Shown: positions 1 to 64,000 of the stretch, piece after piece | How the letters are laid out: every line of letters begins with the position of its first letter | Numbering within the stretch: position 1 is the stretch's first letter | Origin: Enterobacter sp. JUb54 | GTDB taxonomy: Bacteria > Pseudomonadota > Gammaproteobacteria > Enterobacterales > Enterobacteriaceae | Length of the DNA: 64,000 nt | Direction of reading: 5' to 3' | Assembly: GCF_014298075.1 (NCBI RefSeq) | Contig: NZ_CP060418.1 | Location: 5,146,001 to 5,210,000 of the forward strand | Made by a program: the position numbers and the translations under genes | Notes under the pieces: generated by a model | The model's input: the letters and a program-made list of their open reading frames with translations, nothing else | Databases searched by the model: none | Told to the model about the DNA's origin: nothing

Positions 1-190
1 CGTGAAATGCGACCTGTGCCATTTCGATGAGCAGGGACCGGCCTGTGTCCGGACCTGTCCGACCAAAGCGCTGCTGCTGGTGGATATTCGTGATATCGCC
101 CAGGCCAGCAAGCGTAAGCGCGAGCTGACCTTTAATACCGACCTCGGCGATCTGTCGCTGTTTCAGGCGCAACAAGGGGGCGTGAAATGA
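1..190 (+). CDS. hycB: HycB, formate hydrogenlyase ferredoxin subunit (3' end only)
   Basis: Only the last 62 or so codons are present; the gene enters from the left edge, so the GTG at position 2 is internal and not a start. The visible part carries a cysteine cluster (KCDLCHFDE then ACVRTCPTKAL), the typical last half of a polyferredoxin 4Fe-4S binding region, also seen in HydN further on. HycB carries electrons from formate dehydrogenase H to the membrane hydrogenase-3 complex. Its stop codon overlaps the hycC start in an ATGA at 187-190, which implies translational coupling. Identity rests on the fragment plus its place directly before hycC. Confidence 0.93.
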   Translation, partial: VKCDLCHFDEQGPACVRTCPTKALLLVDIRDIAQASKRKRELTFNTDLGDLSLFQAQQGGVK

Positions 191-2013
191 GTGTGATTTC
201 TTTAGTCAATCAGGCTGTGGTTTGGTATGCCGTCAGCGGCGTGCTGGCCTTTCTCTTTACCATGCGTAAATCGCTGAGCGGCGCAATTGCCGGGATTGGT
301 GGCGCGGTGGCCAGCGTGATGCTGGTGCTGGCGGGCGGCGCAGCGCTGCTGATGCCGGAGCGGATGAACGGCGGCGTCCTGCAGTTGCTGAACCTCACCA
401 TGCGGGTTGGCGGGATTAACGCGCTGTGGCTGCTGGCCATCGGCCTGTCGGCTTTACCGATTTCGCTGTTCAATATTGCGTGGCACCGCCACCCGCAGGT
501 CAAAGCCAACGGCCTGCTGGTGAACCTGCTGCTGGCGGCGGCCACCAGTGCGGTCGTGGTGACGAACTTCGGTGCGCTGGTGGTGATGGCGGAAATCATG
601 GCCCTGTGCGCCGCCTTCCTGACCGGCTGCGCACAGTCCGGCAAGCTGTGGTTTGTACTGGGACGTCTCGGCACTCTGCTGCTGGCCTGGACCTGCTGGC
701 TGGTCTGGTCGACCTACGGCACGCTTGAAGTGGCGCAGATTAACCGTCTGTCGCTGGGCGTCGCGCCGGATATGCTGCTGTGGCTGCCGGGACTGATTGG
801 CTTCGCTCTGCTGGCCGGGGTGATCCCGCTGCACGGCTGGGCGCCGCAGGCGCATGCTGGCGCCAGCGCTCCGGCTGCCGCGCTGTTCTCCACCGTGGTA
901 ATGAAAGTCGGTCTGTACGGTATTTTGACGGTCTCATTGGCCGGGAGCGTACCGCCGCTGTGGTGGGGCGTGATGCTGCTGGTTCTGGGGATGATCACCG
1001 CTTTTGTCGGCGGGTTGTATGCGCTGATGGAGCACAATATTCAGCGTCTGCTGGCGTACCACACCCTCGAAAATATCGGCATTATTCTGCTCGGCCTTGG
1101 GGCCTTCGTCACCGGCGTGGCGACCCACAACGCCACCCTGATGCTGCTGGGCTTTATTGGCGGCATGTATCACCTGATCAACCACAGCCTGTTTAAAACC
1201 ACGCTGTTCCTCGGCGCCGGCGCGGTCTGGTTCCGCACCGGTCATCGTGACATCGAAAAGCTCGGCGGAATTGGTAAAAAGATGCCGCTGATTTCGCTCT
1301 CGATGCTGGTGGGGCTGATGGCGATGGCCGCGCTGCCGCCGCTGAACGGCTTTGCTGGCGAGTGGGTTATCTATCAATCCTTCTTCACTCTGAGCACCGG
1401 CGATGCCTTTGTTGGTCGCCTGCTGGGGCCGATGCTGGCAGTTGGACTGGCGATTACCGGCGCACTGGCGGTGATGTGCATGGCCAAAGTCTATGGCGTG
1501 ACCTTCCTCGGCGCGCCGCGTAGCAAAGAGGCGGAAAACGCCACCTGTGCGCCGTGGCTGATGACCTTTAGCGTGGTGCTGGCTGCCGCCTGCTGCGTGG
1601 TGGGTGGGGTCGCTGCGCCGTGGCTGCTGCCGCTGGTTGGCGGTGCCTTCCCGGTACAGGCGGAAGTCTCAAGCGTGGTGTCGCAGCCGCTGATCGCGCT
1701 GCTGCTGATCGCCTGCCCGCTGCTGCCGTTGCTGCTGATGATCTTCTTCAAAGGCGACCGTCTGCCGGCCCGCTCGCGCGGTGCGGCCTGGGTGTGTGGC
1801 TACGACCATGAAAAATCGATGGTTATCACCGCCCACGGCTTCGCCATGCCGGTGAAAGAAGCCTTTGCACCGGTGCTGAAACTGCGTCACTGGCTGAACC
1901 CGGTCCGGCTGGTTCCCGGCTGGCAGAATGCTGCGGCGCCTGCGCTGTTCCGCAGCGTCGCGCTGGTTGAGCTGGCGGTGCTGGTGGTGATTGTGATTTC
2001 GCGAGGAGCCTGA
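187..2013 (+). CDS. hycC: HycC, formate hydrogenlyase subunit 3 (membrane)
   Basis: A 608-residue, very hydrophobic protein, the same length as E. coli HycC. It belongs to the proton-conducting membrane subunit family of NADH dehydrogenase (NuoL/M/N type) and antiporters. The conserved core lies around residues 200-390, with motifs such as HGWAPQAHAGAS and HTLENIGIILLGLG, and a Lys/His-rich segment (YHLINHSLFKTTLF) usual in the family. With HycD it anchors the soluble hydrogenase arm in the inner membrane. It starts in the ATGA overlap with hycB and is followed two bases later by hycD, so it is part of one operon. Confidence 0.97.
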   Translation: MSVISLVNQAVVWYAVSGVLAFLFTMRKSLSGAIAGIGGAVASVMLVLAGGAALLMPERMNGGVLQLLNLTMRVGGINALWLLAIGLSALPISLFNIAWHRHPQVKANGLLVNLLLAAATSAVVVTNFGALVVMAEIMALCAAFLTGCAQSGKLWFVLGRLGTLLLAWTCWLVWSTYGTLEVAQINRLSLGVAPDMLLWLPGLIGFALLAGVIPLHGWAPQAHAGASAPAAALFSTVVMKVGLYGILTVSLAGSVPPLWWGVMLLVLGMITAFVGGLYALMEHNIQRLLAYHTLENIGIILLGLGAFVTGVATHNATLMLLGFIGGMYHLINHSLFKTTLFLGAGAVWFRTGHRDIEKLGGIGKKMPLISLSMLVGLMAMAALPPLNGFAGEWVIYQSFFTLSTGDAFVGRLLGPMLAVGLAITGALAVMCMAKVYGVTFLGAPRSKEAENATCAPWLMTFSVVLAAACCVVGGVAAPWLLPLVGGAFPVQAEVSSVVSQPLIALLLIACPLLPLLLMIFFKGDRLPARSRGAAWVCGYDHEKSMVITAHGFAMPVKEAFAPVLKLRHWLNPVRLVPGWQNAAAPALFRSVALVELAVLVVIVISRGA

Positions 2014-2015
2014 GA

Positions 2016-2939
2016 ATGAGCGTATTAATTGCATTGTTGCAGGCGCTGGTGCTGTTCGCCGCCGCGCCGCTGTTGTCCGGGATAACCCGCGTCGCCCGTG
2101 CTCGTCTGCATAACCGCCGCGGTCCGGGCGTGCTGCAGGAGTACCGGGATATCTTGAAGCTGCTGGGGCGCCAGAGCGTTGGCCCGGACGCTTCCGGTTG
2201 GGTGTTCCGCCTGACGCCGTACGTGATGGTCGGGGTGATGCTGACCATCGCCACCGCGCTGCCGGTGATCACCGTGGCCTCCCCGATGCCGGGGCTGGGC
2301 GACCTGATCACCCTGATCTACCTGTTCGCCATCGCTCGCTTCTTCTTCGCCATTTCTGGCCTAGATACCGGAAGCCCGTTTACGGCGCTTGGCAGCCGCC
2401 GCGAAGCGATGCTCGGCGTGCTGGTTGAGCCGATTCTGCTGCTCGGCCTGTGGGTCGCGGCGCAGGTCGCGGGTTCCACCCATATCAGCAACATCGCCGA
2501 TACCCTTTATCACTGGCCTGCCGCGCGTAGCATTCCGTTGATTCTGGCGCTGTGCGCCTGCGCCTTCGCCACCTTTATCGAAATGGGCAAACTGCCGTTC
2601 GACCTGGCGGAAGCGGAGCAGGAGCTGCAGGAAGGGCCACTCACCGAATACAGCGGCAGCGGCTTTGCGGTCCTGAAGTGGGGGATCAGCCTCAAACAGC
2701 TGGTGGTGTTACAGATGTTTGTCGGCGTGTTTATCCCGTGGGGACAGATGACCTACTTCAGCGTCGGCGGACTGCTGCTGGCGCTGGTGCTGGCCGTCGT
2801 CAAGCTGGTGGCCGGCGTGCTGGTGATCGCCCTGTTCGAAAACAGCATGGCGCGTCTGCGTTTCTGTGCCACCTCCCGCGTCACCTGGGCCGGGTTTGGT
2901 TTCGCCTTTTTAGCCTTCGTCTCCTTGCTGGTGGCGTGA
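2016..2939 (+). CDS. hycD: HycD, formate hydrogenlyase subunit 4 (membrane)
   Basis: A 307-residue membrane protein of the NuoH (complex I subunit 1) family, the same length as E. coli HycD. The loop around residues 185-210 holds the conserved acidic motif EMGKLPFDLAEAEQEL, and the N-terminal loop has the RRGPGVLQEYRD motif. Both face the quinone or hydrogenase interface in relatives. HycD couples the hydrogenase-3 large and small subunits to the membrane. It begins two bases after the hycC stop, with the GAGGAGCC Shine-Dalgarno sequence inside the end of hycC. Confidence 0.97.
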   Translation: MSVLIALLQALVLFAAAPLLSGITRVARARLHNRRGPGVLQEYRDILKLLGRQSVGPDASGWVFRLTPYVMVGVMLTIATALPVITVASPMPGLGDLITLIYLFAIARFFFAISGLDTGSPFTALGSRREAMLGVLVEPILLLGLWVAAQVAGSTHISNIADTLYHWPAARSIPLILALCACAFATFIEMGKLPFDLAEAEQELQEGPLTEYSGSGFAVLKWGISLKQLVVLQMFVGVFIPWGQMTYFSVGGLLLALVLAVVKLVAGVLVIALFENSMARLRFCATSRVTWAGFGFAFLAFVSLLVA

Positions 2940-2956
2940 TTTAAGAGAGTTTGAGC

Positions 2957-4666
2957 ATGTCTGAAGAAAAAATCGGTCAACACTATCTCGCCGCTCTGCA
3001 CCAGGCCTTCCCTGGCGTGGTGCTGGATGAAGCCTGGCAGACCAAAGACCAACTGACGGTTACGGTGAAGGTCAACTACCTGCCGGAAGTGGTCGAGTTC
3101 CTTTACTACCAGCAGGGCGGCTGGCTGTCGGTGCTGTTCGGCAACGACGAACGTAAGCTGAACGGCCACTACGCGGTGTACTACGTACTGTCGATGGAGC
3201 AGGGCACCAAATGCTGGATCACCGTGCGCGTGGAAGTCGATGCTGATAAGCCGGAATACCCGTCGGTGACGCCGCGCGTGCCTGCCGCGGTCTGGGGCGA
3301 GCGCGAAGTGCGCGATATGTACGGCCTGGTGCCGGTGGGACTGCCGGACGAACGTCGTCTGGTGCTGCCGGATGACTGGCCGGATGAACTCTATCCGCTG
3401 CGCAAAGACAGCATGGATTACCGTCAGCGCCCGGCGCCGACCACCGATGCGGAAACCTACGAGTTCATCAACGAACTGGGCAGCAAGAAAAACAACGTGG
3501 TGCCGATTGGCCCGCTGCACGTGACCTCCGATGAACCGGGCCACTTCCGCCTGTTTGTTGACGGCGAGAATATTATCGACGCCGATTACCGCCTGTTCTA
3601 CGTCCACCGCGGCATGGAGAAACTGGCGGAAACCCGCATGGGTTACAACGAAGTGACCTTCCTCTCCGATCGCGTGTGCGGCATCTGCGGCTTTGCCCAC
3701 AGCACTGCCTATACCACTTCCGTCGAGAATGCGATGGGCATCGTGGTGCCGGAGCGGGCGCAGATGATCCGCGCGATTCTGCTGGAAGTGGAGCGTCTGC
3801 ACTCGCATCTGCTGAACCTCGGTCTGGCTTGCCACTTTACCGGCTTCGACTCCGGGTTTATGCAGTTCTTCCGGGTGCGCGAAACCTCAATGAAGATGGC
3901 TGAGATCCTTACCGGGGCGCGTAAAACCTACGGTCTGAATCTGATCGGCGGGATTCGTCGCGATCTGCTGAAAGATGACATGATCCAGACCCGTCAACTG
4001 GCGCAGCAGATGCGTCGTGACGTGCAGGATCTGGTGGATATGCTGCTCAGCACCCCGAACATGGAGCAACGTACCGTGGGTATCGGTCGTCTTGACCCGC
4101 AAATCGCCCGTGACTTCAGCAACGTTGGCCCGATGGTACGCGCCAGCGGCCACGCCCGTGACACCCGCGCCGACCACCCGTTTGTCGGCTATGGTCTGCT
4201 GCCGATGGAAGTCCACAGCGAGCAGGGCTGCGACGTGATTTCACGCCTGAAGGTGCGCATCAACGAGGTGTACACCGCGCTGAATATGATCGATTTCGGC
4301 CTCGACAACCTGCCGGGCGGCCCGCTGGCGGTTGAAGGATTCACCTATATTCCTCATCGCTTCGCGCTCGGCTTCTCGGAAGCGCCGCGCGGGGATGATA
4401 TCCACTGGAGCATGACCGGCGACAACCAGAAACTGTATCGCTGGCGCTGCCGTGCTGCCACCTACGCTAACTGGCCGACCCTGCGCTACATGCTGCGCGG
4501 CAACACCGTCTCCGATGCGCCGCTGATTATCGGTAGCCTCGACCCTTGCTACTCCTGTACCGACCGCATGACCGTGGTCGACGTGCGCAAGAAGAAAAGC
4601 AAAGTGGTGCCGTACAAAGAGCTGGAGCGCTACAGCATCGAGCGTAAAAACTCGCCGCTGAAATAA
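2957..4666 (+). CDS. hycE: HycE, hydrogenase-3 large subunit
   Basis: Ni-Fe catalytic subunit that makes H2 from protons in formate hydrogenlyase. The N-terminal 170 or so residues are NuoC-like and the rest is NuoD/large-subunit-like. Nickel ligands are the Cys pairs in RVCGICGFAH (near residue 241) and DPCYSCTDR (residues 529-537). The ATG at 2957 gives 569 residues, matching E. coli; an upstream in-frame TTG at 2951 would add only two residues. After Arg537 there are exactly 32 residues (beginning MTVVDV), the tail known to be removed by HycI once nickel is inserted. The last gene products of this same operon, HycH and HycI, act on this precursor. Confidence 0.98.
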   Translation: MSEEKIGQHYLAALHQAFPGVVLDEAWQTKDQLTVTVKVNYLPEVVEFLYYQQGGWLSVLFGNDERKLNGHYAVYYVLSMEQGTKCWITVRVEVDADKPEYPSVTPRVPAAVWGEREVRDMYGLVPVGLPDERRLVLPDDWPDELYPLRKDSMDYRQRPAPTTDAETYEFINELGSKKNNVVPIGPLHVTSDEPGHFRLFVDGENIIDADYRLFYVHRGMEKLAETRMGYNEVTFLSDRVCGICGFAHSTAYTTSVENAMGIVVPERAQMIRAILLEVERLHSHLLNLGLACHFTGFDSGFMQFFRVRETSMKMAEILTGARKTYGLNLIGGIRRDLLKDDMIQTRQLAQQMRRDVQDLVDMLLSTPNMEQRTVGIGRLDPQIARDFSNVGPMVRASGHARDTRADHPFVGYGLLPMEVHSEQGCDVISRLKVRINEVYTALNMIDFGLDNLPGGPLAVEGFTYIPHRFALGFSEAPRGDDIHWSMTGDNQKLYRWRCRAATYANWPTLRYMLRGNTVSDAPLIIGSLDPCYSCTDRMTVVDVRKKKSKVVPYKELERYSIERKNSPLK

Positions 4667-4675
4667 GGAATCGCC

Positions 4676-5218
4676 ATGTTTACCTTTATCAAGAAAGTCA
4701 TTAAGACCGGGAATGCGACCCACTCCTATCCGCTGGAGCCGATGCCGGTAGATAAAAACTTCCGCGGCAAGCCGGAGCACAGCCCGCAGCAGTGCATCGG
4801 CTGCGCGGCCTGCGTCAATGCCTGCCCGTCCAACGCCCTGACGGTGGAAACCGATCTGGCGACGAACGAGCTGGCGTGGCAGTTCAATCTCGGGCGCTGC
4901 ATCTTCTGCGGACGCTGCGAAGAGGTCTGCCCGACGACGGCGATTAAGCTTTCGCAGGAGTATGAGCTGGCGGTGTGGAAGAAAGAGGATTTCCTCCAGC
5001 AGTCGCGTTTCGACATCTGCCATTGCCGGGTGTGCGAACGGCCGTTTGCGGTGCAGAAGGAGATCGATTACGCCATTGCGCTGCTCAAGCACAACGGTGA
5101 TTCCCGCGCCGAACTGCATCGCGAAAGCTTTGAGACCTGCCCGGAGTGCAAGCGCCAGAAATGCCTGGTGCCGTCCGACCGTATTGAACTGACTCGTCAT
5201 ATGAGAGAGGCCAGCTGA
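4676..5218 (+). CDS. hycF: HycF, formate hydrogenlyase subunit 6 (2x4Fe-4S)
   Basis: A 180-residue NuoI-like ferredoxin. Two classical 4Fe-4S motifs are visible: [14 protein letters not shown] (about residues 41-54) and [14 protein letters not shown] (about 79-92). The C-terminal part has extra cysteines ([11 protein letters not shown] and CPECKRQKC) that may bind another metal or tie the subunit to the complex. It passes electrons between HycB and the small subunit HycG. It begins nine bases after the hycE stop and ends in a TGATG overlap with hycG. Confidence 0.97.
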
Positions 5219-5985
5219 TGAGCAACTTATTAGGCCCGCGCGATGATAACGGCATTCCGGTGCCGATGACGGTGGATGAATCCATTGCCAGCATGAAGGC
5301 ATCGCTGCTGAAGAAAATTAAGCGTTCCGCCTACGTTTACCGCGTGGACTGCGGCGGCTGCAACGGCTGTGAAATCGAGATTTTCGCCACGCTTTCGCCG
5401 CTGTTTGATGCCGAACGCTTCGGGATCAAGGTGGTTCCGTCGCCGCGCCATGCCGATATTCTGCTGTTTACCGGCGCGGTCACGCGCGCTATGCGCTCGC
5501 CGGCGCTGCGGGCATGGCAGTCAGCACCGGACCCGAAAATCTGTATCTCCTACGGCGCCTGCGGCAATAGCGGCGGTATTTTCCACGACCTGTACTGCGT
5601 CTGGGGCGGCACCGACAAAATCGTGCCGGTGGATGTTTATATCCCAGGCTGCCCGCCGACGCCTGCCGCTACGCTGTACGGCTTTGCGATGGCGCTGGGT
5701 CTGCTGGAGCAGAAAATTCATGCGCGTCTGCCGGGTGAAGAAGACGACAAAGCGGCGGAGATCCTGCACCCGAACATGGTGCAGCCGCTGCGCGTTCGCA
5801 TCGACCGCGAAGCGCGGCGCCTGGCGGGCTATCGCTACGGCCGCCAGATCGCCGACGACTATATGCGGCTGCTGGGGCAGGGCGATAACCAGGTGCTGCG
5901 GTGGCTGGAGGCGGAAAAAGATCCGCGTCTGACCGAGATTATTACCCATCTGAATCAGGTGGTTGAGGAGACGCGTATCCGATGA
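5218..5985 (+). CDS. hycG: HycG, hydrogenase-3 small subunit
   Basis: A 255-residue NuoB/PSST-type small subunit, the same length as E. coli HycG. The proximal 4Fe-4S ligands are in [12 protein letters not shown] (about residues 43-54), [10 protein letters not shown] and PGCPPTPA. There is no Tat signal peptide, as expected for a subunit that faces the cytoplasm. The start ATG shares a base with the hycF stop (TGATG) and the end overlaps hycH by four bases, so expression is probably coupled along the operon. Confidence 0.97.
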
Positions 5986-6392
5986 GCGAGACGGTGGTGT
6001 TCAGTCAGCTGAGCCGTAAATTTATTGATGAGAACGATGCCACGCCGGATCAGGCGCAGCAGGTGGTCTATTACAGCCTGGCGATTGGCCACCACCTCGG
6101 CGTTATCGACTGTCTGGAGACGGCGCTGAGCTGCCCGTGGGATGAGTATCTGGCATGGATTGGCACGCTCGAAGCAGGAAGTACCGCGCGGCGCAAAATG
6201 GAAGGGGTGCCGAAGTATGGCGAGATTGTCATCGACAGTAACCACGTGGTGATGCTCGCGAATGCTTTCGATAAAGCCCAGGCCGGGCAGACTGCACAGC
6301 AGCAGGCATGGAGCAAAACGATGCTCAGCATGCTGCATGATATTCACCAGGAAAGCGCCATCTACCTGATGGTGAGGAGACTCCGTGACTGA
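5982..6392 (+). CDS. hycH: HycH, hydrogenase-3 large-subunit maturation protein
   Basis: A 136-residue soluble protein of the HycH family, the same length as in E. coli. Genetic work in E. coli shows it is needed to convert the HycE precursor to its mature form, though its chemistry is not settled. No metal motif is obvious in the sequence. It overlaps hycG by four bases (ATGA) and hycI by eight bases, which places it in the same transcript as the subunits it helps to mature. Confidence 0.95.
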
Positions 6393-6855
6393 CGTTTTAC
6401 TCTGTGTCGGCAACAGCATGATGGGCGACGACGGCGCCGGTCCGCTGCTGGCGGAAATGTGTGCCGCCAACCCGCAGGGCGACTGGGTGGTGATTGATGG
6501 CGGCAGCGCGCCGGAAAATGACATCGTGGCGATCCGCGAACTGCATCCTACTCGGCTGTTGATTGTCGATGCCACCGATATGGGGCTGAACCCCGGCGAG
6601 ATCCGCATTGTCGACCCTGACGATATCGCCGAGATGTTTATGATGACCACCCACAATATGCCGCTCAACTATCTGATCGACCAGCTGAAAGAGGACGTTG
6701 GCGAGGTGATCTTCTTAGGCATTCAGCCGGATATCGTCGGGTTTTACTACCCGATGACCCAGCCGATTAAAGAGGCGGTGGAAGTGGTGTATCACAAGCT
6801 GAACGGCTGGCAAGGACAGGGCGGCTTTGCCGCGCTGGAAGCGCCGGAAGATTAA
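6385..6855 (+). CDS. hycI: HycI, hydrogenase-3 maturation protease
   Basis: A 156-residue member of the HycI/HyaD endopeptidase family. It removes the C-terminal 32 residues of HycE after Arg537 when nickel is in place. The nickel-sensing acidic residues sit in GNSMMGDDGAGP (about residues 8-19, Asp16) and VDATDMGL (Asp near 62), and a His lies in MTTHNMPLNYL (near 90). It is the last gene of the hyc operon and its start lies inside the end of hycH. A stem-loop follows at 6901-6921. Confidence 0.97.
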   Translation: MTDVLLCVGNSMMGDDGAGPLLAEMCAANPQGDWVVIDGGSAPENDIVAIRELHPTRLLIVDATDMGLNPGEIRIVDPDDIAEMFMMTTHNMPLNYLIDQLKEDVGEVIFLGIQPDIVGFYYPMTQPIKEAVEVVYHKLNGWQGQGGFAALEAPED

Positions 6856-6900
6856 GTTTTTACGCTAAGACCTGGCCTGAACAGGGGTCAGGAAGAGAAT

Positions 6901-6921
6901 GCCGGAGAACGCTTCTCCGGC
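6901..6921 (+). terminator. Stem-loop after the hyc operon
   Basis: A perfect 9-bp stem (GCCGGAGAA / TTCTCCGGC) with a three-base loop lies 45 bases after hycI. There is no clear U-run downstream on the + strand. It may stop hyc transcription or protect the 3' end, and it also lies downstream of the convergent toxin gene at 6965-7456, so it could serve both. Confidence 0.5.
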
Positions 6922-6964
6922 AACAAATGCAGAGTGTCTCTGGATGTGAGGATAACAGACGCGG

Positions 6965-7746
<782 letters not shown>

Positions 7747-7778
7747 GATGTCATCCTCTGGTGTTGCTATGGATAGTA

Positions 7779-7808
7779 ATTATACAGCATGCGTAACGCA
7801 AATGTCAG
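7779..7808 (-). promoter_or_regulatory. kacAT promoter with candidate operator
   Basis: Read on the minus strand: -35 CTGACA (7803-7808), an 18-bp spacer and a perfect -10 TATAAT (7779-7784), 33 bases before the antitoxin ATG. The spacer contains the short palindrome GCGTTACGC (7791-7799), a sensible place for the antitoxin-toxin complex to bind and shut the promoter. The promoter is seen directly; operator function is inferred from the family. Confidence 0.65.
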
Positions 7809-7937
7809 TACACAACAATGAAAGGACAGCGTACTGCAGGGGAGGGAGAGTATTTCCCCCTCACTTAGAGCCTGGCCCATTAGGCTATTTTATTTCTCAG
7901 AAAAACAAGGGATAACCTTGAGGTGACGGGGCAATCT

Positions 7938-9365
<1,428 letters not shown>

Positions 9366-9388
9366 TTACCTCGTTATCAATATTGTGT

Positions 9389-10831
9389 TCAGGCGTGTGT
9401 TGCTTGAATGCTGGCCTGACGCTGTCTGGCGTCGGCGGCAGCCTCTTCAACCGGAATATCTTCGAAGCCGAGTACCAGAGTCAGGATAAACGACAGGACC
9501 ACCGCCAGCGCCATCACCCCAAAGACCCACACGATGGTCATCGGATTGGCCGGGTCGAAGAACTGCACGCTGGTAAACAGGCCCGGTGCCGCCATCGAGT
9601 GGCTGGCAAGCCCGGCGATACCGGCCACCGCGCCGCAGATAAAGCCGCTGATCAGGCTGGCGATGAGCGGGCGTTTCAGCCGCACCGCGACACCGTACAG
9701 CGCCGGCTCGGAAATCCCGGCCAGAATCGCGGAGGCCGCTGCTGCCAGCGCCGTCTGACGCAGTTCCGGGTTTTTGGTTTTCCAGGCCACCGCCAGCGAC
9801 GAGCCGCCTAGCGACAGGTTAGCACCGATTTCTGACGGCATAACCATGCCCTCTTTACCGGTTTCGGCAATGGTCTGAATAATGGTTGGGGTAAAGACCC
9901 GGTGCATCCCGGTCATTACCAGCAGCGGCCAGAGCGCCCCCATAATGGCCACCGACAGCCAGCCCAGATAGCTGTGCACGGTGTACACCAGCGCGGATAT
10001 CGCGGTGCCGATCCAGATACCGATCGGGCCAATCAGCAGAATCGACAGCGGGGCGGCAATCAGCACGATCAGCATCGGTTTAAGGAAGTTTTTGGTGACC
10101 GCCGGGGTGATGCGATCGACCCAGCGTTCGATATAGGACAGACACCAGGTCATCACCAGCGCCGGGATCACGGTGTAGGTATATTTCACCGCCGTCACCG
10201 GGATAAAGGCGAATTCAACATGCTCGCCCTGGGCCGCTTTGGCCATCAGTTCGATAAAGCTCGGGTGCACCAGAACCCCGGCAATGGCGATGGCCAGCGA
10301 CATATTGGTTTTGAATTTGACCGCGGCGGAGGCAGCCACCATCAGCGGCAGGAAGAAGAACGCGCCATCGCCGATCACCGTCAGGATCGTCAGAGTTGGC
10401 GCCCCTTTTGGCAGTACGCCGCTCATCTCAAGGATCATCGCCAGCAGTTTCACCATCGATCCGCCGATAATCGCCGGGATCAGTGGTGACATGGTGCCGA
10501 TCAGCGCGTCGAGGATCCCGGCGCCGATGCGTCTGAACGTCAGCGGCGCTTTGCCCTGCGGTTCTGCGGGACGCATGTCGCCCGGCAGCAGGTTGACGAC
10601 TTCGCGATACGCCTGAGAGACGGTATTGCCGATGATCACCTGACACTGGTTATCGCTCTGTACCACGCCGAGCACCCCTTTCAGGCTCTTCAACGCAGCG
10701 CTATCCACCCGCGCATTATCTTTGACGACAAAACGCAGGCGGGTCATGCAGTGGGTGACGGCGGCGATGTTTTCAATCCCGCCTGTTGCCGTCAGTATTT
10801 GCTGCGCCAGGGCTGCATAATTTTTCGACAT
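9389..10831 (-). CDS. ascF: AscF, beta-glucoside PTS enzyme IIBC
   Basis: A 480-residue PTS permease of the glucose/glucoside superfamily. The IIB domain is at the N-terminus with its phosphorylated Cys in VTHCMTRLRF (about residue 26). The IIC domain (about residues 100-460) is a run of hydrophobic segments with the family motif GISEPALYGVAVRLKRP. There is no fused IIA domain, so phosphate must come from a separate IIA such as Crr, as in E. coli. It imports and phosphorylates arbutin, salicin or cellobiose-type sugars for AscB. It diverges from ascG. Confidence 0.95.
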   Translation of the reverse strand: MSKNYAALAQQILTATGGIENIAAVTHCMTRLRFVVKDNARVDSAALKSLKGVLGVVQSDNQCQVIIGNTVSQAYREVVNLLPGDMRPAEPQGKAPLTFRRIGAGILDALIGTMSPLIPAIIGGSMVKLLAMILEMSGVLPKGAPTLTILTVIGDGAFFFLPLMVAASAAVKFKTNMSLAIAIAGVLVHPSFIELMAKAAQGEHVEFAFIPVTAVKYTYTVIPALVMTWCLSYIERWVDRITPAVTKNFLKPMLIVLIAAPLSILLIGPIGIWIGTAISALVYTVHSYLGWLSVAIMGALWPLLVMTGMHRVFTPTIIQTIAETGKEGMVMPSEIGANLSLGGSSLAVAWKTKNPELRQTALAAAASAILAGISEPALYGVAVRLKRPLIASLISGFICGAVAGIAGLASHSMAAPGLFTSVQFFDPANPMTIVWVFGVMALAVVLSFILTLVLGFEDIPVEEAAADARQRQASIQATHA

Positions 10832-10908
10832 CGGATTTTATCCTGTTTAATCAATAGGGTACTGGCTTGTTATCGCCCCATCAAAACGGGGGACGTGGTC
10901 GATACATA

Positions 10909-10921
10909 GGAAACCGGTTCC
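10909..10921. promoter_or_regulatory. Candidate AscG operator between ascF and ascG
   Basis: GGAAACCGGTTCC is an imperfect palindrome around an AACCGGTT core, close to the GalR/LacI-type AscG site known in E. coli (TGAAACCGGTTTCA). It sits 78 bp before ascF in the divergent intergenic region. The rest of the 265-bp gap is AT-rich; a TGTGA half-site near 10981 might be part of a CRP site but is incomplete. Confidence 0.55.
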
Positions 10922-11096
10922 ACAAAATCATGATGAGTTTCATTGATTCATACAAGATCTAAAAAAATCAGTTTTCCGTTTTGTGATTTTGATCGCCTTG
11001 TGAGGTGAAAAAGAGTCCATCGTGACGAGGGTCAACGCTGTAAAAAAGCGAGACGTGCAGTACACTGCGGGCATCTTTTGCAACAGGAAGAACAAC

Positions 11097-12110
11097 ATGG
11101 CAACGATGCTGGAGGTAGCGAAACGCGCGGGGGTGTCGAAAGCGACCGTGTCCCGGGTGTTATCGGGCAACGGCTATGTCAGTCAGGACACGAAAGATCG
11201 CGTATTCCAGGCGGTGGCGGAAAGCGGATACCGGCCCAATCTGCTGGCGCGCAATCTGGCCACCAAAAAGAGCCAGACGCTGGGGCTGGTGGTGACCAAT
11301 ACCCTCTATCACGGGGTCTATTTCAGCGAACTGCTGTTTCACGTCGCGCGAATGGCGGAAGACAAAGGGCGGCAGCTGATTCTGGCCGACGGCAAGCACA
11401 GTGCCGAAGAGGAGCGCGAGGCGATTCAGTATCTGCTCGACCTGCGCTGCGACGCGATCATTATCTATCCCCGCTTTCTCAGCGTCGATCAGATGGATGA
11501 CATCGTTGAGAACCACACCCAGCCGATCATGGTGCTCAACCGCCGCCTGCGGCGTAACGCCAGCCATTGCGTCTGGTCCGATCAAAAAGCCTCGGCCCTG
11601 GCGGCGGTGGAAAAACTGATTGCCCGCGGCCACCGCGATATCGCGTTTATTACCGGTTCGCTGGATTCGCCGACCGGGATTGAGCGTCTTTCCGGCTACA
11701 AAGATGCGCTGGCGCAGCACGGTATTGCGCTGAATAACGATCTGATTGTCGAAGGGAAGTGGACCCCGGAAACCGGCGCCGCGGGCGTGGAAACCCTGCG
11801 CCAACGTGATGCCCGTTACAGCGCGCTGGTGGCGAGCAACGATGATATGGCGATTGGCGCCATGAAGCAGCTGCATCTGCAGGGTATCAAGGTGCCGGAA
11901 GAGGTGTCGGTGATCGGTTTCGATGACATCGTGCTGGCGCCGTATATGGTTCCGGCGCTCTCCAGCGTTAAAGTCCCGGTGACGGAAATGATCAAAGAGA
12001 CCATTAACCGGCTGATCTTTATGCTCGACGGCGGCGATTTAAAATATCAGCAGACCTTCCCCGGCGAGCTGATTGAGCGCGACTCGATAGCCGCCGGCCC
12101 CGACGCCTGA
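11097..12110 (+). CDS. ascG: AscG, LacI-family repressor of asc
   Basis: A 337-residue LacI/GalR regulator. The helix-turn-helix is at the N-terminus (TMLEVAKRAGVSKATVSRVL) followed by the hinge (NLLARNLATKKSQTLGLV) and a periplasmic-binding-like sensor domain. The ATG at 11097 matches the E. coli start and has an AGGAAG ribosome site; an in-frame upstream GTG at 11022 would add 25 residues not found in relatives. It represses ascFB when beta-glucosides are absent. The gene is intact. A 13-bp inverted repeat begins nine bases after its stop. Confidence 0.95.
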   Translation: MATMLEVAKRAGVSKATVSRVLSGNGYVSQDTKDRVFQAVAESGYRPNLLARNLATKKSQTLGLVVTNTLYHGVYFSELLFHVARMAEDKGRQLILADGKHSAEEEREAIQYLLDLRCDAIIIYPRFLSVDQMDDIVENHTQPIMVLNRRLRRNASHCVWSDQKASALAAVEKLIARGHRDIAFITGSLDSPTGIERLSGYKDALAQHGIALNNDLIVEGKWTPETGAAGVETLRQRDARYSALVASNDDMAIGAMKQLHLQGIKVPEEVSVIGFDDIVLAPYMVPALSSVKVPVTEMIKETINRLIFMLDGGDLKYQQTFPGELIERDSIAAGPDA

Positions 12111-12118
12111 CGTCGACA

Positions 12119-12148
12119 TCTGTCATCGTCAGATGTGACGATGACAGA
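12119..12148. promoter_or_regulatory. Perfect 13-bp inverted repeat between ascG and hydN
   Basis: TCTGTCATCGTCA (12119-12131) is mirrored exactly by TGACGATGACAGA (12136-12148) around a four-base GATG centre. It has no U-run, so it is a weak terminator candidate for ascG. Its centre lies about 70 bp upstream of the sigma-54 element of hydN, a normal distance for an enhancer site of an activator such as FhlA. The sequence does not clearly match the published E. coli FhlA site as I remember it, so the role is open. Confidence 0.5.
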
Positions 12149-12203
12149 ATCTCCCTCCCGCAACCCTGTGGTTAATTCCCTTTATTATCATAATGATAAA
12201 AGT

Positions 12204-12220
12204 TGGAACGTATTATGCAT
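12204..12220 (+). promoter_or_regulatory. Sigma-54 promoter of hydN-hypF
   Basis: TGGAAC, five bases, then ATGCAT gives GG and GC exactly ten bases apart, the -24/-12 pattern of RpoN promoters. It lies 38 bases before the hydN start. In E. coli hydN-hypF is transcribed by RpoN with FhlA under fermentative conditions, which agrees with this position. Confidence 0.7.
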
Positions 12221-12257
12221 ACTCCGCCGCGTAACCTTCTTACTGCTGGAGAAATGG

Positions 12258-12785
12258 ATGAACCGTTTCATTATTGCCGACGCGAGCAAATGCATTGGCT
12301 GCCGCACCTGTGAAGTGGCCTGTGTGGTCTCTCATCAGGAAAATCAGGACTGCGCGGCGCTGACGCCCAAATCCTTCTTACCGCGTATCCACGTGATCAA
12401 AGGCGTTAACGTCTCCACTGCGACCGCCTGCCGCCAATGTGAAGACGCACCCTGCGCGAACGTGTGTCCAAACGGCGCGATCAGCCGGGATAAAGGGTTT
12501 ATTCACGTGATGCAGGAGCGCTGTATCGGTTGTAAAACCTGCGTCGTGGCTTGCCCGTATGGCGCGATGGAAGTCGTGGTGCGCCCGGTTATCCGTCATA
12601 GCGGCGCCGGACTGAACGTCATGGCGGAAAAAGCCGAAGCCAACAAATGCGATCTCTGCCATCACCGTGAAGCCGGCCCGGCCTGTATGGACGCCTGCCC
12701 GACCCACGCGCTGATCTGCGTCGACCGCAATAAGCTTGAGCAGATGAATATCGAAAAACGTCGCCGCACGGCGCTGGCCTGGTAA
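12258..12785 (+). CDS. hydN: HydN, 4Fe-4S electron carrier
   Basis: A 175-residue polyferredoxin with four cysteine clusters: CIGCRTCEVAC, CRQCEDAPCANVCP, CIGCKTCVVACP and CDLCHHREAGPACMDACP. It is a paralogue of HycB, whose tail opens this window. In E. coli it is linked to formate dehydrogenase H activity. The ATG at 12258 (MNRFIIADA) matches relatives and has a GGAGAA site; a longer reading frame from 12135 would run through the promoter region and is unlikely. hypF follows after 12 bases, so the two are co-transcribed. Confidence 0.95.
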   Translation: MNRFIIADASKCIGCRTCEVACVVSHQENQDCAALTPKSFLPRIHVIKGVNVSTATACRQCEDAPCANVCPNGAISRDKGFIHVMQERCIGCKTCVVACPYGAMEVVVRPVIRHSGAGLNVMAEKAEANKCDLCHHREAGPACMDACPTHALICVDRNKLEQMNIEKRRRTALAW

Positions 12786-12797
12786 GGCGTCAGCATC

Positions 12798-15032
12798 ATG
12801 AACGGGGTGCAAATTCGCATTCGCGGTAAAGTCCAGGGGGTGGGATTCCGCCCCTTCGTCTGGCAGCAGGCCCGGCAGCTCGGGCTGCGTGGCGATGTCT
12901 GCAATGACGGCGACGGGGTGCTGGTGCGCATCGTCGGCGATGAGACGGCGTTTGTTGCCGCGCTGGTTCAGCAGTGTCCGCCGCTGGCGCGCATTGATAG
13001 CGTGCAGAGTGCGCCATTCCACTGGCAGACGCTGCCTGAGGATTTCGCGATCCGCCACAGCGAGGGTGGGAGTATGCGAACCCAGATTGTCCCGGATGCT
13101 GCCACCTGTCCGGCCTGCCTTGCGGAGATGAATAACCCGCAAGAGCGCCGCTATCGCTACCCGTTTATTAACTGCACCCACTGCGGTCCACGCTTCACTA
13201 TTATTCGCGCGATGCCCTATGACCGGCCGTCAACCTCGATGGCGCCGTTTCCGCTCTGTCCCGCCTGCGAGGCGGAATATCGCAACCCTGCCGACCGTCG
13301 TTTTCATGCCCAGCCGGTCGCCTGTGCCGACTGCGGCCCGCAGCTGGAATGGCGTGCCGAGGGCGAGGTGTTGTACGGTGAGGCGGCACTCCAGATGGCG
13401 ATTCAGCGCCTGAAGCGCGGCCAGATTGTGGCCATGAAAGGACTCGGCGGCTTTCACCTGGTCTGTGACGCCGGTAATTCCCAGGCGGTGACCGCCTTAC
13501 GTCTTCGTAAACATCGCCCGGCGAAGCCGTTGGCGGTGATGCTGCCAGTGACCGAAGGGCTCCCGTCGGCGGCGTTGGCTTTACTGACCACGCCCGCGGC
13601 CCCCATCGTACTGACAGATAAATCACAGGTGGTTGGCCTGTGTGATGAGATTGCGCCAGCGCTGAAAGAAGTGGGGGTGATGCTGCCGTCTAATCCGCTG
13701 CAGCATCTGGTTTTACAGGCACTGGCGCACCCTGTTGTGATGACTTCCGGCAACCTCAGCGGGCGGCCACCGGCGTTAAACAACGCCGACGCGCTGCGCG
13801 ACCTGGCGGGGATTGCCGACGGTTTTCTGCTGCACAACCGTGACATTGTCCAGCGTATGGACGACTCGGTGATACGCCAAAGCGGCGAAATGTTGCGCCG
13901 CTCGCGCGGCTACGTACCGGATGCGATGCCGCTGCCGCCGGGGTTTCATGACGTGCCGCCGCTGCTGTGTCTCGGCGGCGACATGAAAAATACCTTTTGC
14001 CTGGCGCGTGGCGATCGGGCGGTGCTGAGCCAGCACTTTGGCGATCTCGGCGATGAAGGAGTTGAAGCGCAGTGGCGTGAGGCGCTGCACCTGATGCAGG
14101 ATATTTATGCTTTTACGCCGCAGCGGGTGGTGGCCGACGCCCATCCCGGCTATCGCGCCTCGCAGTGGGCAGCATCGCTGACCCTGCCGGTCGACAACGT
14201 CCTCCATCATCATGCCCATGCTGCCGCCTGCCTGGCGGAACACGGCTGGCCGTTGGACGGCGGCGATGTTATCGCCCTGGTGCTCGACGGTATCGGCATG
14301 GGGGAAAACGGTGCGCTGTGGGGCGGGGAGTGCTTACGGGTTAACTACCGCGAGTGTGAACGTCTTGGCGGATTGCCGGCGGTGGCGCTGCCAGGGGGCG
14401 ATCTGGCGGCCCGTCAGCCATGGCGCAATTTGCTGGCGCAGTGCCTGGCGTTTTTGCCGCAGTGGCAGAACTATGCTGAAACCGCCGCGCTGCATCAGCA
14501 CAACTGGCCGCTGCTGGCGCAGGCCATCGCGCGGGGAATCAATGCGCCGCTGGCGTCCTCCTGTGGTCGACTGTTTGACGCGGTGGCCTGCGCCCTGGCG
14601 TGCGCCCCGGACAGCCTGAGCTATGAAGGTGAGGCGGCCTGTCAGTTGGAAGCGCTGGCGACGACCTGCGAAGGCGTTGCCCACCCGGTCAGTATTCCCT
14701 GGCGCGACGGCACGCTGGATCTGGCCGTGTTCTGGAAGCAATGGCTGGAGTGGCAGGCTACGCGGGAACAGAAAGCCTGGGCATTTCATGATGCGCTGGC
14801 CTGCGGGCTGGCGGCGATGCTCCGGGATTGCGCCACGTCGCGCGGCGTGACGACCCTGGCCTTTAGCGGCGGGGTGCTACACAACCGCTTACTGGTCTCC
14901 CGATTGACGTTTTATCTGGCGGATTTTACTCTGCTGTTTCCGCAACAGTTACCTGCCGGAGATGGGGCGATCGCCTATGGTCAGGCGGTCGTTGCCGCCG
15001 CGCGCTGGCAGGCTCACAGGACATCACCATGA
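12798..15032 (+). CDS. hypF: HypF, hydrogenase cyanide-ligand carbamoyltransferase
   Basis: A 744-residue protein, close to the 750 of E. coli. Order of domains: acylphosphatase (residues 1-90, [11 protein letters not shown]), zinc-finger pair (about 105-185, [31 protein letters not shown]), YrdC-like (about 200-380) and a C-terminal Kae1-like carbamoyltransferase domain with [13 protein letters not shown]. It makes carbamoyl-AMP from carbamoyl phosphate and loads HypE, giving the CN ligands of Ni-Fe hydrogenases such as HycE. The stop overlaps the start of the nickel permease gene (ATGA at 15029-15032), so hydrogenase maturation and nickel supply are coupled here. Confidence 0.97.
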
Positions 15033-16042
15033 TAGTGACGATTTTACGCCAGCAGCCGCGAGCCGCGGTGCTGGTTGGGGGGCTGATTCTGGCGAATGTA
15101 TTGGCCTGGATCTGGGCCTGGCAGGCGTTTGGCGAGAGCGGCGCGCTGATGGCGGCCAGCCTGCTGGCGTGGGGATATGGCCTGCGTCATGCGGTGGATG
15201 CCGATCATATCGCGGCCATTGATAGCGTCACTCGCAAAATGATGCAGCAGGGACGGCGGCCTTTCGGCGTCGGGGCGTGGTTTTCATTAGGCCATTCGTC
15301 GATTGTGGTGCTGGCCTCGGCGGCCATTGCCGCGACGGCCACCGCGTTCGGGCAACAGATGAGCTGGTTTCATGATACCGGCAGCGTAATCGGCACCGCG
15401 GTGTCGGCGCTGTTTTTATTGCTGATGGCGTTTGTGAACCTGGTGATTTTACGTAGCGTCTGGCGCAGTTTTCAGGCGTGGAAGAAGGGCGGTAGCGTCA
15501 GCGATGAGGTGGTGACCGGCGGCGGCATGATGAGCTGGCTGTTTGGCAAGACCTTCCGTCTGATTAGCCGCAGCTGGCAGATGTATCTGGTAGGTTTCCT
15601 GTTCGGACTGGGGTTTGATACCGCCACCGAAATCGGCGTGCTGGGCATTTCTGCCGCCAGCGCTTCGAGCGGGATGTCCATCTGGTCCATCATGGTCTTC
15701 CCGGCGCTGTTTGCCAGCGGAATGGCGCTGGTGGATACCATCGACAACGTGTTGATGGTGGGCGCGTACGGTTGGGCATTCAGCAAGCCGCAGCGCAAGC
15801 TCTATTACAATATGACTATTACCGGGACCTCGGTGGTGGTGGCGCTGTTTATCGGCGGGCTGGAGGCTCTGGGGCTGCTGATGGATAAGTTTTCGCTCAG
15901 CGGCGGTCTGTGGCGCTGGGTTGGCGCGCTGAACGATAATCTCGGCGATGCCGGGTTTGTGGTGGTCGGGCTGTTCGTCGCCTGCTGGGTGCTGTCGGTG
16001 CTCAACTACCGCTGGCGCGGGTACGATAATCTGGCGCGGTGA
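15029..16042 (+). CDS. NiCoT-family nickel/cobalt permease
   Basis: A 337-residue membrane protein of the HoxN/NixA family. The signature metal motif of helix II is present ([14 protein letters not shown], about residues 52-65), with LGHSS (about 89-93) and [10 protein letters not shown] (about 192-201). These motifs bind Ni2+ or Co2+ in characterised members. Its coupling to hypF suggests nickel for hydrogenase. E. coli has no gene here (its hypF faces norW directly), so this is an insertion relative to that backbone. Its last codons and stop are copied into the tandem repeats that follow. Confidence 0.93.
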
Positions 16043-16693
16043 TGCTTTCCCGGAGGCGGCGCTGCGCCCCTGTCCGGGCTACGGGCTGGGCGGGTACGAT
16101 AACCTGGCGCGGTGATGTTTTCCCCGGAGGCGGTGCTACGCCCCTGTCCGGGCTACGGGCTGGGCGGGTACGATGACCTGGCGCGGTGATGTTTTCCCCG
16201 GAGGCGGCGCTGCGCCCCTGTCCGGGCTACGGGCTGGGCGGGTACGATGACCTGGCGCGGTGATGTCTTTCCCGGAGGCGGTGCTGTGCCCCTGTCCGGG
16301 CTACGGGCTGGGCGGGTACGATGACCTGGCGCGGTGATGTTTTCCCCGGAGGCGGGGCTGCGCCCCTGTCCGGGCTACGGGCTGGGCGGGTACGATGACC
16401 TGGCGCGGTGATGTTTTCCCCGGAGGCGGCGCTGCGCCCCTGTCCGGGCTACGGGCTGGGCGGGTACGATAACCTGGCGCGGGTACGATAATCTGGCGCG
16501 GTGATGTTTTCCCCGGAGGCGGCGCTGCGCACCTGTCCGGGCTACGGGCTGGGCAGGTACGATGACCTGGCGCGGTGATGTCTTTCCCGGAGGCGGCGCT
16601 GCGCACCTGTCCGGGCTACGGGCTGGGCGGGTACGATAACCTGGCGCGGTGATGTTTTCCCCGGAGGCGGTGCTACGCACCTGTCCGGGCTAC
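16017..16693. repeat. Nine-copy 74-bp tandem array carrying the permease gene tail
   Basis: The core CGGAGGCGG recurs at 16051, 16125, 16199, 16273, 16347, 16421, 16514, 16588 and 16662. The period is exactly 74 bp except between copies six and seven (93 bp), where a 19-bp piece is doubled. Each unit joins a copy of the 3' end of the permease gene, including its TGA, to one REP-type arm ending TGTCCGGGCTAC. Copies differ by a few substitutions. The whole gap between the permease gene and norW is filled by this array and its closing hairpin. No gene is credible in it. Confidence 0.93.
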
Positions 16694-16744
16694 CTGATGG
16701 CGTATGTCCTGTAGCCCGGACAGGCGCAGCGCGCCGCCTCCGGG
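16661..16744. repeat. REP/BIME hairpin closing the array
   Basis: The ninth REP arm is followed by an inverted arm (GTAGCCCGGACAGGCGCAGC from 16711, running to CCGGG at 16744). The two can pair into a long GC-rich hairpin, making a classical BIME. It lies between the convergent permease gene and norW and may limit read-through or protect both mRNA ends. Confidence 0.8.
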
Positions 16745-16751
16745 AATAAGG

Positions 16752-17885
16752 TTAACTGACCAGCTGCTTGAGCAGGGCAAAGGCGTCTTTCATGCGGTCC
16801 TCGCTGACCACAAACGCGCGTAGCTGGTTGTCGGCGTCAATGCCTTTCGCGACCAGACCGTCTTTGGCGGCAACAATATTCCATGTTAAATCGTCACGCT
16901 GGGTTTCGCCTGCCAGGTGCAGCGGTAAATCCGGCGTTTTGACCTTCACCAGCATCGGCGGCAACCTCAGCTCTCCCGACTGTCCCAGCAGGTTTTTACT
17001 CAGGCACATGGCGCTGAGCATAATCGGCTGCAGAAATGGCAGCACTTTGCCGTCGATCTCCGCGCAATCGCCGAGGGCATAAATCGCCGGATGGCTGGTT
17101 TGCAGCTGGCGATTCACCACTACCCCGCGCTGGATCTCCACCCCTGCATGACGCGCCAGCGCCGTTTCCGGACGCAGGCCGACGGCGGCCACTACCGCAT
17201 CGACGACCGTTGAACGTTCACCCGCGAGGGCCACGTGAATACCATCGGCCTGCTGTTCGAGGCCCGCAAGCCCGGTTTGCAACAGCAGATGAATGCCCAT
17301 CCCGATCATCCGGTGCTGCAGGCGGCTGCTGACCTCCGGCGGCATCAGCGCCGACAGCACGCTGGCGGCGTGGTCAACGACCGTCACTGCTTTGCCGGCG
17401 CGGCAGAAATCCATCGCCAGCTCGCAGCCAATCAGCCCGCCGCCGACGATCAGCACCCGCCGGGCATCGCGCAGCTGGCTGTGCGCCGCGCCATATTCCC
17501 GTTGGCTGTTCAGGGTCAGCATCAACTCGCGCCCCGGCACCGGCGGGACAAACGGCGCGGCACCGGTCGCCAGCACCAGCTTGTCATAGCGCCACTCGCG
17601 GTCCTGGCTCTTCACCAACTGGTTTTCGGCGTCGATATCGCTGACCCAGGTATGCGGAAACAGGCGCAGATTGTACTGCTCGGCAAACTCACCGGCCGTT
17701 TGCAGGGTCAGGTCGTCGGCGCTTTGACCACGGCTGACCACATGGCTGAGGTCCGGTTTGTTGTACTCATCCATGCTGTCGGCTGCGATCAGGGTCAGCG
17801 GAACCTGCGGATCCTGCTTACGGATGTTTTTCACCAGCTGACGGGCCGCGAAGCCCGAGCCGATGATGACGATACCTTCGCTCAT
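16752..17885 (-). CDS. norW: NorW, flavorubredoxin reductase
   Basis: A 377-residue FAD/NADH oxidoreductase, the same length as E. coli NorW. The FAD site is N-terminal ([13 protein letters not shown]), the NADH site is near residue 145 ([14 protein letters not shown]) and the second FAD motif is [10 protein letters not shown] (about 270). It passes electrons from NADH to the rubredoxin part of NorV. Its start overlaps the norV stop by four bases. Transcription comes from the sigma-54 promoter upstream of norV. Confidence 0.96.
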
Positions 17886-19318
17886 TTGGCCTCCGTTGCC
17901 AGCACGTCAAAGACCTCTTTACCCAGGGAGCATTCCGGGCACAGGAAGTCGTCCGGAACCTCGCTCCACGGCGTACCTGGCTGCACCTGCTGGTTCGGTT
18001 CGCCTTTTGCCGGATCGTAAATCCACTGGCAGACGCTGCACTGCATGGTGGGGCCCATGTCTACTGCCGCGGCGCAGGCGTTCTGCTCCGGTGCGGCGGG
18101 TGCGGCGGCAACCGGCAGCGGGGAGAGGGCCCACTGGCGGGCAATCTGCCGGCCATGCTCGCGACACAACGCCAGCGCGTCGAGGTCCGGGCGCCATTTG
18201 ACCTTCAGGCTCAGGGACATTTCAAAACCAGCATCCTGTAAGCGGGTAGACAGTCTGTCCACCGCGCCGCCGCTCCAGCCGTGCGAGCCAAAAGCGCTGG
18301 CACGTTTGTTACGAAAACGCAGGCCGGTCATCTCTTCCACCAGGCCGGCGATTTTCGGCATCATCACGTTATTCATGGTGGAGGTACCCACCAGCACCCC
18401 TTTTGAACGGAACACGTTGGTGAGGATATCGTTCTTATCGCTGCGGGCGACGTTGAAGATTTTTACCGCCACGTTAGGGTCAACTTCGGTGATGCCCTGA
18501 GCGATAGCATCCGCCATCATGCGGGTATTGTTGGACATGGTGTCGTAGAACAGGGTGATGCGATCTTCCTGATAATCCGCCGCCCATTTCAGGTACAGCT
18601 CGACGATCTGGGTCGGGTTATCGCGCCAGACCACGCCGTGCGAGGTGGCGATCATATCGACGGGCAGGTTGAAGCCGAGGATCTCGGTAATTTTGGGCGT
18701 CACCAGGCGGCTGAACGGGGTCAGGATGTTGGCGTAGTAGCGCTGGCACTGTTCGAACAGTTCGTTCTGGTCCACTTCATCATTAAACAGGTGCTCGTCG
18801 CAGTAGTGCTGGCCGAAGGCGTCGTTGCTGAACAGCACCGCGTCGCCGGTCATGTAGGTCATCATGCTGTCCGGCCAGTGCAGCATCGGGGTTTCCACGA
18901 AAATCAGCTGCTTGCCGTTGCCGATATCCAGCGCGTCGCCGGTTTTCACCACGTTGAAATTCCATTCCGGGTGATGGTGATGGCCGGTAATGGAATCGAT
19001 AGCGTTGGCGGTGCAGTAAATCGGCGTGTCCGGAATGCTGTTCATCAGCTCGGTCAACGCGCCGGCATGGTCTTCTTCCGCATGGTTAATGACGATGTAG
19101 TCGATATCCGCGAGATCGATTTCGCTGCGCAGGTTCTGCACGAACTCGCGGCTGAATTTATGATCCACGGTATCAATCAGCACATTTTTTTCTTCGCGGA
19201 TCAGGTAGCTGTTGTAGCTGCTGCCGCGCAACGTTTTGTATTCGGTACCGTGGAAATCACGCACTTCCCAGTCACGCTGGCCGACCCAATGAATGTTATT
19301 TTTCACCACAATAGACAT
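17882..19318 (-). CDS. norV: NorV, anaerobic NO reductase flavorubredoxin
   Basis: A 478-residue protein with three parts: a metallo-beta-lactamase-like di-iron domain (residues 1-250, ligands in [11 protein letters not shown] near 79-89), a flavodoxin domain (about 254-395, [14 protein letters not shown]) and a C-terminal rubredoxin (about 424-474, [10 protein letters not shown] and CPECSLG). It reduces NO to N2O under anaerobic conditions. The linker before the rubredoxin is Ala/Pro-rich. It is followed by norW and diverges from norR. Confidence 0.97.
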
Positions 19319-19365
19319 AGCAACCTCAATTTATACAGCATGTTCAGATACGATGAGTTACCTAT

Positions 19366-19381
19366 ATCAAGTTGCGTGCCA
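19366..19381 (-). promoter_or_regulatory. Sigma-54 promoter of norVW
   Basis: On the minus strand TGGCAC, five bases, then TTGAT. The -24 element is perfect; the -12 element has GA where GC is usual. It lies 48 bases before the norV start and 57-116 bases downstream of the NorR sites, which is the expected arrangement. Confidence 0.6.
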
Positions 19382-19437
19382 GTTTTTTAATATATTGATT
19401 TTGTTGTGTTTTATGTTTTTTTATCAAACCGGTTGAT

Positions 19438-19493
19438 GTCAAAATGACAGCGGTTAAAATAGTCGTTATGACCATGACTGGTGTCAAAATGAC
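19438..19493. promoter_or_regulatory. Three NorR enhancer sites
   Basis: GTCAAAATGAC occurs at 19438-19448 and 19483-19493, and GTCGTTATGAC at 19462-19472. All fit the NorR core GTCA-N3-TGAC, the middle one with one mismatch. Three sites in the norR-norV gap is the E. coli arrangement, where all three are needed to assemble the active NorR oligomer. The last site is 12 bases from the norR start, so NorR may also limit its own synthesis. Confidence 0.88.
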
Positions 19494-19505
19494 AATGAGG
19501 CCGCG

Positions 19506-21050
19506 ATGCGCTTTTCCGTGGACGTGCTGGCGAAGATCGCCATTGATTTACAAAGCGATATCGGCCATGCCGACCGCTTTTCCCGCCTGATTACGACCCT
19601 GCGCCAGGTGCTGGGCTGCGACGCCTCGGCGCTGCTGCGCTACGAGGCACATCAGTTTGTGCCGCTGGCGATCGACGGCCTGGCTGAAGATGTGCTGGGG
19701 CGACGTTTTGCGCTGGCGGGCCACCCACGGCTGGAGGCGATTGCCCGCGCCGGCGATGTGGTGCGTTTCCCGGCGGACAGCGATCTGCCGGACCCCTATG
19801 ATGGCCTGATCCCCGGCCATGAGAGCCTGAAGGTGCACGCCTGCGTGGGGCTTCCGCTGTTTGCCGGGCAGACCCTGATTGGCGCGCTAACCCTCGACGG
19901 TATGGAGGCCGACCGCTTCGATAGCTTCAGCGATGAAGCACTGCGCCTGATCGCGGCGCTGGTGGCGGGAGCGCTGAATAACGCGCTGCTTATCGCGCGG
20001 CTTGAGAATCAGAACGTGCTGCCGGAGGCGAGCGTGCGCTATACGCCCCCGGACCATCAGGAAATAATCGGCCTGTCGGCGCCGATGGTGCAGCTGAAAA
20101 AAGAGATCGATATCGTCGCCGCCTCGGATTTGAACGTCTTGATCAGCGGCGAAACCGGCACCGGCAAAGAGCTGGTGGCGAAAGCGCTGCATCAGGGATC
20201 GTCCCGGGCAGCCAATCCGCTGATCTATCTGAACTGCGCGGCGCTGCCGGAGAGCGTGGCGGAAAGCGAGCTGTTCGGGCATGTGAAAGGGGCCTTTACC
20301 GGGGCGATCAGCAACCGCAGCGGCAAGTTTGAAATGGCCGATAACGGCACCCTGTTCCTCGATGAGATTGGCGAGCTGTCGCTGGCGCTGCAGGCCAAGC
20401 TGCTGCGGGTACTGCAGTATGGCGATATTCAGCGGGTAGGGGATGACCGCAGCCTGCGGGTTAACGTGCGGGTGCTGGCGGCCACCAACCGCGACCTGCG
20501 CCAGGAGGTGGTTGAAGGCCGCTTTCGTGCCGATCTCTATCACCGCCTGAGCGTGTTCCCGCTGTCGGTGCCGGCGCTGCGCGAGCGGGAAGATGACGTG
20601 GTGCTGCTGGCCGGCTATTTCTGCGAGCAGTGTCGGTTACGCATGGGGTTAGGGCAGGTGGTGCTCAGCGATGCGGCGCGCTCGGGGCTGCGTAAGGCGC
20701 CGTGGCCGGGCAACGTGCGCGAGCTGGAACATGCTATTCATCGTGCGGTGGTGCTGGCGCGGGCGACCCAGACGGCGGATGAGGTGCGGCTGGAGCCACA
20801 CCATTTTCAGTTTGCTGCCGCAACGTCGCTGCCGCCTGTCGCAACGCCGGTTGCGCTGCAACAGACGATTAATCTGCGCGAGGCAACCGAGACGTTCCAG
20901 CGCGAGGCGATTTCCCGCGCTTTAGCGGATAACCAGCGTAACTGGGCGGCGGCGGCCCGGGCGCTGGAGCTGGACGTCGCCAACCTGCATCGGCTGGCGA
21001 AGCGTCTGGGGCTTAAAGGATCCCGGCCTGATAAAAGTTCTGTAGGTTAA
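19506..21050 (+). CDS. norR: NorR, NO-sensing sigma-54 activator
   Basis: A 514-residue regulator: N-terminal GAF domain that senses NO through a mononuclear iron (residues 1-170), AAA+ domain (about 190-420, Walker A GETGTGKE, sigma-54 loop GAFTGA, Walker B LFLDEIGE) and a Fis-type helix-turn-helix at the C-terminus ([20 protein letters not shown]). It activates norVW. E. coli NorR ends just after KRLGLK; here the frame runs on for about ten more residues (SRPDKSSVG) and overlaps the convergent gutQ gene by 38 bp. Confidence 0.95.
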
Positions 21051-21978
21051 TGGCGCCCACCAGAAGGCCGTTTTCATCGACCACCGGCGCGGCGCTGATT
21101 TTGTGCTTCATCAGCCGCTCTTTGGCTTCTACCGCGCGGCTTTCGGCCTGCAGGGTGACGCCGTTACGGGTCATCGCCTGGCTGACGGTATCGTCCAGCG
21201 TGCCGCCGCCTACCAGCCAGCGGCGCAGGTCGCCGTCGGTGAAGACGCCCTGGACGCGGTTTTGTTCATCGCAGACGGCAACCAGCCCCAGCCCGGTGCG
21301 GCTGAGTTCCAGCATTGCATCCATCACCCGGGTATCCAGCTGAACCCGCGGCACGTCGCCATCACGGCGCATCAGGTGGTGAACCTTGTTCAGCAGCCGT
21401 GCGCCGAGGGCGCCGGCCGGGTGCGAGCGGGCAAAATCTTCTTCATTGAAACCGCGGGCCTGCATCACCGCCATCGCCAGCGCGTCGCCGAGCATCAGGG
21501 TGTTGACGGTGCTGGAGGTCGGGGCCAGATGCATCGGGCAGGCTTCGCGCTCCACGGTGATATCCAGCACTGCTTTTGCCGCCAGCGCCAGCGGCGAGGT
21601 GGATTTGCCGGTCATCGCCAGCAGCGGAATGGCTTTTTCTTCCAGACGTGGGACGATGAGATCCAGTTCTTTAGCGCCGCCGGAGTAGGAGATAAACAGC
21701 ATCACGTCGCGGCCGTCGAGCATCCCGAGGTCGCCGTGCAGCGCTTCCGCCGGATGGACAAAAAAGGCCGGGGTGCCGGTACTGGCGAAGGTGGCGGCCA
21801 GCTTTTTGCCGATGTGACCTGATTTACCGATACCGGAGACCACCAGCTTTCCTTCGCAGTGGAGGATGGTTTCCGCCGCGCGGATGAAGTCGTCGCCCAG
21901 GCGGTCAGGCAGGCGGCTGGCCTCCTGCAGCTCCAGTAACAGGGTCTGGCGTCCGGCTTCTAACAGAAAGTTACTCAT
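21013..21978 (-). CDS. gutQ: GutQ, arabinose 5-phosphate isomerase
   Basis: A 321-residue sugar isomerase with an N-terminal SIS domain (about residues 40-170, [17 protein letters not shown] and the loop [11 protein letters not shown]) and two CBS domains (about 200-320). It interconverts ribulose 5-phosphate and arabinose 5-phosphate and is the second copy of KdsD. It starts eight bases inside the end of srlR and is the distal gene of the glucitol operon. Its stop codon lies inside the 3' end of norR. Confidence 0.95.
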
Positions 21979-22744
21979 GTTCTTCTCCAGTAATAATCAC
22001 GTCTATGCCTTGCGCTTCCAGCGCCCGCTGGAAGGCCGGGTCGATACCCGCATCGGTAATCAGCTTATCTACGCGCTCAAGGCCGCAGACGATATTCGGG
22101 CTTTTACGGCCAAACTTTGATGAGTCGGCCATCAGGATCACTTCTCTGGCGGCATTGCACATCGCTTTGCTGACGGTATACACCTCGTTGAAGGTGGTGA
22201 CCCCCGCGTTGAGGTCGATGCCGTCGGTGCCCATAAACAGCTTGTCGAAGCTGAACTGTTCGAACGCATTTTCCGCCAGTTGGCCGTGAAAGGAAGCCGA
22301 TTTTTTGCGGAATGTGCCGCCGGGCATCAGGAGCGTTTGTTCATTATCCAGCTCGGAGAGGGCATTAACGATGTGCAGGCTGTTGGTCATCACCGTGATG
22401 TTGTTGAAGCAGCTGAGCAGCGGCACCATTTGCAGAACCGTGCTGCCGGCATCGAGGATGATCGAGTCGCCGTCATGGATATAGCGCACCGCCATTTCGG
22501 CGATTCGCGCTTTTTTATCGGTGTTAATCAGTGTTTTGTGATCGATAGGGGGATCGGGTTCGTCCTTGTTGAGGACCACGCCGCCGTAGGTACGAATCAC
22601 GGTGCCGGCATTTTCGAGGATCACCAGGTCTTTGCGAATGGTGGTGCCGGTGGTATCGAAGTGCTGCGCCAGCTCTTCAACCGAGCATTTCCCCTGAGAT
22701 TGCAGGTGCTCAAGAATGGCGGCCTGGCGCTGACGTGGTTTCAT
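21971..22744 (-). CDS. srlR: SrlR, DeoR-family glucitol repressor
   Basis: A 257-residue DeoR-type repressor, the same length as E. coli SrlR (GutR). The N-terminal helix-turn-helix is [14 protein letters not shown] followed by [20 protein letters not shown]; the C-terminal domain is a sugar-phosphate sensor with the usual DAGSTVLQM motif. It represses the srl operon, with SrlM acting as activator. It lies 71 bp after srlM and overlaps gutQ by eight bases. Confidence 0.95.
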
Positions 22745-22815
22745 AGCAGTAATATCCTATCTTGCGTAAAGTTTCGAAGTGATAATTTCGCAAGATATTT
22801 ACTTTTACAACGAAA

Positions 22816-23175
22816 TTATACATGTTTCGGTTTAAGCGCTAATGATAGTGCATTCCGACAGAGCGGATCCTGGGGGAAGATCATATCTGGCTGCAATTCC
22901 TCACGATATTGTCCGTTAATTGCCGGAATTTTTGTCGGGCGGGCGAACACGGTAAGCCCTTTCATCAGCAGCGTGTCGCGCACGCGGTCGTGCTCGTCAA
23001 AGGCGATAGCCACGATTGCCCGCGGTTTGAAGCGCCCCGATGAGCGGCCAACCCCGACTCGCCCCTGCAGGCAGAGCTGGTCAAAGGCGCGGTTGAACTG
23101 ACGAATCTGCCAGCCGCCGAAGGCGAGCTGGGTTATCCAGGCGATCGCCGCGACGGTGATTAATGCGCTAACCAT
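22816..23175 (-). CDS. srlM: SrlM, glucitol operon activator
   Basis: A 119-residue protein with one N-terminal membrane-like segment (ALITVAAIAWITQLAFGG), the same length as E. coli SrlM (GutM). In E. coli it stimulates srl transcription; how it does so is unclear and the hydrophobic N-terminus does not look like a DNA-binding domain. It is separated from srlD by 315 bp filled with BIME repeats, which is unusual within this operon. Confidence 0.93.
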   Translation of the reverse strand: MVSALITVAAIAWITQLAFGGWQIRQFNRAFDQLCLQGRVGVGRSSGRFKPRAIVAIAFDEHDRVRDTLLMKGLTVFARPTKIPAINGQYREELQPDMIFPQDPLCRNALSLALKPKHV

Positions 23176-23201
23176 AAAATCTCCTTAAGGTGTGTGCGAA
23201 C

Positions 23202-23476
23202 ATCTTCCCGGAGGCGGCGCATGGCGCCTGTCCGGGCTACAACATCGCGGCATGTAGCCCGGTCAGCGCAGCGCCACCGGGAACCATGCTGCCGAAACAT
23301 CTTCCCGGAGGCGGCGCGTGGCGCCTGTCCGGGCTACAGCATCACGGCATGTAGCCCGGTCAGCGCAGCGCCACCGGGACCGTGCTGCCGAAACATCTTC
23401 CCGGAGGCGGCGCGTGGCGCCTGTCCGGGCTACAGCATCACGGCATGTAGCCCGGTCAGCGCAGCGCCACCGGGAA
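23202..23476. repeat. Three tandem BIME units inside the srl operon
   Basis: A REP pair of about 96-97 bp is repeated three times, with the CGGAGGCGGCGC arm at 23209, 23306 and 23402. Each unit pairs TGGCGCCTGTCCGGGCTAC with the inverted arm GTAGCCCGGTCAGCGCAGCG to form a hairpin. It fills the 315-bp gap between srlD and srlM. As elsewhere, such blocks may lower expression of the downstream regulators (srlM, srlR, gutQ) relative to the transport genes and stabilise the upstream mRNA. Confidence 0.9.
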
Positions 23477-23490
23477 ACAGCGCGTAACGG

Positions 23491-24270
23491 TTAAAACATC
23501 ACCTGACCGCCGGTGACGTTGATCGACTGCCCGGTGCAGTAGGAAGCCTGCGGGCTGGCGTAGAACATCAGCACGTTGAGGACATCCTGATAATCACAGC
23601 CGCGCTTGAGCGGAACCTTGTCGATGTAATATTGCTCGACCTCGTCTTCGGCAATGCCCAGTTTGCTGGCGTACTGCGGCAGCAGCGACTGGAACATCGG
23701 CGATTTCAGCAGGTTCCCCAGCATCAAGGCGTGGACGGTAATACCATATTCCGCCAGATCCAGCGCCAGCGACTGGGTCAGCCCGACGCCGCCAAACTTC
23801 GCCGCGCTGTAGCCGGAATTGTGCTTGCTGCCCACTTTGCCGGATTTGGAGTTGATTTGAATAATTCGCCCCTTGATGCCATCGCGGATCATCAGCCGTG
23901 AAAACTCGCGAGCGCAGAGGAAATAGCCCACCAGATTCACCTGCAATGAGCGGTCAAAATCACCGAGGGCAAAATCGCTGATAAAGGCCGCTTTGGCGAT
24001 CCCGGCGCTGTAAACCAGCAGATCCACGCGGGCGAAAATTTCGTCCACCCCACGGGCGAGGGCCATTACGCTGGCCTCGCTGGTGGCGTCGGCGCCAAAG
24101 CCGTATGCCTTCCCTTCACCATATTCCTCGTTGATGGCCTGGGCGACGCGCGTGGCTTTATCGCTTTGGATATCCACAACCGCGACACGGTAGCCCTGAG
24201 CGGCAAGGCCACGACACAAAAACTCACCTAAGGTTTGTCCACCGCCGATGACAACAGCAACCTGATTCAT
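23491..24270 (-). CDS. srlD: SrlD, sorbitol-6-phosphate dehydrogenase
   Basis: A 259-residue short-chain dehydrogenase that oxidises glucitol 6-phosphate to fructose 6-phosphate with NAD. The N-terminal cofactor fold is AVVIGGGQTLGEFL, the active motif is YSAAKFGG (Tyr near 155, Lys near 159) and the catalytic Ser is in INSKSGK. The ATG at 24270 has AAGGAG upstream and matches E. coli; an upstream in-frame start would add 14 residues. It follows srlB by 17 bases. Confidence 0.97.
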   Translation of the reverse strand: MNQVAVVIGGGQTLGEFLCRGLAAQGYRVAVVDIQSDKATRVAQAINEEYGEGKAYGFGADATSEASVMALARGVDEIFARVDLLVYSAGIAKAAFISDFALGDFDRSLQVNLVGYFLCAREFSRLMIRDGIKGRIIQINSKSGKVGSKHNSGYSAAKFGGVGLTQSLALDLAEYGITVHALMLGNLLKSPMFQSLLPQYASKLGIAEDEVEQYYIDKVPLKRGCDYQDVLNVLMFYASPQASYCTGQSINVTGGQVMF

Positions 24271-24287
24271 AATGTTCTCCTTCCTGC

Positions 24288-24650
24288 TTAAGCAACAAAT
24301 TTCAGTATGCAACCGGGAGCCAGCGCTTCCGGTACGGGGCCGGCAACGTGCACCGTCCCCGGAAACTCCGCCTCGCGATGGCCATCAAAGCGCAGCGTGA
24401 TATGGCCCAGTTCGCGTAGATTCTGTTCGGCAACCTCGCCAACGGCGGTCACCGGATAGCGCTGTTCACCCAGCAGGAGCTCGGCACCCGCCGCCAGCGC
24501 GCCGGATAACTCGCCGTGGTTGTGAATAAAGCAATACTCTTCGATATCCGCCGGCGCCCCTTCGCGGAAGGTAATTAACATCTGCTCTTCGAGCGCCATC
24601 GTCGCGCTGGCGCCGATACGGGTAATGGTGGTCTGGTAAATCACGGTCAT
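24288..24650 (-). CDS. srlB: SrlB, glucitol PTS enzyme IIA
   Basis: A 120-residue IIA protein of the glucitol/sorbitol PTS family. The phosphorylated His is in YCFIHNHGEL (about residue 43). The start MTVIYQTTITRIGAS matches E. coli, so the ATG at 24650 is used rather than an upstream codon. E. coli SrlB is 123 residues; the C-terminus here is slightly shorter (LKFVA). It passes phosphate from HPr to the IIB domain of SrlE. Confidence 0.95.
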   Translation of the reverse strand: MTVIYQTTITRIGASATMALEEQMLITFREGAPADIEEYCFIHNHGELSGALAAGAELLLGEQRYPVTAVGEVAEQNLRELGHITLRFDGHREAEFPGTVHVAGPVPEALAPGCILKFVA

Positions 24651-24663
24651 CGTCAGGCACCTC

Positions 24664-26249
<1,586 letters not shown>

Positions 26250-26273
26250 TTAATCACTTTGAAAGGTTAAAAA

Positions 26274-26295
26274 GTGTTAATTTGATCTCAAAATG
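26274..26295 (-). promoter_or_regulatory. Candidate CRP site of the srl operon
   Basis: On the minus strand TTTGAGATCAAATTAACAC resembles the CRP site of E. coli srlA (TTTGCGATCAAAATAACAC as I recall it). It is far from the symmetric CRP consensus, so the call depends on similarity to that site. The 298-bp gap between srlA and mltB holds both divergent promoters; no other feature is clear in it. Confidence 0.45.
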
Positions 26296-26499
26296 AAAGA
26301 TAAATATTTTATTGTGAAAGTTATTTGTCAGGAATGACGCTTGAAGCGCCGAAAACGCAGGGAGAACGGACCGGTGGTAAGAGAAAAGCGGGCGGCATGA
26401 ACAGGACTATTTTATCCGCAAATACATTGCCGCTTTCTTGTTGGCGGCCACATGCTTTACCATAATTACCCTTTGCCAAACTTGTTAAATGGATGTCCC

Positions 26500-27576
26500 A
26501 TGTTGAAGCGTCGCTATCTGGCTCTACTTCCCCTGTGTGTTCTCCTTGCTGCCTGTAGCAGCAAACCTAAAGCCACCCCAGAAGCGGAGACGACGGGAGG
26601 AGGGGGCGGTTTTTTGCTGGAGCCGCAGCATAATGTGATGGCGATGGGCGGTGATTTCGCCAACAACCCAGCGGCGGAGCAGTTCATCGACAAAATGGTG
26701 AGCAAGCATGGCTTCGACAGACAGCAACTGCATGAGATCCTCTCCCAGGCAAAACGTCTGGATTACGTCCTGCGCCTGATGGACCGCCAGGCGCCGAGCG
26801 GCCTGCCGCCGTCAGGGCCTAACGGTGCCTGGCTGCGCTACAAGAAACAGTTTATTACCCCCGATAACGTGCAAAACGGCGTCGTATTCTGGAACCAGTA
26901 TCAGGATGCGCTGAACCGTGCGTGGCAGGTTTACGGCGTGCCGCCGGAAATCATCGTCGGGATTATCGGTGTGGAAACCCGCTGGGGTCGCGTGATGGGG
27001 AAAACCCGCATCCTCGACGCGTTGGCGACGCTGTCGTTTAATTACCCGCGCCGCGCCGAGTATTTCTCCGGTGAACTGGAAACCTTCCTGCTGATGGCTC
27101 GCAGTGAAAAAGATGACCCGCTGGATCTCAAAGGCTCGTTCGCCGGGGCGATGGGCTACGGCCAGTTTATGCCGTCTTCTTATAAGCAGTATGCGGTCGA
27201 CTTTAATGGCGACGGGCATATCAACCTGTGGGATCCGGTGGATGCCATCGGCAGCGTGGCGAACTACTTCAAACAGCACGGCTGGGTGAGCGGTGACCAG
27301 GTGGCGGTCCAGGCGCTCGGCCAGGCGCCGGGCCTGGAGAACGGCTTCAAAACCAACTACAGCATTTCGCAACTGACGGCGGCGGGGCTGACGCCAACGC
27401 AGCCGCTGGGTAACCATCAGCAGGCCAGCCTGTTGCGCCTCGATGTCGGCACCGGTTATCAATACTGGTACGGCCTGCCGAACTTCTACACCATTACCCG
27501 CTATAACCACAGCACCCACTACGCCATGGCGGTCTGGCAGTTGGGGCTGGCGGTTTCTCAGGCCCGCGGGCAGTAA
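26500..27576 (+). CDS. mltB: MltB, membrane-bound lytic transglycosylase B
   Basis: A 358-residue lipoprotein that cuts murein glycan strands to 1,6-anhydro products. It has a lipoprotein signal (LLPLCVLLAACSSKP, lipidated Cys20). The catalytic Glu159 is in GVETRWG, and GYGQFMPSSYKQYA and the DFNGDGHINLWDP loop (an EF-hand-like calcium site in E. coli Slt35) follow. The ATG at 26500 matches E. coli; an upstream in-frame codon at 26452 would put 16 residues before the signal peptide. Confidence 0.96.
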   Translation: MLKRRYLALLPLCVLLAACSSKPKATPEAETTGGGGGFLLEPQHNVMAMGGDFANNPAAEQFIDKMVSKHGFDRQQLHEILSQAKRLDYVLRLMDRQAPSGLPPSGPNGAWLRYKKQFITPDNVQNGVVFWNQYQDALNRAWQVYGVPPEIIVGIIGVETRWGRVMGKTRILDALATLSFNYPRRAEYFSGELETFLLMARSEKDDPLDLKGSFAGAMGYGQFMPSSYKQYAVDFNGDGHINLWDPVDAIGSVANYFKQHGWVSGDQVAVQALGQAPGLENGFKTNYSISQLTAAGLTPTQPLGNHQQASLLRLDVGTGYQYWYGLPNFYTITRYNHSTHYAMAVWQLGLAVSQARGQ

Positions 27577-27590
27577 GCCTGTCTCTGAGG

Positions 27591-27611
27591 CTCCCCTCGC
27601 CCTGAGGGGAG
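27591..27611 (+). terminator. Stem-loop after mltB
   Basis: CTCCCCTC and GAGGGGAG form a perfect 8-bp stem with a GCCCT loop, 14 bases after the mltB stop. A true U-run is missing. It separates mltB from the metal transporter operon. Confidence 0.5.
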
Positions 27612-27676
27612 TCTGTTACATTTCGCAGCATTTCCCCTCGTTGACGTTGATTTACATTTTTCTGCTGATGCAATAT

Positions 27677-27691
27677 TGTTACGTTATAACA
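27677..27691. promoter_or_regulatory. Zur-like box before the metal ABC importer
   Basis: TGTTA-N5-TAACA is a dyad containing TTATAACAT, which matches the core of E. coli Zur boxes at znuA/znuC. It is 16 bases before the first ORF of the operon, where a repressor would block transcription start or escape. It suggests zinc control and hence zinc as substrate. Fur or MntR control cannot be excluded by reading alone. Confidence 0.55.
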
Positions 27692-27706
27692 TATTAATTT
27701 GGTGGA

Positions 27707-27814
27707 ATGATGACGTCTCTTTTTATGGCCTCCGCGATACGGCGTGTCGCCGCGGCCTGCGTGCTGCTGGCGCTACTGTGGCTGGCAACCTGGTGGGCGG
27801 TCACGCTGCCATGA
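27707..27814 (+). CDS. 35-residue membrane ORF coupled to the ABC importer
   Basis: ATGATG starts a 35-residue frame (MMTSLFMASAIRRVAAACV then LLALLWLATWWAVTLP) that is one charged stretch followed by a single hydrophobic helix. GGTGG precedes it by two bases. Its stop overlaps the ATPase start in an ATGA at 27811-27814. The coupling argues it is translated. I do not recognise a family. It may be a small subunit of the importer or only a leader that sets translation of the ATPase gene. Confidence 0.5.
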   Translation: MMTSLFMASAIRRVAAACVLLALLWLATWWAVTLP

Positions 27815-28488
27815 TTGAACTGGATCACCTGGTGGCAGGTTACGAAGCGCTGGCGATTACGCCCGCCCTGAGCGGCACGATCGCCGCGGGCAGCATGACG
27901 GCCATTGTCGGGCTGAACGGCTGCGGCAAATCCACGTTGCTGAAGACCCTGGCCGGTTTTATTCCGCCGGTGAGCGGCAGGCTGGGCTGGACGACATCGC
28001 GCCCGGTGATTGGCTGGCTGGCGCAGCGGCATGCCCTCGAATCGCAGTTTCCGCTGACGGTGCAGGATGTGGTGAGCCAGGGCGCCTGGCCACACGTCTC
28101 TTTATTGCGCGGCATACGCGGGGAATTCCGTCGGCGTATCGGTGCTGCGCTGGAGCGCGTCGGGCTGGATGCAATGGCGAAAACGCCCATTGAAGCGCTC
28201 TCCGGCGGGCAGTTCCAGCGCATGCTGTTTGCCCGGGTCATCGTGCAGCAGGCGCCGCTGGTGATGCTGGATGAGCCATTTACCGGCATCGATGAATCCA
28301 CCAGCCGCGAGCTGATGGCGCTGATTCTTGAGATGCACCAGCAGGGGCAGACGGTGCTGGCGGTACTGCACGATAACCAGCGCGTCGCCGACTATTTCCC
28401 GGAAACGCTGCTGCTCGAACCACAGCGCGCCCGCTGGGGCACCACGGACGCGGTGCTGCCGGCTTTTGATTCGGCGAGGCTGGCATGA
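27811..28488 (+). CDS. Zinc/manganese-type ABC importer, ATPase
   Basis: A 225-residue ABC ATPase of the metal (ZnuC/MntA-like) family. Walker A is GLNGCGKST (about residues 32-40), the signature is LSGGQFQRML (about 130-139) and Walker B is LVMLDEPFTGID (about 149-160), with the switch His in VLHDN (about 187). It energises uptake through the permease encoded next. The gene overlaps both the small ORF and the permease by four bases. E. coli has no gene between mltB and pncC, so the operon is an insertion. Confidence 0.93.
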   Translation: MIELDHLVAGYEALAITPALSGTIAAGSMTAIVGLNGCGKSTLLKTLAGFIPPVSGRLGWTTSRPVIGWLAQRHALESQFPLTVQDVVSQGAWPHVSLLRGIRGEFRRRIGAALERVGLDAMAKTPIEALSGGQFQRMLFARVIVQQAPLVMLDEPFTGIDESTSRELMALILEMHQQGQTVLAVLHDNQRVADYFPETLLLEPQRARWGTTDAVLPAFDSARLA

Positions 28489-29348
28489 TCTGGCATACCT
28501 TCTTCCAACCGTTTATCGAATTCGGCTTTATGCGCCGTGCGCTGGTGGTGTGCCTGGCGCTTTCACTGAGCACCACCATGCTCGGCGTATTCTTACTGCT
28601 GCGGCGCATGAGCCTGATGGGCGATGCGCTGTCGCACGCGATCCTACCCGGCGTTGCGGTGGGCTACCTGCTGAGCGGCATGTCGCTGTTGGCAATGACG
28701 ATCGGCGGCTTTATCGCCGGTATCGCGGTGGCGCTGGTGGCGGGCTGGGTCAGCCGGCGCACGCCGTTAAAAGAAGATGCCAGCTTCGCCGGGTTCTACC
28801 TTGGGTCGCTGGCGCTGGGGGTGACGATGATTTCACTGCGCGGTTCCAGCGTTGACCTGCTGCATCTGCTGTTCGGCTCGATTCTGGCGGTGGATAACGA
28901 CGCCGCGCTGTTTGTCGCCGGGGTCGCCAGCCTGACGTTGATCTGCATCGCGTTGCTCTATCGCGGGTTGGTGAATGAGGCCTTCGACAGCGCCTGGCTG
29001 CAGGTGAACCATCCGAGACTGCCGGCGCTGCTGCACGGCCTGTTTCTGGCGCTGCTGGTGCTCAACCTGGTGGCGGGTTTTCAGGTTCTGGGGACCCTGA
29101 TGGCCGTTGGCGTAATGATGCTGCCGGCGGTTGCCGCTTGCTGCTGGGCGCGCACGTTACCCGGGATATTACTGCTGGCGGCCTTGAGCGGGGCTTTCTG
29201 CGCGTGGATGGGGCTGAGCCTGTCGTGGGCGGCGAATTTGCCCGCCGGCCCCTCCATCGTGCTGACCGCCAGCGGGATCTTTTTTATTTCACTCTTTTTT
29301 GGCACACGCAGCCGACTGGTCGTCAGCTGGCGTAAATTAATGGGGTAA
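28485..29348 (+). CDS. Zinc/manganese-type ABC importer, permease
   Basis: A 287-residue membrane protein of the ABC-3 (ZnuB/MntB/TroC) family with about eight or nine hydrophobic segments. The typical LLLRRMSLMGDALSHAILPG motif is at residues 39-58, and a second His/Asp-rich region (SSVDLLHLLFGSI) follows. It forms the inner-membrane channel for the metal delivered by the binding protein encoded seven bases downstream. Confidence 0.93.
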   Translation: MIWHTFFQPFIEFGFMRRALVVCLALSLSTTMLGVFLLLRRMSLMGDALSHAILPGVAVGYLLSGMSLLAMTIGGFIAGIAVALVAGWVSRRTPLKEDASFAGFYLGSLALGVTMISLRGSSVDLLHLLFGSILAVDNDAALFVAGVASLTLICIALLYRGLVNEAFDSAWLQVNHPRLPALLHGLFLALLVLNLVAGFQVLGTLMAVGVMMLPAVAACCWARTLPGILLLAALSGAFCAWMGLSLSWAANLPAGPSIVLTASGIFFISLFFGTRSRLVVSWRKLMG

Positions 29349-29355
29349 GGACAAA

Positions 29356-30237
29356 ATGAAGAAAAGAACGGCAGTAATCCTGATGCTGGCCTTTGGCCTG
29401 GCGGTGCAGGGGGCGATGGCGAAAACGCTCAACGTGGTGAGCAGTTTTTCGGTGCTGGGGGATATGGTGCAGCAGGTTGGCGGCGAGCATGTCAAGGTCG
29501 CCACGCTGGTGGGCCCGGACGGCGATCCGCATACGTTTGAACCTTCGCCGCAGGATAGCGCGTTGCTCAGTAAGGCCGACGTGGTGGTGGTTAACGGCCT
29601 CGGGCTGGAGGGCTGGGTCGACAGGCTGATTAAAGCCTCGGGCTTTAAAGGTGAACTGGTCGTGGCGTCCACCGGGGTGAAAACCCACACGCTGGATGAA
29701 GACGGTAAAACGGTGACCGACCCGCACGCATGGAACAGCGCCGCGAATGGTGCGCTGTATGCGCAAAATATCCTCAATGGCCTGGTTGCCGCCTCGCCGC
29801 AGGATAAAGCCGCGCTGGAGGTCTCCGGTCAGCGCTATATCGGCCAGCTCAACGAGCTGGATAGCTGGGCCAAAAGTCAGTTCAGCACGATACCGCAGGA
29901 GAAACGCAAAGTGCTGACCAGCCATGACGCGTTTGGCTATTTTGGCCGGGCCTATGGCGTCACCTTCCTGGCGCCGCAAGGGCTGTCTTCGGAAAGTGAA
30001 GCCAGCGCCGCGCAGGTGGGGGCGCTGATTACCCAGATTAAGGCTGATGGCGTGCACACCTGGTTTATGGAAAACCAACTTGACCCGCGTCTGGTGAAAC
30101 AGATTGCCAGCGCGACCGGGGCGCAGGCGGGCGGCGAACTCTATCCGGAGGCGCTCTCTAAGCCGGGCGGCGTGGCGGACAGCTATGTAAAAATGCTGCG
30201 CCACAACGTGGAGCTGATCGCTGCCAGCATGAAATAA
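29356..30237 (+). CDS. Zinc/manganese-type ABC importer, binding protein
   Basis: A 293-residue cluster A-I periplasmic metal-binding protein. It has a cleavable signal peptide (MKKRTAVILMLAFGLAVQG, likely cut after AMA). Probable metal ligands are His59 in DPHTFEP and His124 in DPHAWNS, then a His in TSHDAFGYF (about 195) and an acidic residue near 270. There is no His-rich loop like that of ZnuA. The Zur-like box suggests zinc. It resembles the additional zinc importer described for Klebsiella pneumoniae (Zni), but I cannot confirm that identity here. Confidence 0.92.
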   Translation: MKKRTAVILMLAFGLAVQGAMAKTLNVVSSFSVLGDMVQQVGGEHVKVATLVGPDGDPHTFEPSPQDSALLSKADVVVVNGLGLEGWVDRLIKASGFKGELVVASTGVKTHTLDEDGKTVTDPHAWNSAANGALYAQNILNGLVAASPQDKAALEVSGQRYIGQLNELDSWAKSQFSTIPQEKRKVLTSHDAFGYFGRAYGVTFLAPQGLSSESEASAAQVGALITQIKADGVHTWFMENQLDPRLVKQIASATGAQAGGELYPEALSKPGGVADSYVKMLRHNVELIAASMK

Positions 30238-30250
30238 CACCCTGATTAAC

Positions 30251-30281
30251 GGTCCCGGGTCCCCCGGGGCCGCTCATTTTT
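30251..30281 (+). terminator. Terminator of the metal importer operon
   Basis: A GC-rich hairpin (GGTCCCGG with CCGGGGCC around a short loop, one G-T pair) begins 13 bases after the stop and is followed by a short T-run (CATTTTT at 30275-30281). This fits an intrinsic terminator. Confidence 0.65.
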
Positions 30282-30375
30282 AGATGCCTCCTCGTAAATT
30301 CATCACCTCATCCCCATATCTGTGTCGAAAGTGCTATCTTTGATGGCCTCTTTATCTGGCGTAAGCGGGGCGATA

Positions 30376-30869
30376 ATGACTGATTCAGAATTAATGCAGC
30401 TGAGCGAGCAGGTCGGGCAGGCGCTGAAAGCGCGCGGTGCGACGGTTACCACCGCGGAGTCCTGCACCGGCGGCTGGGTTGCGAAAACGCTCACGGATGT
30501 TGCCGGCAGTTCGGCATGGTTTGAGCGGGGGTTCGTTACCTACAGCAACGAAGCCAAATCGCAGATGATCGGCGTCAGCGAGGTGACTCTGCTGGAGCAT
30601 GGTGCGGTGAGCGAACCGGTGGTGGTTGAAATGGCGGTGGGCGCGCTGCGTGCGGCTCGTGCCTCCTATGCTGTCTCGGTCAGCGGGATTGCCGGGCCGG
30701 ATGGCGGCAGCGCCGAAAAGCCGGTCGGTACGGTGTGGTTTGGCGTCGCCAGCGCCAACGGGCAGGGCGTTACCCAGCGTGAATGCTTCGCCGGAGACCG
30801 TGAAGCGGTGCGCCGTCAGGCAACGGCTTACGCGCTGAAACTCCTCTGGCAACAATTTCTACAAAACAC

Positions 30870-30873
<4 letters not shown>
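30376..30873 (+). CDS. pncC: PncC, nicotinamide-nucleotide amidase (CinA C-terminal type)
   Basis: A 165-residue enzyme, the same length as E. coli PncC (YgaD). It deamidates NMN to nicotinate mononucleotide in the pyridine nucleotide cycle. CinA-family motifs are TAESCTGGWV (Ser and Cys near 29-31), GFVTYSNEAK (Tyr near 56) and SGIAGPDGGSAEKPVGTV (about 100-117). The ATG at 30376 matches E. coli; an in-frame GTG at 30322 is upstream of it. recA follows after 80 bp. Confidence 0.95.
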
Positions 30874-32018
<1,145 letters not shown>

Positions 32019-32037
32019 TAATCTTCTGAATACCCCG

Positions 32038-32061
32038 AAGGGCTGCGCATGCAGCCCTTTT
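32038..32061 (+). terminator. recA terminator
   Basis: GGGCTGC (32040-32046), GCAT loop, GCAGCCC (32051-32057), extended by AA/TT and followed by TTTT. In E. coli some transcription reads through this terminator into recX, which keeps RecX at a low level. Confidence 0.88.
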
Positions 32062-32143
32062 GCTTTTGGTTTGTTTTACTCGGCTTGTTTTACTCTGGAT
32101 TGCCTTACTTTGTATTGTCTTGCTGAGGATTGTCGAGGTGCCT

Positions 32144-32644
32144 GTGACTGAACCTTCATCCCGCCGTTCCGGCTACGCCCGGCTGTTGGACCGTGCGATT
32201 CGCATTCTGGCCATGCGTGACCATAGCGAACAGGAGCTGCGGCGCAAGCTTGCCGCCCCGGTGCTGGGAAAAAATGGCCCCGAAACGCTGGACGTCACGC
32301 CGGAAGAGGTCGATACCGTTATTGCCTGGTGTATCGAGAACCGCTACCTCGACGATGGCCGCTTCGTCCGCCAGTTCATTGGTAGCCGCAGCCGGAAAGG
32401 GTATGGCCCGGCGCGTATCCGTCAGGAACTCAACCAGAAAGGGATCCCGCGTGATGTCAGCGAGAGCGCAATGCGCGAGTGTGATATCGACTGGGCGGCG
32501 CTGGCGAAAGAGCAGGCGCAGCGAAAGTATGGCGAACCGTTGCCTGTAGCATTTGCCGAGAAAGTTAAAATCCAGCGTTTTTTACTGTACCGCGGCTATT
32601 TGATGGAAGATATTCAGGAAATCTGGCGAAATTTTGCAGATTGA
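32144..32644 (+). CDS. recX: RecX, RecA modulator
   Basis: A 166-residue protein, the same length as E. coli RecX, that binds RecA filaments and inhibits their growth. It is made of three-helix repeats rich in charge; [12 protein letters not shown] and [20 protein letters not shown] are family motifs. The start is a GTG at 32144 with GAGG upstream; a longer frame from 32060 would begin in the recA terminator. It lies 125 bp after recA with no clear promoter of its own. Confidence 0.94.
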
Positions 32645-32753
32645 CCCATCGGGTATTTTACTTCCCCGTGAAGAAAACTTATCTTATTCCCACTTTATTC
32701 CGTCCGGTCGCTGAGTGCTGGAAAGGCAGTCAGCGTCCACGACGATTATTCCT

Positions 32754-32879
32754 TATACACAAAATCATTCACGCTGCATCAAGGTGGCAAGAGAGTGAGT
32801 CCTCTGGAGCGTGCATTGGTACGCACCTGCTGGAGCGAGCGTAGCCAACGAAGAGGTGACGTGAAGGGTGATGTGTATA
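32754..32879. repeat. Diverged ERIC-family element
   Basis: A 126-bp unit with exact terminal inverted repeats TATACAC and GTGTATA; the outer 20 bases match in 16 places when inverted. Its internal order follows ERIC (GGTGGCAA, GAGTGAGTCC, GGAGC, then GGAGCGAGCGTAGCCAACG) but with many substitutions compared with the ERIC copy at 35540-35666. It fills most of the recX-alaS gap and ends 19 bases before alaS, so it lies in the alaS leader. Confidence 0.6.
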
Positions 32880-32898
32880 GCTTGATTTCAGGATAATT

Positions 32899-35526
32899 AT
32901 GAGCAAGAGCACTGCTGAGATCCGTCAGGCGTTTCTCGATTTTTTCCATAGCAAGGGACATCAGGTAGTTGCGAGCAGCTCCCTGGTGCCGCACAACGAC
33001 CCGACCCTGCTGTTTACCAACGCCGGGATGAACCAGTTCAAGGATGTTTTCCTGGGTCTCGACAAACGTAATTATTCTCGCGCGACAACCTCGCAGCGTT
33101 GCGTTCGTGCGGGTGGTAAACACAACGATCTGGAAAACGTCGGTTACACCGCGCGTCACCACACTTTCTTTGAAATGCTGGGTAACTTCAGCTTCGGCGA
33201 TTACTTCAAGCATGATGCCATTCAGTACGCATGGGAACTGCTGACCGGTGAAAACTGGTTCGCGCTGCCGAAAGATAAACTGTGGGTAACCGTCTACGAA
33301 ACCGATGACGAAGCCTTCGATATCTGGGCAAACGAAGTCGGTGTTCCGCGCGAACGTATCATCCGCATTGGCGACAATAAAGGCGCGGCCTTCGCTTCTG
33401 ATAACTTCTGGCAGATGGGCGATACCGGTCCGTGCGGTCCGTGCACCGAGATCTTCTTTGACCACGGCGACCACATCTGGGGCGGCCCTCCGGGAAGCCC
33501 GGAAGAAGACGGCGATCGCTACATTGAGATCTGGAACATCGTCTTCATGCAGTTTAACCGTCAGGCTGACGGTACCATGGAGCCGCTGCCGAAGCCGTCC
33601 GTCGATACCGGTATGGGTCTGGAGCGTATCGCTGCCGTGCTGCAGCACGTGAACTCCAACTACGATATTGACCTGTTCAGCAAGCTGATTGAAAACGTCG
33701 CTAAAGTGACAGGCGCCACCGATCTGACCAACAAATCGCTGCGCGTTATTGCTGACCACATTCGTTCCTGTGCCTTCCTGGTTGCAGACGGCGTGATCCC
33801 ATCGAATGAAAACCGTGGCTACGTGCTGCGTCGTATCATTCGCCGTGCGGTCCGTCATGGCAACATGGTTGGGGCGAAAGATACCTTCTTCTGGAAACTG
33901 GTTGCTCCGCTGATCGACGTGATGGGCGCTGCGGGTGATGAGCTCAAGCAGCAGCAGGCGCAGGTTGAGCAGGTACTGAAAACCGAAGAAGAGCAGTTCG
34001 CTCGTACTCTGGAGCGCGGTCTGGCGCTGCTGGATGAAGAGCTGGCTAAGCTCAAGGGCGACACGCTGGATGGCGAAACCGCTTTCCGCCTGTACGATAC
34101 CTACGGTTTCCCGGTTGACCTGACGGCTGACGTTTGCCGTGAGCGCAACATCAAAGTTGACGAAGCTGGCTTTGAAGCCGCGATGGAAGAGCAGCGCCGT
34201 CGTGCGCGTGAGTCCAGCGGTTTTGGCGCAGACTACAACGCGATGATTCGTGTTGATGGTGCTTCTGAATTTAAGGGCTACGATCATCTGGAACTGAACG
34301 CCAGGGTCACCGCGTTGTTTATCGACGGTAAAGCCGTTGATAGCGTGGCGGCCGGTCAGGACGCGGTTGTCATTCTGGATCAAACCCCGTTCTATGCGGA
34401 ATCCGGCGGCCAGGTAGGTGATAAGGGCGAACTGAAAGGCGCTGGTTTCTCCTTCGTAGTCAACGATGCGCAGAAATACGGCCAGGCTATTGGTCATATC
34501 GGTAAACTGACCAGCGGCGCGCTGAAAGTCGGCGACGCGGTGCAGGCTGATGTCGATCAGGCTCGCCGTCAACGTATTCGTCTGAACCACTCCGCGACGC
34601 ACCTGATGCACGCGGCACTGCGCCAGGTACTGGGTACGCATGTGGCGCAGAAAGGCTCTCTGGTGAATGACAAAGCGCTGCGCTTTGACTTCTCTCACTT
34701 CGAAGCCATGAAGCCGGAAGAGATCCGTGCGGTGGAAGATCTGGTCAACGCGCAGATCCGTCGTAACCTGCCGGTTGAAACCAACATCATGGATTTGGAC
34801 GCGGCAAGAGAGAAGGGCGCAATGGCGCTGTTCGGCGAGAAGTATGACGATCGCGTTCGCGTTCTGAGCATGGGTGATTTTTCTACCGAGCTGTGCGGCG
34901 GTACTCACGCTTCACGTACCGGTGATATCGGCCTGTTCCGTATTACGTCCGAGTCTGGTACTGCGGCAGGTGTTCGCCGTATTGAAGCCGTAACTGGTGA
35001 AGGCGCAATGGCTAACCTGCATACGCAGAGCGATCTGCTGGGTGATATTGCACAGTTGCTGAAAGGCGATAGCCACAACCTCGGCGATAAAGTGCGTGCC
35101 GCGCTGGAACGTACCCGCCAGCTGGAAAAAGAGCTGCAGCAGCTGAAAGAGCAGGCGGCAGCGCAGGAGAGCGCAAACCTCTCCAGCAAAGCGGAAGAGA
35201 TTAATGGCGTTAAACTGCTGGTCAGCGAGCTGGCTGGCGTTGAGCCGAAAATGCTGCGTACCATGGTTGACGATCTGAAGAACCAACTGGGTTCAACGGT
35301 TGTCGTGTTAGCCACGGTAGCGGATGGGAAGGTTTCTCTGATTGCCGGTGTGTCTAAGGATGTGACAGATCGTGTGAAAGCAGGGGAGCTGGTTGGTATG
35401 GTCGCCCAGCAGGTGGGTGGCAAAGGAGGCGGTCGTCCGGATATGGCTCAGGCCGGTGGTACCGATGCGTCTGCTCTCCCTGCAGCGTTAGCCAGTGTGA
35501 AAGGCTGGGTCAGCGCAAAACTGTAA
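32899..35526 (+). CDS. alaS: AlaS, alanyl-tRNA synthetase
   Basis: An 875-residue class II synthetase, one residue shorter than E. coli AlaS. The aminoacylation domain covers about residues 1-460 (motif 1 near [13 protein letters not shown], motif 2 near [16 protein letters not shown], motif 3 [12 protein letters not shown]). The editing domain (about 555-710) has the zinc/editing ligands [11 protein letters not shown] and [11 protein letters not shown]. The C-terminal part has a coiled coil and the glycine-rich [15 protein letters not shown]. Start ATG follows AGGATAATT. Confidence 0.98.
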
Positions 35527-35539
35527 TAACTATAAATGC

Positions 35540-35666
35540 ATAACCCTAAATAATTCGAGTTGCTTGTCGGCGGCAACGCAGTGAATCCCCAGGAGCTTAC
35601 TCTGGTAAGTGACTGGGGTGAACGAGGACAGCCAACACCCAAGTAGCTTGAAGTATAAAGGGTATA
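35540..35666. repeat. ERIC element
   Basis: A 127-bp ERIC (intergenic repeat unit) with the diagnostic centre GTGAATCCCCAGGAGCTTAC followed by GTAAGTGACTGGGGTGA. The outer ends are imperfect inverted repeats (CATAACCCT and AAGGGTATA). It starts 14 bases after the alaS stop, a usual place for ERIC copies, and is transcribed with alaS, where it can fold into one long hairpin. Confidence 0.93.
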
Positions 35667-35888
35667 GATGCCGTTTTTCTCGGATTACGGTATCTTGCGA
35701 GAGAAGCACTGATAACGATAAAGTCGGGTTGAAGTTGTGTATATCGGCTAAACTTAGGTTTAACAGAATGTGATGCCGTGACTGCTTACACCGTATGGTG
35801 TTTGTCATCGCTTACTTTTTGGCGTTATATGATGGATAATGCCGGGATACGAGAGACCCGACTCTTTTAATCTTTCAAGGAGCAAAGA

Positions 35889-36074
35889 ATGCTGATTCTG
35901 ACTCGTCGAGTTGGTGAGACCCTCATGATTGGAGATGAGGTCACTGTGACAGTTTTAGGGGTTAAGGGTAACCAGGTACGTATTGGCGTTAATGCCCCTA
36001 AAGAAGTCTCCGTGCATCGTGAAGAGATCTACCAGCGTATCCAGGCTGAAAAATCCCAGCAGTCCAGTTACTAA
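35889..36074 (+). CDS. csrA: CsrA, RNA-binding global regulator
   Basis: A 61-residue protein identical in length and almost in sequence to E. coli CsrA. It binds GGA motifs in mRNA leaders and shifts the cell between glycolysis, glycogen, biofilm and motility. RNA-contact residues are in LTRRVGETL (N-terminal strand) and the helix [17 protein letters not shown] lies seven bases before the ATG. The 220 bp upstream, after the ERIC element, hold its promoters, which I cannot place with certainty. Confidence 0.97.
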
Positions 36075-36081
36075 GGTTTTC

Positions 36082-36105
36082 GCGCCTCGCGGTTCCGTGA
36101 GGCGC
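36082..36105 (+). terminator. Stem-loop after csrA
   Basis: GCGCCTC and GAGGCGC form a 7-bp stem around a ten-base loop, eight bases after the csrA stop. T-rich sequence follows at a distance (CTCTTTTCTTC). The rest of the 340-bp gap to the tRNA genes is AT-rich and holds the tRNA promoter; no gene is visible. Confidence 0.55.
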
Positions 36106-36324
36106 ATCCCCATTCGGCTTTCGCTCTCTTTTCTTCTGTTTTTCTTCTCTGTTATCTTTTCTGTCGTCACTTTTTTCGTTCACTGCCCATTATTCTCAAC
36201 AGTTATCTTTTAGCATCAGCGAGGCGAACCCACTGAATTCCTGTTGATAAAACACTCTTTTCGCCGTTTTTGCAGTCTAATTGCGCGGTAAGTGTGCAAA
36301 CGGAAAAAGCGTTCGAAAAATTGT

Positions 36325-36352
36325 TTGACTTATAAGTACCAGAAAGTAATAT
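36325..36352 (+). promoter_or_regulatory. Promoter of the tRNA-Ser/tRNA-Arg operon
   Basis: TTGACT (36325-36330), a 16-bp spacer and TAATAT (36347-36352), followed by the GC-rich discriminator GTGCGCC. A strong -35, near-consensus -10 and GC-rich discriminator are the hallmark of stringently controlled stable-RNA promoters. The first tRNA begins about 60 bases after it. Confidence 0.85.
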
Positions 36353-36415
36353 GTGCGCCAACGCAGCGACGAAGAGCAGAAACAAGTTCTTCGAAGCACT
36401 CGCAAGAGGCGTTGT

Positions 36416-36508
36416 GGTGAGGTGGCCGAGAGGCTGAAGGCGCTCCCCTGCTAAGGGAGTATGCGGTCAAAAGCTGCATCCGGGGTTCGAATCCCCGCCT
36501 CACCGCCA
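36416..36508 (+). tRNA. serV: tRNA-Ser (GCT)
   Basis: A 93-base tRNA with the long variable arm of serine tRNAs, anticodon GCT and encoded CCA end. It starts GGTGAGGTGGCCGAGAGG, as in E. coli serV, and reads AGC and AGU codons. It is the first of five tRNA genes in one transcript. Confidence 0.97.
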
Positions 36509-36512
36509 TTTT

Positions 36513-36589
36513 GCATCCGTAGCTCAGCTGGATAGAGTACTCGGCTACGAACCGAGCGGTCGGAGGTTCGAATCCTCCCGGATGCACCA
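36513..36589 (+). tRNA. argV: tRNA-Arg (ACG), copy 1
   Basis: A 77-base tRNA with acceptor GCATCCG/CGGATGC, anticodon ACG and encoded CCA. The A of the anticodon is changed to inosine by TadA, so it reads CGU, CGC and CGA. It begins four bases after tRNA-Ser. The symbol follows the E. coli order serV-argV-argY-argZ-argQ. Confidence 0.97.
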
Positions 36590-36784
36590 TATTCTCCCAT
36601 ATCTTCAGCGATGAAGAAGTGGCTGGGGTAGCGGTAATAACCGTCTGCACCAGGGAGGATAACGTTGCTTTAGCAACGGCCCGTAGGGCGAAGGCAGTGA
36701 GTCATCCTTCCGGATGCACCATCTTAATCAGTGTGGCAAGTGTTAGTTGTGGCACTGACATGCAGTAAAGAAGTTCTCCCTGAT

Positions 36785-36861
36785 GCATCCGTAGCTCAGC
36801 TGGATAGAGTACTCGGCTACGAACCGAGCGGTCGGAGGTTCGAATCCTCCCGGATGCACCA
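36785..36861 (+). tRNA. argY: tRNA-Arg (ACG), copy 2
   Basis: Identical in sequence to the copy at 36513-36589. Its flanks are also repeated: the 130 bases that follow it almost match those after copy 1. Four identical genes suit a tRNA for the most used arginine codons. Confidence 0.96.
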
Positions 36862-37088
36862 TATTCTCCCATATCTTCAGCGATGAAGAAGTGGCTGGGG
36901 TAGCGGTAATAACCGTCTGCACCAGGGAGGATAACGTTGCTTTAGCAACGGCCCGTAGGGCGAAGGCAGTGAGTCATCCTCCCGGATGCACCATCTTCTT
37001 CGAAATAACAGCTTGTTTGTTGTTTCATGGTCTGCGAAATTATCGCCAGCACCAGAGAAGTTAATGTAGTAAAGAAGTTCTCCCTGAT

Positions 37089-37165
37089 GCATCCGTAGCT
37101 CAGCTGGATAGAGTACTCGGCTACGAACCGAGCGGTCGGAGGTTCGAATCCTCCCGGATGCACCA
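37089..37165 (+). tRNA. argZ: tRNA-Arg (ACG), copy 3
   Basis: Third identical copy. The preceding 15 or so bases (GTTCTCCCTGAT) are shared with copy 2, which shows that gene and spacer were duplicated as one unit. Confidence 0.96.
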
Positions 37166-37388
37166 TATTCTCCTACGTCTTCATCGATGAAGAAGTGGCT
37201 GGGGTAACGGTAATAACCGTTTGCACCAGGGGGGATAACGTTGCTTTAGCAACGGCCCGTAGGGCGAACGAAGTGAGTCATCCTCCCGGATGCACCATCT
37301 TCTTCGAAATAACAGCTTGTTGTTTCATGGTCTGCGAAATTATCGCCAGCACCAGAGAAGTTAATGTAGTAAAGAAGTTCCCCCTGAT

Positions 37389-37465
37389 GCATCCGTAGCT
37401 CAGCTGGATAGAGTACTCGGCTACGAACCGAGCGGTCGGAGGTTCGAATCCTCCCGGATGCACCA
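37389..37465 (+). tRNA. argQ: tRNA-Arg (ACG), copy 4
   Basis: Fourth identical copy and last tRNA of the cluster. The spacer unit that follows is shortened: it lacks the GATGAAGAAGTGGCTGGGG part but keeps the hairpin region and the tRNA-tail remnant. Confidence 0.96.
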
Positions 37466-37831
37466 TATTCTCCCGATTTACACCTGTACTATCGCTTCAT
37501 GGTCTGCGAAATTATCGCCAGCACCAGGGAGGATAACGTTGCTTTAGCAACGGCCCGTAGGGCGAATACAGTGAGTCATCCTCCCGGATGCACCATCTTC
37601 TCCCGATTTACACCTGTACTGTCGCTTCATGGTCTGCGAAATCATCGTCAGCACCGCCCAACCCCAAATCATTCATCCGTTCTCTGTTTGCCTTTTCTGG
37701 CTATCATCAGCACTGATTATCCTTCAAACTCCGTTTTTAAATTTTTTTCATTGGCAAGTGACTCTTTCCACTATAATTTACCTGAATATATCGACCTGAT
37801 TTAGGTGAGATAAGTGCAAGGAGAGAAATCC

Positions 37832-38146
37832 ATGAAATGGTTCAAAGCAATACCTGCGTTTTGCGCGACGCTTCTGGTGGCCGTATCGTTAGCTGGCTGT
37901 GCGGGATCGTCCACAAAGGAAAGTACCGGTGGCTATATCGACGATACCGTCGTGACAACGAAAGTCAAAACCGCACTGTTTAATGAAAAGGACATTAAGT
38001 CCTCTGAAATCAGCGTGCAGACCTTTAAAGGACGCGTTCAGCTGAGCGGCTTTGTTTCATCAACGAAAGATGCCAGCCGTGCGGTGGAAGTGACCCGTCG
38101 GGTGCAGGGCGTTCGTTTGGTTGAGAATGATTTAAAAATCAAATAA
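37832..38146 (+). CDS. BON-domain lipoprotein
   Basis: A 104-residue protein with a lipoprotein signal peptide (LLVAVSLAGCAGSS, lipidated Cys23) and one BON domain (about residues 35-104, DDTVVTTKVKTALF, GRVQLSGFVSS, VRLVENDLKIK), similar to one OsmY repeat. BON proteins of this size are outer-membrane or periplasmic and often respond to envelope or osmotic stress. AAGGAG lies ten bases before the ATG. E. coli K-12 has no clear counterpart at this site. The gene stands alone and ends in a strong terminator. Confidence 0.88.
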   Translation: MKWFKAIPAFCATLLVAVSLAGCAGSSTKESTGGYIDDTVVTTKVKTALFNEKDIKSSEISVQTFKGRVQLSGFVSSTKDASRAVEVTRRVQGVRLVENDLKIK

Positions 38147-38164
38147 GCCACGACATTGATACGA

Positions 38165-38188
38165 TAAAGGCGCCTGATGGCGCCTTTA
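38165..38188 (+). terminator. Terminator of the BON lipoprotein gene
   Basis: TAAAGGCGCC, loop TGAT, GGCGCCTTTA: a perfect 10-bp stem starting 19 bases after the stop. The A-rich left and T-rich right arms make it a compact intrinsic terminator that works in both directions. Confidence 0.85.
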
Positions 38189-38266
38189 TGGCGTAAAGTG
38201 CCGGCCGCGACAACCTGCGCCTTTTGCGATAAAGTAACGTTTTCTTATCCGGTTTGTGAGAACACG

Positions 38267-38833
38267 ATGTACGAACGTTACGCAGGACTGATCTTTGATA
38301 TGGATGGTACCATTCTCGATACCGAACCAACGCATCGTAAAGCGTGGCGCGAGGTGTTGGGCCGGTATGGCATGCGTTTCGACGAGCAAGCGATGGTCGC
38401 ACTCAACGGTTCTCCGACCTGGCGTATTGCCCAGGCGATTATCGAGCTGAATAGCGCGGATTTAAACCCTCATGAGCTGGCGCGGGAAAAAACCGATGCC
38501 GTGAAGAGCATGCTGCTGGACAGCGTGCGTCCCTTACCGCTGATTGAAGTGGTCAAGGAATGGCACGGGCGTCGCCCGATGTCGGTAGGCACCGGCAGCG
38601 AAAGCGCTGTCGCAGAGGCACTACTGGCACATCTCGGCCTGCGTCACTATTTTTCGGCAGTTGTTGCCGCCGATCATGTCGAACATCATAAACCCGCCCC
38701 TGATACCTTCCTGCTGTGCGCTGAACGCATGGGCGTGGCAGCGGAAAAATGCGTTGTCTTTGAAGATGCGGATTTTGGTCTGCAGGCGGCGAAGCGCGCG
38801 GGGATGGATGCTGTGGACGTGCGCTTGCTGTGA
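38267..38833 (+). CDS. yqaB: YqaB, HAD-family sugar phosphatase
   Basis: A 188-residue HAD phosphatase, the same length as E. coli YqaB, which hydrolyses fructose 1-phosphate and 6-phosphogluconate. Motif I is FDMDGTILDTEP (nucleophile Asp11), motif II is VGTGSES (about 107-113), Lys lies in HHKPAPDTF and motif IV is FEDADFG (about 167-173). The ATG at 38267 matches E. coli. It overlaps yqaA by four bases. Confidence 0.95.
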   Translation: MYERYAGLIFDMDGTILDTEPTHRKAWREVLGRYGMRFDEQAMVALNGSPTWRIAQAIIELNSADLNPHELAREKTDAVKSMLLDSVRPLPLIEVVKEWHGRRPMSVGTGSESAVAEALLAHLGLRHYFSAVVAADHVEHHKPAPDTFLLCAERMGVAAEKCVVFEDADFGLQAAKRAGMDAVDVRLL

Positions 38834-39258
38834 GCGACGCGCTGTCGTTAGCCTCGCTGTTTGCCAGTAGCTTTTTGAGCGCGACATTACTGCCCGGCAA
38901 CTCAGAAGTGGTGCTGATTGCTATGCTACTTACGGGAGCAAGTCAACCGTGGGCTCTGGTTTTAATAGCAACAATCGGCAATAGCCTTGGAGGGGTAACT
39001 AACGTTATTCTGGGGCGCTTGTTTCCGCTGCGCAAAACATCGCGCTGGCAGGAAAAAGCATCCGGCTGGCTAAAGCGCTACGGCGCGGTCACATTATTAT
39101 TAAGCTGGGCACCGGTTATCGGTGATTTGCTGTGTCTGCTGGCGGGATGGATGCGCATCTCGTGGGGACCGGTACTTTTTTTCTTATGCCTTGGTAAAGC
39201 GCTACGCTACATCGTCATTGCGGTGGTAACGCTTCAGGGTATGACGTGGTGGCACTAA
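38830..39258 (+). CDS. yqaA: YqaA, small DedA-type membrane protein
   Basis: A 142-residue inner-membrane protein, the same length as E. coli YqaA. It is a short member of the DedA/VTT superfamily ([20 protein letters not shown] and [20 protein letters not shown] are the conserved segments). Larger relatives move lipids or support membrane homeostasis; the function of YqaA is unknown. It starts as GTG inside the end of yqaB. Confidence 0.92.
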
Positions 39259-39445
39259 TTGTGGAACTAAGACTATCCCGGCAGGCCATTTTACTGGCTA
39301 TTTTGTCGCGCTGCTAAGCCCGACATCGCCAGACTTCGGCACTCGCATGCGAACTGGCGGTAACAATAATATCTTCTGGGATAGCCTGTATGGTCACCAT
39401 TACAATTATGCTTATTCAAACGATTTCGACAGGCGGGAGGTCAAA

Positions 39446-41002
39446 TTGATCCCGGACGTATCACAGGCGCTGGCCTGGCTGGAAAAAAATCCACAGGCCC
39501 TGCAGGGTATTCAGCGTGGTCTTGAGCGCGAAACATTGCGCGTCAATGCCGATGGTTCACTGGCAACCACCGGTCACCCTCAGGAGCTGGGCGCAGCGCT
39601 GACCCACAAATGGATTACCACCGATTTTGCCGAAGCGTTGCTGGAATTTATTACGCCAGTTGATGGCGATATTCAGCATATGCTTACCTTTATGCGCGAT
39701 GTGCATCGCTACACCGCACGCCACATCGGCGATGAGCGGATGTGGCCGCTGAGCATGCCTTGCTATATTGCCCCAGGTCAGGATATTGAACTGGCGCAGT
39801 ACGGGACTTCGAATATTGGCCGTCTGAAAACGCTGTATCGCGAAGGGCTGAAGAACCGCTATGGGGCGCTGATGCAAACCATCTCCGGCGTCCACTACAA
39901 CTTCTCGCTGCCGATGGCATTCTGGCAGGCGAAGTGCGGCGTTGTGGATGCGGAAAGCGGCAAAGAGGCGATCTCTGCAGGCTATTTCCGTTCTATCCGT
40001 AACTACTACCGCTTCGGCTGGGTGATTCCGTACCTGTTCGGCGCATCGCCGGCTATCTGCTCATCATTCCTGCAGGGCAAACCGACGACGCTCCCGTTTG
40101 AGGAAGCGAAGAACGGCATGTACTACTTGCCGTACGCCACCTCGCTGCGCCTGAGCGACCTGGGTTATACCAATAAGTCGCAAAGCAATCTCGGTATTAC
40201 GTTTAACGATCTGCATGAGTATGTGGCAGGATTGAAGCGGGCGATTAAAACGCCGTCGGAAGAGTATGCCCGGATTGGCCTTGAGAAAGACGGCAAGCAC
40301 CTGCAAATCAACAGCAATATTCTGCAGATTGAGAACGAGCTGTACGCGCCTATTCGTCCGAAGCGGGTCACCCGCAGCGGAGAAACGCCATCTGATGCCC
40401 TGCTGCGCGGTGGCATTGAATATATCGAAGTGCGTTCGCTCGATATTAACCCGTTCTCACCGATTGGCGTCGATGAGCAGCAGGTGCGTTTCCTCGATCT
40501 GTTTATGGTCTGGTGCGTACTGGCTGATGCGCCGGAAATGAGCAGCGATGAGCTGTTGTGCACGCGTACTAACTGGAATCGCGTGATTCTGGAAGGGCGT
40601 AAACCGGGCCTGACCTTGGGCATCGGCTGCGAAAGCGCGCAGTTCCCGCTGGCTAAAGTGGGCAAAGACCTGTTCCGCGATTTGCGTCGCGTCGCGCAGA
40701 CCTTAGATAGCATTCACGGTGGTGAAGCCTACCAGCAGGTGTGCGATGAGCTGGTTGCCAGCTTTGACGATCCGGAATTAACCTTCTCAGCACGCGTCCT
40801 GCGTTCTATGCTTGAAGAAGGAATTGGCGGCACCGGTCGGGCGCTGGCCGATCAATACCGGACGATGCTGCGTGAAGAGCCGCTGGAAATTTTGCGTGAA
40901 GAGGATTTTATCACTGAACGTGAAGCTTCGGTGGTACGTCAGCAGAAGATGGAAGCGGAAGATAGTGAGCCGTTTTCAGCCCTGTTAGCGCGACACGCGT
41001 AG
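39446..41002 (+). CDS. gshA: GshA, glutamate-cysteine ligase
   Basis: A 518-residue enzyme, the first step of glutathione synthesis. The start is a TTG at 39446 with GGGAGG seven bases upstream, giving the same length and N-terminus ([13 protein letters not shown]) as E. coli GshA, which also uses TTG; a longer frame from 39347 has no support. Family motifs include [24 protein letters not shown] and GVHYNFSLP. The rare start codon probably keeps synthesis low. No partner gene is nearby. Confidence 0.96.
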
Positions 41003-41020
41003 CAAAAAGCAGTACAAAAG

Positions 41021-41095
41021 AAAAAGGCCACATCAATGTGGCCAAACTTTCATCTCTGATTCAGGGATGATGATGATAATAAATGCGCGTCTTTC
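41021..41095 (-). ncRNA. micA: MicA small RNA
   Basis: On the minus strand a transcript from 41095 would start GAAAGACGCGCATTTATTAT and end in the hairpin GGCCACATTGATGTGGCC with a T-run. Sequence, size (75 bases) and place between gshA and luxS match E. coli MicA, an Hfq-dependent sRNA that represses ompA and other outer-membrane protein mRNAs during envelope stress. Against E. coli the 5' seed region has an extra TCA triplet and one substitution, and the terminator loop differs. Confidence 0.93.
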
Positions 41096-41101
41096 ATATA
41101 C

Positions 41102-41128
41102 TCAGACTTGCGGGTGTACAAAGAGTTC
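41102..41128 (-). promoter_or_regulatory. Sigma-E promoter of micA
   Basis: On the minus strand GAACTC (41123-41128), a 16-bp spacer and TCTGA (41102-41106), six bases before the RNA start. This fits the RpoE consensus (GGAACTT and TCTGA) and the known control of micA by envelope stress. It overlaps the leader of luxS on the other strand. Confidence 0.85.
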
Positions 41129-41166
41129 ATTTTATTTTAAAAAAAAATCACTATCGGAGGTGAAGA

Positions 41167-41682
41167 ATGCCGTTGTTAGATAGTTTCACAGTCGACCATA
41201 CCCGCATGGAAGCACCGGCGGTGCGCGTTGCGAAGAAAATGAACACGCCACACGGCGATGAAATTACCGTTTTTGACCTGCGTTTCTGCGTGCCAAACCA
41301 GGAAGTTATGCCGGAAAGAGGGATCCATACTCTTGAGCACCTGTTCGCGGGCTTCATGCGCGATCACCTGAACGGCAATGGTGTGGAAATTATCGATATC
41401 TCTCCGATGGGCTGCCGCACCGGCTTCTATATGAGCCTGATCGGTACACCAGACGAGCAGCGCGTAGCGGATGCCTGGAAAGCGGCGATGGCCGACGTGC
41501 TGAAAGTTAAAGAGCAGAATCAAATTCCTGAACTGAACGTTTACCAGTGCGGCACCTATACCATGCACTCGCTGGAAGAAGCTCAGGACATTGCGCGTCA
41601 TATCATCGAGCGCGACGTGCGCATCAACAGCAACGATGACCTGGCTCTGCCGAAAGAAACACTGCAAGAACTGCATATCTAG
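41167..41682 (+). CDS. luxS: LuxS, S-ribosylhomocysteine lyase
   Basis: A 171-residue enzyme, the same length as E. coli LuxS. It splits S-ribosylhomocysteine to homocysteine and DPD, the precursor of autoinducer-2. Metal ligands are His54 and His58 in HTLEHLFAG and Cys128 in CGTYTMHS; the catalytic Cys is Cys84 in [20 protein letters not shown] gives a strong ribosome site. A GC-rich hairpin follows the gene. Confidence 0.97.
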
Positions 41683-41693
41683 TGCTTCTGTGT

Positions 41694-41718
41694 CGGTCCG
41701 GCGTTCTTCGCCGGGCCG
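41694..41718 (+). terminator. Stem-loop after luxS
   Basis: CGGTCCGGCG and CGCCGGGCCG pair over ten bases (one G-T) around TTCTT, 11 bases after luxS. No U-run follows, and the next gene starts 20 bases later, so it may be a partial terminator. Confidence 0.55.
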
Positions 41719-41738
41719 CTATTCCTGCGCCGCCATCC

Positions 41739-42506
41739 ATGTCGACGACCTCAACCTTCTCTTTTCAGCACCGCGCTCTGGTGCCGTTTGCCCATGATTA
41801 CGCCCACGGCGATAGCGAACCGTGGCATCAGCATGACTGCGCCCAGCTGCTGCATATCCTCTGCGGCGTGGTACGAGTCGATACGCCGGTGGGCTACTGG
41901 GTGGTACCGCCCGGACGCGGCGTCTGGCTACCGGCGGGGACGCCCCATGCGTTGCGGATCACCGGTAAAGTCGCGGCCCGAACGCTGTTTATCGATCCCC
42001 TGGCGCGAGCCGATCTCCCGTCCACGTGCCAGATCGTGCAGATCACCCCGCTGCTGCGTGAACTGATCGTCAGTTCGCTGGCGCTGGGCGAGCGTTATGA
42101 ACCCGGCAGCCGTGACGAACGGATATATGAATTAATTCTCGATGAGATCCGCGGCATGACGGTGCTGCCGTTTGGCCTCGTGGAGCCTCAGAGCGAGGCC
42201 CTGCGCCGTTTGTGTCAGAAGGTCCGCGAGATGCCGGGGGAAGCCTGGAGCAGCCAGCAGGCGGCGAAAGAGAGCAACATGAGCGAACGAACGCTGAACC
42301 GCCACTTTCAGCAGCAGACCACGCTGACCTGGAGTGAATGGGTGCGCCGGGCGAAGCTAATGGAAGCGCTGGTTCGCCTGGCGCAGGGGCAGTCGGTGTT
42401 ACGCGTGGCGCTGGATCTGGGCTATGGCAGCCACAGTGCCTTCAGCGCCATGTTTCGTCGGGTAATGGGCGTCGCCCCCAGCGACTATTTCCGCCCGCCG
42501 GCGTGA
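41739..42506 (+). CDS. AraC-family regulator, NimR-like
   Basis: A 255-residue regulator with an N-terminal cupin sensor (about residues 15-90, PWHQHDCAQLLHILCGV) and a C-terminal pair of helix-turn-helices (about 150-255, SSQQAAKESNMSERTLNRHF and VLRVALDLGYGSHSAFSAMF). It resembles E. coli NimR (YeaM), a repressor of a drug exporter, but no exporter gene is next to it. It converges with the 2-isopropylmalate synthase gene and overlaps it by 22 bp. E. coli has nothing between luxS and emrB, so both genes are an insertion. Confidence 0.85.
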   Translation: MSTTSTFSFQHRALVPFAHDYAHGDSEPWHQHDCAQLLHILCGVVRVDTPVGYWVVPPGRGVWLPAGTPHALRITGKVAARTLFIDPLARADLPSTCQIVQITPLLRELIVSSLALGERYEPGSRDERIYELILDEIRGMTVLPFGLVEPQSEALRRLCQKVREMPGEAWSSQQAAKESNMSERTLNRHFQQQTTLTWSEWVRRAKLMEALVRLAQGQSVLRVALDLGYGSHSAFSAMFRRVMGVAPSDYFRPPA

Positions 42507-44161
42507 TCGCCTGCGCTGAGCGCATTGCACAACGCCTGTAGTGAGGCGCGCGCCACGTCATTATCGATGCCCACGCCCCAGCGGCTGACGCCGTTGGGGA
42601 AGATGCAGCGGATATAGGCCACCGAACGGCTGTCGCTGCGTTCGCCGAGGGTATGCTCATGGTAATCCTTGATCACGAACGGTTGCTTCAGCAACGCGCT
42701 GAGGCCGCTGGCGGCGGCAGAGAGCAGGCCGTTGCCGCGCCCCTGAAGCCGTCGCGTCTCGCCATTGACCCGCAGCGTAGCCTGTAAGGAAAGCTGGCCG
42801 TCCTGCTGGCTGTCGCTTTGATAGTCCAGCAGCATCAGCGGCGATCCCTCGAGCAGCCCGTAACGGGAGCGGAACAGCTGCCACAGCGCATTCTGGGTCA
42901 TCTCTTTACCGTGGCTATCGGTTTCCTGCTGCACGTGGAGGCTGAAATCTTGCTGTAACGCCCGGGGCAGCTTCAGCCCATGATTCTGTTCGATCAGCCA
43001 GGCGCTGCCGCTCTTGCCGGACTGGCTGTTGACGCGGATAACCGCTTCATAGCTACAGCCAATGTCCTGCGGATCGACGGGCAGGTAGGGCATTTCCCAG
43101 TGCTCGCCGGGTTTACGGGCATCGAATCCTTTCTTAATGGCGTCCTGATGCGAACCGGAGAAGGCGGTGTAGGCGAGACTGCCGGCCCACGGATGGCGCG
43201 GATGCACCGGCAGCTGATTACAATGCTCGACCACTTCCACCACCCGGTTCATCTCCGGGAAGGTAAGCTGCGGGGCAATGCCCTGGCTGTAGAGATTCAT
43301 CGCCAGCGTGACCAGGCAGACGTTACCGGTGCGCTCGCCGTTACCGAACAGACAGCCTTCGACGCGGTCCGCCCCGGCCATCACCGCCAGCTCGGCGCTG
43401 GCAACGCCGGTCCCGCGGTCGTTATGGGGGTGAACGCTGATGCAGACCTCGGCGCGACGGGAGAAGTGGCGGCAGAAATACTCGATCTGGTCGGCGTAAA
43501 CGTTCGGGGTATTGACCTCGACGGTGGCGGGCAGGTTGATGATCATCGGCCGTTCCGCGCAGGGCTGCCAGATCTCCGCCACCGCTTCACAGATTTCCAG
43601 CGCAAAGTCGGCTTCGGTAAAGCAGAAGGTTTCCGGCGAATATTCATATTGCCAGCGGGTGTCCGGCTGCGCTTCGCACTGCTCGCGGATCAGGCGGGTG
43701 GCACGGGTGGCGAGGGCCACCACCTGCGCTTTATCCATGCCAAATACCAGCTTGCGGAACAGCGGCGCGGTGGCGTTATACAGATGGACGGTGGCGCGAT
43801 GGGCGCCGCGCAGCGATTCAAAGGTCCGCAGGATCAGGTCTTCACGCGCCTGGGTCAGGACCTGGATCGTGACATCCTGCGGAATACGTTGTTCGTCGAT
43901 CAGCTGGCGGACGAAGTTGAAATCGGTCTGCGAAGCCGACGGAAACGCCACTTCAATTTCTTTAAATCCGCACTCCAGCAGCAGATTCCAGAACTGCAGT
44001 TTGCGGGCGCCGTCCATCGGTTCGGCCAGCGCCTGGTTGCCGTCGCGCAGGTCGGTGGACAGCCAGCGCGGCGCGCGGGTGATGGGGTTGTCCGGCCAGC
44101 GGCGGTCGGGCAGGGAAATCGGCGGCCAGGGACGATATTTTTCGCCAGGGTTTGTCAGCAT
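42485..44161 (-). CDS. leuA: 2-isopropylmalate synthase, long (actinobacterial) type
   Basis: A 558-residue DRE-TIM metallolyase of the LeuA type 2 group (STDLRDGNQALAEP near residues 36-49, HPHNDRGTG near 247-255). The C-terminal 130 residues look like the regulatory domain that binds leucine. It condenses acetyl-CoA with 2-oxoisovalerate in leucine synthesis. The enterobacterial leuABCD operon has its own shorter, distinct LeuA, so this may be a second copy or serve a related side pathway. The ATG at 44161 has AAGGAG upstream. No leucine-rich leader peptide is visible before it. Confidence 0.88.
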   Translation of the reverse strand: MLTNPGEKYRPWPPISLPDRRWPDNPITRAPRWLSTDLRDGNQALAEPMDGARKLQFWNLLLECGFKEIEVAFPSASQTDFNFVRQLIDEQRIPQDVTIQVLTQAREDLILRTFESLRGAHRATVHLYNATAPLFRKLVFGMDKAQVVALATRATRLIREQCEAQPDTRWQYEYSPETFCFTEADFALEICEAVAEIWQPCAERPMIINLPATVEVNTPNVYADQIEYFCRHFSRRAEVCISVHPHNDRGTGVASAELAVMAGADRVEGCLFGNGERTGNVCLVTLAMNLYSQGIAPQLTFPEMNRVVEVVEHCNQLPVHPRHPWAGSLAYTAFSGSHQDAIKKGFDARKPGEHWEMPYLPVDPQDIGCSYEAVIRVNSQSGKSGSAWLIEQNHGLKLPRALQQDFSLHVQQETDSHGKEMTQNALWQLFRSRYGLLEGSPLMLLDYQSDSQQDGQLSLQATLRVNGETRRLQGRGNGLLSAAASGLSALLKQPFVIKDYHEHTLGERSDSRSVAYIRCIFPNGVSRWGVGIDNDVARASLQALCNALSAGDHAGGRK

Positions 44162-44224
44162 GATGCTCTCCTTGTGTCGGTTCTTTATCCTGCAGAAACA
44201 CCGGGAAGGGCGCTTTATCAAAGC

Positions 44225-44250
44225 GGACAGAAACTAGCGAGAACTGGACA
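44225..44250. promoter_or_regulatory. Candidate AraC-type operator upstream of leuA
   Basis: GGACA occurs at 44225-44229 and 44246-44250, 21 bp apart, in the region where the leuA promoter should lie. Direct repeats two helical turns apart are usual for AraC-family regulators, and one is encoded next to leuA. The motif is short, so chance is possible. Confidence 0.3.
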
Positions 44251-44276
44251 ATGTGGCTTTATCGCGCGCCATAAAA

Positions 44277-44298
44277 AAAGGGATCCGCAGATCCCTTT
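44277..44298 (-). terminator. emrB terminator
   Basis: GGGATC (44280-44285) and GATCCC (44290-44295) around CGCA, extended by A/T pairs. On the minus strand a run of seven T follows directly, an intrinsic terminator 19 bases after emrB. It separates emrB from the leuA promoter. Confidence 0.9.
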
Positions 44299-44317
44299 TG
44301 ATGACAGATGTTGGCCG

Positions 44318-45856
44318 CTAATGCGCGCCACCACCGCCGCCGCCGGCGCTAAACGGCGGTTTCGCAAACCACACCAGACCGAGCAGGAGGATAAAGATCG
44401 CCGCCGAGAACCAGAAAATTTCGTTGGCGGAAATAATCAGCCCCTGGTTGGTGATCTGCTGGGCTATCCAGCCTGATGCCTGCTGTTGGCTTAACCCAAG
44501 TCCCTGCAGCTGATCGTACATCTGCTGGGCGTTGGGGTTATATGGCGTCACCGATTCGGTAAGCTGCGCATGGTGCAGCGCCTCGCGGTTGGTCCACATG
44601 GTGGTGGTGATCGAGGTTCCGATTGACCCCGCCAGCGTACGGGTGAAGTTCGACAGGCTCGATGCCGCCGCCAGCCGCTCCGGCGGCAGGCCGGACAACG
44701 TGATGGTGGTCAGTGGCATAAAGAAGCAGGCCACCGCAAAGCCCTGGATAAACTGCGGCCAGGCCGATGCGCCGAAGTCCATCCCGGGCTCGAAGGTCCA
44801 CGCGCGCCAGTAGAAGCAGACTGCGTACATGATAAAGCTGAAGGTCACCAGCCGGCGCATATCCAGCTTATGGGCGAAGCGGCCGATAATCGGCGACAGG
44901 ATGACCGGGATAATCCCTACCGGCGCGGAGGCCAGCCCTGCCCAGGTGGCGGTATAACCGTAGACCTCCTGCAGCAGCTGCGGCAGCAGCACGATGGCGC
45001 CGAAGTAGAGCATGTAGGCGAGACTGATACACAGGCAGCCGATGGTGAAGTTTCTCGATTTAAAGAGCGAGAGATCCACTATCGGGTTGTCGTCGGTCAG
45101 CTCCCAGACAATCAGGAAGCTGATGGCGACCACCGCCACAATCGTCAGAATGATAATCTCGTTTGAGGCGAACCAGTCCAGCTCCTTGCCGCGGTCGAGC
45201 ATCACCTGCAGGCTACCGATACCAATCACCAGCAGCGCCAGACCCACGCCGTCAATCCGCCGCTGTTCGGTTCTGGTTTCGCGGCTACGCAGCGTCTGCA
45301 GCGTCATGACGACCACCGCGACGCCAATCGGGACGTTGATAAAGAATATCCAGCCCCAGTGGTAGTTATCGCTGATGTAGCCGCCGAGAATTGGCCCGCA
45401 GATTGGCGCGACGATCACCGTCATCGACCACAGCGCCAGCGCAATGGAGCGTTTTGCCGGCGGGTAGTTGCTGAGCAGCAGACTTTGCGAAAGCGGAATC
45501 AGCGGACCGGCGACGATCCCCTGAATAACGCGAAAGAAAATCAGCATCGACAGGCTGTTGGACATCCCGCAGGCCCAGGAGGCGATAGCAAATGCCACCG
45601 TAGACCACATGAACAGCTTTACTTCCCCGACGCGCTTGGCCAGCCAGCCGGTGATCGGAATGGAGATCGCGTTCGCCACCCCGAACGAGGTAATCACCCA
45701 GGTTCCCTGGCTCAACGATGAACCGAGATTACCGGCAATGGTTGGAATTGCCACGTTGGCGATGGTGGAGTCCAGCACCTGCATGAAGGTCGCAAGCGAC
45801 AGCGCAATGGTCATGATGACCAGTTGCGCGCCTTCCAGCGGTTTTTGCTGTTGCAT
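44318..45856 (-). CDS. emrB: EmrB, multidrug exporter (DHA2 MFS)
   Basis: A 512-residue membrane transporter with 14 predicted segments, the same length as E. coli EmrB. It works with EmrA and TolC to expel hydrophobic compounds such as CCCP and nalidixic acid. Motif LDSTIANVAIPTIAGNLG is near residues 25-42 and the antiporter motif GPILGGYISD near 150. The C-terminus ends in a glycine-rich stretch (SAGGGGGGAH). The ATG at 45856 matches E. coli; a GTG three codons upstream is possible. The gene is 15 bases after emrA. Confidence 0.96.
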   Translation of the reverse strand: MQQQKPLEGAQLVIMTIALSLATFMQVLDSTIANVAIPTIAGNLGSSLSQGTWVITSFGVANAISIPITGWLAKRVGEVKLFMWSTVAFAIASWACGMSNSLSMLIFFRVIQGIVAGPLIPLSQSLLLSNYPPAKRSIALALWSMTVIVAPICGPILGGYISDNYHWGWIFFINVPIGVAVVVMTLQTLRSRETRTEQRRIDGVGLALLVIGIGSLQVMLDRGKELDWFASNEIIILTIVAVVAISFLIVWELTDDNPIVDLSLFKSRNFTIGCLCISLAYMLYFGAIVLLPQLLQEVYGYTATWAGLASAPVGIIPVILSPIIGRFAHKLDMRRLVTFSFIMYAVCFYWRAWTFEPGMDFGASAWPQFIQGFAVACFFMPLTTITLSGLPPERLAAASSLSNFTRTLAGSIGTSITTTMWTNREALHHAQLTESVTPYNPNAQQMYDQLQGLGLSQQQASGWIAQQITNQGLIISANEIFWFSAAIFILLLGLVWFAKPPFSAGGGGGGAH

Positions 45857-45871
45857 TACGCTCACCCCGAA

Positions 45872-47044
45872 TTATCCCGCGTTCGCCTGGATGATACCGT
45901 CGATCAGTTTGTTCACCGGCGCCAGGCCGATTTCACGGGCGTTACTTTCATAAACCGGAGATTTACGGGTCTGGTTCGACAGCATCTCGCCGCCGCGGTC
46001 GGTGGTGTTGACCTCAACCAGCGTGGAGAGACCAATGCGCAGCGGGTGTTCCGCCAGCTGTTTGGCATCCAGCTCGATACGTACCGGCAGACGCTGGACG
46101 ACTTTGATCCAGTTCCCGGTGGCGTTCTGCGCCGGCAGCAGTGAGAACGCGCTACCGGTGCCCATATCCAGCCCGATGACCTTGCCGGTGTATTTCACGT
46201 CATCGCCATAGATGTCGCTGATGACGGTGGCTTGCTGGCCGATGCGCATATGCGCCAGCTGGGTCTCTTTAAAGTTAGCGTCGATCCACAGATTGGTCGC
46301 AGGTACTACGGCCATCAGCGGCGTAGTCGGGCTGATTTGCGCCCCCGGCTGTACGGAACGACGAGAAACATAACCGCTGATAGGGCTGACGATCTGTGTA
46401 CGTTGCAGCGCAAGCCAGGCGTTACGGACGTCAGTTGCCGCCTGGAGAACCGCAGGCTGTTGTTCCAGGCGGGTGCCCAGTACGATGGCCTGGTTGGCGT
46501 TGAATTGCTGGATAGCGACGTCCAGTTCAGCTTGTGCGCTGGCGACGGTATCGCGGGAGTGCTGCAGCTCTTCACGGCCAATCAGGTTGGCGGCGCCCAG
46601 CGGGATTCGACGGTTAAGGTCAGCCTGTGCCTGAGACAGCGCGGTTTTCTTAACGTCGATACTGGCCTGTAGCTGCTTGCTGTTGATCATCTGCTGGCGG
46701 GTCTGACGCACGCTGGCGGCCAGCTGAGTTTGCGCTTTTTCAAAGGCTTGTTGGGCGTCGGTCTGGTCAAGGGTGACCAGGGTATCGCCTTTTTGCACGA
46801 AATCGGTGTTGTCGGCCCAGACTTTCGTCACGCTGCCGGACACCTGCGCCATGATTTGAACCTGGTTCCCTGCCACGTATGCATCATCGGTTTCTTCATA
46901 ATGACGCAGTACCAAAAACCAATAAATACCGTATGCCACGGCAACAATAATAAAGAGCAATGTCAGCAATAAAAGGGCACCCTTGCGCTTGCCTTTCTTG
47001 CTGTTCGGTTGCTGCGGGATTGGGCTCTCCGCATTTGCGCTCAT
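45872..47044 (-). CDS. emrA: EmrA, membrane-fusion protein
   Basis: A 390-residue periplasmic adaptor, the same length as E. coli EmrA. It has one N-terminal membrane anchor (LLLLTLLFIIVAVAYGIYWF), a lipoyl/barrel-sandwich part (about residues 58-95 and 205-240), and a long coiled-coil hairpin between them. It connects EmrB with TolC. The ATG at 47044 has a GAGAAT ribosome site. A very long hairpin lies between it and mprA. Confidence 0.96.
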   Translation of the reverse strand: MSANAESPIPQQPNSKKGKRKGALLLLTLLFIIVAVAYGIYWFLVLRHYEETDDAYVAGNQVQIMAQVSGSVTKVWADNTDFVQKGDTLVTLDQTDAQQAFEKAQTQLAASVRQTRQQMINSKQLQASIDVKKTALSQAQADLNRRIPLGAANLIGREELQHSRDTVASAQAELDVAIQQFNANQAIVLGTRLEQQPAVLQAATDVRNAWLALQRTQIVSPISGYVSRRSVQPGAQISPTTPLMAVVPATNLWIDANFKETQLAHMRIGQQATVISDIYGDDVKYTGKVIGLDMGTGSAFSLLPAQNATGNWIKVVQRLPVRIELDAKQLAEHPLRIGLSTLVEVNTTDRGGEMLSNQTRKSPVYESNAREIGLAPVNKLIDGIIQANAG

Positions 47045-47095
47045 GTTATTCTCCACGATCTTATTATTTCACATCGGCTGAGCCGACCTGTTTAT

Positions 47096-47135
47096 CAGAC
47101 AGGCCAGCAGATAATCTGCTGGCCTGTCTGTTTTT
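47096..47135. other. 17-bp perfect hairpin between mprA and emrA
   Basis: CAGACAGGCCAGCAGAT (47096-47112) is mirrored by ATCTGCTGGCCTGTCTG (47114-47130) around one base. Five T follow on the + strand (47131-47135), so it has terminator form for + strand transcription, where no gene is seen. On the minus strand it sits inside the emrRAB transcript, 40 bases after mprA, and could reduce expression of emrAB or protect the mprA mRNA. Confidence 0.75.
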
Positions 47136-47174
47136 CCTTGTCAATCCAGAAAAATTTTTGAGCGGTTCCCGCGC

Positions 47175-47705
47175 TTAGCGCAGTGACTCCGCAACCACGC
47201 CATCCTCTTCCATCTGGTCAAGGCGACCTAACAGTTTGCGGGTGATGTGTTCGAGCTGATCTTTCTCGCTGGTGCTTAAAGAAGACCAGAGCTGATGCAG
47301 GCAGTTGTGCTGCGGCGGTAAGACTTCGCGTAAAAACTGATGACCTTTATCGGTCAGTTGCAGATGCAGGCAGCGGCGATCGTTATCGCTTTCACGGCGT
47401 TCAATCCAGCCGCGCTTTTCCAGTTCATCGGCAATACGCGTGGCGTTGGTACGTGAAGAACCCAGCGCACAGCTCAGCTCGGAAGGCTGAATGCTGTGGT
47501 TTTCCTGAGACTCAAGGGTTATCAACGCCATAAATAATGTCTCGTTAATTCCCTGCGCTTTCAGCATCTTATTACGATTTTCCAACAACTTACCTTGCAT
47601 GTGCATGCAGAGGCGAGTGAGTAAAATCTCCTGGAAGGGGAAATCTTCGTGGCGGCTGGCGCGGAACTTGAGCATTTGCTCAATGGGAGTAAACGAACTA
47701 TCCAT
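47175..47705 (-). CDS. mprA: MprA (EmrR), MarR-family repressor
   Basis: A 176-residue MarR-type regulator, the same length as E. coli MprA. The winged helix is at about residues 50-125 ([20 protein letters not shown] and [19 protein letters not shown]). It represses the emrRAB operon and is released by drug ligands such as CCCP or salicylate. It is the first gene of the operon. The 90 bp upstream are AT-rich and hold its promoter. Confidence 0.96.
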
Positions 47706-47795
47706 TAGGGTATGACCTCATTAATTACAGCCGATATAATAACTATTGTGACAAATAAATCAAATGAATTATTGACTAAAATTGATACGTTAAAC

Positions 47796-48131
47796 TCAAA
47801 TCAACGTCGTGATTTTCCATGCTATTCCGTAGGCTAACGCGCTGAGCAGCGTCGGAAAAATGATGCTTCGCGTCTTCCAGAACGCCAGCCCCAGCACCGC
47901 AAATCCCACCAGGGTCGGCAGCAACCGCCGGGCGTCGCTGAGGATCTCCGGGACGCTGGAGACGACCAGCAGGGCGCAGATAGAGGCGATACCGATGGTA
48001 TCGAGCAGGACGCTGACCGGACCACGGCGCGTAGGCCGTGCGTTATTCGCCCGCAGGCGTAGGGGCAGGTAGCGGAACAGATAGTTCACGCAGCCGACCA
48101 CGATGCCGATAATCAGGACGTCACTGTTCAT
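47796..48131 (-). CDS. ygaH: YgaH, AzlD-type amino-acid exporter subunit
   Basis: A 111-residue membrane protein with four hydrophobic segments, the same length as E. coli YgaH. It is the small partner of YgaZ in an exporter of L-valine and L-methionine. Its start lies 11 bases inside the ygaZ end, so the two are coupled. It is last in the operon, before mprA. Confidence 0.93.
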
Positions 48132-48867
48132 CGGGCATCCCCTGAATACTGGCCTGAATCAGCGCGACCAGACAGCCGCAGACGATCCCGGCGAGGATAG
48201 CCGCCGGAATAGAAAACAGAATAATGCCGCCCATCGCACCCACCAGTGCCGCCAGCACGCTGAGGGACTGTTTGCGCTGGAAGGAGGCGAGCAGGAAGCT
48301 CAAAAACAGCGCCGGGAGCATAAAGCCGAGCGCCGCTTCTACCGCCGGATAACCAGCCAGCAGGCCGCTACCGGAGTAAGCCCCGAGCAGCGTGCCGAAT
48401 ACCCAGGATATCCAGGAGGTGAAGGCGATCCCCAGCATCCAGTTTTCGCTCCAGCGACGGTTGTCGCGCACCAGCTTCGCGGTGGCGGCGGCGAAAACCT
48501 CATCCGTCAGACCAAAGGCCCAAAGCGCGGTTTTCCGCTTATCGAGCGCGCGGTGAATGCGGCTACGCAGAGAAGGACCGTACAGGACATGGCGCACATC
48601 CATCGCCATCACGGTAAGGGCGGCCACCCAGAGCGAACTGCCGGCGGCAATCATTGCGGTGATGACAAACTGGCTGGCGCCAGCGTAGATAATGCAGGAA
48701 AAGAACAGGCTTTCCAGCGGCGTAAAGCCGAGTCGGGTGGCATTCAGACCAAAGGCAAAAGCGACAGGAATATAGCTGATCACGATCGGCAGGCTGTCTT
48801 TAATCCCTTCAGAAAGCGTGGCTTCGCTGGCCGTGGAGGCGGGCGTCACTGCGGCGGGTTTTTCCAT
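48121..48867 (-). CDS. ygaZ: YgaZ, AzlC-type amino-acid exporter subunit
   Basis: A 248-residue membrane protein of the AzlC family, close to the 245 of E. coli. Conserved segments are [21 protein letters not shown] and [13 protein letters not shown]. With YgaH it exports branched-chain amino acids; in E. coli it is controlled by Lrp. The gap upstream holds a shortened ERIC element. Confidence 0.93.
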
Positions 48868-48948
48868 TTAGCGTTATTTATTGATAACTCACGTGAATGT
48901 CACATGATTGAACAGGTCGGACTACCTTAGCAGAGAGCTGGGTGCATT

Positions 48949-49025
48949 TATACCCTTCATCCTTCAAGTTGTTTGGGTGTTGGCTGTACCCGTTATTCGG
49001 CTCAACGCGAATTTTTTGGGGTATA
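48949..49025. repeat. ERIC element with central deletion
   Basis: A 77-bp unit with terminal TATACCC and GGGTATA. The left end (CTTCATCCTTCAAGTTGTTT, then GGTGTTGGCTG) and right end (CAACGCGAATTTTTTGGGG) follow ERIC in reverse orientation, but the middle of about 50 bp, including the CCCCAGTCACTTAC core, is absent. It lies between ygaZ and proX. Confidence 0.75.
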
Positions 49026-49064
49026 TACCTTGATGGGCGGGGGCAATCGCGTGACGTGACGACA

Positions 49065-49093
49065 GACCCGAAGCGCGTGTGGCGCTCCGGGTC
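49065..49093 (-). terminator. proVWX terminator hairpin
   Basis: GACCCGAAGCGC and GCGCTCCGGGTC pair over 12 positions with one mismatch around GTGTG, starting 11 bases after proX. There is no strong U-run. Confidence 0.6.
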
Positions 49094-49103
49094 AGGATCG
49101 TGA

Positions 49104-50102
49104 TTACTTCTGCGCTGCCAGCGCTTCTTTTACCCAGCCGTCAAACTGCTGCTGGTGGGCTTTGATCCAGCCGTCAACGTGACCCTGGATATCGGCTTCT
49201 GACGAGTGACCTTCATGCATCATCGCGTTTTCGGCGTTAATGTCGCTAATCGGCAGCTTCATGATGCTGAACAGTTTCGCCGCCGCCGGGTTTTTCTCAG
49301 CCCAGGCTTTATTGGCTACGATATGCATGGTGCTGACCGGGAAGCCGTAGTTGGCACCGTTCGCCAGCTTGGTGTCGATATTTTTCTGCACGCCCGGCAG
49401 GGAAGAGAACGGCACCTGCAGCCAGACCACATCTTTACCCGGTTTCAGCACGTCGCTGACCCAGTACGGCGTCCAGGTGTAGTAGATGACCGGTTTCCCT
49501 TCTTTATAGCGGGCGATGGTGTCGGCCATCATCGCCGCGTAGTTCCCCTGATTGTGTACCACCGTCTTGCTCAGACCATAGGCATCAATCTGGTGGTTGA
49601 TCACCGCTTCGCAGCCCCAGCCAGGAGTACAGCCGGTGAGATCGGCTTTGCCATCGCCGTTGGTATCAAACAGTTTGGCGATTTTCGGGTCTTTGAGCTG
49701 ATCGATAGATTTGATGTGGTACTGCTCGGCGGTCTTTTTATCGATCAGGTAGCCCTGTGCCGCACCGTTCACATACACGCCTTCGCGATAGAAGCTTTTG
49801 TCACCGCCAGCGGCGGCGTACATGTCGTCATGCAGCGGCTGCCAGTTAACGGCGGTAAAGGTCGCATCCCCGGAGGCAAGTGAGGTGTAGCCAACGTTAT
49901 AGTCAACTTCGCTCGGCTTATCGACGGTGTAGCCCAGTTTTTCCAGGGCACGGCTGACTAACAGCGTCTGGAAGGTCTCTTCCGAAATGGTGCTCTGGAT
50001 CGGTTTAACGGTGATGCCTTTCCCCGGCAGGTCGGCCGCCCAGGCGGCGCTGGTGGCAAGCAGAGTGGCAAGTGCGGTAGTAATAATCGTGTTATGTCGC
50101 AT
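49104..50102 (-). CDS. proX: ProX, glycine betaine-binding protein
   Basis: A 332-residue periplasmic binding protein with a cleavable signal peptide ([16 protein letters not shown], cut near residue 22). It binds glycine betaine and proline betaine through aromatic residues; Trp-rich segments are visible ([30 protein letters not shown]). It is the last gene of the osmotically induced proU operon. A 9-bp hairpin in the gap before it may set its level. Confidence 0.96.
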
Positions 50103-50136
50103 CGTTATTCCTTATTTAAAGAGAGGAAAACTGCAG

Positions 50137-50162
50137 GCCCGGCCGGCGTGATACGGCCGGGC
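50137..50162. repeat. Intercistronic hairpin between proW and proX
   Basis: GCCCGGCCG (50137-50145) and CGGCCGGGC (50154-50162) form a perfect 9-bp stem with an eight-base loop in the 81-bp gap. It is REP-like in composition and probably protects mRNA rather than ends it, as proX is part of the same operon. Confidence 0.65.
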
Positions 50163-50183
50163 AATGAGAAGTTCAATCAGAAG

Positions 50184-51248
50184 TTACTGACGGAAAGGAC
50201 GAGTAATCAGCCCCAGAGGACCGGTCGCGTACCAGCGGCGGTTGCCCCGGCTACGGGAATCGCGGCCTACGGCCTGGGTCAGGCGGTCGAGAATAATCGC
50301 CAGAATGACGATCCCAACGCCGCCGACGCTCGCCAGTCCCATATCAAGACGGCCGATCCCGCGCAGTACCATCTGGCCCAGGCCCCCGACGGCGATCATC
50401 GAGGCGATAACCACCATCGACAGCGCCAGCATCAGGGTCTGGTTAACCCCGGCCATAATGGTCGGCATGGCCAGCGGCAGCTGGACCTTGAACAGCAGCT
50501 GGCGCGGGCTGGCACCGAACGAGCGTGACGCTTCAATCAGGTCGGCAGGCACCTGGTTAATCCCGAGGATCGTCAAACGGACGATCGGCGGCAGGGCGAA
50601 GATAATCGTCACCACCACTCCCGGCACGTTGCCGATACCGAACAGCATGACAATCGGCACCAGGTAGACGAACGCCGGCGTGGTCTGCATGGCATCCAGC
50701 ATGGGGCGGATAATTTTGGCCGCCCGCGGGCTGCGCGCCAGCCAGATCCCCAACGGGAGTCCTATCAGCATACAGAACAGCAGGGCGGTCAGAACCAGCG
50801 CCAGCGTTACCATGGCCTGCGACCAGGCACCGATAGCGCCGATCGCCACCAGGGAAATCAGCGTTGCCACGCCCATGCCGACGCTGGAGATTTGCCAGGC
50901 GATCAGGGCGAACAGCACGATGGCTACCGGTGCCGGCATCCCTAACAGCAGTTGCTGGAAGGCGCTGAGGATATAGTCCACCGGTACGCGGATGCCCTGG
51001 AATACCGGGCGGAAGTGGACCACGATCCAGTCAATCCCGTGGGTGACCCAGCTGTCGAGCGGGATCAGGGTATGGTGGAACGGGTCCATAATATTAAAGT
51101 GTTCCGGCTGCGGCGCGGGTGCGCTATTGAGCCAGTCTGCACCGCCGCCATCGGTCGGTGCGGCTGCCGGCGTGCCCCAGGCATCGGCAGATTGTGCGGC
51201 GCTGTCCGCCGCCGGTGTGGTGTCCCACGGATTCGATTGATCAGCCAT
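50184..51248 (-). CDS. proW: ProW, glycine betaine ABC permease
   Basis: A 354-residue permease, the same length as E. coli ProW. An unusual long N-terminal tail (about 100 residues, Ala/Pro/Asp-rich) precedes the membrane part. The binding-protein-dependent transport domain holds [20 protein letters not shown] (about residues 235-255), which contacts ProV. It overlaps proV by eight bases. Confidence 0.96.
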
Positions 51249-52443
51249 TGTTTGCCCCCTCGCGATCTAAAGCTTTCAGCAACATTCCTTTCGAAATAAT
51301 GCCGATGTACTGTTGCCCTTCATCCACCACCGGAACCGCGCACGGTGCCTGGCCGACGTGGGAGAGCAGGTCGCTCAGCGACGTTTGTGCATCCACCGCC
51401 TGCGGGGATTCGAGTAACGCCGCGTCAATTCCCTGACCTTCGCTCAATGCGGATTTCAGTGAATCAATAGAGACAATGCCGACAAACTTATTACCGCGTT
51501 CAATCACATAACCATATTCACGGTCCTGGTCCTGCAATAATTTCATTGCAGAGCGAGGACCGATGCCCGGCGTTTTACGAATTAATCCGACGGGGCTACG
51601 ACGTGCAATATCTTTGGCGCTAAATACCTGGCTAATATCGACGCCACGGAAGAAGGTTTTCACATAATCATTGGCAGGATTATTGAGAATTTCATCCGGG
51701 GTACCGACCTGAATCACTTCGCCATTTTGCATGATGGCAATACGATCGCCAATGCGCATAGCCTCATCAAGATCGTGGGAAATAAAGACCACGGTACGTT
51801 GATGTTTCGCCTGTAATTTTGTCAGCTCATCCTGCATTTCAGTACGAATTAATGGGTCGAGAGCCGAGAAGGCTTCATCCATTAATAGTATATCGGGGTT
51901 GATAGCCAGGGCGCGGGCGAGACCGACGCGCTGGCGCATCCCGCCGGACAGTTCATCCGGGTAGGCGTGAGCATAGTTTTCCAGACCGACCTGGCGCAGC
52001 GCGTCCAGCGCGTTCTGCTGGCGTTGCTGGGTTGGAACCCCGGCCAGCTCCATGCCGAAGGCGGCATTGTCCAGAACCGTCATGTGCGGCATCAGCGCAA
52101 ATGACTGAAATACCATAGCGATCTTTTTTCTGCGCACCTCGCGAAGTTCGGCTTCTGAGATTTTGGCGATATCGACGCCGTCAATCAGCACCTGTCCGCG
52201 GGTAGGTTCAATCAGGCGATTGAGAAGGCGAACCATGGTGGATTTTCCTGAGCCGGAAAGCCCCATGATGACGAATATCTCGCCTTCTTCAATGGTCAGA
52301 CTGGCGTCTTTTACGCCAAGCGAAAGTCCCGTTTTTTCCAGTAGTTGCTCTTTGGTAAATCCTTTTTCAATATATTTGAACGCTCGCTGTGGGTGCTCGC
52401 CAAATATCTTATAGAGATTCTTAATTTCTAATTTAATTGCCAT
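51241..52443 (-). CDS. proV: ProV, glycine betaine ABC ATPase
   Basis: A 400-residue ATPase, the same length as E. coli ProV. Walker A is GLSGSGKST (about 61-69), the signature is [12 protein letters not shown] (about 165-176) and Walker B is [12 protein letters not shown]. The C-terminal 120 residues are two CBS domains, which in relatives sense ionic strength. It is the first gene of proU. The downstream regulatory element for H-NS lies within its first part in E. coli. Confidence 0.97.
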
Positions 52444-52512
52444 GCAATAAAGAGTTTCCTGTTATTTGTATTATATCAATATAGTACCTGATGGAGATGA
52501 TGACCTTTTTAC

Positions 52513-52540
52513 ACCCTAACATACTCAGATTCTGTGACAA
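52513..52540 (-). promoter_or_regulatory. Osmoregulated proU promoter (P2-like)
   Basis: On the minus strand TTGTCA (52535-52540), a 16-bp spacer and TAGGGT (52513-52518), 70 bases before proV. The TATGTTAGGGT segment is shared with the main P2 promoter of E. coli proU. The 355-bp gap between proV and nrdF also holds the nrdF terminator and AT-rich DNA that suits H-NS binding; no gene is visible. Confidence 0.75.
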
Positions 52541-52759
52541 CCCTCAATGTCCCGCGGAGGCTGAAATTGGGCGGGCAGAGTTCCGCGAATTCCCCGTGAC
52601 ATAAGGGCTGAGCGTTGATTCACAAAAGGTAATATTTTTTGACGATGGCTGGATAATAATTGGTAAACCACATGATTCCTGCTGAATATTGCGGCAATGT
52701 TTCAGTCAAATATCACGTGGATTATTTTGTGTGATGAAAGGTAATTATGTGAAATAGAT

Positions 52760-52789
52760 CACCAGGGAATAAACGCTAATTCCCTGGTG
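52760..52789 (-). terminator. nrdF terminator
   Basis: CACCAGGGAAT and ATTCCCTGGTG form a perfect 11-bp stem around eight bases, ten bases after nrdF on the minus strand. The sequence after it is only moderately T-rich. Confidence 0.7.
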
Positions 52790-52798
52790 AAATAAAGG

Positions 52799-55897
<3,099 letters not shown>

Positions 55898-55916
<19 letters not shown>

Positions 55917-56299
55917 AATTCGCTCACTCCTTTACGCACGTTATCGACATCGGTTGGGGTGCCCATCAGCTCAAAGCGATACAGGTACGGGACGCCACAC
56001 TTTTGGGCGATGACATCGCCGGCCCGGCCGTAGGCATCGCCGAAGTTGCGGTTGCCCGCGGCAATCACGCCGCGTATCTGCTGGCGGTTATGGGGATCGT
56101 TGAGAAAGCGGATCGCCTGGCGGGGCACCGCGCCCGCCGTACCGCCGCCGCCATAGCTGGGGACAATCAGAATGTAGGGCTCGTCTACCTGGATGCGCTG
56201 GCGCTCGTTCAGCGGAATGCGCACCGCGGGCAGCCCCAGACGCTGGACGAACCGGTGCGTATTTTCGGAACTGCTGGAGAAGTAGACGATCAGGCTCAT
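55898..56299 (-). CDS. nrdI: NrdI, flavodoxin for NrdF cofactor assembly
   Basis: A 133-residue flavodoxin-like protein (E. coli has 136). The FMN phosphate loop is [13 protein letters not shown] (about 6-18), with [14 protein letters not shown] and [14 protein letters not shown] later. It supplies superoxide or peroxide to build the dimanganese tyrosyl radical in NrdF. It overlaps nrdH by four bases and nrdE by 19. Confidence 0.95.
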
Positions 56300-56538
56300 G
56301 CGCTGGCTACCGGTTGCGGGCGCAGGCGGTTAATCATATCCGGGCGGAATCCGGACCACTGGGTTTCGCCGGCCATCACCACCGGCAGCTGGCGAAAACC
56401 CTGCTCGCGCAGCATATCGGCGGCATCCGGGTGATGCTCGACATTCACCATCTCGAAGGTGACGCCGCGGCTTTCCATCGCGCGTTTGGTGGCGTGGCAC
56501 TGGACGCAGTCATCTTTAGTGTAAATAGTAATGCGCAT
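56296..56538 (-). CDS. nrdH: NrdH, glutaredoxin-like electron donor
   Basis: An 80-residue redoxin with active motif CVQC (residues 11-14 in [13 protein letters not shown]) and the C-terminal [20 protein letters not shown]. It is reduced by thioredoxin reductase and reduces NrdE. The ATG at 56538 gives the E. coli N-terminus; a few in-frame codons lie upstream. It is the first gene of nrdHIEF, preceded by NrdR boxes. Confidence 0.95.
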
Positions 56539-56613
56539 GATTCGTATTTCCATTTATGATAACAGAACGGCGCAAAAAGGCGTGATGTTCGGTATCGGTT
56601 AACTGTTCAGGAA

Positions 56614-56660
56614 ATACTAGATGTAGTTATCTAAAAGTTCAACCACGCAATATATAGCGT
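56614..56660. promoter_or_regulatory. Tandem NrdR boxes of nrdHIEF
   Basis: ATACTAGATGTAGTTA (56614-56629) and ACGCAATATATAGCGT (56645-56660) resemble the NrdR box (ACACTATATATTGTGT-like). Their centres are 31 bp apart, three helical turns, the spacing usual for NrdR pairs. They lie 76-122 bp before nrdH. NrdR represses when dATP is high. A Fur site is expected in this region from E. coli but I cannot place it surely. Confidence 0.75.
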
Positions 56661-56721
56661 TTTTAGATAAGAGGTGCCCTCGCGTGTGGAACCCGCGAGG
56701 GTGGGGACGTGTGCTCTGAAA

Positions 56722-57153
56722 TTACTGACGCATGCTGACGGCCAGGCGGTTAAAGGCGTTCATCAGGCTGATGGCGAAGGTCAAATCGCTGATCTGGCGC
56801 GCGCTGAAATGGTCCAGCAGCGGCAGGTAAACATCATCTTCCGCATGGCTGGTGGCGATATCGGTCACGGATTCCGCCCATGCCAGCGCCGCCTGTTCCG
56901 CAGCGCTGAAATGCCCGCTGACTCGCCAGCCTGCCAGTGCATCCAGCTTATTCTGCGCTACGCCGGAGTGACGCAGCGCCTTACTGTGCATTTCCAGGCA
57001 GAAGGCACAGCCGTTAATTTGTGACACCCGCAGGTACACCAGCTCCACCAGGGTGCTGTCCAGTTCGCTTTTATCCAGCGCCATCTTGGCTTGCAGCAGA
57101 CCGTTATAGACTTCCGGGCTCAGTTGATTGTAGGGCTGACGTAGTTGGCTCAT
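56722..57153 (-). CDS. AhpD/carboxymuconolactone decarboxylase-like protein
   Basis: A 143-residue protein of the AhpD-like alkylhydroperoxidase fold. The redox motif is NGCAFCLEMHSKALR (CxxC at about residues 49-52, His at about 56), and AAWAESVT-type and FAISLMNAFNRLAVS segments follow. Members often act as peroxidatic or thiol-disulfide enzymes. The ATG at 57153 begins MSQLRQPYNQ. It is divergently paired with a MocR-type regulator, which probably controls it. Absent from this place in E. coli. Confidence 0.87.
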   Translation of the reverse strand: MSQLRQPYNQLSPEVYNGLLQAKMALDKSELDSTLVELVYLRVSQINGCAFCLEMHSKALRHSGVAQNKLDALAGWRVSGHFSAAEQAALAWAESVTDIATSHAEDDVYLPLLDHFSARQISDLTFAISLMNAFNRLAVSMRQ

Positions 57154-57189
57154 GGTGTTTTCCTCAATTAAGAACCGCTGCAAAATAGC

Positions 57190-57258
57190 ACTATAATGGA
57201 CTGCAAAAGATAGCCATATTGTAATCAAAAAAGCAGACCATAATGGACGTCAAAAAAG
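57190..57258. promoter_or_regulatory. Direct repeats in the AhpD/MocR intergenic region
   Basis: ACTATAATGGACTGCAAAA (from 57190) is repeated as ACCATAATGGACGTCAAAA (from 57237), 47 bp apart; the second copy includes the ATG of the regulator gene. Direct repeats with TGGAC cores are known for MocR/PdxR operators. A third, weaker copy may begin at TAGCCATATTG (57211). Binding by the adjacent regulator is inferred. Confidence 0.5.
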
Positions 57259-58598
57259 TACCGCACTATCAGCGCATTGCCCGCCAGCTTAAATCGGCGA
57301 TCGAAGGTGGCGAACTGGCGCCCGGCAGCCGCCTGCCCGCCAGCCGGGTGTATGCCCAGGCGCTCGGCGTCTCCCGGGCCACCGTGGAAAATGCCTGGGG
57401 CGAGCTGGTGGCTCAGGGCTGGCTCGAGCGACGGGGGCAGGCCGGGACGTTCGTCAGCGACAGGCTAAGCCCGCAGCAGCAAGCCCCGGCGCGTGAGCCG
57501 CTCAGCAGTGAACCGACGGCGCCGCAGCCGTTTCAGATGGGGCTGCCGGCGCTGGATCTCTTTCCTCGCGGCCTGTGGGCACGGGTGATGGGGCGTCGGC
57601 TGCGCACCCAAACGCGGTTTGATTTGGCGCCGGGAGATCCGTGCGGGGAGGCGATCCTGCGCCGCGCGATCGCCGATTATTTGCGGCTTTCCCGCAGTAT
57701 TGAATGCCTGCCTGAACAGGTGCTGGTGACCGGGAGCTACGCCGCCTCGATGCAGTTGCTCCTCCGCACTCTGGCGCAACCCGGCCAGCATATGTGGATG
57801 GAAGACCCCGGCTTTCCGTTGATTCGACCGGTGATTACCCGCCACGGGGTGATTATCGACCCGGTGGCGGTCGATGACGAAGGGATGGATGTAACCCAGG
57901 CGCAGCAAGACTACCCGGAAGCCCATTTCGCGCTATTGACGCCGGCGCATCAGAGCCCGCTGGGCGTGGCGTTGTCGCTGAGCCGACGCCGGCAGCTGCT
58001 GGCCTGGGCGGCACAGCGCGATGCCTGGATCATCGAAGATGATTACGATAGTGAATTTCGCTACCAGGGGAAGCCGCTGCCGCCGCTGAAAAGCCTCGAT
58101 GCCCCGCAGCGGGTGATTTATGCCGGCACCTTCAGTAAATCGCTGTTCCCGGCGTTGCATGCTGCCTGGCTGGTGGTGCCGCTGCCGCAGGTGGCTGCAT
58201 TTCGCGAGCAGGCGCAGATGTTGAGCTGTAGCGTCCCGACGCTGTGGCAGCAGACGCTGGCCGATTTTATCCTTGAGGGCCATTTCTGGCGGCACCTGAA
58301 GAAGATGCGCGCCAGCTACGCCCAGCGTCGGCAGTGGCTGGAGTCGGCGCTGCAGCAGCAGGGGTTTGGCGTGGTGCCGCAGCTGGGAGGGATTCAGCTG
58401 GTGATAACGGTAAGCGGTGACGACCGGGCGCTGGCTCGCAAAGCGCAGCAGGCCGGGCTGGCCGCCCAGGCGTTAAGCGACTGGCGAATGGTAAGCCGCG
58501 GGGCGGGAGGGCTGTTGGTGAGTTTTACGAATGTGACGTCGATGGAGATGGCGACAGAGGTGGTGCGGCGGCTCAGGCAGGCGCTGTTTTCTTCTTAG
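57243..58598 (+). CDS. MocR-type regulator (GntR domain fused to aminotransferase)
   Basis: A 451-residue protein with an N-terminal GntR winged helix (about residues 1-75, [37 protein letters not shown]) and a C-terminal fold-type I aminotransferase-like domain (about 110-451). The PLP lysine is in [12 protein letters not shown] (about 300) and the Asp in [12 protein letters not shown]. Such proteins sense PLP or a PLP-amino acid adduct. It lies back to back with the AhpD-like gene. Its target and ligand cannot be told from sequence. Confidence 0.9.
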
Positions 58599-58640
58599 GG
58601 GTAACGCTGGTTATTGAGGCTCAGGAGGATTCAGGTAAAC

Positions 58641-59102
58641 GGTGGTTTGCGCGAAAGTGGTTTTTAGCCGCTCCAACTTCCTTGCAGCATGTCGCTATAT
58701 TCCATGCTTGCATTTTGGTCGCTGAAAAAACCTTCAGCCATGATATTGCGACGGGACAGCCTCGGGATGGCAGCGCGGGGGTTAAGGCGCATCAAGAAAA
58801 CGGGCGGGAACGCAGGCGCGCATCCAGGACTGACGGCCTGGACGGCCGTCAGAGGGCAGGTCGAGACAGGGATGTTGAGTCCGGCCCGGTCCGCCAGATG
58901 AAGCCGGAGTGGAGCATACCGCGCAGCGGCCGTTTTCAGCGCAATGCCGGGGGTCATGGGGGGCGAGCGAAACGCCCCCCATGCCGTTCACCCGCTGAGG
59001 GCGTGAGAAAAGTACTGGATTCACCGTGAACGGAACATTCCACGAAAGCAAACGGAATTGTCCACGGAGCCCACGCTAAAAACCACTTTCACCCAAACCA
59101 CC
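58641..59102. mobile_element. 462-bp element with 28-bp terminal inverted repeats
   Basis: GGTGGTTTGCGCGAAAGTGG then TTTTTAGC (58641-58668) is mirrored at 59075-59102, 26 of 28 positions matching. Inside are an 11-bp perfect hairpin (CATGGGGGGCG, 58955-58965, with CGCCCCCCATG, 58973-58983) and a 9-bp hairpin (CTGACGGCC, 58830-58838, with GGCCGTCAG, 58844-58852). Base composition differs from the AT-rich sequence to its right. No transposase is present, and I see no clear target-site duplication. It may be a MITE-like element, a phage-derived remnant or a structured RNA locus. It fills most of the 620-bp gap between the MocR gene and ygaM. Confidence 0.65.
58664..58957 (-). CDS. Possible 97-residue orphan ORF inside the 462-bp element
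   Basis: An open frame from ATG 58957 to a TAA inside the left inverted repeat. It starts [20 protein letters not shown] and contains [11 protein letters not shown] and [20 protein letters not shown]. The RAGLNIPVS segment resembles small phage-type proteins of the Icd/Ash kind, but I am not sure of this. It has no evident ribosome site, and its start codon lies in the 11-bp hairpin. It may be a decayed or non-coding frame. Confidence 0.25.
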
Positions 59103-59150
59103 CTGTAACGACAATCATGTCCACATCGGATGGCAAGCAATCAGACAACA

Positions 59151-59183
59151 AAAAGCCCCTGCGGACCAGAGGCTCGCAGGGGC
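59151..59183 (-). terminator. ygaM terminator
   Basis: GCCCCTGCG (59155-59163) and CGCAGGGGC (59175-59183) form a 9-bp stem; on the minus strand TTTTT follows directly. It ends transcription 36 bases after ygaM. Confidence 0.88.
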
Positions 59184-59218
59184 GGACGCGTATTTGTTAT
59201 CTTCATTTATCGTTTATA

Positions 59219-59545
59219 TTATCGACGCAAATTCAATAATACGCCAATAAATAACCCAACGGCGGCGGCGGCACCCACACTCTGCCAGGGTTTATCCCGC
59301 ACGTAGGTATCGGCACAGCCTGCGGCATCGCGGGCAGCCTGCTGCACACGGTTATTGCCATTCAGGCGGGCACGTGTCTCTTTCAGCAATGCCTGTGCTT
59401 TTTTCCGCGCGGCGTCTGCTTCATCTTTGGCATCGCTGCCCCATGATTTCAGCACTTCTTCCAGCGTATCCGCTAATTGGCTGACATCGCTATGAATATC
59501 CTCAGCGCTTTCATCGATATTGTTGCGGTTTGCTCGGTTCGCCAT
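59219..59545 (-). CDS. ygaM: YgaM, ElaB/YqjD-family membrane-anchored protein
   Basis: A 108-residue DUF883-type protein: a long charged helical part (ESAEDIHSDVSQLADTLEEV, KDEADAARKKAQALLKETRA) and a C-terminal membrane anchor (VGAAAAVGLFIGVLLNLRR). Relatives ElaB and YqjD bind ribosomes in stationary phase at the inner membrane. E. coli YgaM is alike in length. It has GGGAGAACG as ribosome site. Confidence 0.93.
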   Translation of the reverse strand: MANRANRNNIDESAEDIHSDVSQLADTLEEVLKSWGSDAKDEADAARKKAQALLKETRARLNGNNRVQQAARDAAGCADTYVRDKPWQSVGAAAAVGLFIGVLLNLRR

Positions 59546-59696
59546 TGCGTTCTCCCTTAATTCCGTTGAGTGATTAAGTGTAGAACAAGATTTTGAATTA
59601 TGCTGATAGTGTTCGGTTTCTGGAATTTTCCGAAAGCGTTATCAATGCTGAATAAGGTAAGGTTCAATGTGCGGTAAAAGATAATGAGGAATGAGT

Positions 59697-60059
59697 ATGT
59701 ATTTAAGACCCGATGAGGTGGCGCGCGTTCTTGAAAAGGCCGGCTTCACCATGGATGCGGTAACCCAAAAAGCGTATGGCTATCGCCGCGGTGATAATTA
59801 TGTCTATGTGAACCGCGAAGCGCGCATGGGACGCACGGCTTTAATTATTCACCCTGCGTTAAAAGAACGCAGTAATTCGCTGGCGGAGCCCGCGTCGGAT
59901 ATCAAAACCTGCGATCATTATGAGCAGTTCCCGCTGTATTTGGCCGGGGAAGTGCAGCAGCATTATGGTATTCCACACGGGTTCAGTTCGCGAATGGCGC
60001 TTGAGCGCTTTATCAGTGGGTTATTTGGCGAAGTGACGCCGAGCCTGTCTCACAGCTAA
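59697..60059 (+). CDS. ygaC: YgaC, DUF2002 protein
   Basis: A 120-residue soluble protein of the DUF2002 family, near the length of E. coli YgaC (114). It opens [17 protein letters not shown] and contains [20 protein letters not shown]. Its function is unknown; in E. coli it is reported in the Fur regulon. The ATG at 59697 is preferred over the ATG at 59691 because GAGGA directly abuts the latter and is six bases from the former. Confidence 0.92.
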
Positions 60060-60137
60060 GCACAGAGCAGCAAGGGTGGGGATGTATCCGGGAAGCGACT
60101 GACAAAGGTCAGTCGCTGAGTCGTTGAACTGAAAGGA

Positions 60138-60587
60138 TCAGGCCTTAATCTGTTGGTACGCGCTGACGCGGAACAGGCGGCGGCAGTAATCGAGAAAGTA
60201 ACCGTAAACCGCCCCCATCATCATCGATACCGCAATGTTTGAACTCACTGCTGCCGCAATCTGATGCCAGTCCGCACCGACCGCAAATAAAATCGCGACG
60301 TATACCGGTGACTGAAAGGTCACATATGCCACGACATCGGCAATATTCTTCATCCAGCCTGAGGGGCTGATATGGCGTGCCAGACGCATGGCGCGGTCAC
60401 GATAAAAGCCATAAGGTACCGCAATAATAATGTTCACCGGAATGGCGACCAGTCGTGAGGAAAGCGACTGCTCAAAAGTCATTCCAGAGAGGAATATTTC
60501 GATCATCATGTTTACAACGGTGCAGTACACCACCATCGCAAAGGTGTCTGCTACCGCATGACGCAAGCGGGACTGCGCAGAGAACAT
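60138..60587 (-). CDS. alaE: AlaE, L-alanine exporter
   Basis: A 149-residue membrane protein with four hydrophobic segments, the same length as E. coli AlaE (YgaW). Conserved parts are [19 protein letters not shown] and [15 protein letters not shown]. It exports L-alanine and prevents its toxic build-up; Lrp controls it in E. coli. GAGGAGCAC lies before its start. Confidence 0.95.
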
Positions 60588-60874
60588 CGGGGTGCTCCTC
60601 GAAAATGAAGTCTGTTACGCCACAAAACGCGTTCATTTGCAGCGTTTTGGGTTGTGTCGTTTTGTGTGCGTAGATTATCTCTCTGCCTTAAAACTGGCAA
60701 CTAGCTATAAATTTTTATTTAGTGGCGTTTTGTCGATAAAATACTCTGTAAGAGTTCGTTTTATAAGCGTTGCGCTACTTTTGTCCTGGGTTTGTATTTT
60801 TTGTATTAATATCAAATGGTTGGTTTTTTACTGGCTGAAGGGGCGTTGCGCGTGTGGGGAGACGAACGGCCCGG

Positions 60875-60994
60875 ATGGCGCCTGATGTCACGTTTCAGTG
60901 TGATGGCTATCACTTTTGGAGTAATTCTCTCATTCGTGCCGTAATTTATGGCATGGTGTTCTGTTTGTTAATTGCGATTTTCATTCTGATTTAA
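60875..60994 (+). CDS. Possible 39-residue membrane protein
   Basis: A frame of 39 residues starting MAPDVTFQCDGYHFWSNSL and ending in a hydrophobic helix (IYGMVFCLLIAIFILI). The only purine-rich site, GGGGAG at 60856-60861, is 13 bases from the ATG, which is too far for efficient initiation. The hydropathy pattern is that of single-helix small proteins, which are often missed. I know no homologue. The rest of the 716-bp alaE-stpA gap is AT-rich promoter DNA with a 9-bp inverted repeat (AATCCCTGC at 61159, GCAGGGATT at 61213). Confidence 0.3.
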   Translation: MAPDVTFQCDGYHFWSNSLIRAVIYGMVFCLLIAIFILI

Positions 60995-61303
60995 AGCATA
61001 CTTATTCACTGGCGAGCTGAAGTTGTATAAGACAGTCGCCGTATTGATGCGGATAACCTGCTGAGACGCCAGATAATATATCTACTGGTGCTATCAGTGT
61101 GGCTTTTTTATTCTATTCAGCGGGGTGACATCATCCGCTTATTTTTTAATTTGGCAATAATCCCTGCCGTTTAAAATTGAATTGAGCAAGTGTCTTCGGG
61201 ATATATTTATTCGCAGGGATTAAAGGTGGTAATAAATAGCCCAATATATTAAAGTATCCCGGTAGTATTGTCTTATTTGAAATTTAGGATTGTTTGGTAA
61301 TTT

Positions 61304-61705
61304 ATGTCTTTAATGTTACAGAAATTGAATAATATCCGTTCGCTGCGGGCGATGTCGCGTGAATTCTCCATTGACGTGCTTGAAGAAATGCTGGAAAAAC
61401 TCAGGGTCGTCACTGAAGAAAAACGGGCAGAGCAGCTGGCTGCCAGCGAGCAACACGCTGAATACCAGGAAAAAGTACAGACCTGGCTGGAGCTGATGAT
61501 CGCCGACGGTATTACCCCTGACGAGCTGGTTTCACTGGATGTCGCTCCCCAGCAAGGCAGCAAAAAACGTCAGCCGCGTCCGGAAAAATATCGTTTTACC
61601 GACCTTAATGGCGAGCAGAAAACATGGACTGGTCAGGGACGTATGCCGAAGCCGATTGCTAACGCCATCGCCGCAGGTGAAACCCTGGAAAGTTTTCTGA
61701 TCTAA
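61304..61705 (+). CDS. stpA: StpA, H-NS-like nucleoid protein
   Basis: A 133-residue H-NS paralogue; E. coli StpA has 134. The N-terminal helices (RSLRAMSREFSIDVLEEMLE) form dimers, a charged coiled coil and linker follow, and the C-terminal DNA-binding domain contains TWTGQGRMPKPI, the core AT-hook-like loop. The basic pair GSKKRQPRP in the linker is typical. It is distinguished from hns by its place next to alaE. It silences AT-rich DNA and has RNA chaperone activity. The 309 bp upstream are strongly AT-rich, suggesting autoregulation. Confidence 0.92.
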   Translation: MSLMLQKLNNIRSLRAMSREFSIDVLEEMLEKLRVVTEEKRAEQLAASEQHAEYQEKVQTWLELMIADGITPDELVSLDVAPQQGSKKRQPRPEKYRFTDLNGEQKTWTGQGRMPKPIANAIAAGETLESFLI

Positions 61706-61772
61706 TCGTTATGGCTAACGACGTTCGACCGGCGATAAACGCGGGTGGGATGGGAGCGGAACCAGCAGAAAT

Positions 61773-61794
61773 AACGGTGGGGTGACCCACCGTT
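61773..61794. terminator. Bidirectional hairpin between stpA and the YodC-like gene
   Basis: AACGGTGGG, loop GTGA, CCCACCGTT: a perfect 9-bp stem placed between two convergent genes, 68 bases after stpA and 5 bases after the YodC-like gene. Sequence on both sides is A/T-rich only for a few bases. Confidence 0.7.
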
Positions 61795-61798
61795 AATA

Positions 61799-61978
61799 TT
61801 AACAAACGCCAAAATCACCCTCTTCGGTATAAGGCGAAACGTCAGCAGGCTTCAGCGTATATTGCTCGCCCTGTTCGTTACTGGCCTGCACGGCAACGAT
61901 ATGCTCTTCGTTGACGGCTACAATTTTCAGTTTTGGCCCGCCCATGCGTGGCTGTACCAGATCACCCACTGAATACAT
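61799..61978 (-). CDS. YodC-like DUF2158 protein
   Basis: A 59-residue protein starting MYSVGDLVQPRMGGPKLKIV, with the DUF2158 signature of a short SH3-like barrel (GD-V-L-SGGP-M-V type, here GDLVQPRMGGPKLKIV). GAGGAG stands seven bases before the ATG, a very good ribosome site. E. coli YodC is a relative of the same size and unknown function. It lies between stpA and ygaP, where E. coli has nothing similar that I know. Confidence 0.8.
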   Translation of the reverse strand: MYSVGDLVQPRMGGPKLKIVAVNEEHIVAVQASNEQGEQYTLKPADVSPYTEEGDFGVC

Positions 61979-62017
61979 CGCGTTCTCCTCATCTGTCGAT
62001 CAACATTGTGCTCAGGT

Positions 62018-62545
62018 TCACTGCGCACGTCGGTTCCATGGCATCACAGCCAGCAGACGCGCCATCCCGCAAAATCCGGTTAGGCCGGCCAGGGTTAGCC
62101 CGGCTCCGACGAACGCGCTGAGCAGGAAAAATCCGCTACTCACGCTATATCCTAGCACTACCCCCAGCAAAATGAGTCCGCCAGCGGCGATTTGCACCTG
62201 ACGCATCAGCGGCAGAGGCTGCGTTTTGTCCTCTATGACCGGCAGACCTGCCGCTTTCCACGCCTGAATACCGCCGCTCATCAGCTTCACCTGCGCGGGG
62301 GCCGCGGCGGCGACCAGTCGAATGGCGTTATTTTGCGTCCGCGAGCCCGCCTGGCAATGGAAGATAACCGTGTCGTCCGCCGTGGTACGCAGCGTGGCGC
62401 CGTTGGTGAGCGTCGCCAGCGGTACCAGTTCGGCATCAGGAATATGCTCGCGGGCATATTCATCGGCATCGCGAATATCGATTAATCTGGCGCCTTGTGC
62501 AATCTGAGCCCGGACGTCTTCGGGGGAAAGGGTGGCGATAGTCAT
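62018..62545 (-). CDS. ygaP: YgaP, membrane rhodanese
   Basis: A 175-residue thiosulfate sulfurtransferase with an N-terminal rhodanese domain (about residues 5-105; catalytic Cys64 in [10 protein letters not shown]) and two C-terminal membrane helices with DUF2892 features ([36 protein letters not shown]). E. coli YgaP has 174 residues. It follows ygaV by nine bases and is co-regulated with it. Confidence 0.95.
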
Positions 62546-62554
62546 GATTGTTCC

Positions 62555-62854
62555 TTAAGGGCAATAGAGGGTCTTCAGCGTGGAGATAATTTGCTGAACC
62601 GCAGGATGAGTGATGAAGTAATGGATACGCTGCGCCTCGCGCTCGCAGCCGATGAGGCCTTCTTCACGCATGCGTGCCAGATGTTGCGAAGTGGCAGAAG
62701 GACTCAGGCCGGTGATGCGGGCCAGTTCGCCGGCGCTGGCGCGCGGCGTTTCGCAGAGCATGCAGAGGATCACCAGCCGCTTGGGGTGGCTCATCGCTTT
62801 GAGCAGAGCGGCGGCCTCGCCGGCGGCTGACTGTAACTGTTCGGGTGTATTCAT
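62555..62854 (-). CDS. ygaV: YgaV, ArsR-family sulfide-responsive regulator
   Basis: A 99-residue ArsR/SmtB regulator, the same length as E. coli YgaV (also called TsrA). The winged helix is RITGLSPSATSQHLARMREE (about 48-67). Two cysteines are placed as in sulfide/persulfide sensors (LCMLCETPRA near 32-35 and IGCEREAQR near 72; also the C-terminal LYCP). It controls ygaVP. TTTAGAATTATCTAAATTTA upstream on the minus strand is an AT-rich dyad, a likely operator. Confidence 0.93.
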   Translation of the reverse strand: MNTPEQLQSAAGEAAALLKAMSHPKRLVILCMLCETPRASAGELARITGLSPSATSQHLARMREEGLIGCEREAQRIHYFITHPAVQQIISTLKTLYCP

Positions 62855-62952
62855 CTATTTTAGCTTTTTCTAAATTTAGATAATTCTAAAATAAACAAAC
62901 GCATGACGCCAGTGAGAAAGTGCGGTCGCGGGGCAGCCCGCCCCGCAGCGGG

Positions 62953-64000
62953 TTAATTTTTTCCGTGACGCGCCGCGCGGCGATAGAGCGTGCTGCGGGC
63001 AACGCCCAGCGCCTGCGCCGCTTTACTGACGTTACCGTTGAAGGTGCTCAGCGTCTGGGCGATCAGCTGGGCATCGTGCTGCTGAAGCCCACGCGATGGC
63101 AGCGGCGGCGGTGCAGTCTGGTACTCGGCGGGCAGATCCGCCACCGTCAGCTCATCTCCCTCGTCAGCCAGCGCCAGCAACACTTTCATCAGGCTTTGCA
63201 ACTGGCGGACGTTACCCGGCCAGGGGAGGCTCGCCAGATGCGTCAGCAACGGCGGTGAGAGTTGCACATGGCGGGCCGTGGCGCCGAGGTCGTGCCAGAG
63301 CTGCTGGATAAAGGCCGGCAGCGTCGTCCACTCGCGCAAAGGGGGGATGGTGAGGGCAAATTCACGCAGGCGATACAGCAGGTCTTCGCGGAAAGTCCCT
63401 TCGGTCACGTGCTGCGCCAGGTTGCGGTGGGTGGCGCAAATCACCGCAAAGCTGACCGCCGCGCTCCGGCTGGCGCCGAGCGGAGTCACCTCTTTTTCTT
63501 GCAGCACCCGCAGCAGGCGGGTCTGGAGCAGCATCGGCATATCGCCAATCTCATCGAGGAACAGCACCCCGCCGTCGGCCTCGCGGATTTTACCGATATA
63601 GCCGTTTTTACTGGCGCCGGTAAAGGCCCCCGGCTGGTAGCCAAACAGTTCAGATTCAATCAGCGATTCGGGAATGGCGGCGCAGTTGATGGCGACGAAT
63701 TTACCGTTGCGCCAGCGGCTATGCTGGTGCAGCGTCCGGCTGACAAACTCTTTCCCGCATCCTGTTTCCCCTTCAATGCATAACGCAATACCGGCATTCA
63801 GCAGACGTAACAGCTTTTCCCCTTCCTGCGGGCTGGTGAATGGCAGATGGAGAGGTTCAGGCTCAGGTGCCGGGGGCGGGGCCACCACCGCCACGCCGCT
63901 GCGGGCCGGGGCGCGTAAACGGTAATAACAGGTGTGCTGCTGGAGGGTGACCGGCAGCGGGATGCTCACGGCGGTTTGCGTCAGCTGCGGGAACAGCTGC
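62953..64000 (-). CDS. Sigma-54-dependent activator (C-terminal part, cut by window)
   Basis: The frame stays open to the right edge (reading LFPQLTQTAVSIPLPVTL upstream), so the N-terminal sensor domain lies outside the window and the GTG at 63969 is internal. Visible are the AAA+ domain with Walker A GETGCGKE, sigma-54 loop GAFTGASKNG and Walker B GGVLFLDEIGD, then a Fis-type helix-turn-helix at the end (NVSKAAQALGVARSTLYRRA). The AAA+ to HTH linker is short. It resembles AcoR/DhaR-type regulators, but the sensor is needed to say what it detects. Confidence 0.88.
   Translation of the reverse strand, partial: QLFPQLTQTAVSIPLPVTLQQHTCYYRLRAPARSGVAVVAPPPAPEPEPLHLPFTSPQEGEKLLRLLNAGIALCIEGETGCGKEFVSRTLHQHSRWRNGKFVAINCAAIPESLIESELFGYQPGAFTGASKNGYIGKIREADGGVLFLDEIGDMPMLLQTRLLRVLQEKEVTPLGASRSAAVSFAVICATHRNLAQHVTEGTFREDLLYRLREFALTIPPLREWTTLPAFIQQLWHDLGATARHVQLSPPLLTHLASLPWPGNVRQLQSLMKVLLALADEGDELTVADLPAEYQTAPPPLPSRGLQQHDAQLIAQTLSTFNGNVSKAAQALGVARSTLYRRAARHGKN

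Follow-up and report, generated by a model that had tools for sequence, protein, structure and literature searches.

Which kind of sequence occupies the gap between the MocR/PdxR-like gene (57243-58598, + strand) and the YqjD/ElaB-like gene (59219-59545, - strand) of Enterobacter sp. JUb54, and does it belong to something that moves? Both gene names are our readings of the open reading frames in the window, by which we mean the whole stretch of DNA analysed (64,000 nucleotides). The element lies beyond the 3' end of the first gene and adjoins the terminator side of the second. A sequence-only reading had described it as 462 bp with 28-bp terminal inverted repeats, and had proposed a non-autonomous mobile element, a phage scar or a structured RNA. 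Its description was accurate: the arms (58641-58668 and 59075-59102) match in inverted orientation at 26 of 28 positions (92.9 %), and the two strong perfect hairpins of 11 and 9 bp are present (hairpins 3 and 1 in Table 1). The arm match, which gave E = 3e-4 in a genome-wide search, can be extended without gaps to 33 nt (58636-58668 and 59075-59107, 88 %). Folded as RNA, the 462 nt reach -204.9 kcal/mol (z = -4.93), and 0 of 100 shuffles went that low. We rejected a protein-coding reading: the four open reading frames of at least 60 aa inside the element had no Pfam match, and all 18 other rows of alignment A1 show at least one indel relative to the window that is not divisible by three.

Table 1. 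Features of the element (window positions) and the three further copies in the host genome.
Feature	Position	Strand	Identity	Remarks
Whole element	58639..59104	+		Bounded by inner-type inverted repeats; boundaries set by eye against orthologous sites without the element, chiefly G011
Left inverted repeat ACGGTGGTTTGCGCGAAAGTGGTTTTTAGC	58639..58668	+		Resembles inner repeat CGGTGGTTYTGGCGAAA of relatives
Right inverted repeat	59075..59104	-		26/28 complementary to left repeat
Conserved RNA core, 156 nt	58787..58942	+		Extended TwoAYGGAY-type RNA; RF01731 match, model R1, covariation
Closing helices of two-hairpin domain	58821..58900	+		CATC/GATG and GGAC/GTCC
Hairpin 1	58830..58852	+		9-bp stem; loop TGGAC, containing GGA
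Hairpin 2	58854..58887	+		Two stems with tandem G.A between them; GGA loop; includes ACAGGGATGT at 58866-58875
Hairpin 3	58955..58983	+		11-bp stem, loop AGCGAAA; compensatory changes inside the Klebsiella clade
CCGTTCAC (58984-58991) and its complement GTGAACGG (59026-59033)	58984..59033	+		Start of iteron-like GTGAACGGAA repeats, 3' of the core
Host copy 2	5241761-5242133		93 %	Element positions 60-434
Host copy 3	1417803-1418083		87 %	Element positions 123-403
Host copy 4	2424657-2424925		88 %	Element positions 128-397

The host genome (5.30 Mb) contains four copies, the window copy included. Within the genus used for comparison, the Klebsiella/Raoultella clade, we found DNA matches in 12 of 20 genomes, our own among them, those in G004 and G005 being fragments of only 33 and 42 bp. 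The DNA search of 295 family genomes (own genus included) gave 15 matches, most of those beyond the genus being short fragments. Klebsiella indica (G006) has the most copies, with 39 matches to Rfam family RF01731, and 54 of the 60 stretches of the genome collection that contain the exact core 22-mer belong to K. indica TOUT106. The plasmid collection gave no match to the element. Blastn gave none in 20,395 E. coli records either, so the earlier statement that E. coli has nothing comparable holds at that sensitivity. Head-to-tail tandem arrays of the core occur at G007:C15:689363-691029 (L093) and in K. indica at G006:C57:18565-19804 (L092, L012), with starts ~390-530 bp apart. Besides, cores occur as head-to-head pairs (minus then plus) in several genera (L203-L208 in G233, L134-L136, L173, L178 and L151); in L134-L136 a single pair of IS4-type ends encloses both cores.

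We compared the downstream-gene locus in 19 relatives. At 17 of these loci both flanking genes are kept, and none of the 17 gave a blastn match to the element. In the other two (G006 and G017), the upstream gene is mostly or wholly absent, and the fetched G006 locus has one match to the element sequence, at another place. Comparing by eye, we placed the left boundary at ~58638/58639 and the right one near 59104 against G011, and saw a remnant of ~40 bp beginning TAAACGGTGGTTTGG at the G015 site. The sequence-only reading had taken a single copy, always at this locus, as a sign against mobility; four host copies and 17 orthologous sites without the element dispose of that objection. Element positions ~128-403 are matched in most copies and the ends in fewer. 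In L003, L004 and three of the four G007 copies, the DNA match ends before the 28-bp repeats.

How the relatives move is suggested by a second, outer pair of ends. Most of the aligned G006 copies have an AATGC(C/T)G.TCA.TTAAG-like sequence at both sides. Scanning 50 loci up to 420 bp either side of the core, a reach that misses longer elements, we found 16 copies flanked at either side by IS4-type ends (up to 4 mismatches), of which 14 are credible; in L077 and L079 one apparent end is an internal GTGAACGGAA repeat. Exact border repeats of 7-14 bp were present in eight of the 16 (five in G006, one in G008 and two in G035, all 445-582 bp long) and in 1 of 240 swapped flank pairs. The other eight lacked any exact border repeat of at least 6 bp; in L061 and L068 the border repeats are imperfect by eye. 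The target sites of these relatives are terminator-like palindromes, such as AAAAAACCGCAGCAATAACGCTGCGGTTTTTT around L078 in G008. Allowing up to one mismatch, we counted 52 occurrences of the IS4-type end pattern in G006, 8 in G015 and 3 in the host genome, compared with 0, 0 and 1 for the reversed control. Solitary IS4-type end hairpins AATGCTGGTCACCTAAGGTGACCAGCATTTTTTT in the host, at L236 (G000:C1:4406072) and L235 (G000:C1:4076884), look like ready-made intrinsic terminators.

A possible source of transposase was found in K. indica, where an intact IS4-type element of 1426 bp has the same kind of ends and encodes a 442-aa transposase with Nterm_IS4 and DDE_Tnp_1 domains. It has the repeat CATCCTTCAGGGCG within a CCCC...GGGG palindrome; at this site (L095, 2660-3999) the palindrome lies beside genes that look, as read from the DNA, to be of IS200/IS605 type. 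In G001, a broken IS4-type transposase remnant adjoins the end AATGCCGTTCACTTAAGC, identical to one class of the relatives' ends. An IS4-family transposase scored over the cut-off in two of seven genomes searched (G006 and G013), and there was no match in the window's genome. Partner transposase and copy number are not simply linked, because G013, with several such transposases, has one core match. Furthermore, six IS4-ended elements of G008 and G015 (L237, L238, L242, L244, L245 and L246) gave no match to our RNA model R1 at E <= 1, so the core seems dispensable for movement, and ends and core are separable modules. According to these results, there is a strong case for the mobility of the repeat family.

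The window copy itself has no IS4-type ends; the best upstream candidate, a supposed degenerate left end at 58602-58619, has 5 mismatches and proved to be host flank when compared with relatives. Its target duplication is GTAA at most and not clear. Because it has neither these outer ends nor a matching IS4-family transposase in its genome, it is probably no longer mobile. Its 28-bp repeats resemble inner repeats of the relatives, and in those relatives with target duplications repeats of this type lie inside the outer IS4-type ends. Hence, the proposal of a non-autonomous mobile element stands as regards the mobility of relatives and is doubtful as regards the 28-bp repeats as its transposon ends. 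The inner-repeat pattern (up to 3 mismatches) is in clear excess only in G008, with 24 occurrences against 5 for the reversed control, the host genome giving 7 against 6. These repeats could serve as a second pair of transposon ends, as the stem that closes a longer RNA, or in both ways.

As for the interior, the claim that no named family fits was wrong: it is related to TwoAYGGAY (Rfam RF01731), with adjacent GGA-loop hairpins inside a closing helix that shows covariation. The three sister copies in the host genome scored 50.4, 46.7 and 43.4 bits, all over the gathering score of 43. The window copy gave 37.8 bits (E 0.0014), below that score, and is filed here as a degenerate relative and not as a threshold member. 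Two other Rfam matches, sR60 and HOTAIR_3, are at chance level (E 2.2 and 4.3). From 12 loci compared with RF01731, eight matched over threshold (two of them host copies), two fell below it (42.1 and 36.7) and two gave no match. At E <= 0.001, with up to 9 candidates scored per genome, the family was matched in 43 of 295 family genomes (22 over threshold), at least 31 of the 43 having two or more matches. We also found matches in 20 of 321 class genomes, 14 of which had matches over threshold and 13 at least two matches, and none in 14 control genomes, E. coli included. G010, a genus member without a DNA match, has two RF01731 matches just below threshold and a full-length R1 match of 62.9 bits at G010:C1:1545950-1546012 (L249).

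Three alignments were used: A1, from which L020, L026 and L009 (all with insertions or deletions) were omitted along with the partial fourth copy of G007; A2, with 15 of the 19 A1 rows (without G007c, G015b, G006f and G006g); and A3, with 150 of the 164 R1 matches. In L020 and L026 (G008, R. ornithinolytica), hairpin 1 has a longer insert bearing hairpin-like stretches of its own. A hand-set structure of 47 pairs replaced the RNAalifold structure of A1, and because it was chosen after inspecting the sequences, the covariation counts lean towards it; slid pairings serve as controls. Among 15 Klebsiella-clade copies, 98.8 % of cells paired in this structure (at most 46 % when slid), with two-sided change in 11 pairs (shuffled mean 4.5, slid at most 2). 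R1, a 156-nt model built from 15 Klebsiella-clade copies only, gave 164 matches at E <= 0.1, spread over 89 loci of 32 other genomes, some places being counted twice because loci overlap. The 150 aligned matches include 135 that are distinct with 40-nt flanks and 130 that are distinct in sequence. In the latter, whose alignment was fitted to R1 and so leans towards the model, 90.0 % of cells pair (61 % shuffled, 32-47 % slid), and two-sided changes were seen in 44 of 45 pairs (39.6 shuffled, 21-27 slid) and in 1425 cells (393 shuffled, 167-216 slid), the covariation score being 0.576 (0.146 shuffled, 0.045-0.078 slid). By eye, the closing helices of other genera read GCTC/GAGC, CAACC/GGTTG, GACC/GGTC and ACATTT/AAATGT.

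An RNA read on the + strand is favoured because G.U outnumbers A.C, by 59 to 22 at the 29 well-paired positions and by 210 to 116 at all 45, the p-values being nominal since the rows are related. Folding energy does not single out that strand (z -2.1 for +, -3.7 for -). Taken together, the comparisons argue strongly for a conserved folded RNA structure of the core. The earlier idea of a structured RNA is thus borne out in its fold and covariation, transcription and function being the part that we infer.

One could ask which protein such an RNA might meet. The CsrA consensus is RUACARGGAUGU, its GGA lying in hairpin loops (PMC7652899, in excerpt), and the core presents GGA motifs in hairpin loops resembling it, as expected of a CsrA decoy. 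In the window, ACAGGGATGT of hairpin 2 equals exactly the last ten positions of the consensus. GGA is present in loop 1 of 125, loop 2 of 127 and both loops of 122 of the 130 distinct rows, counts that are inflated because the rows were found with RNA models already containing GGA loops; the host sister copy L003 has CGA in loop 1. Binding of TwoAYGGAY to CsrA was predicted in 2014 from motif matches, without a test (PMC4333381, in excerpt), and in the open-licence PMC literature we found no experimental one. The stems of the core hairpins are long, GC-rich and very stable, which counts against binding, as very stable structure might be disadvantageous for CsrA (PMC7652899, in excerpt). We consider a CsrA-decoy function of the core plausible, with the chances about evenly balanced.

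Outside the clade, the core is flanked at either side by IS4-type ends (up to 3 mismatches) in 5 of 31 genomes, the reversed pattern being found at none of the ends. Three of the five belong to one genus, with corresponding positions, and the others are G035 and G257. Judged by sequence, then, such ends accompany the core in three genera in addition to the Klebsiella clade. End matches in G213 (3 mismatches) were discarded as that genome's own GTGAACGGAATT repeat. In G233 and G045 we found a different end, GGTTCATCGCRGRTTAGCG: a search of 18 loci allowing up to 4 mismatches located it at 9 places, and its reversed control at 0; six of the nine directly adjoin A or T runs, one of them at the rprA terminator. 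At L207 (G233:C1:1665658-1667700), a core-bearing element directly adjoins the T-run that terminates the rprA sRNA, and the overlapping locus L037 has an RprA match. For the remaining genomes of other genera the ends could not be defined. Iteron-like repeats 3' of the core are genus-specific: GTTGACCTTAAAG in G038 (L164/L168), GTGAACGGAATTTTCACC in G213 (L198), longer units with CACCGGGC in G239 (L155/L161), and GTGAACGGAACATTCCACG at window positions 59026-59060.

The reading that we favour, at a probability of roughly 0.5, takes the window element as a decayed member of a dispersed family of non-autonomous mobile repeats carrying a conserved TwoAYGGAY-type structured RNA, which perhaps acts as a CsrA decoy. 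The transposase of a resident IS4-type element would have moved the IS4-ended relatives; copies would settle just 3' of genes and be transcribed by read-through; and the GGA hairpins would then bind CsrA, withdrawing it from mRNAs as CsrB/CsrC do. More tentatively, and with less than even odds, TwoAYGGAY at large may be a transposable CsrA decoy, in which different miniature transposons (IS4-type, or with GGTTCATCGC-type ends in two genera) set the same fold at terminators and so subject the CsrA regulon to a parasite-borne brake that depends on copy number; lower CsrA activity would possibly favour the element.

One could argue instead that the RNA acts in cis at 3' ends, as a transcript-end, anti-terminator or mRNA-stability element, its GGA loops binding another protein or none. 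We surveyed 38 Klebsiella-clade and G035 copies, with crude open frames of at least 110 codons as neighbours (L010 and L011, which share flanks, being one site in two species). Both neighbours could be called in 32, and the placement agrees with a cis role: the neighbouring genes are convergent for 19 copies, tandem for 12 and divergent for 1. Moreover, some IS4-type ends are terminator-like hairpins with a T-run (L002, L236). A site preference for terminators would, however, account for this placement without any cis function, and the compared copies are, with few exceptions, at different places in different species. An apparent orientation bias (26 to 8) was set aside, as it comes mostly from convergent pairs, which count alike either way; beside tandem genes the orientations are 6 to 6, so there is no sign of selection for co-transcription. 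In addition, a 2010 table, in the excerpt consulted, lists 'y n n' for TwoAYGGAY, its second column beginning 'cis'. On balance, we regard a cis role as unlikely.

The fold might also act as DNA, through single-stranded hairpins for transposition or as protein-binding repeats, with no RNA made. The many copies, their arrangement in tandem or inverted arrays and the iteron-like repeats beside the core fit this idea, as does a folding energy that does not favour the predicted strand. The excess of G.U over A.C on the strand read as RNA and the six IS4-ended elements without an R1 match speak against it, and we find it rather improbable. Similarly doubtful is a reading in which an independent small transposon, with a duplication of 3-4 bp (GTAA or TAA) and also found nested in IS4-ended copies, truly ends at the 28-bp repeats. 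The window copy does stop at these repeats, with host sequence directly outside on the left by eye, and the inverted arms of a G233 copy, from another genus, contain the similar repeat GGGTGGTTTTGGCGAATAG. This is, however, one example only, with a duplication of 4 bp at best, and matches in several relatives end before the repeats, as noted above for L003, L004 and G007. Finally, a scar of a phage or satellite can practically be dismissed, with no match to the element in 50,697 phage records and no exact core 22-mer in viral contigs; nor did we see a core within an intact prophage.

What is new here is that a known orphan RNA is joined to miniature transposons. Finding relatives of TwoAYGGAY as conserved miniature-transposon cargo in enterobacteria gives this orphan a biological setting, and the CsrA idea becomes testable through natural high-copy (K. 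indica) and no-match relatives; it suggests that transposable elements could titrate a global regulator. In the open-licence PMC literature we found neither a report of TwoAYGGAY mobility nor one of IS4-type MITEs carrying such cargo, and the words IS4, CsrA, Klebsiella and Raoultella are absent from the main text of a review of prokaryote MITEs.

Compared with known systems, the core is closest in build to TwoAYGGAY, listed in 2010 as a probable RNA with function unassigned (in excerpt): both have two GGA-loop hairpins and a closing helix, and three host copies exceed the gathering score of RF01731. The fold described here, at 156 nt, is the larger one and includes additional covarying helices, and the family is dispersed and multi-copy, its relatives riding miniature transposons; the excerpts of the TwoAYGGAY literature do not mention a larger fold, dispersed repeats or transposon carriage. 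The relatives resemble IS4-family MITEs in their AATGCYGNTCASTTAAG-type ends, their lack of a transposase and the exact border repeats of eight copies, an intact IS4-type element with such ends being present in K. indica. They differ in carrying a conserved structured RNA cargo and sitting in terminator-like hairpins, and the window copy lacks these ends. With the decoy RNAs CsrB, CsrC and RsmX-Y-Z the core shares GGA hairpin loops and a CsrA-consensus apex. E. coli CsrB, however, has 22 GGA sequences (PMC7652899, in excerpt), compared with two main GGA hairpins in the core, whose family, unlike CsrB/CsrC, is multi-copy, has no promoter known and is only predicted to bind CsrA. Regulatory or putative regulatory RNAs on mobile elements have precedents, likened here by description, in the IS200 5'tnpA RNA of Salmonella, which comes from an insertion sequence and for which CsrA is named only as a protein worth testing (PMC12594629, in excerpt), and in the MITE-related small RNAs of Coxiella (PMC5896051, in excerpt); the elements and RNAs described here are other ones. 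RU-1 (ERIC), RU-2 and RU-3 are likewise small dispersed intergenic mobile sequences of enterobacteria (PMC2759123, in excerpt), of 103-168 bp with TA ends and TA duplications, from which our copies are set apart, by description, in being larger and having other ends.
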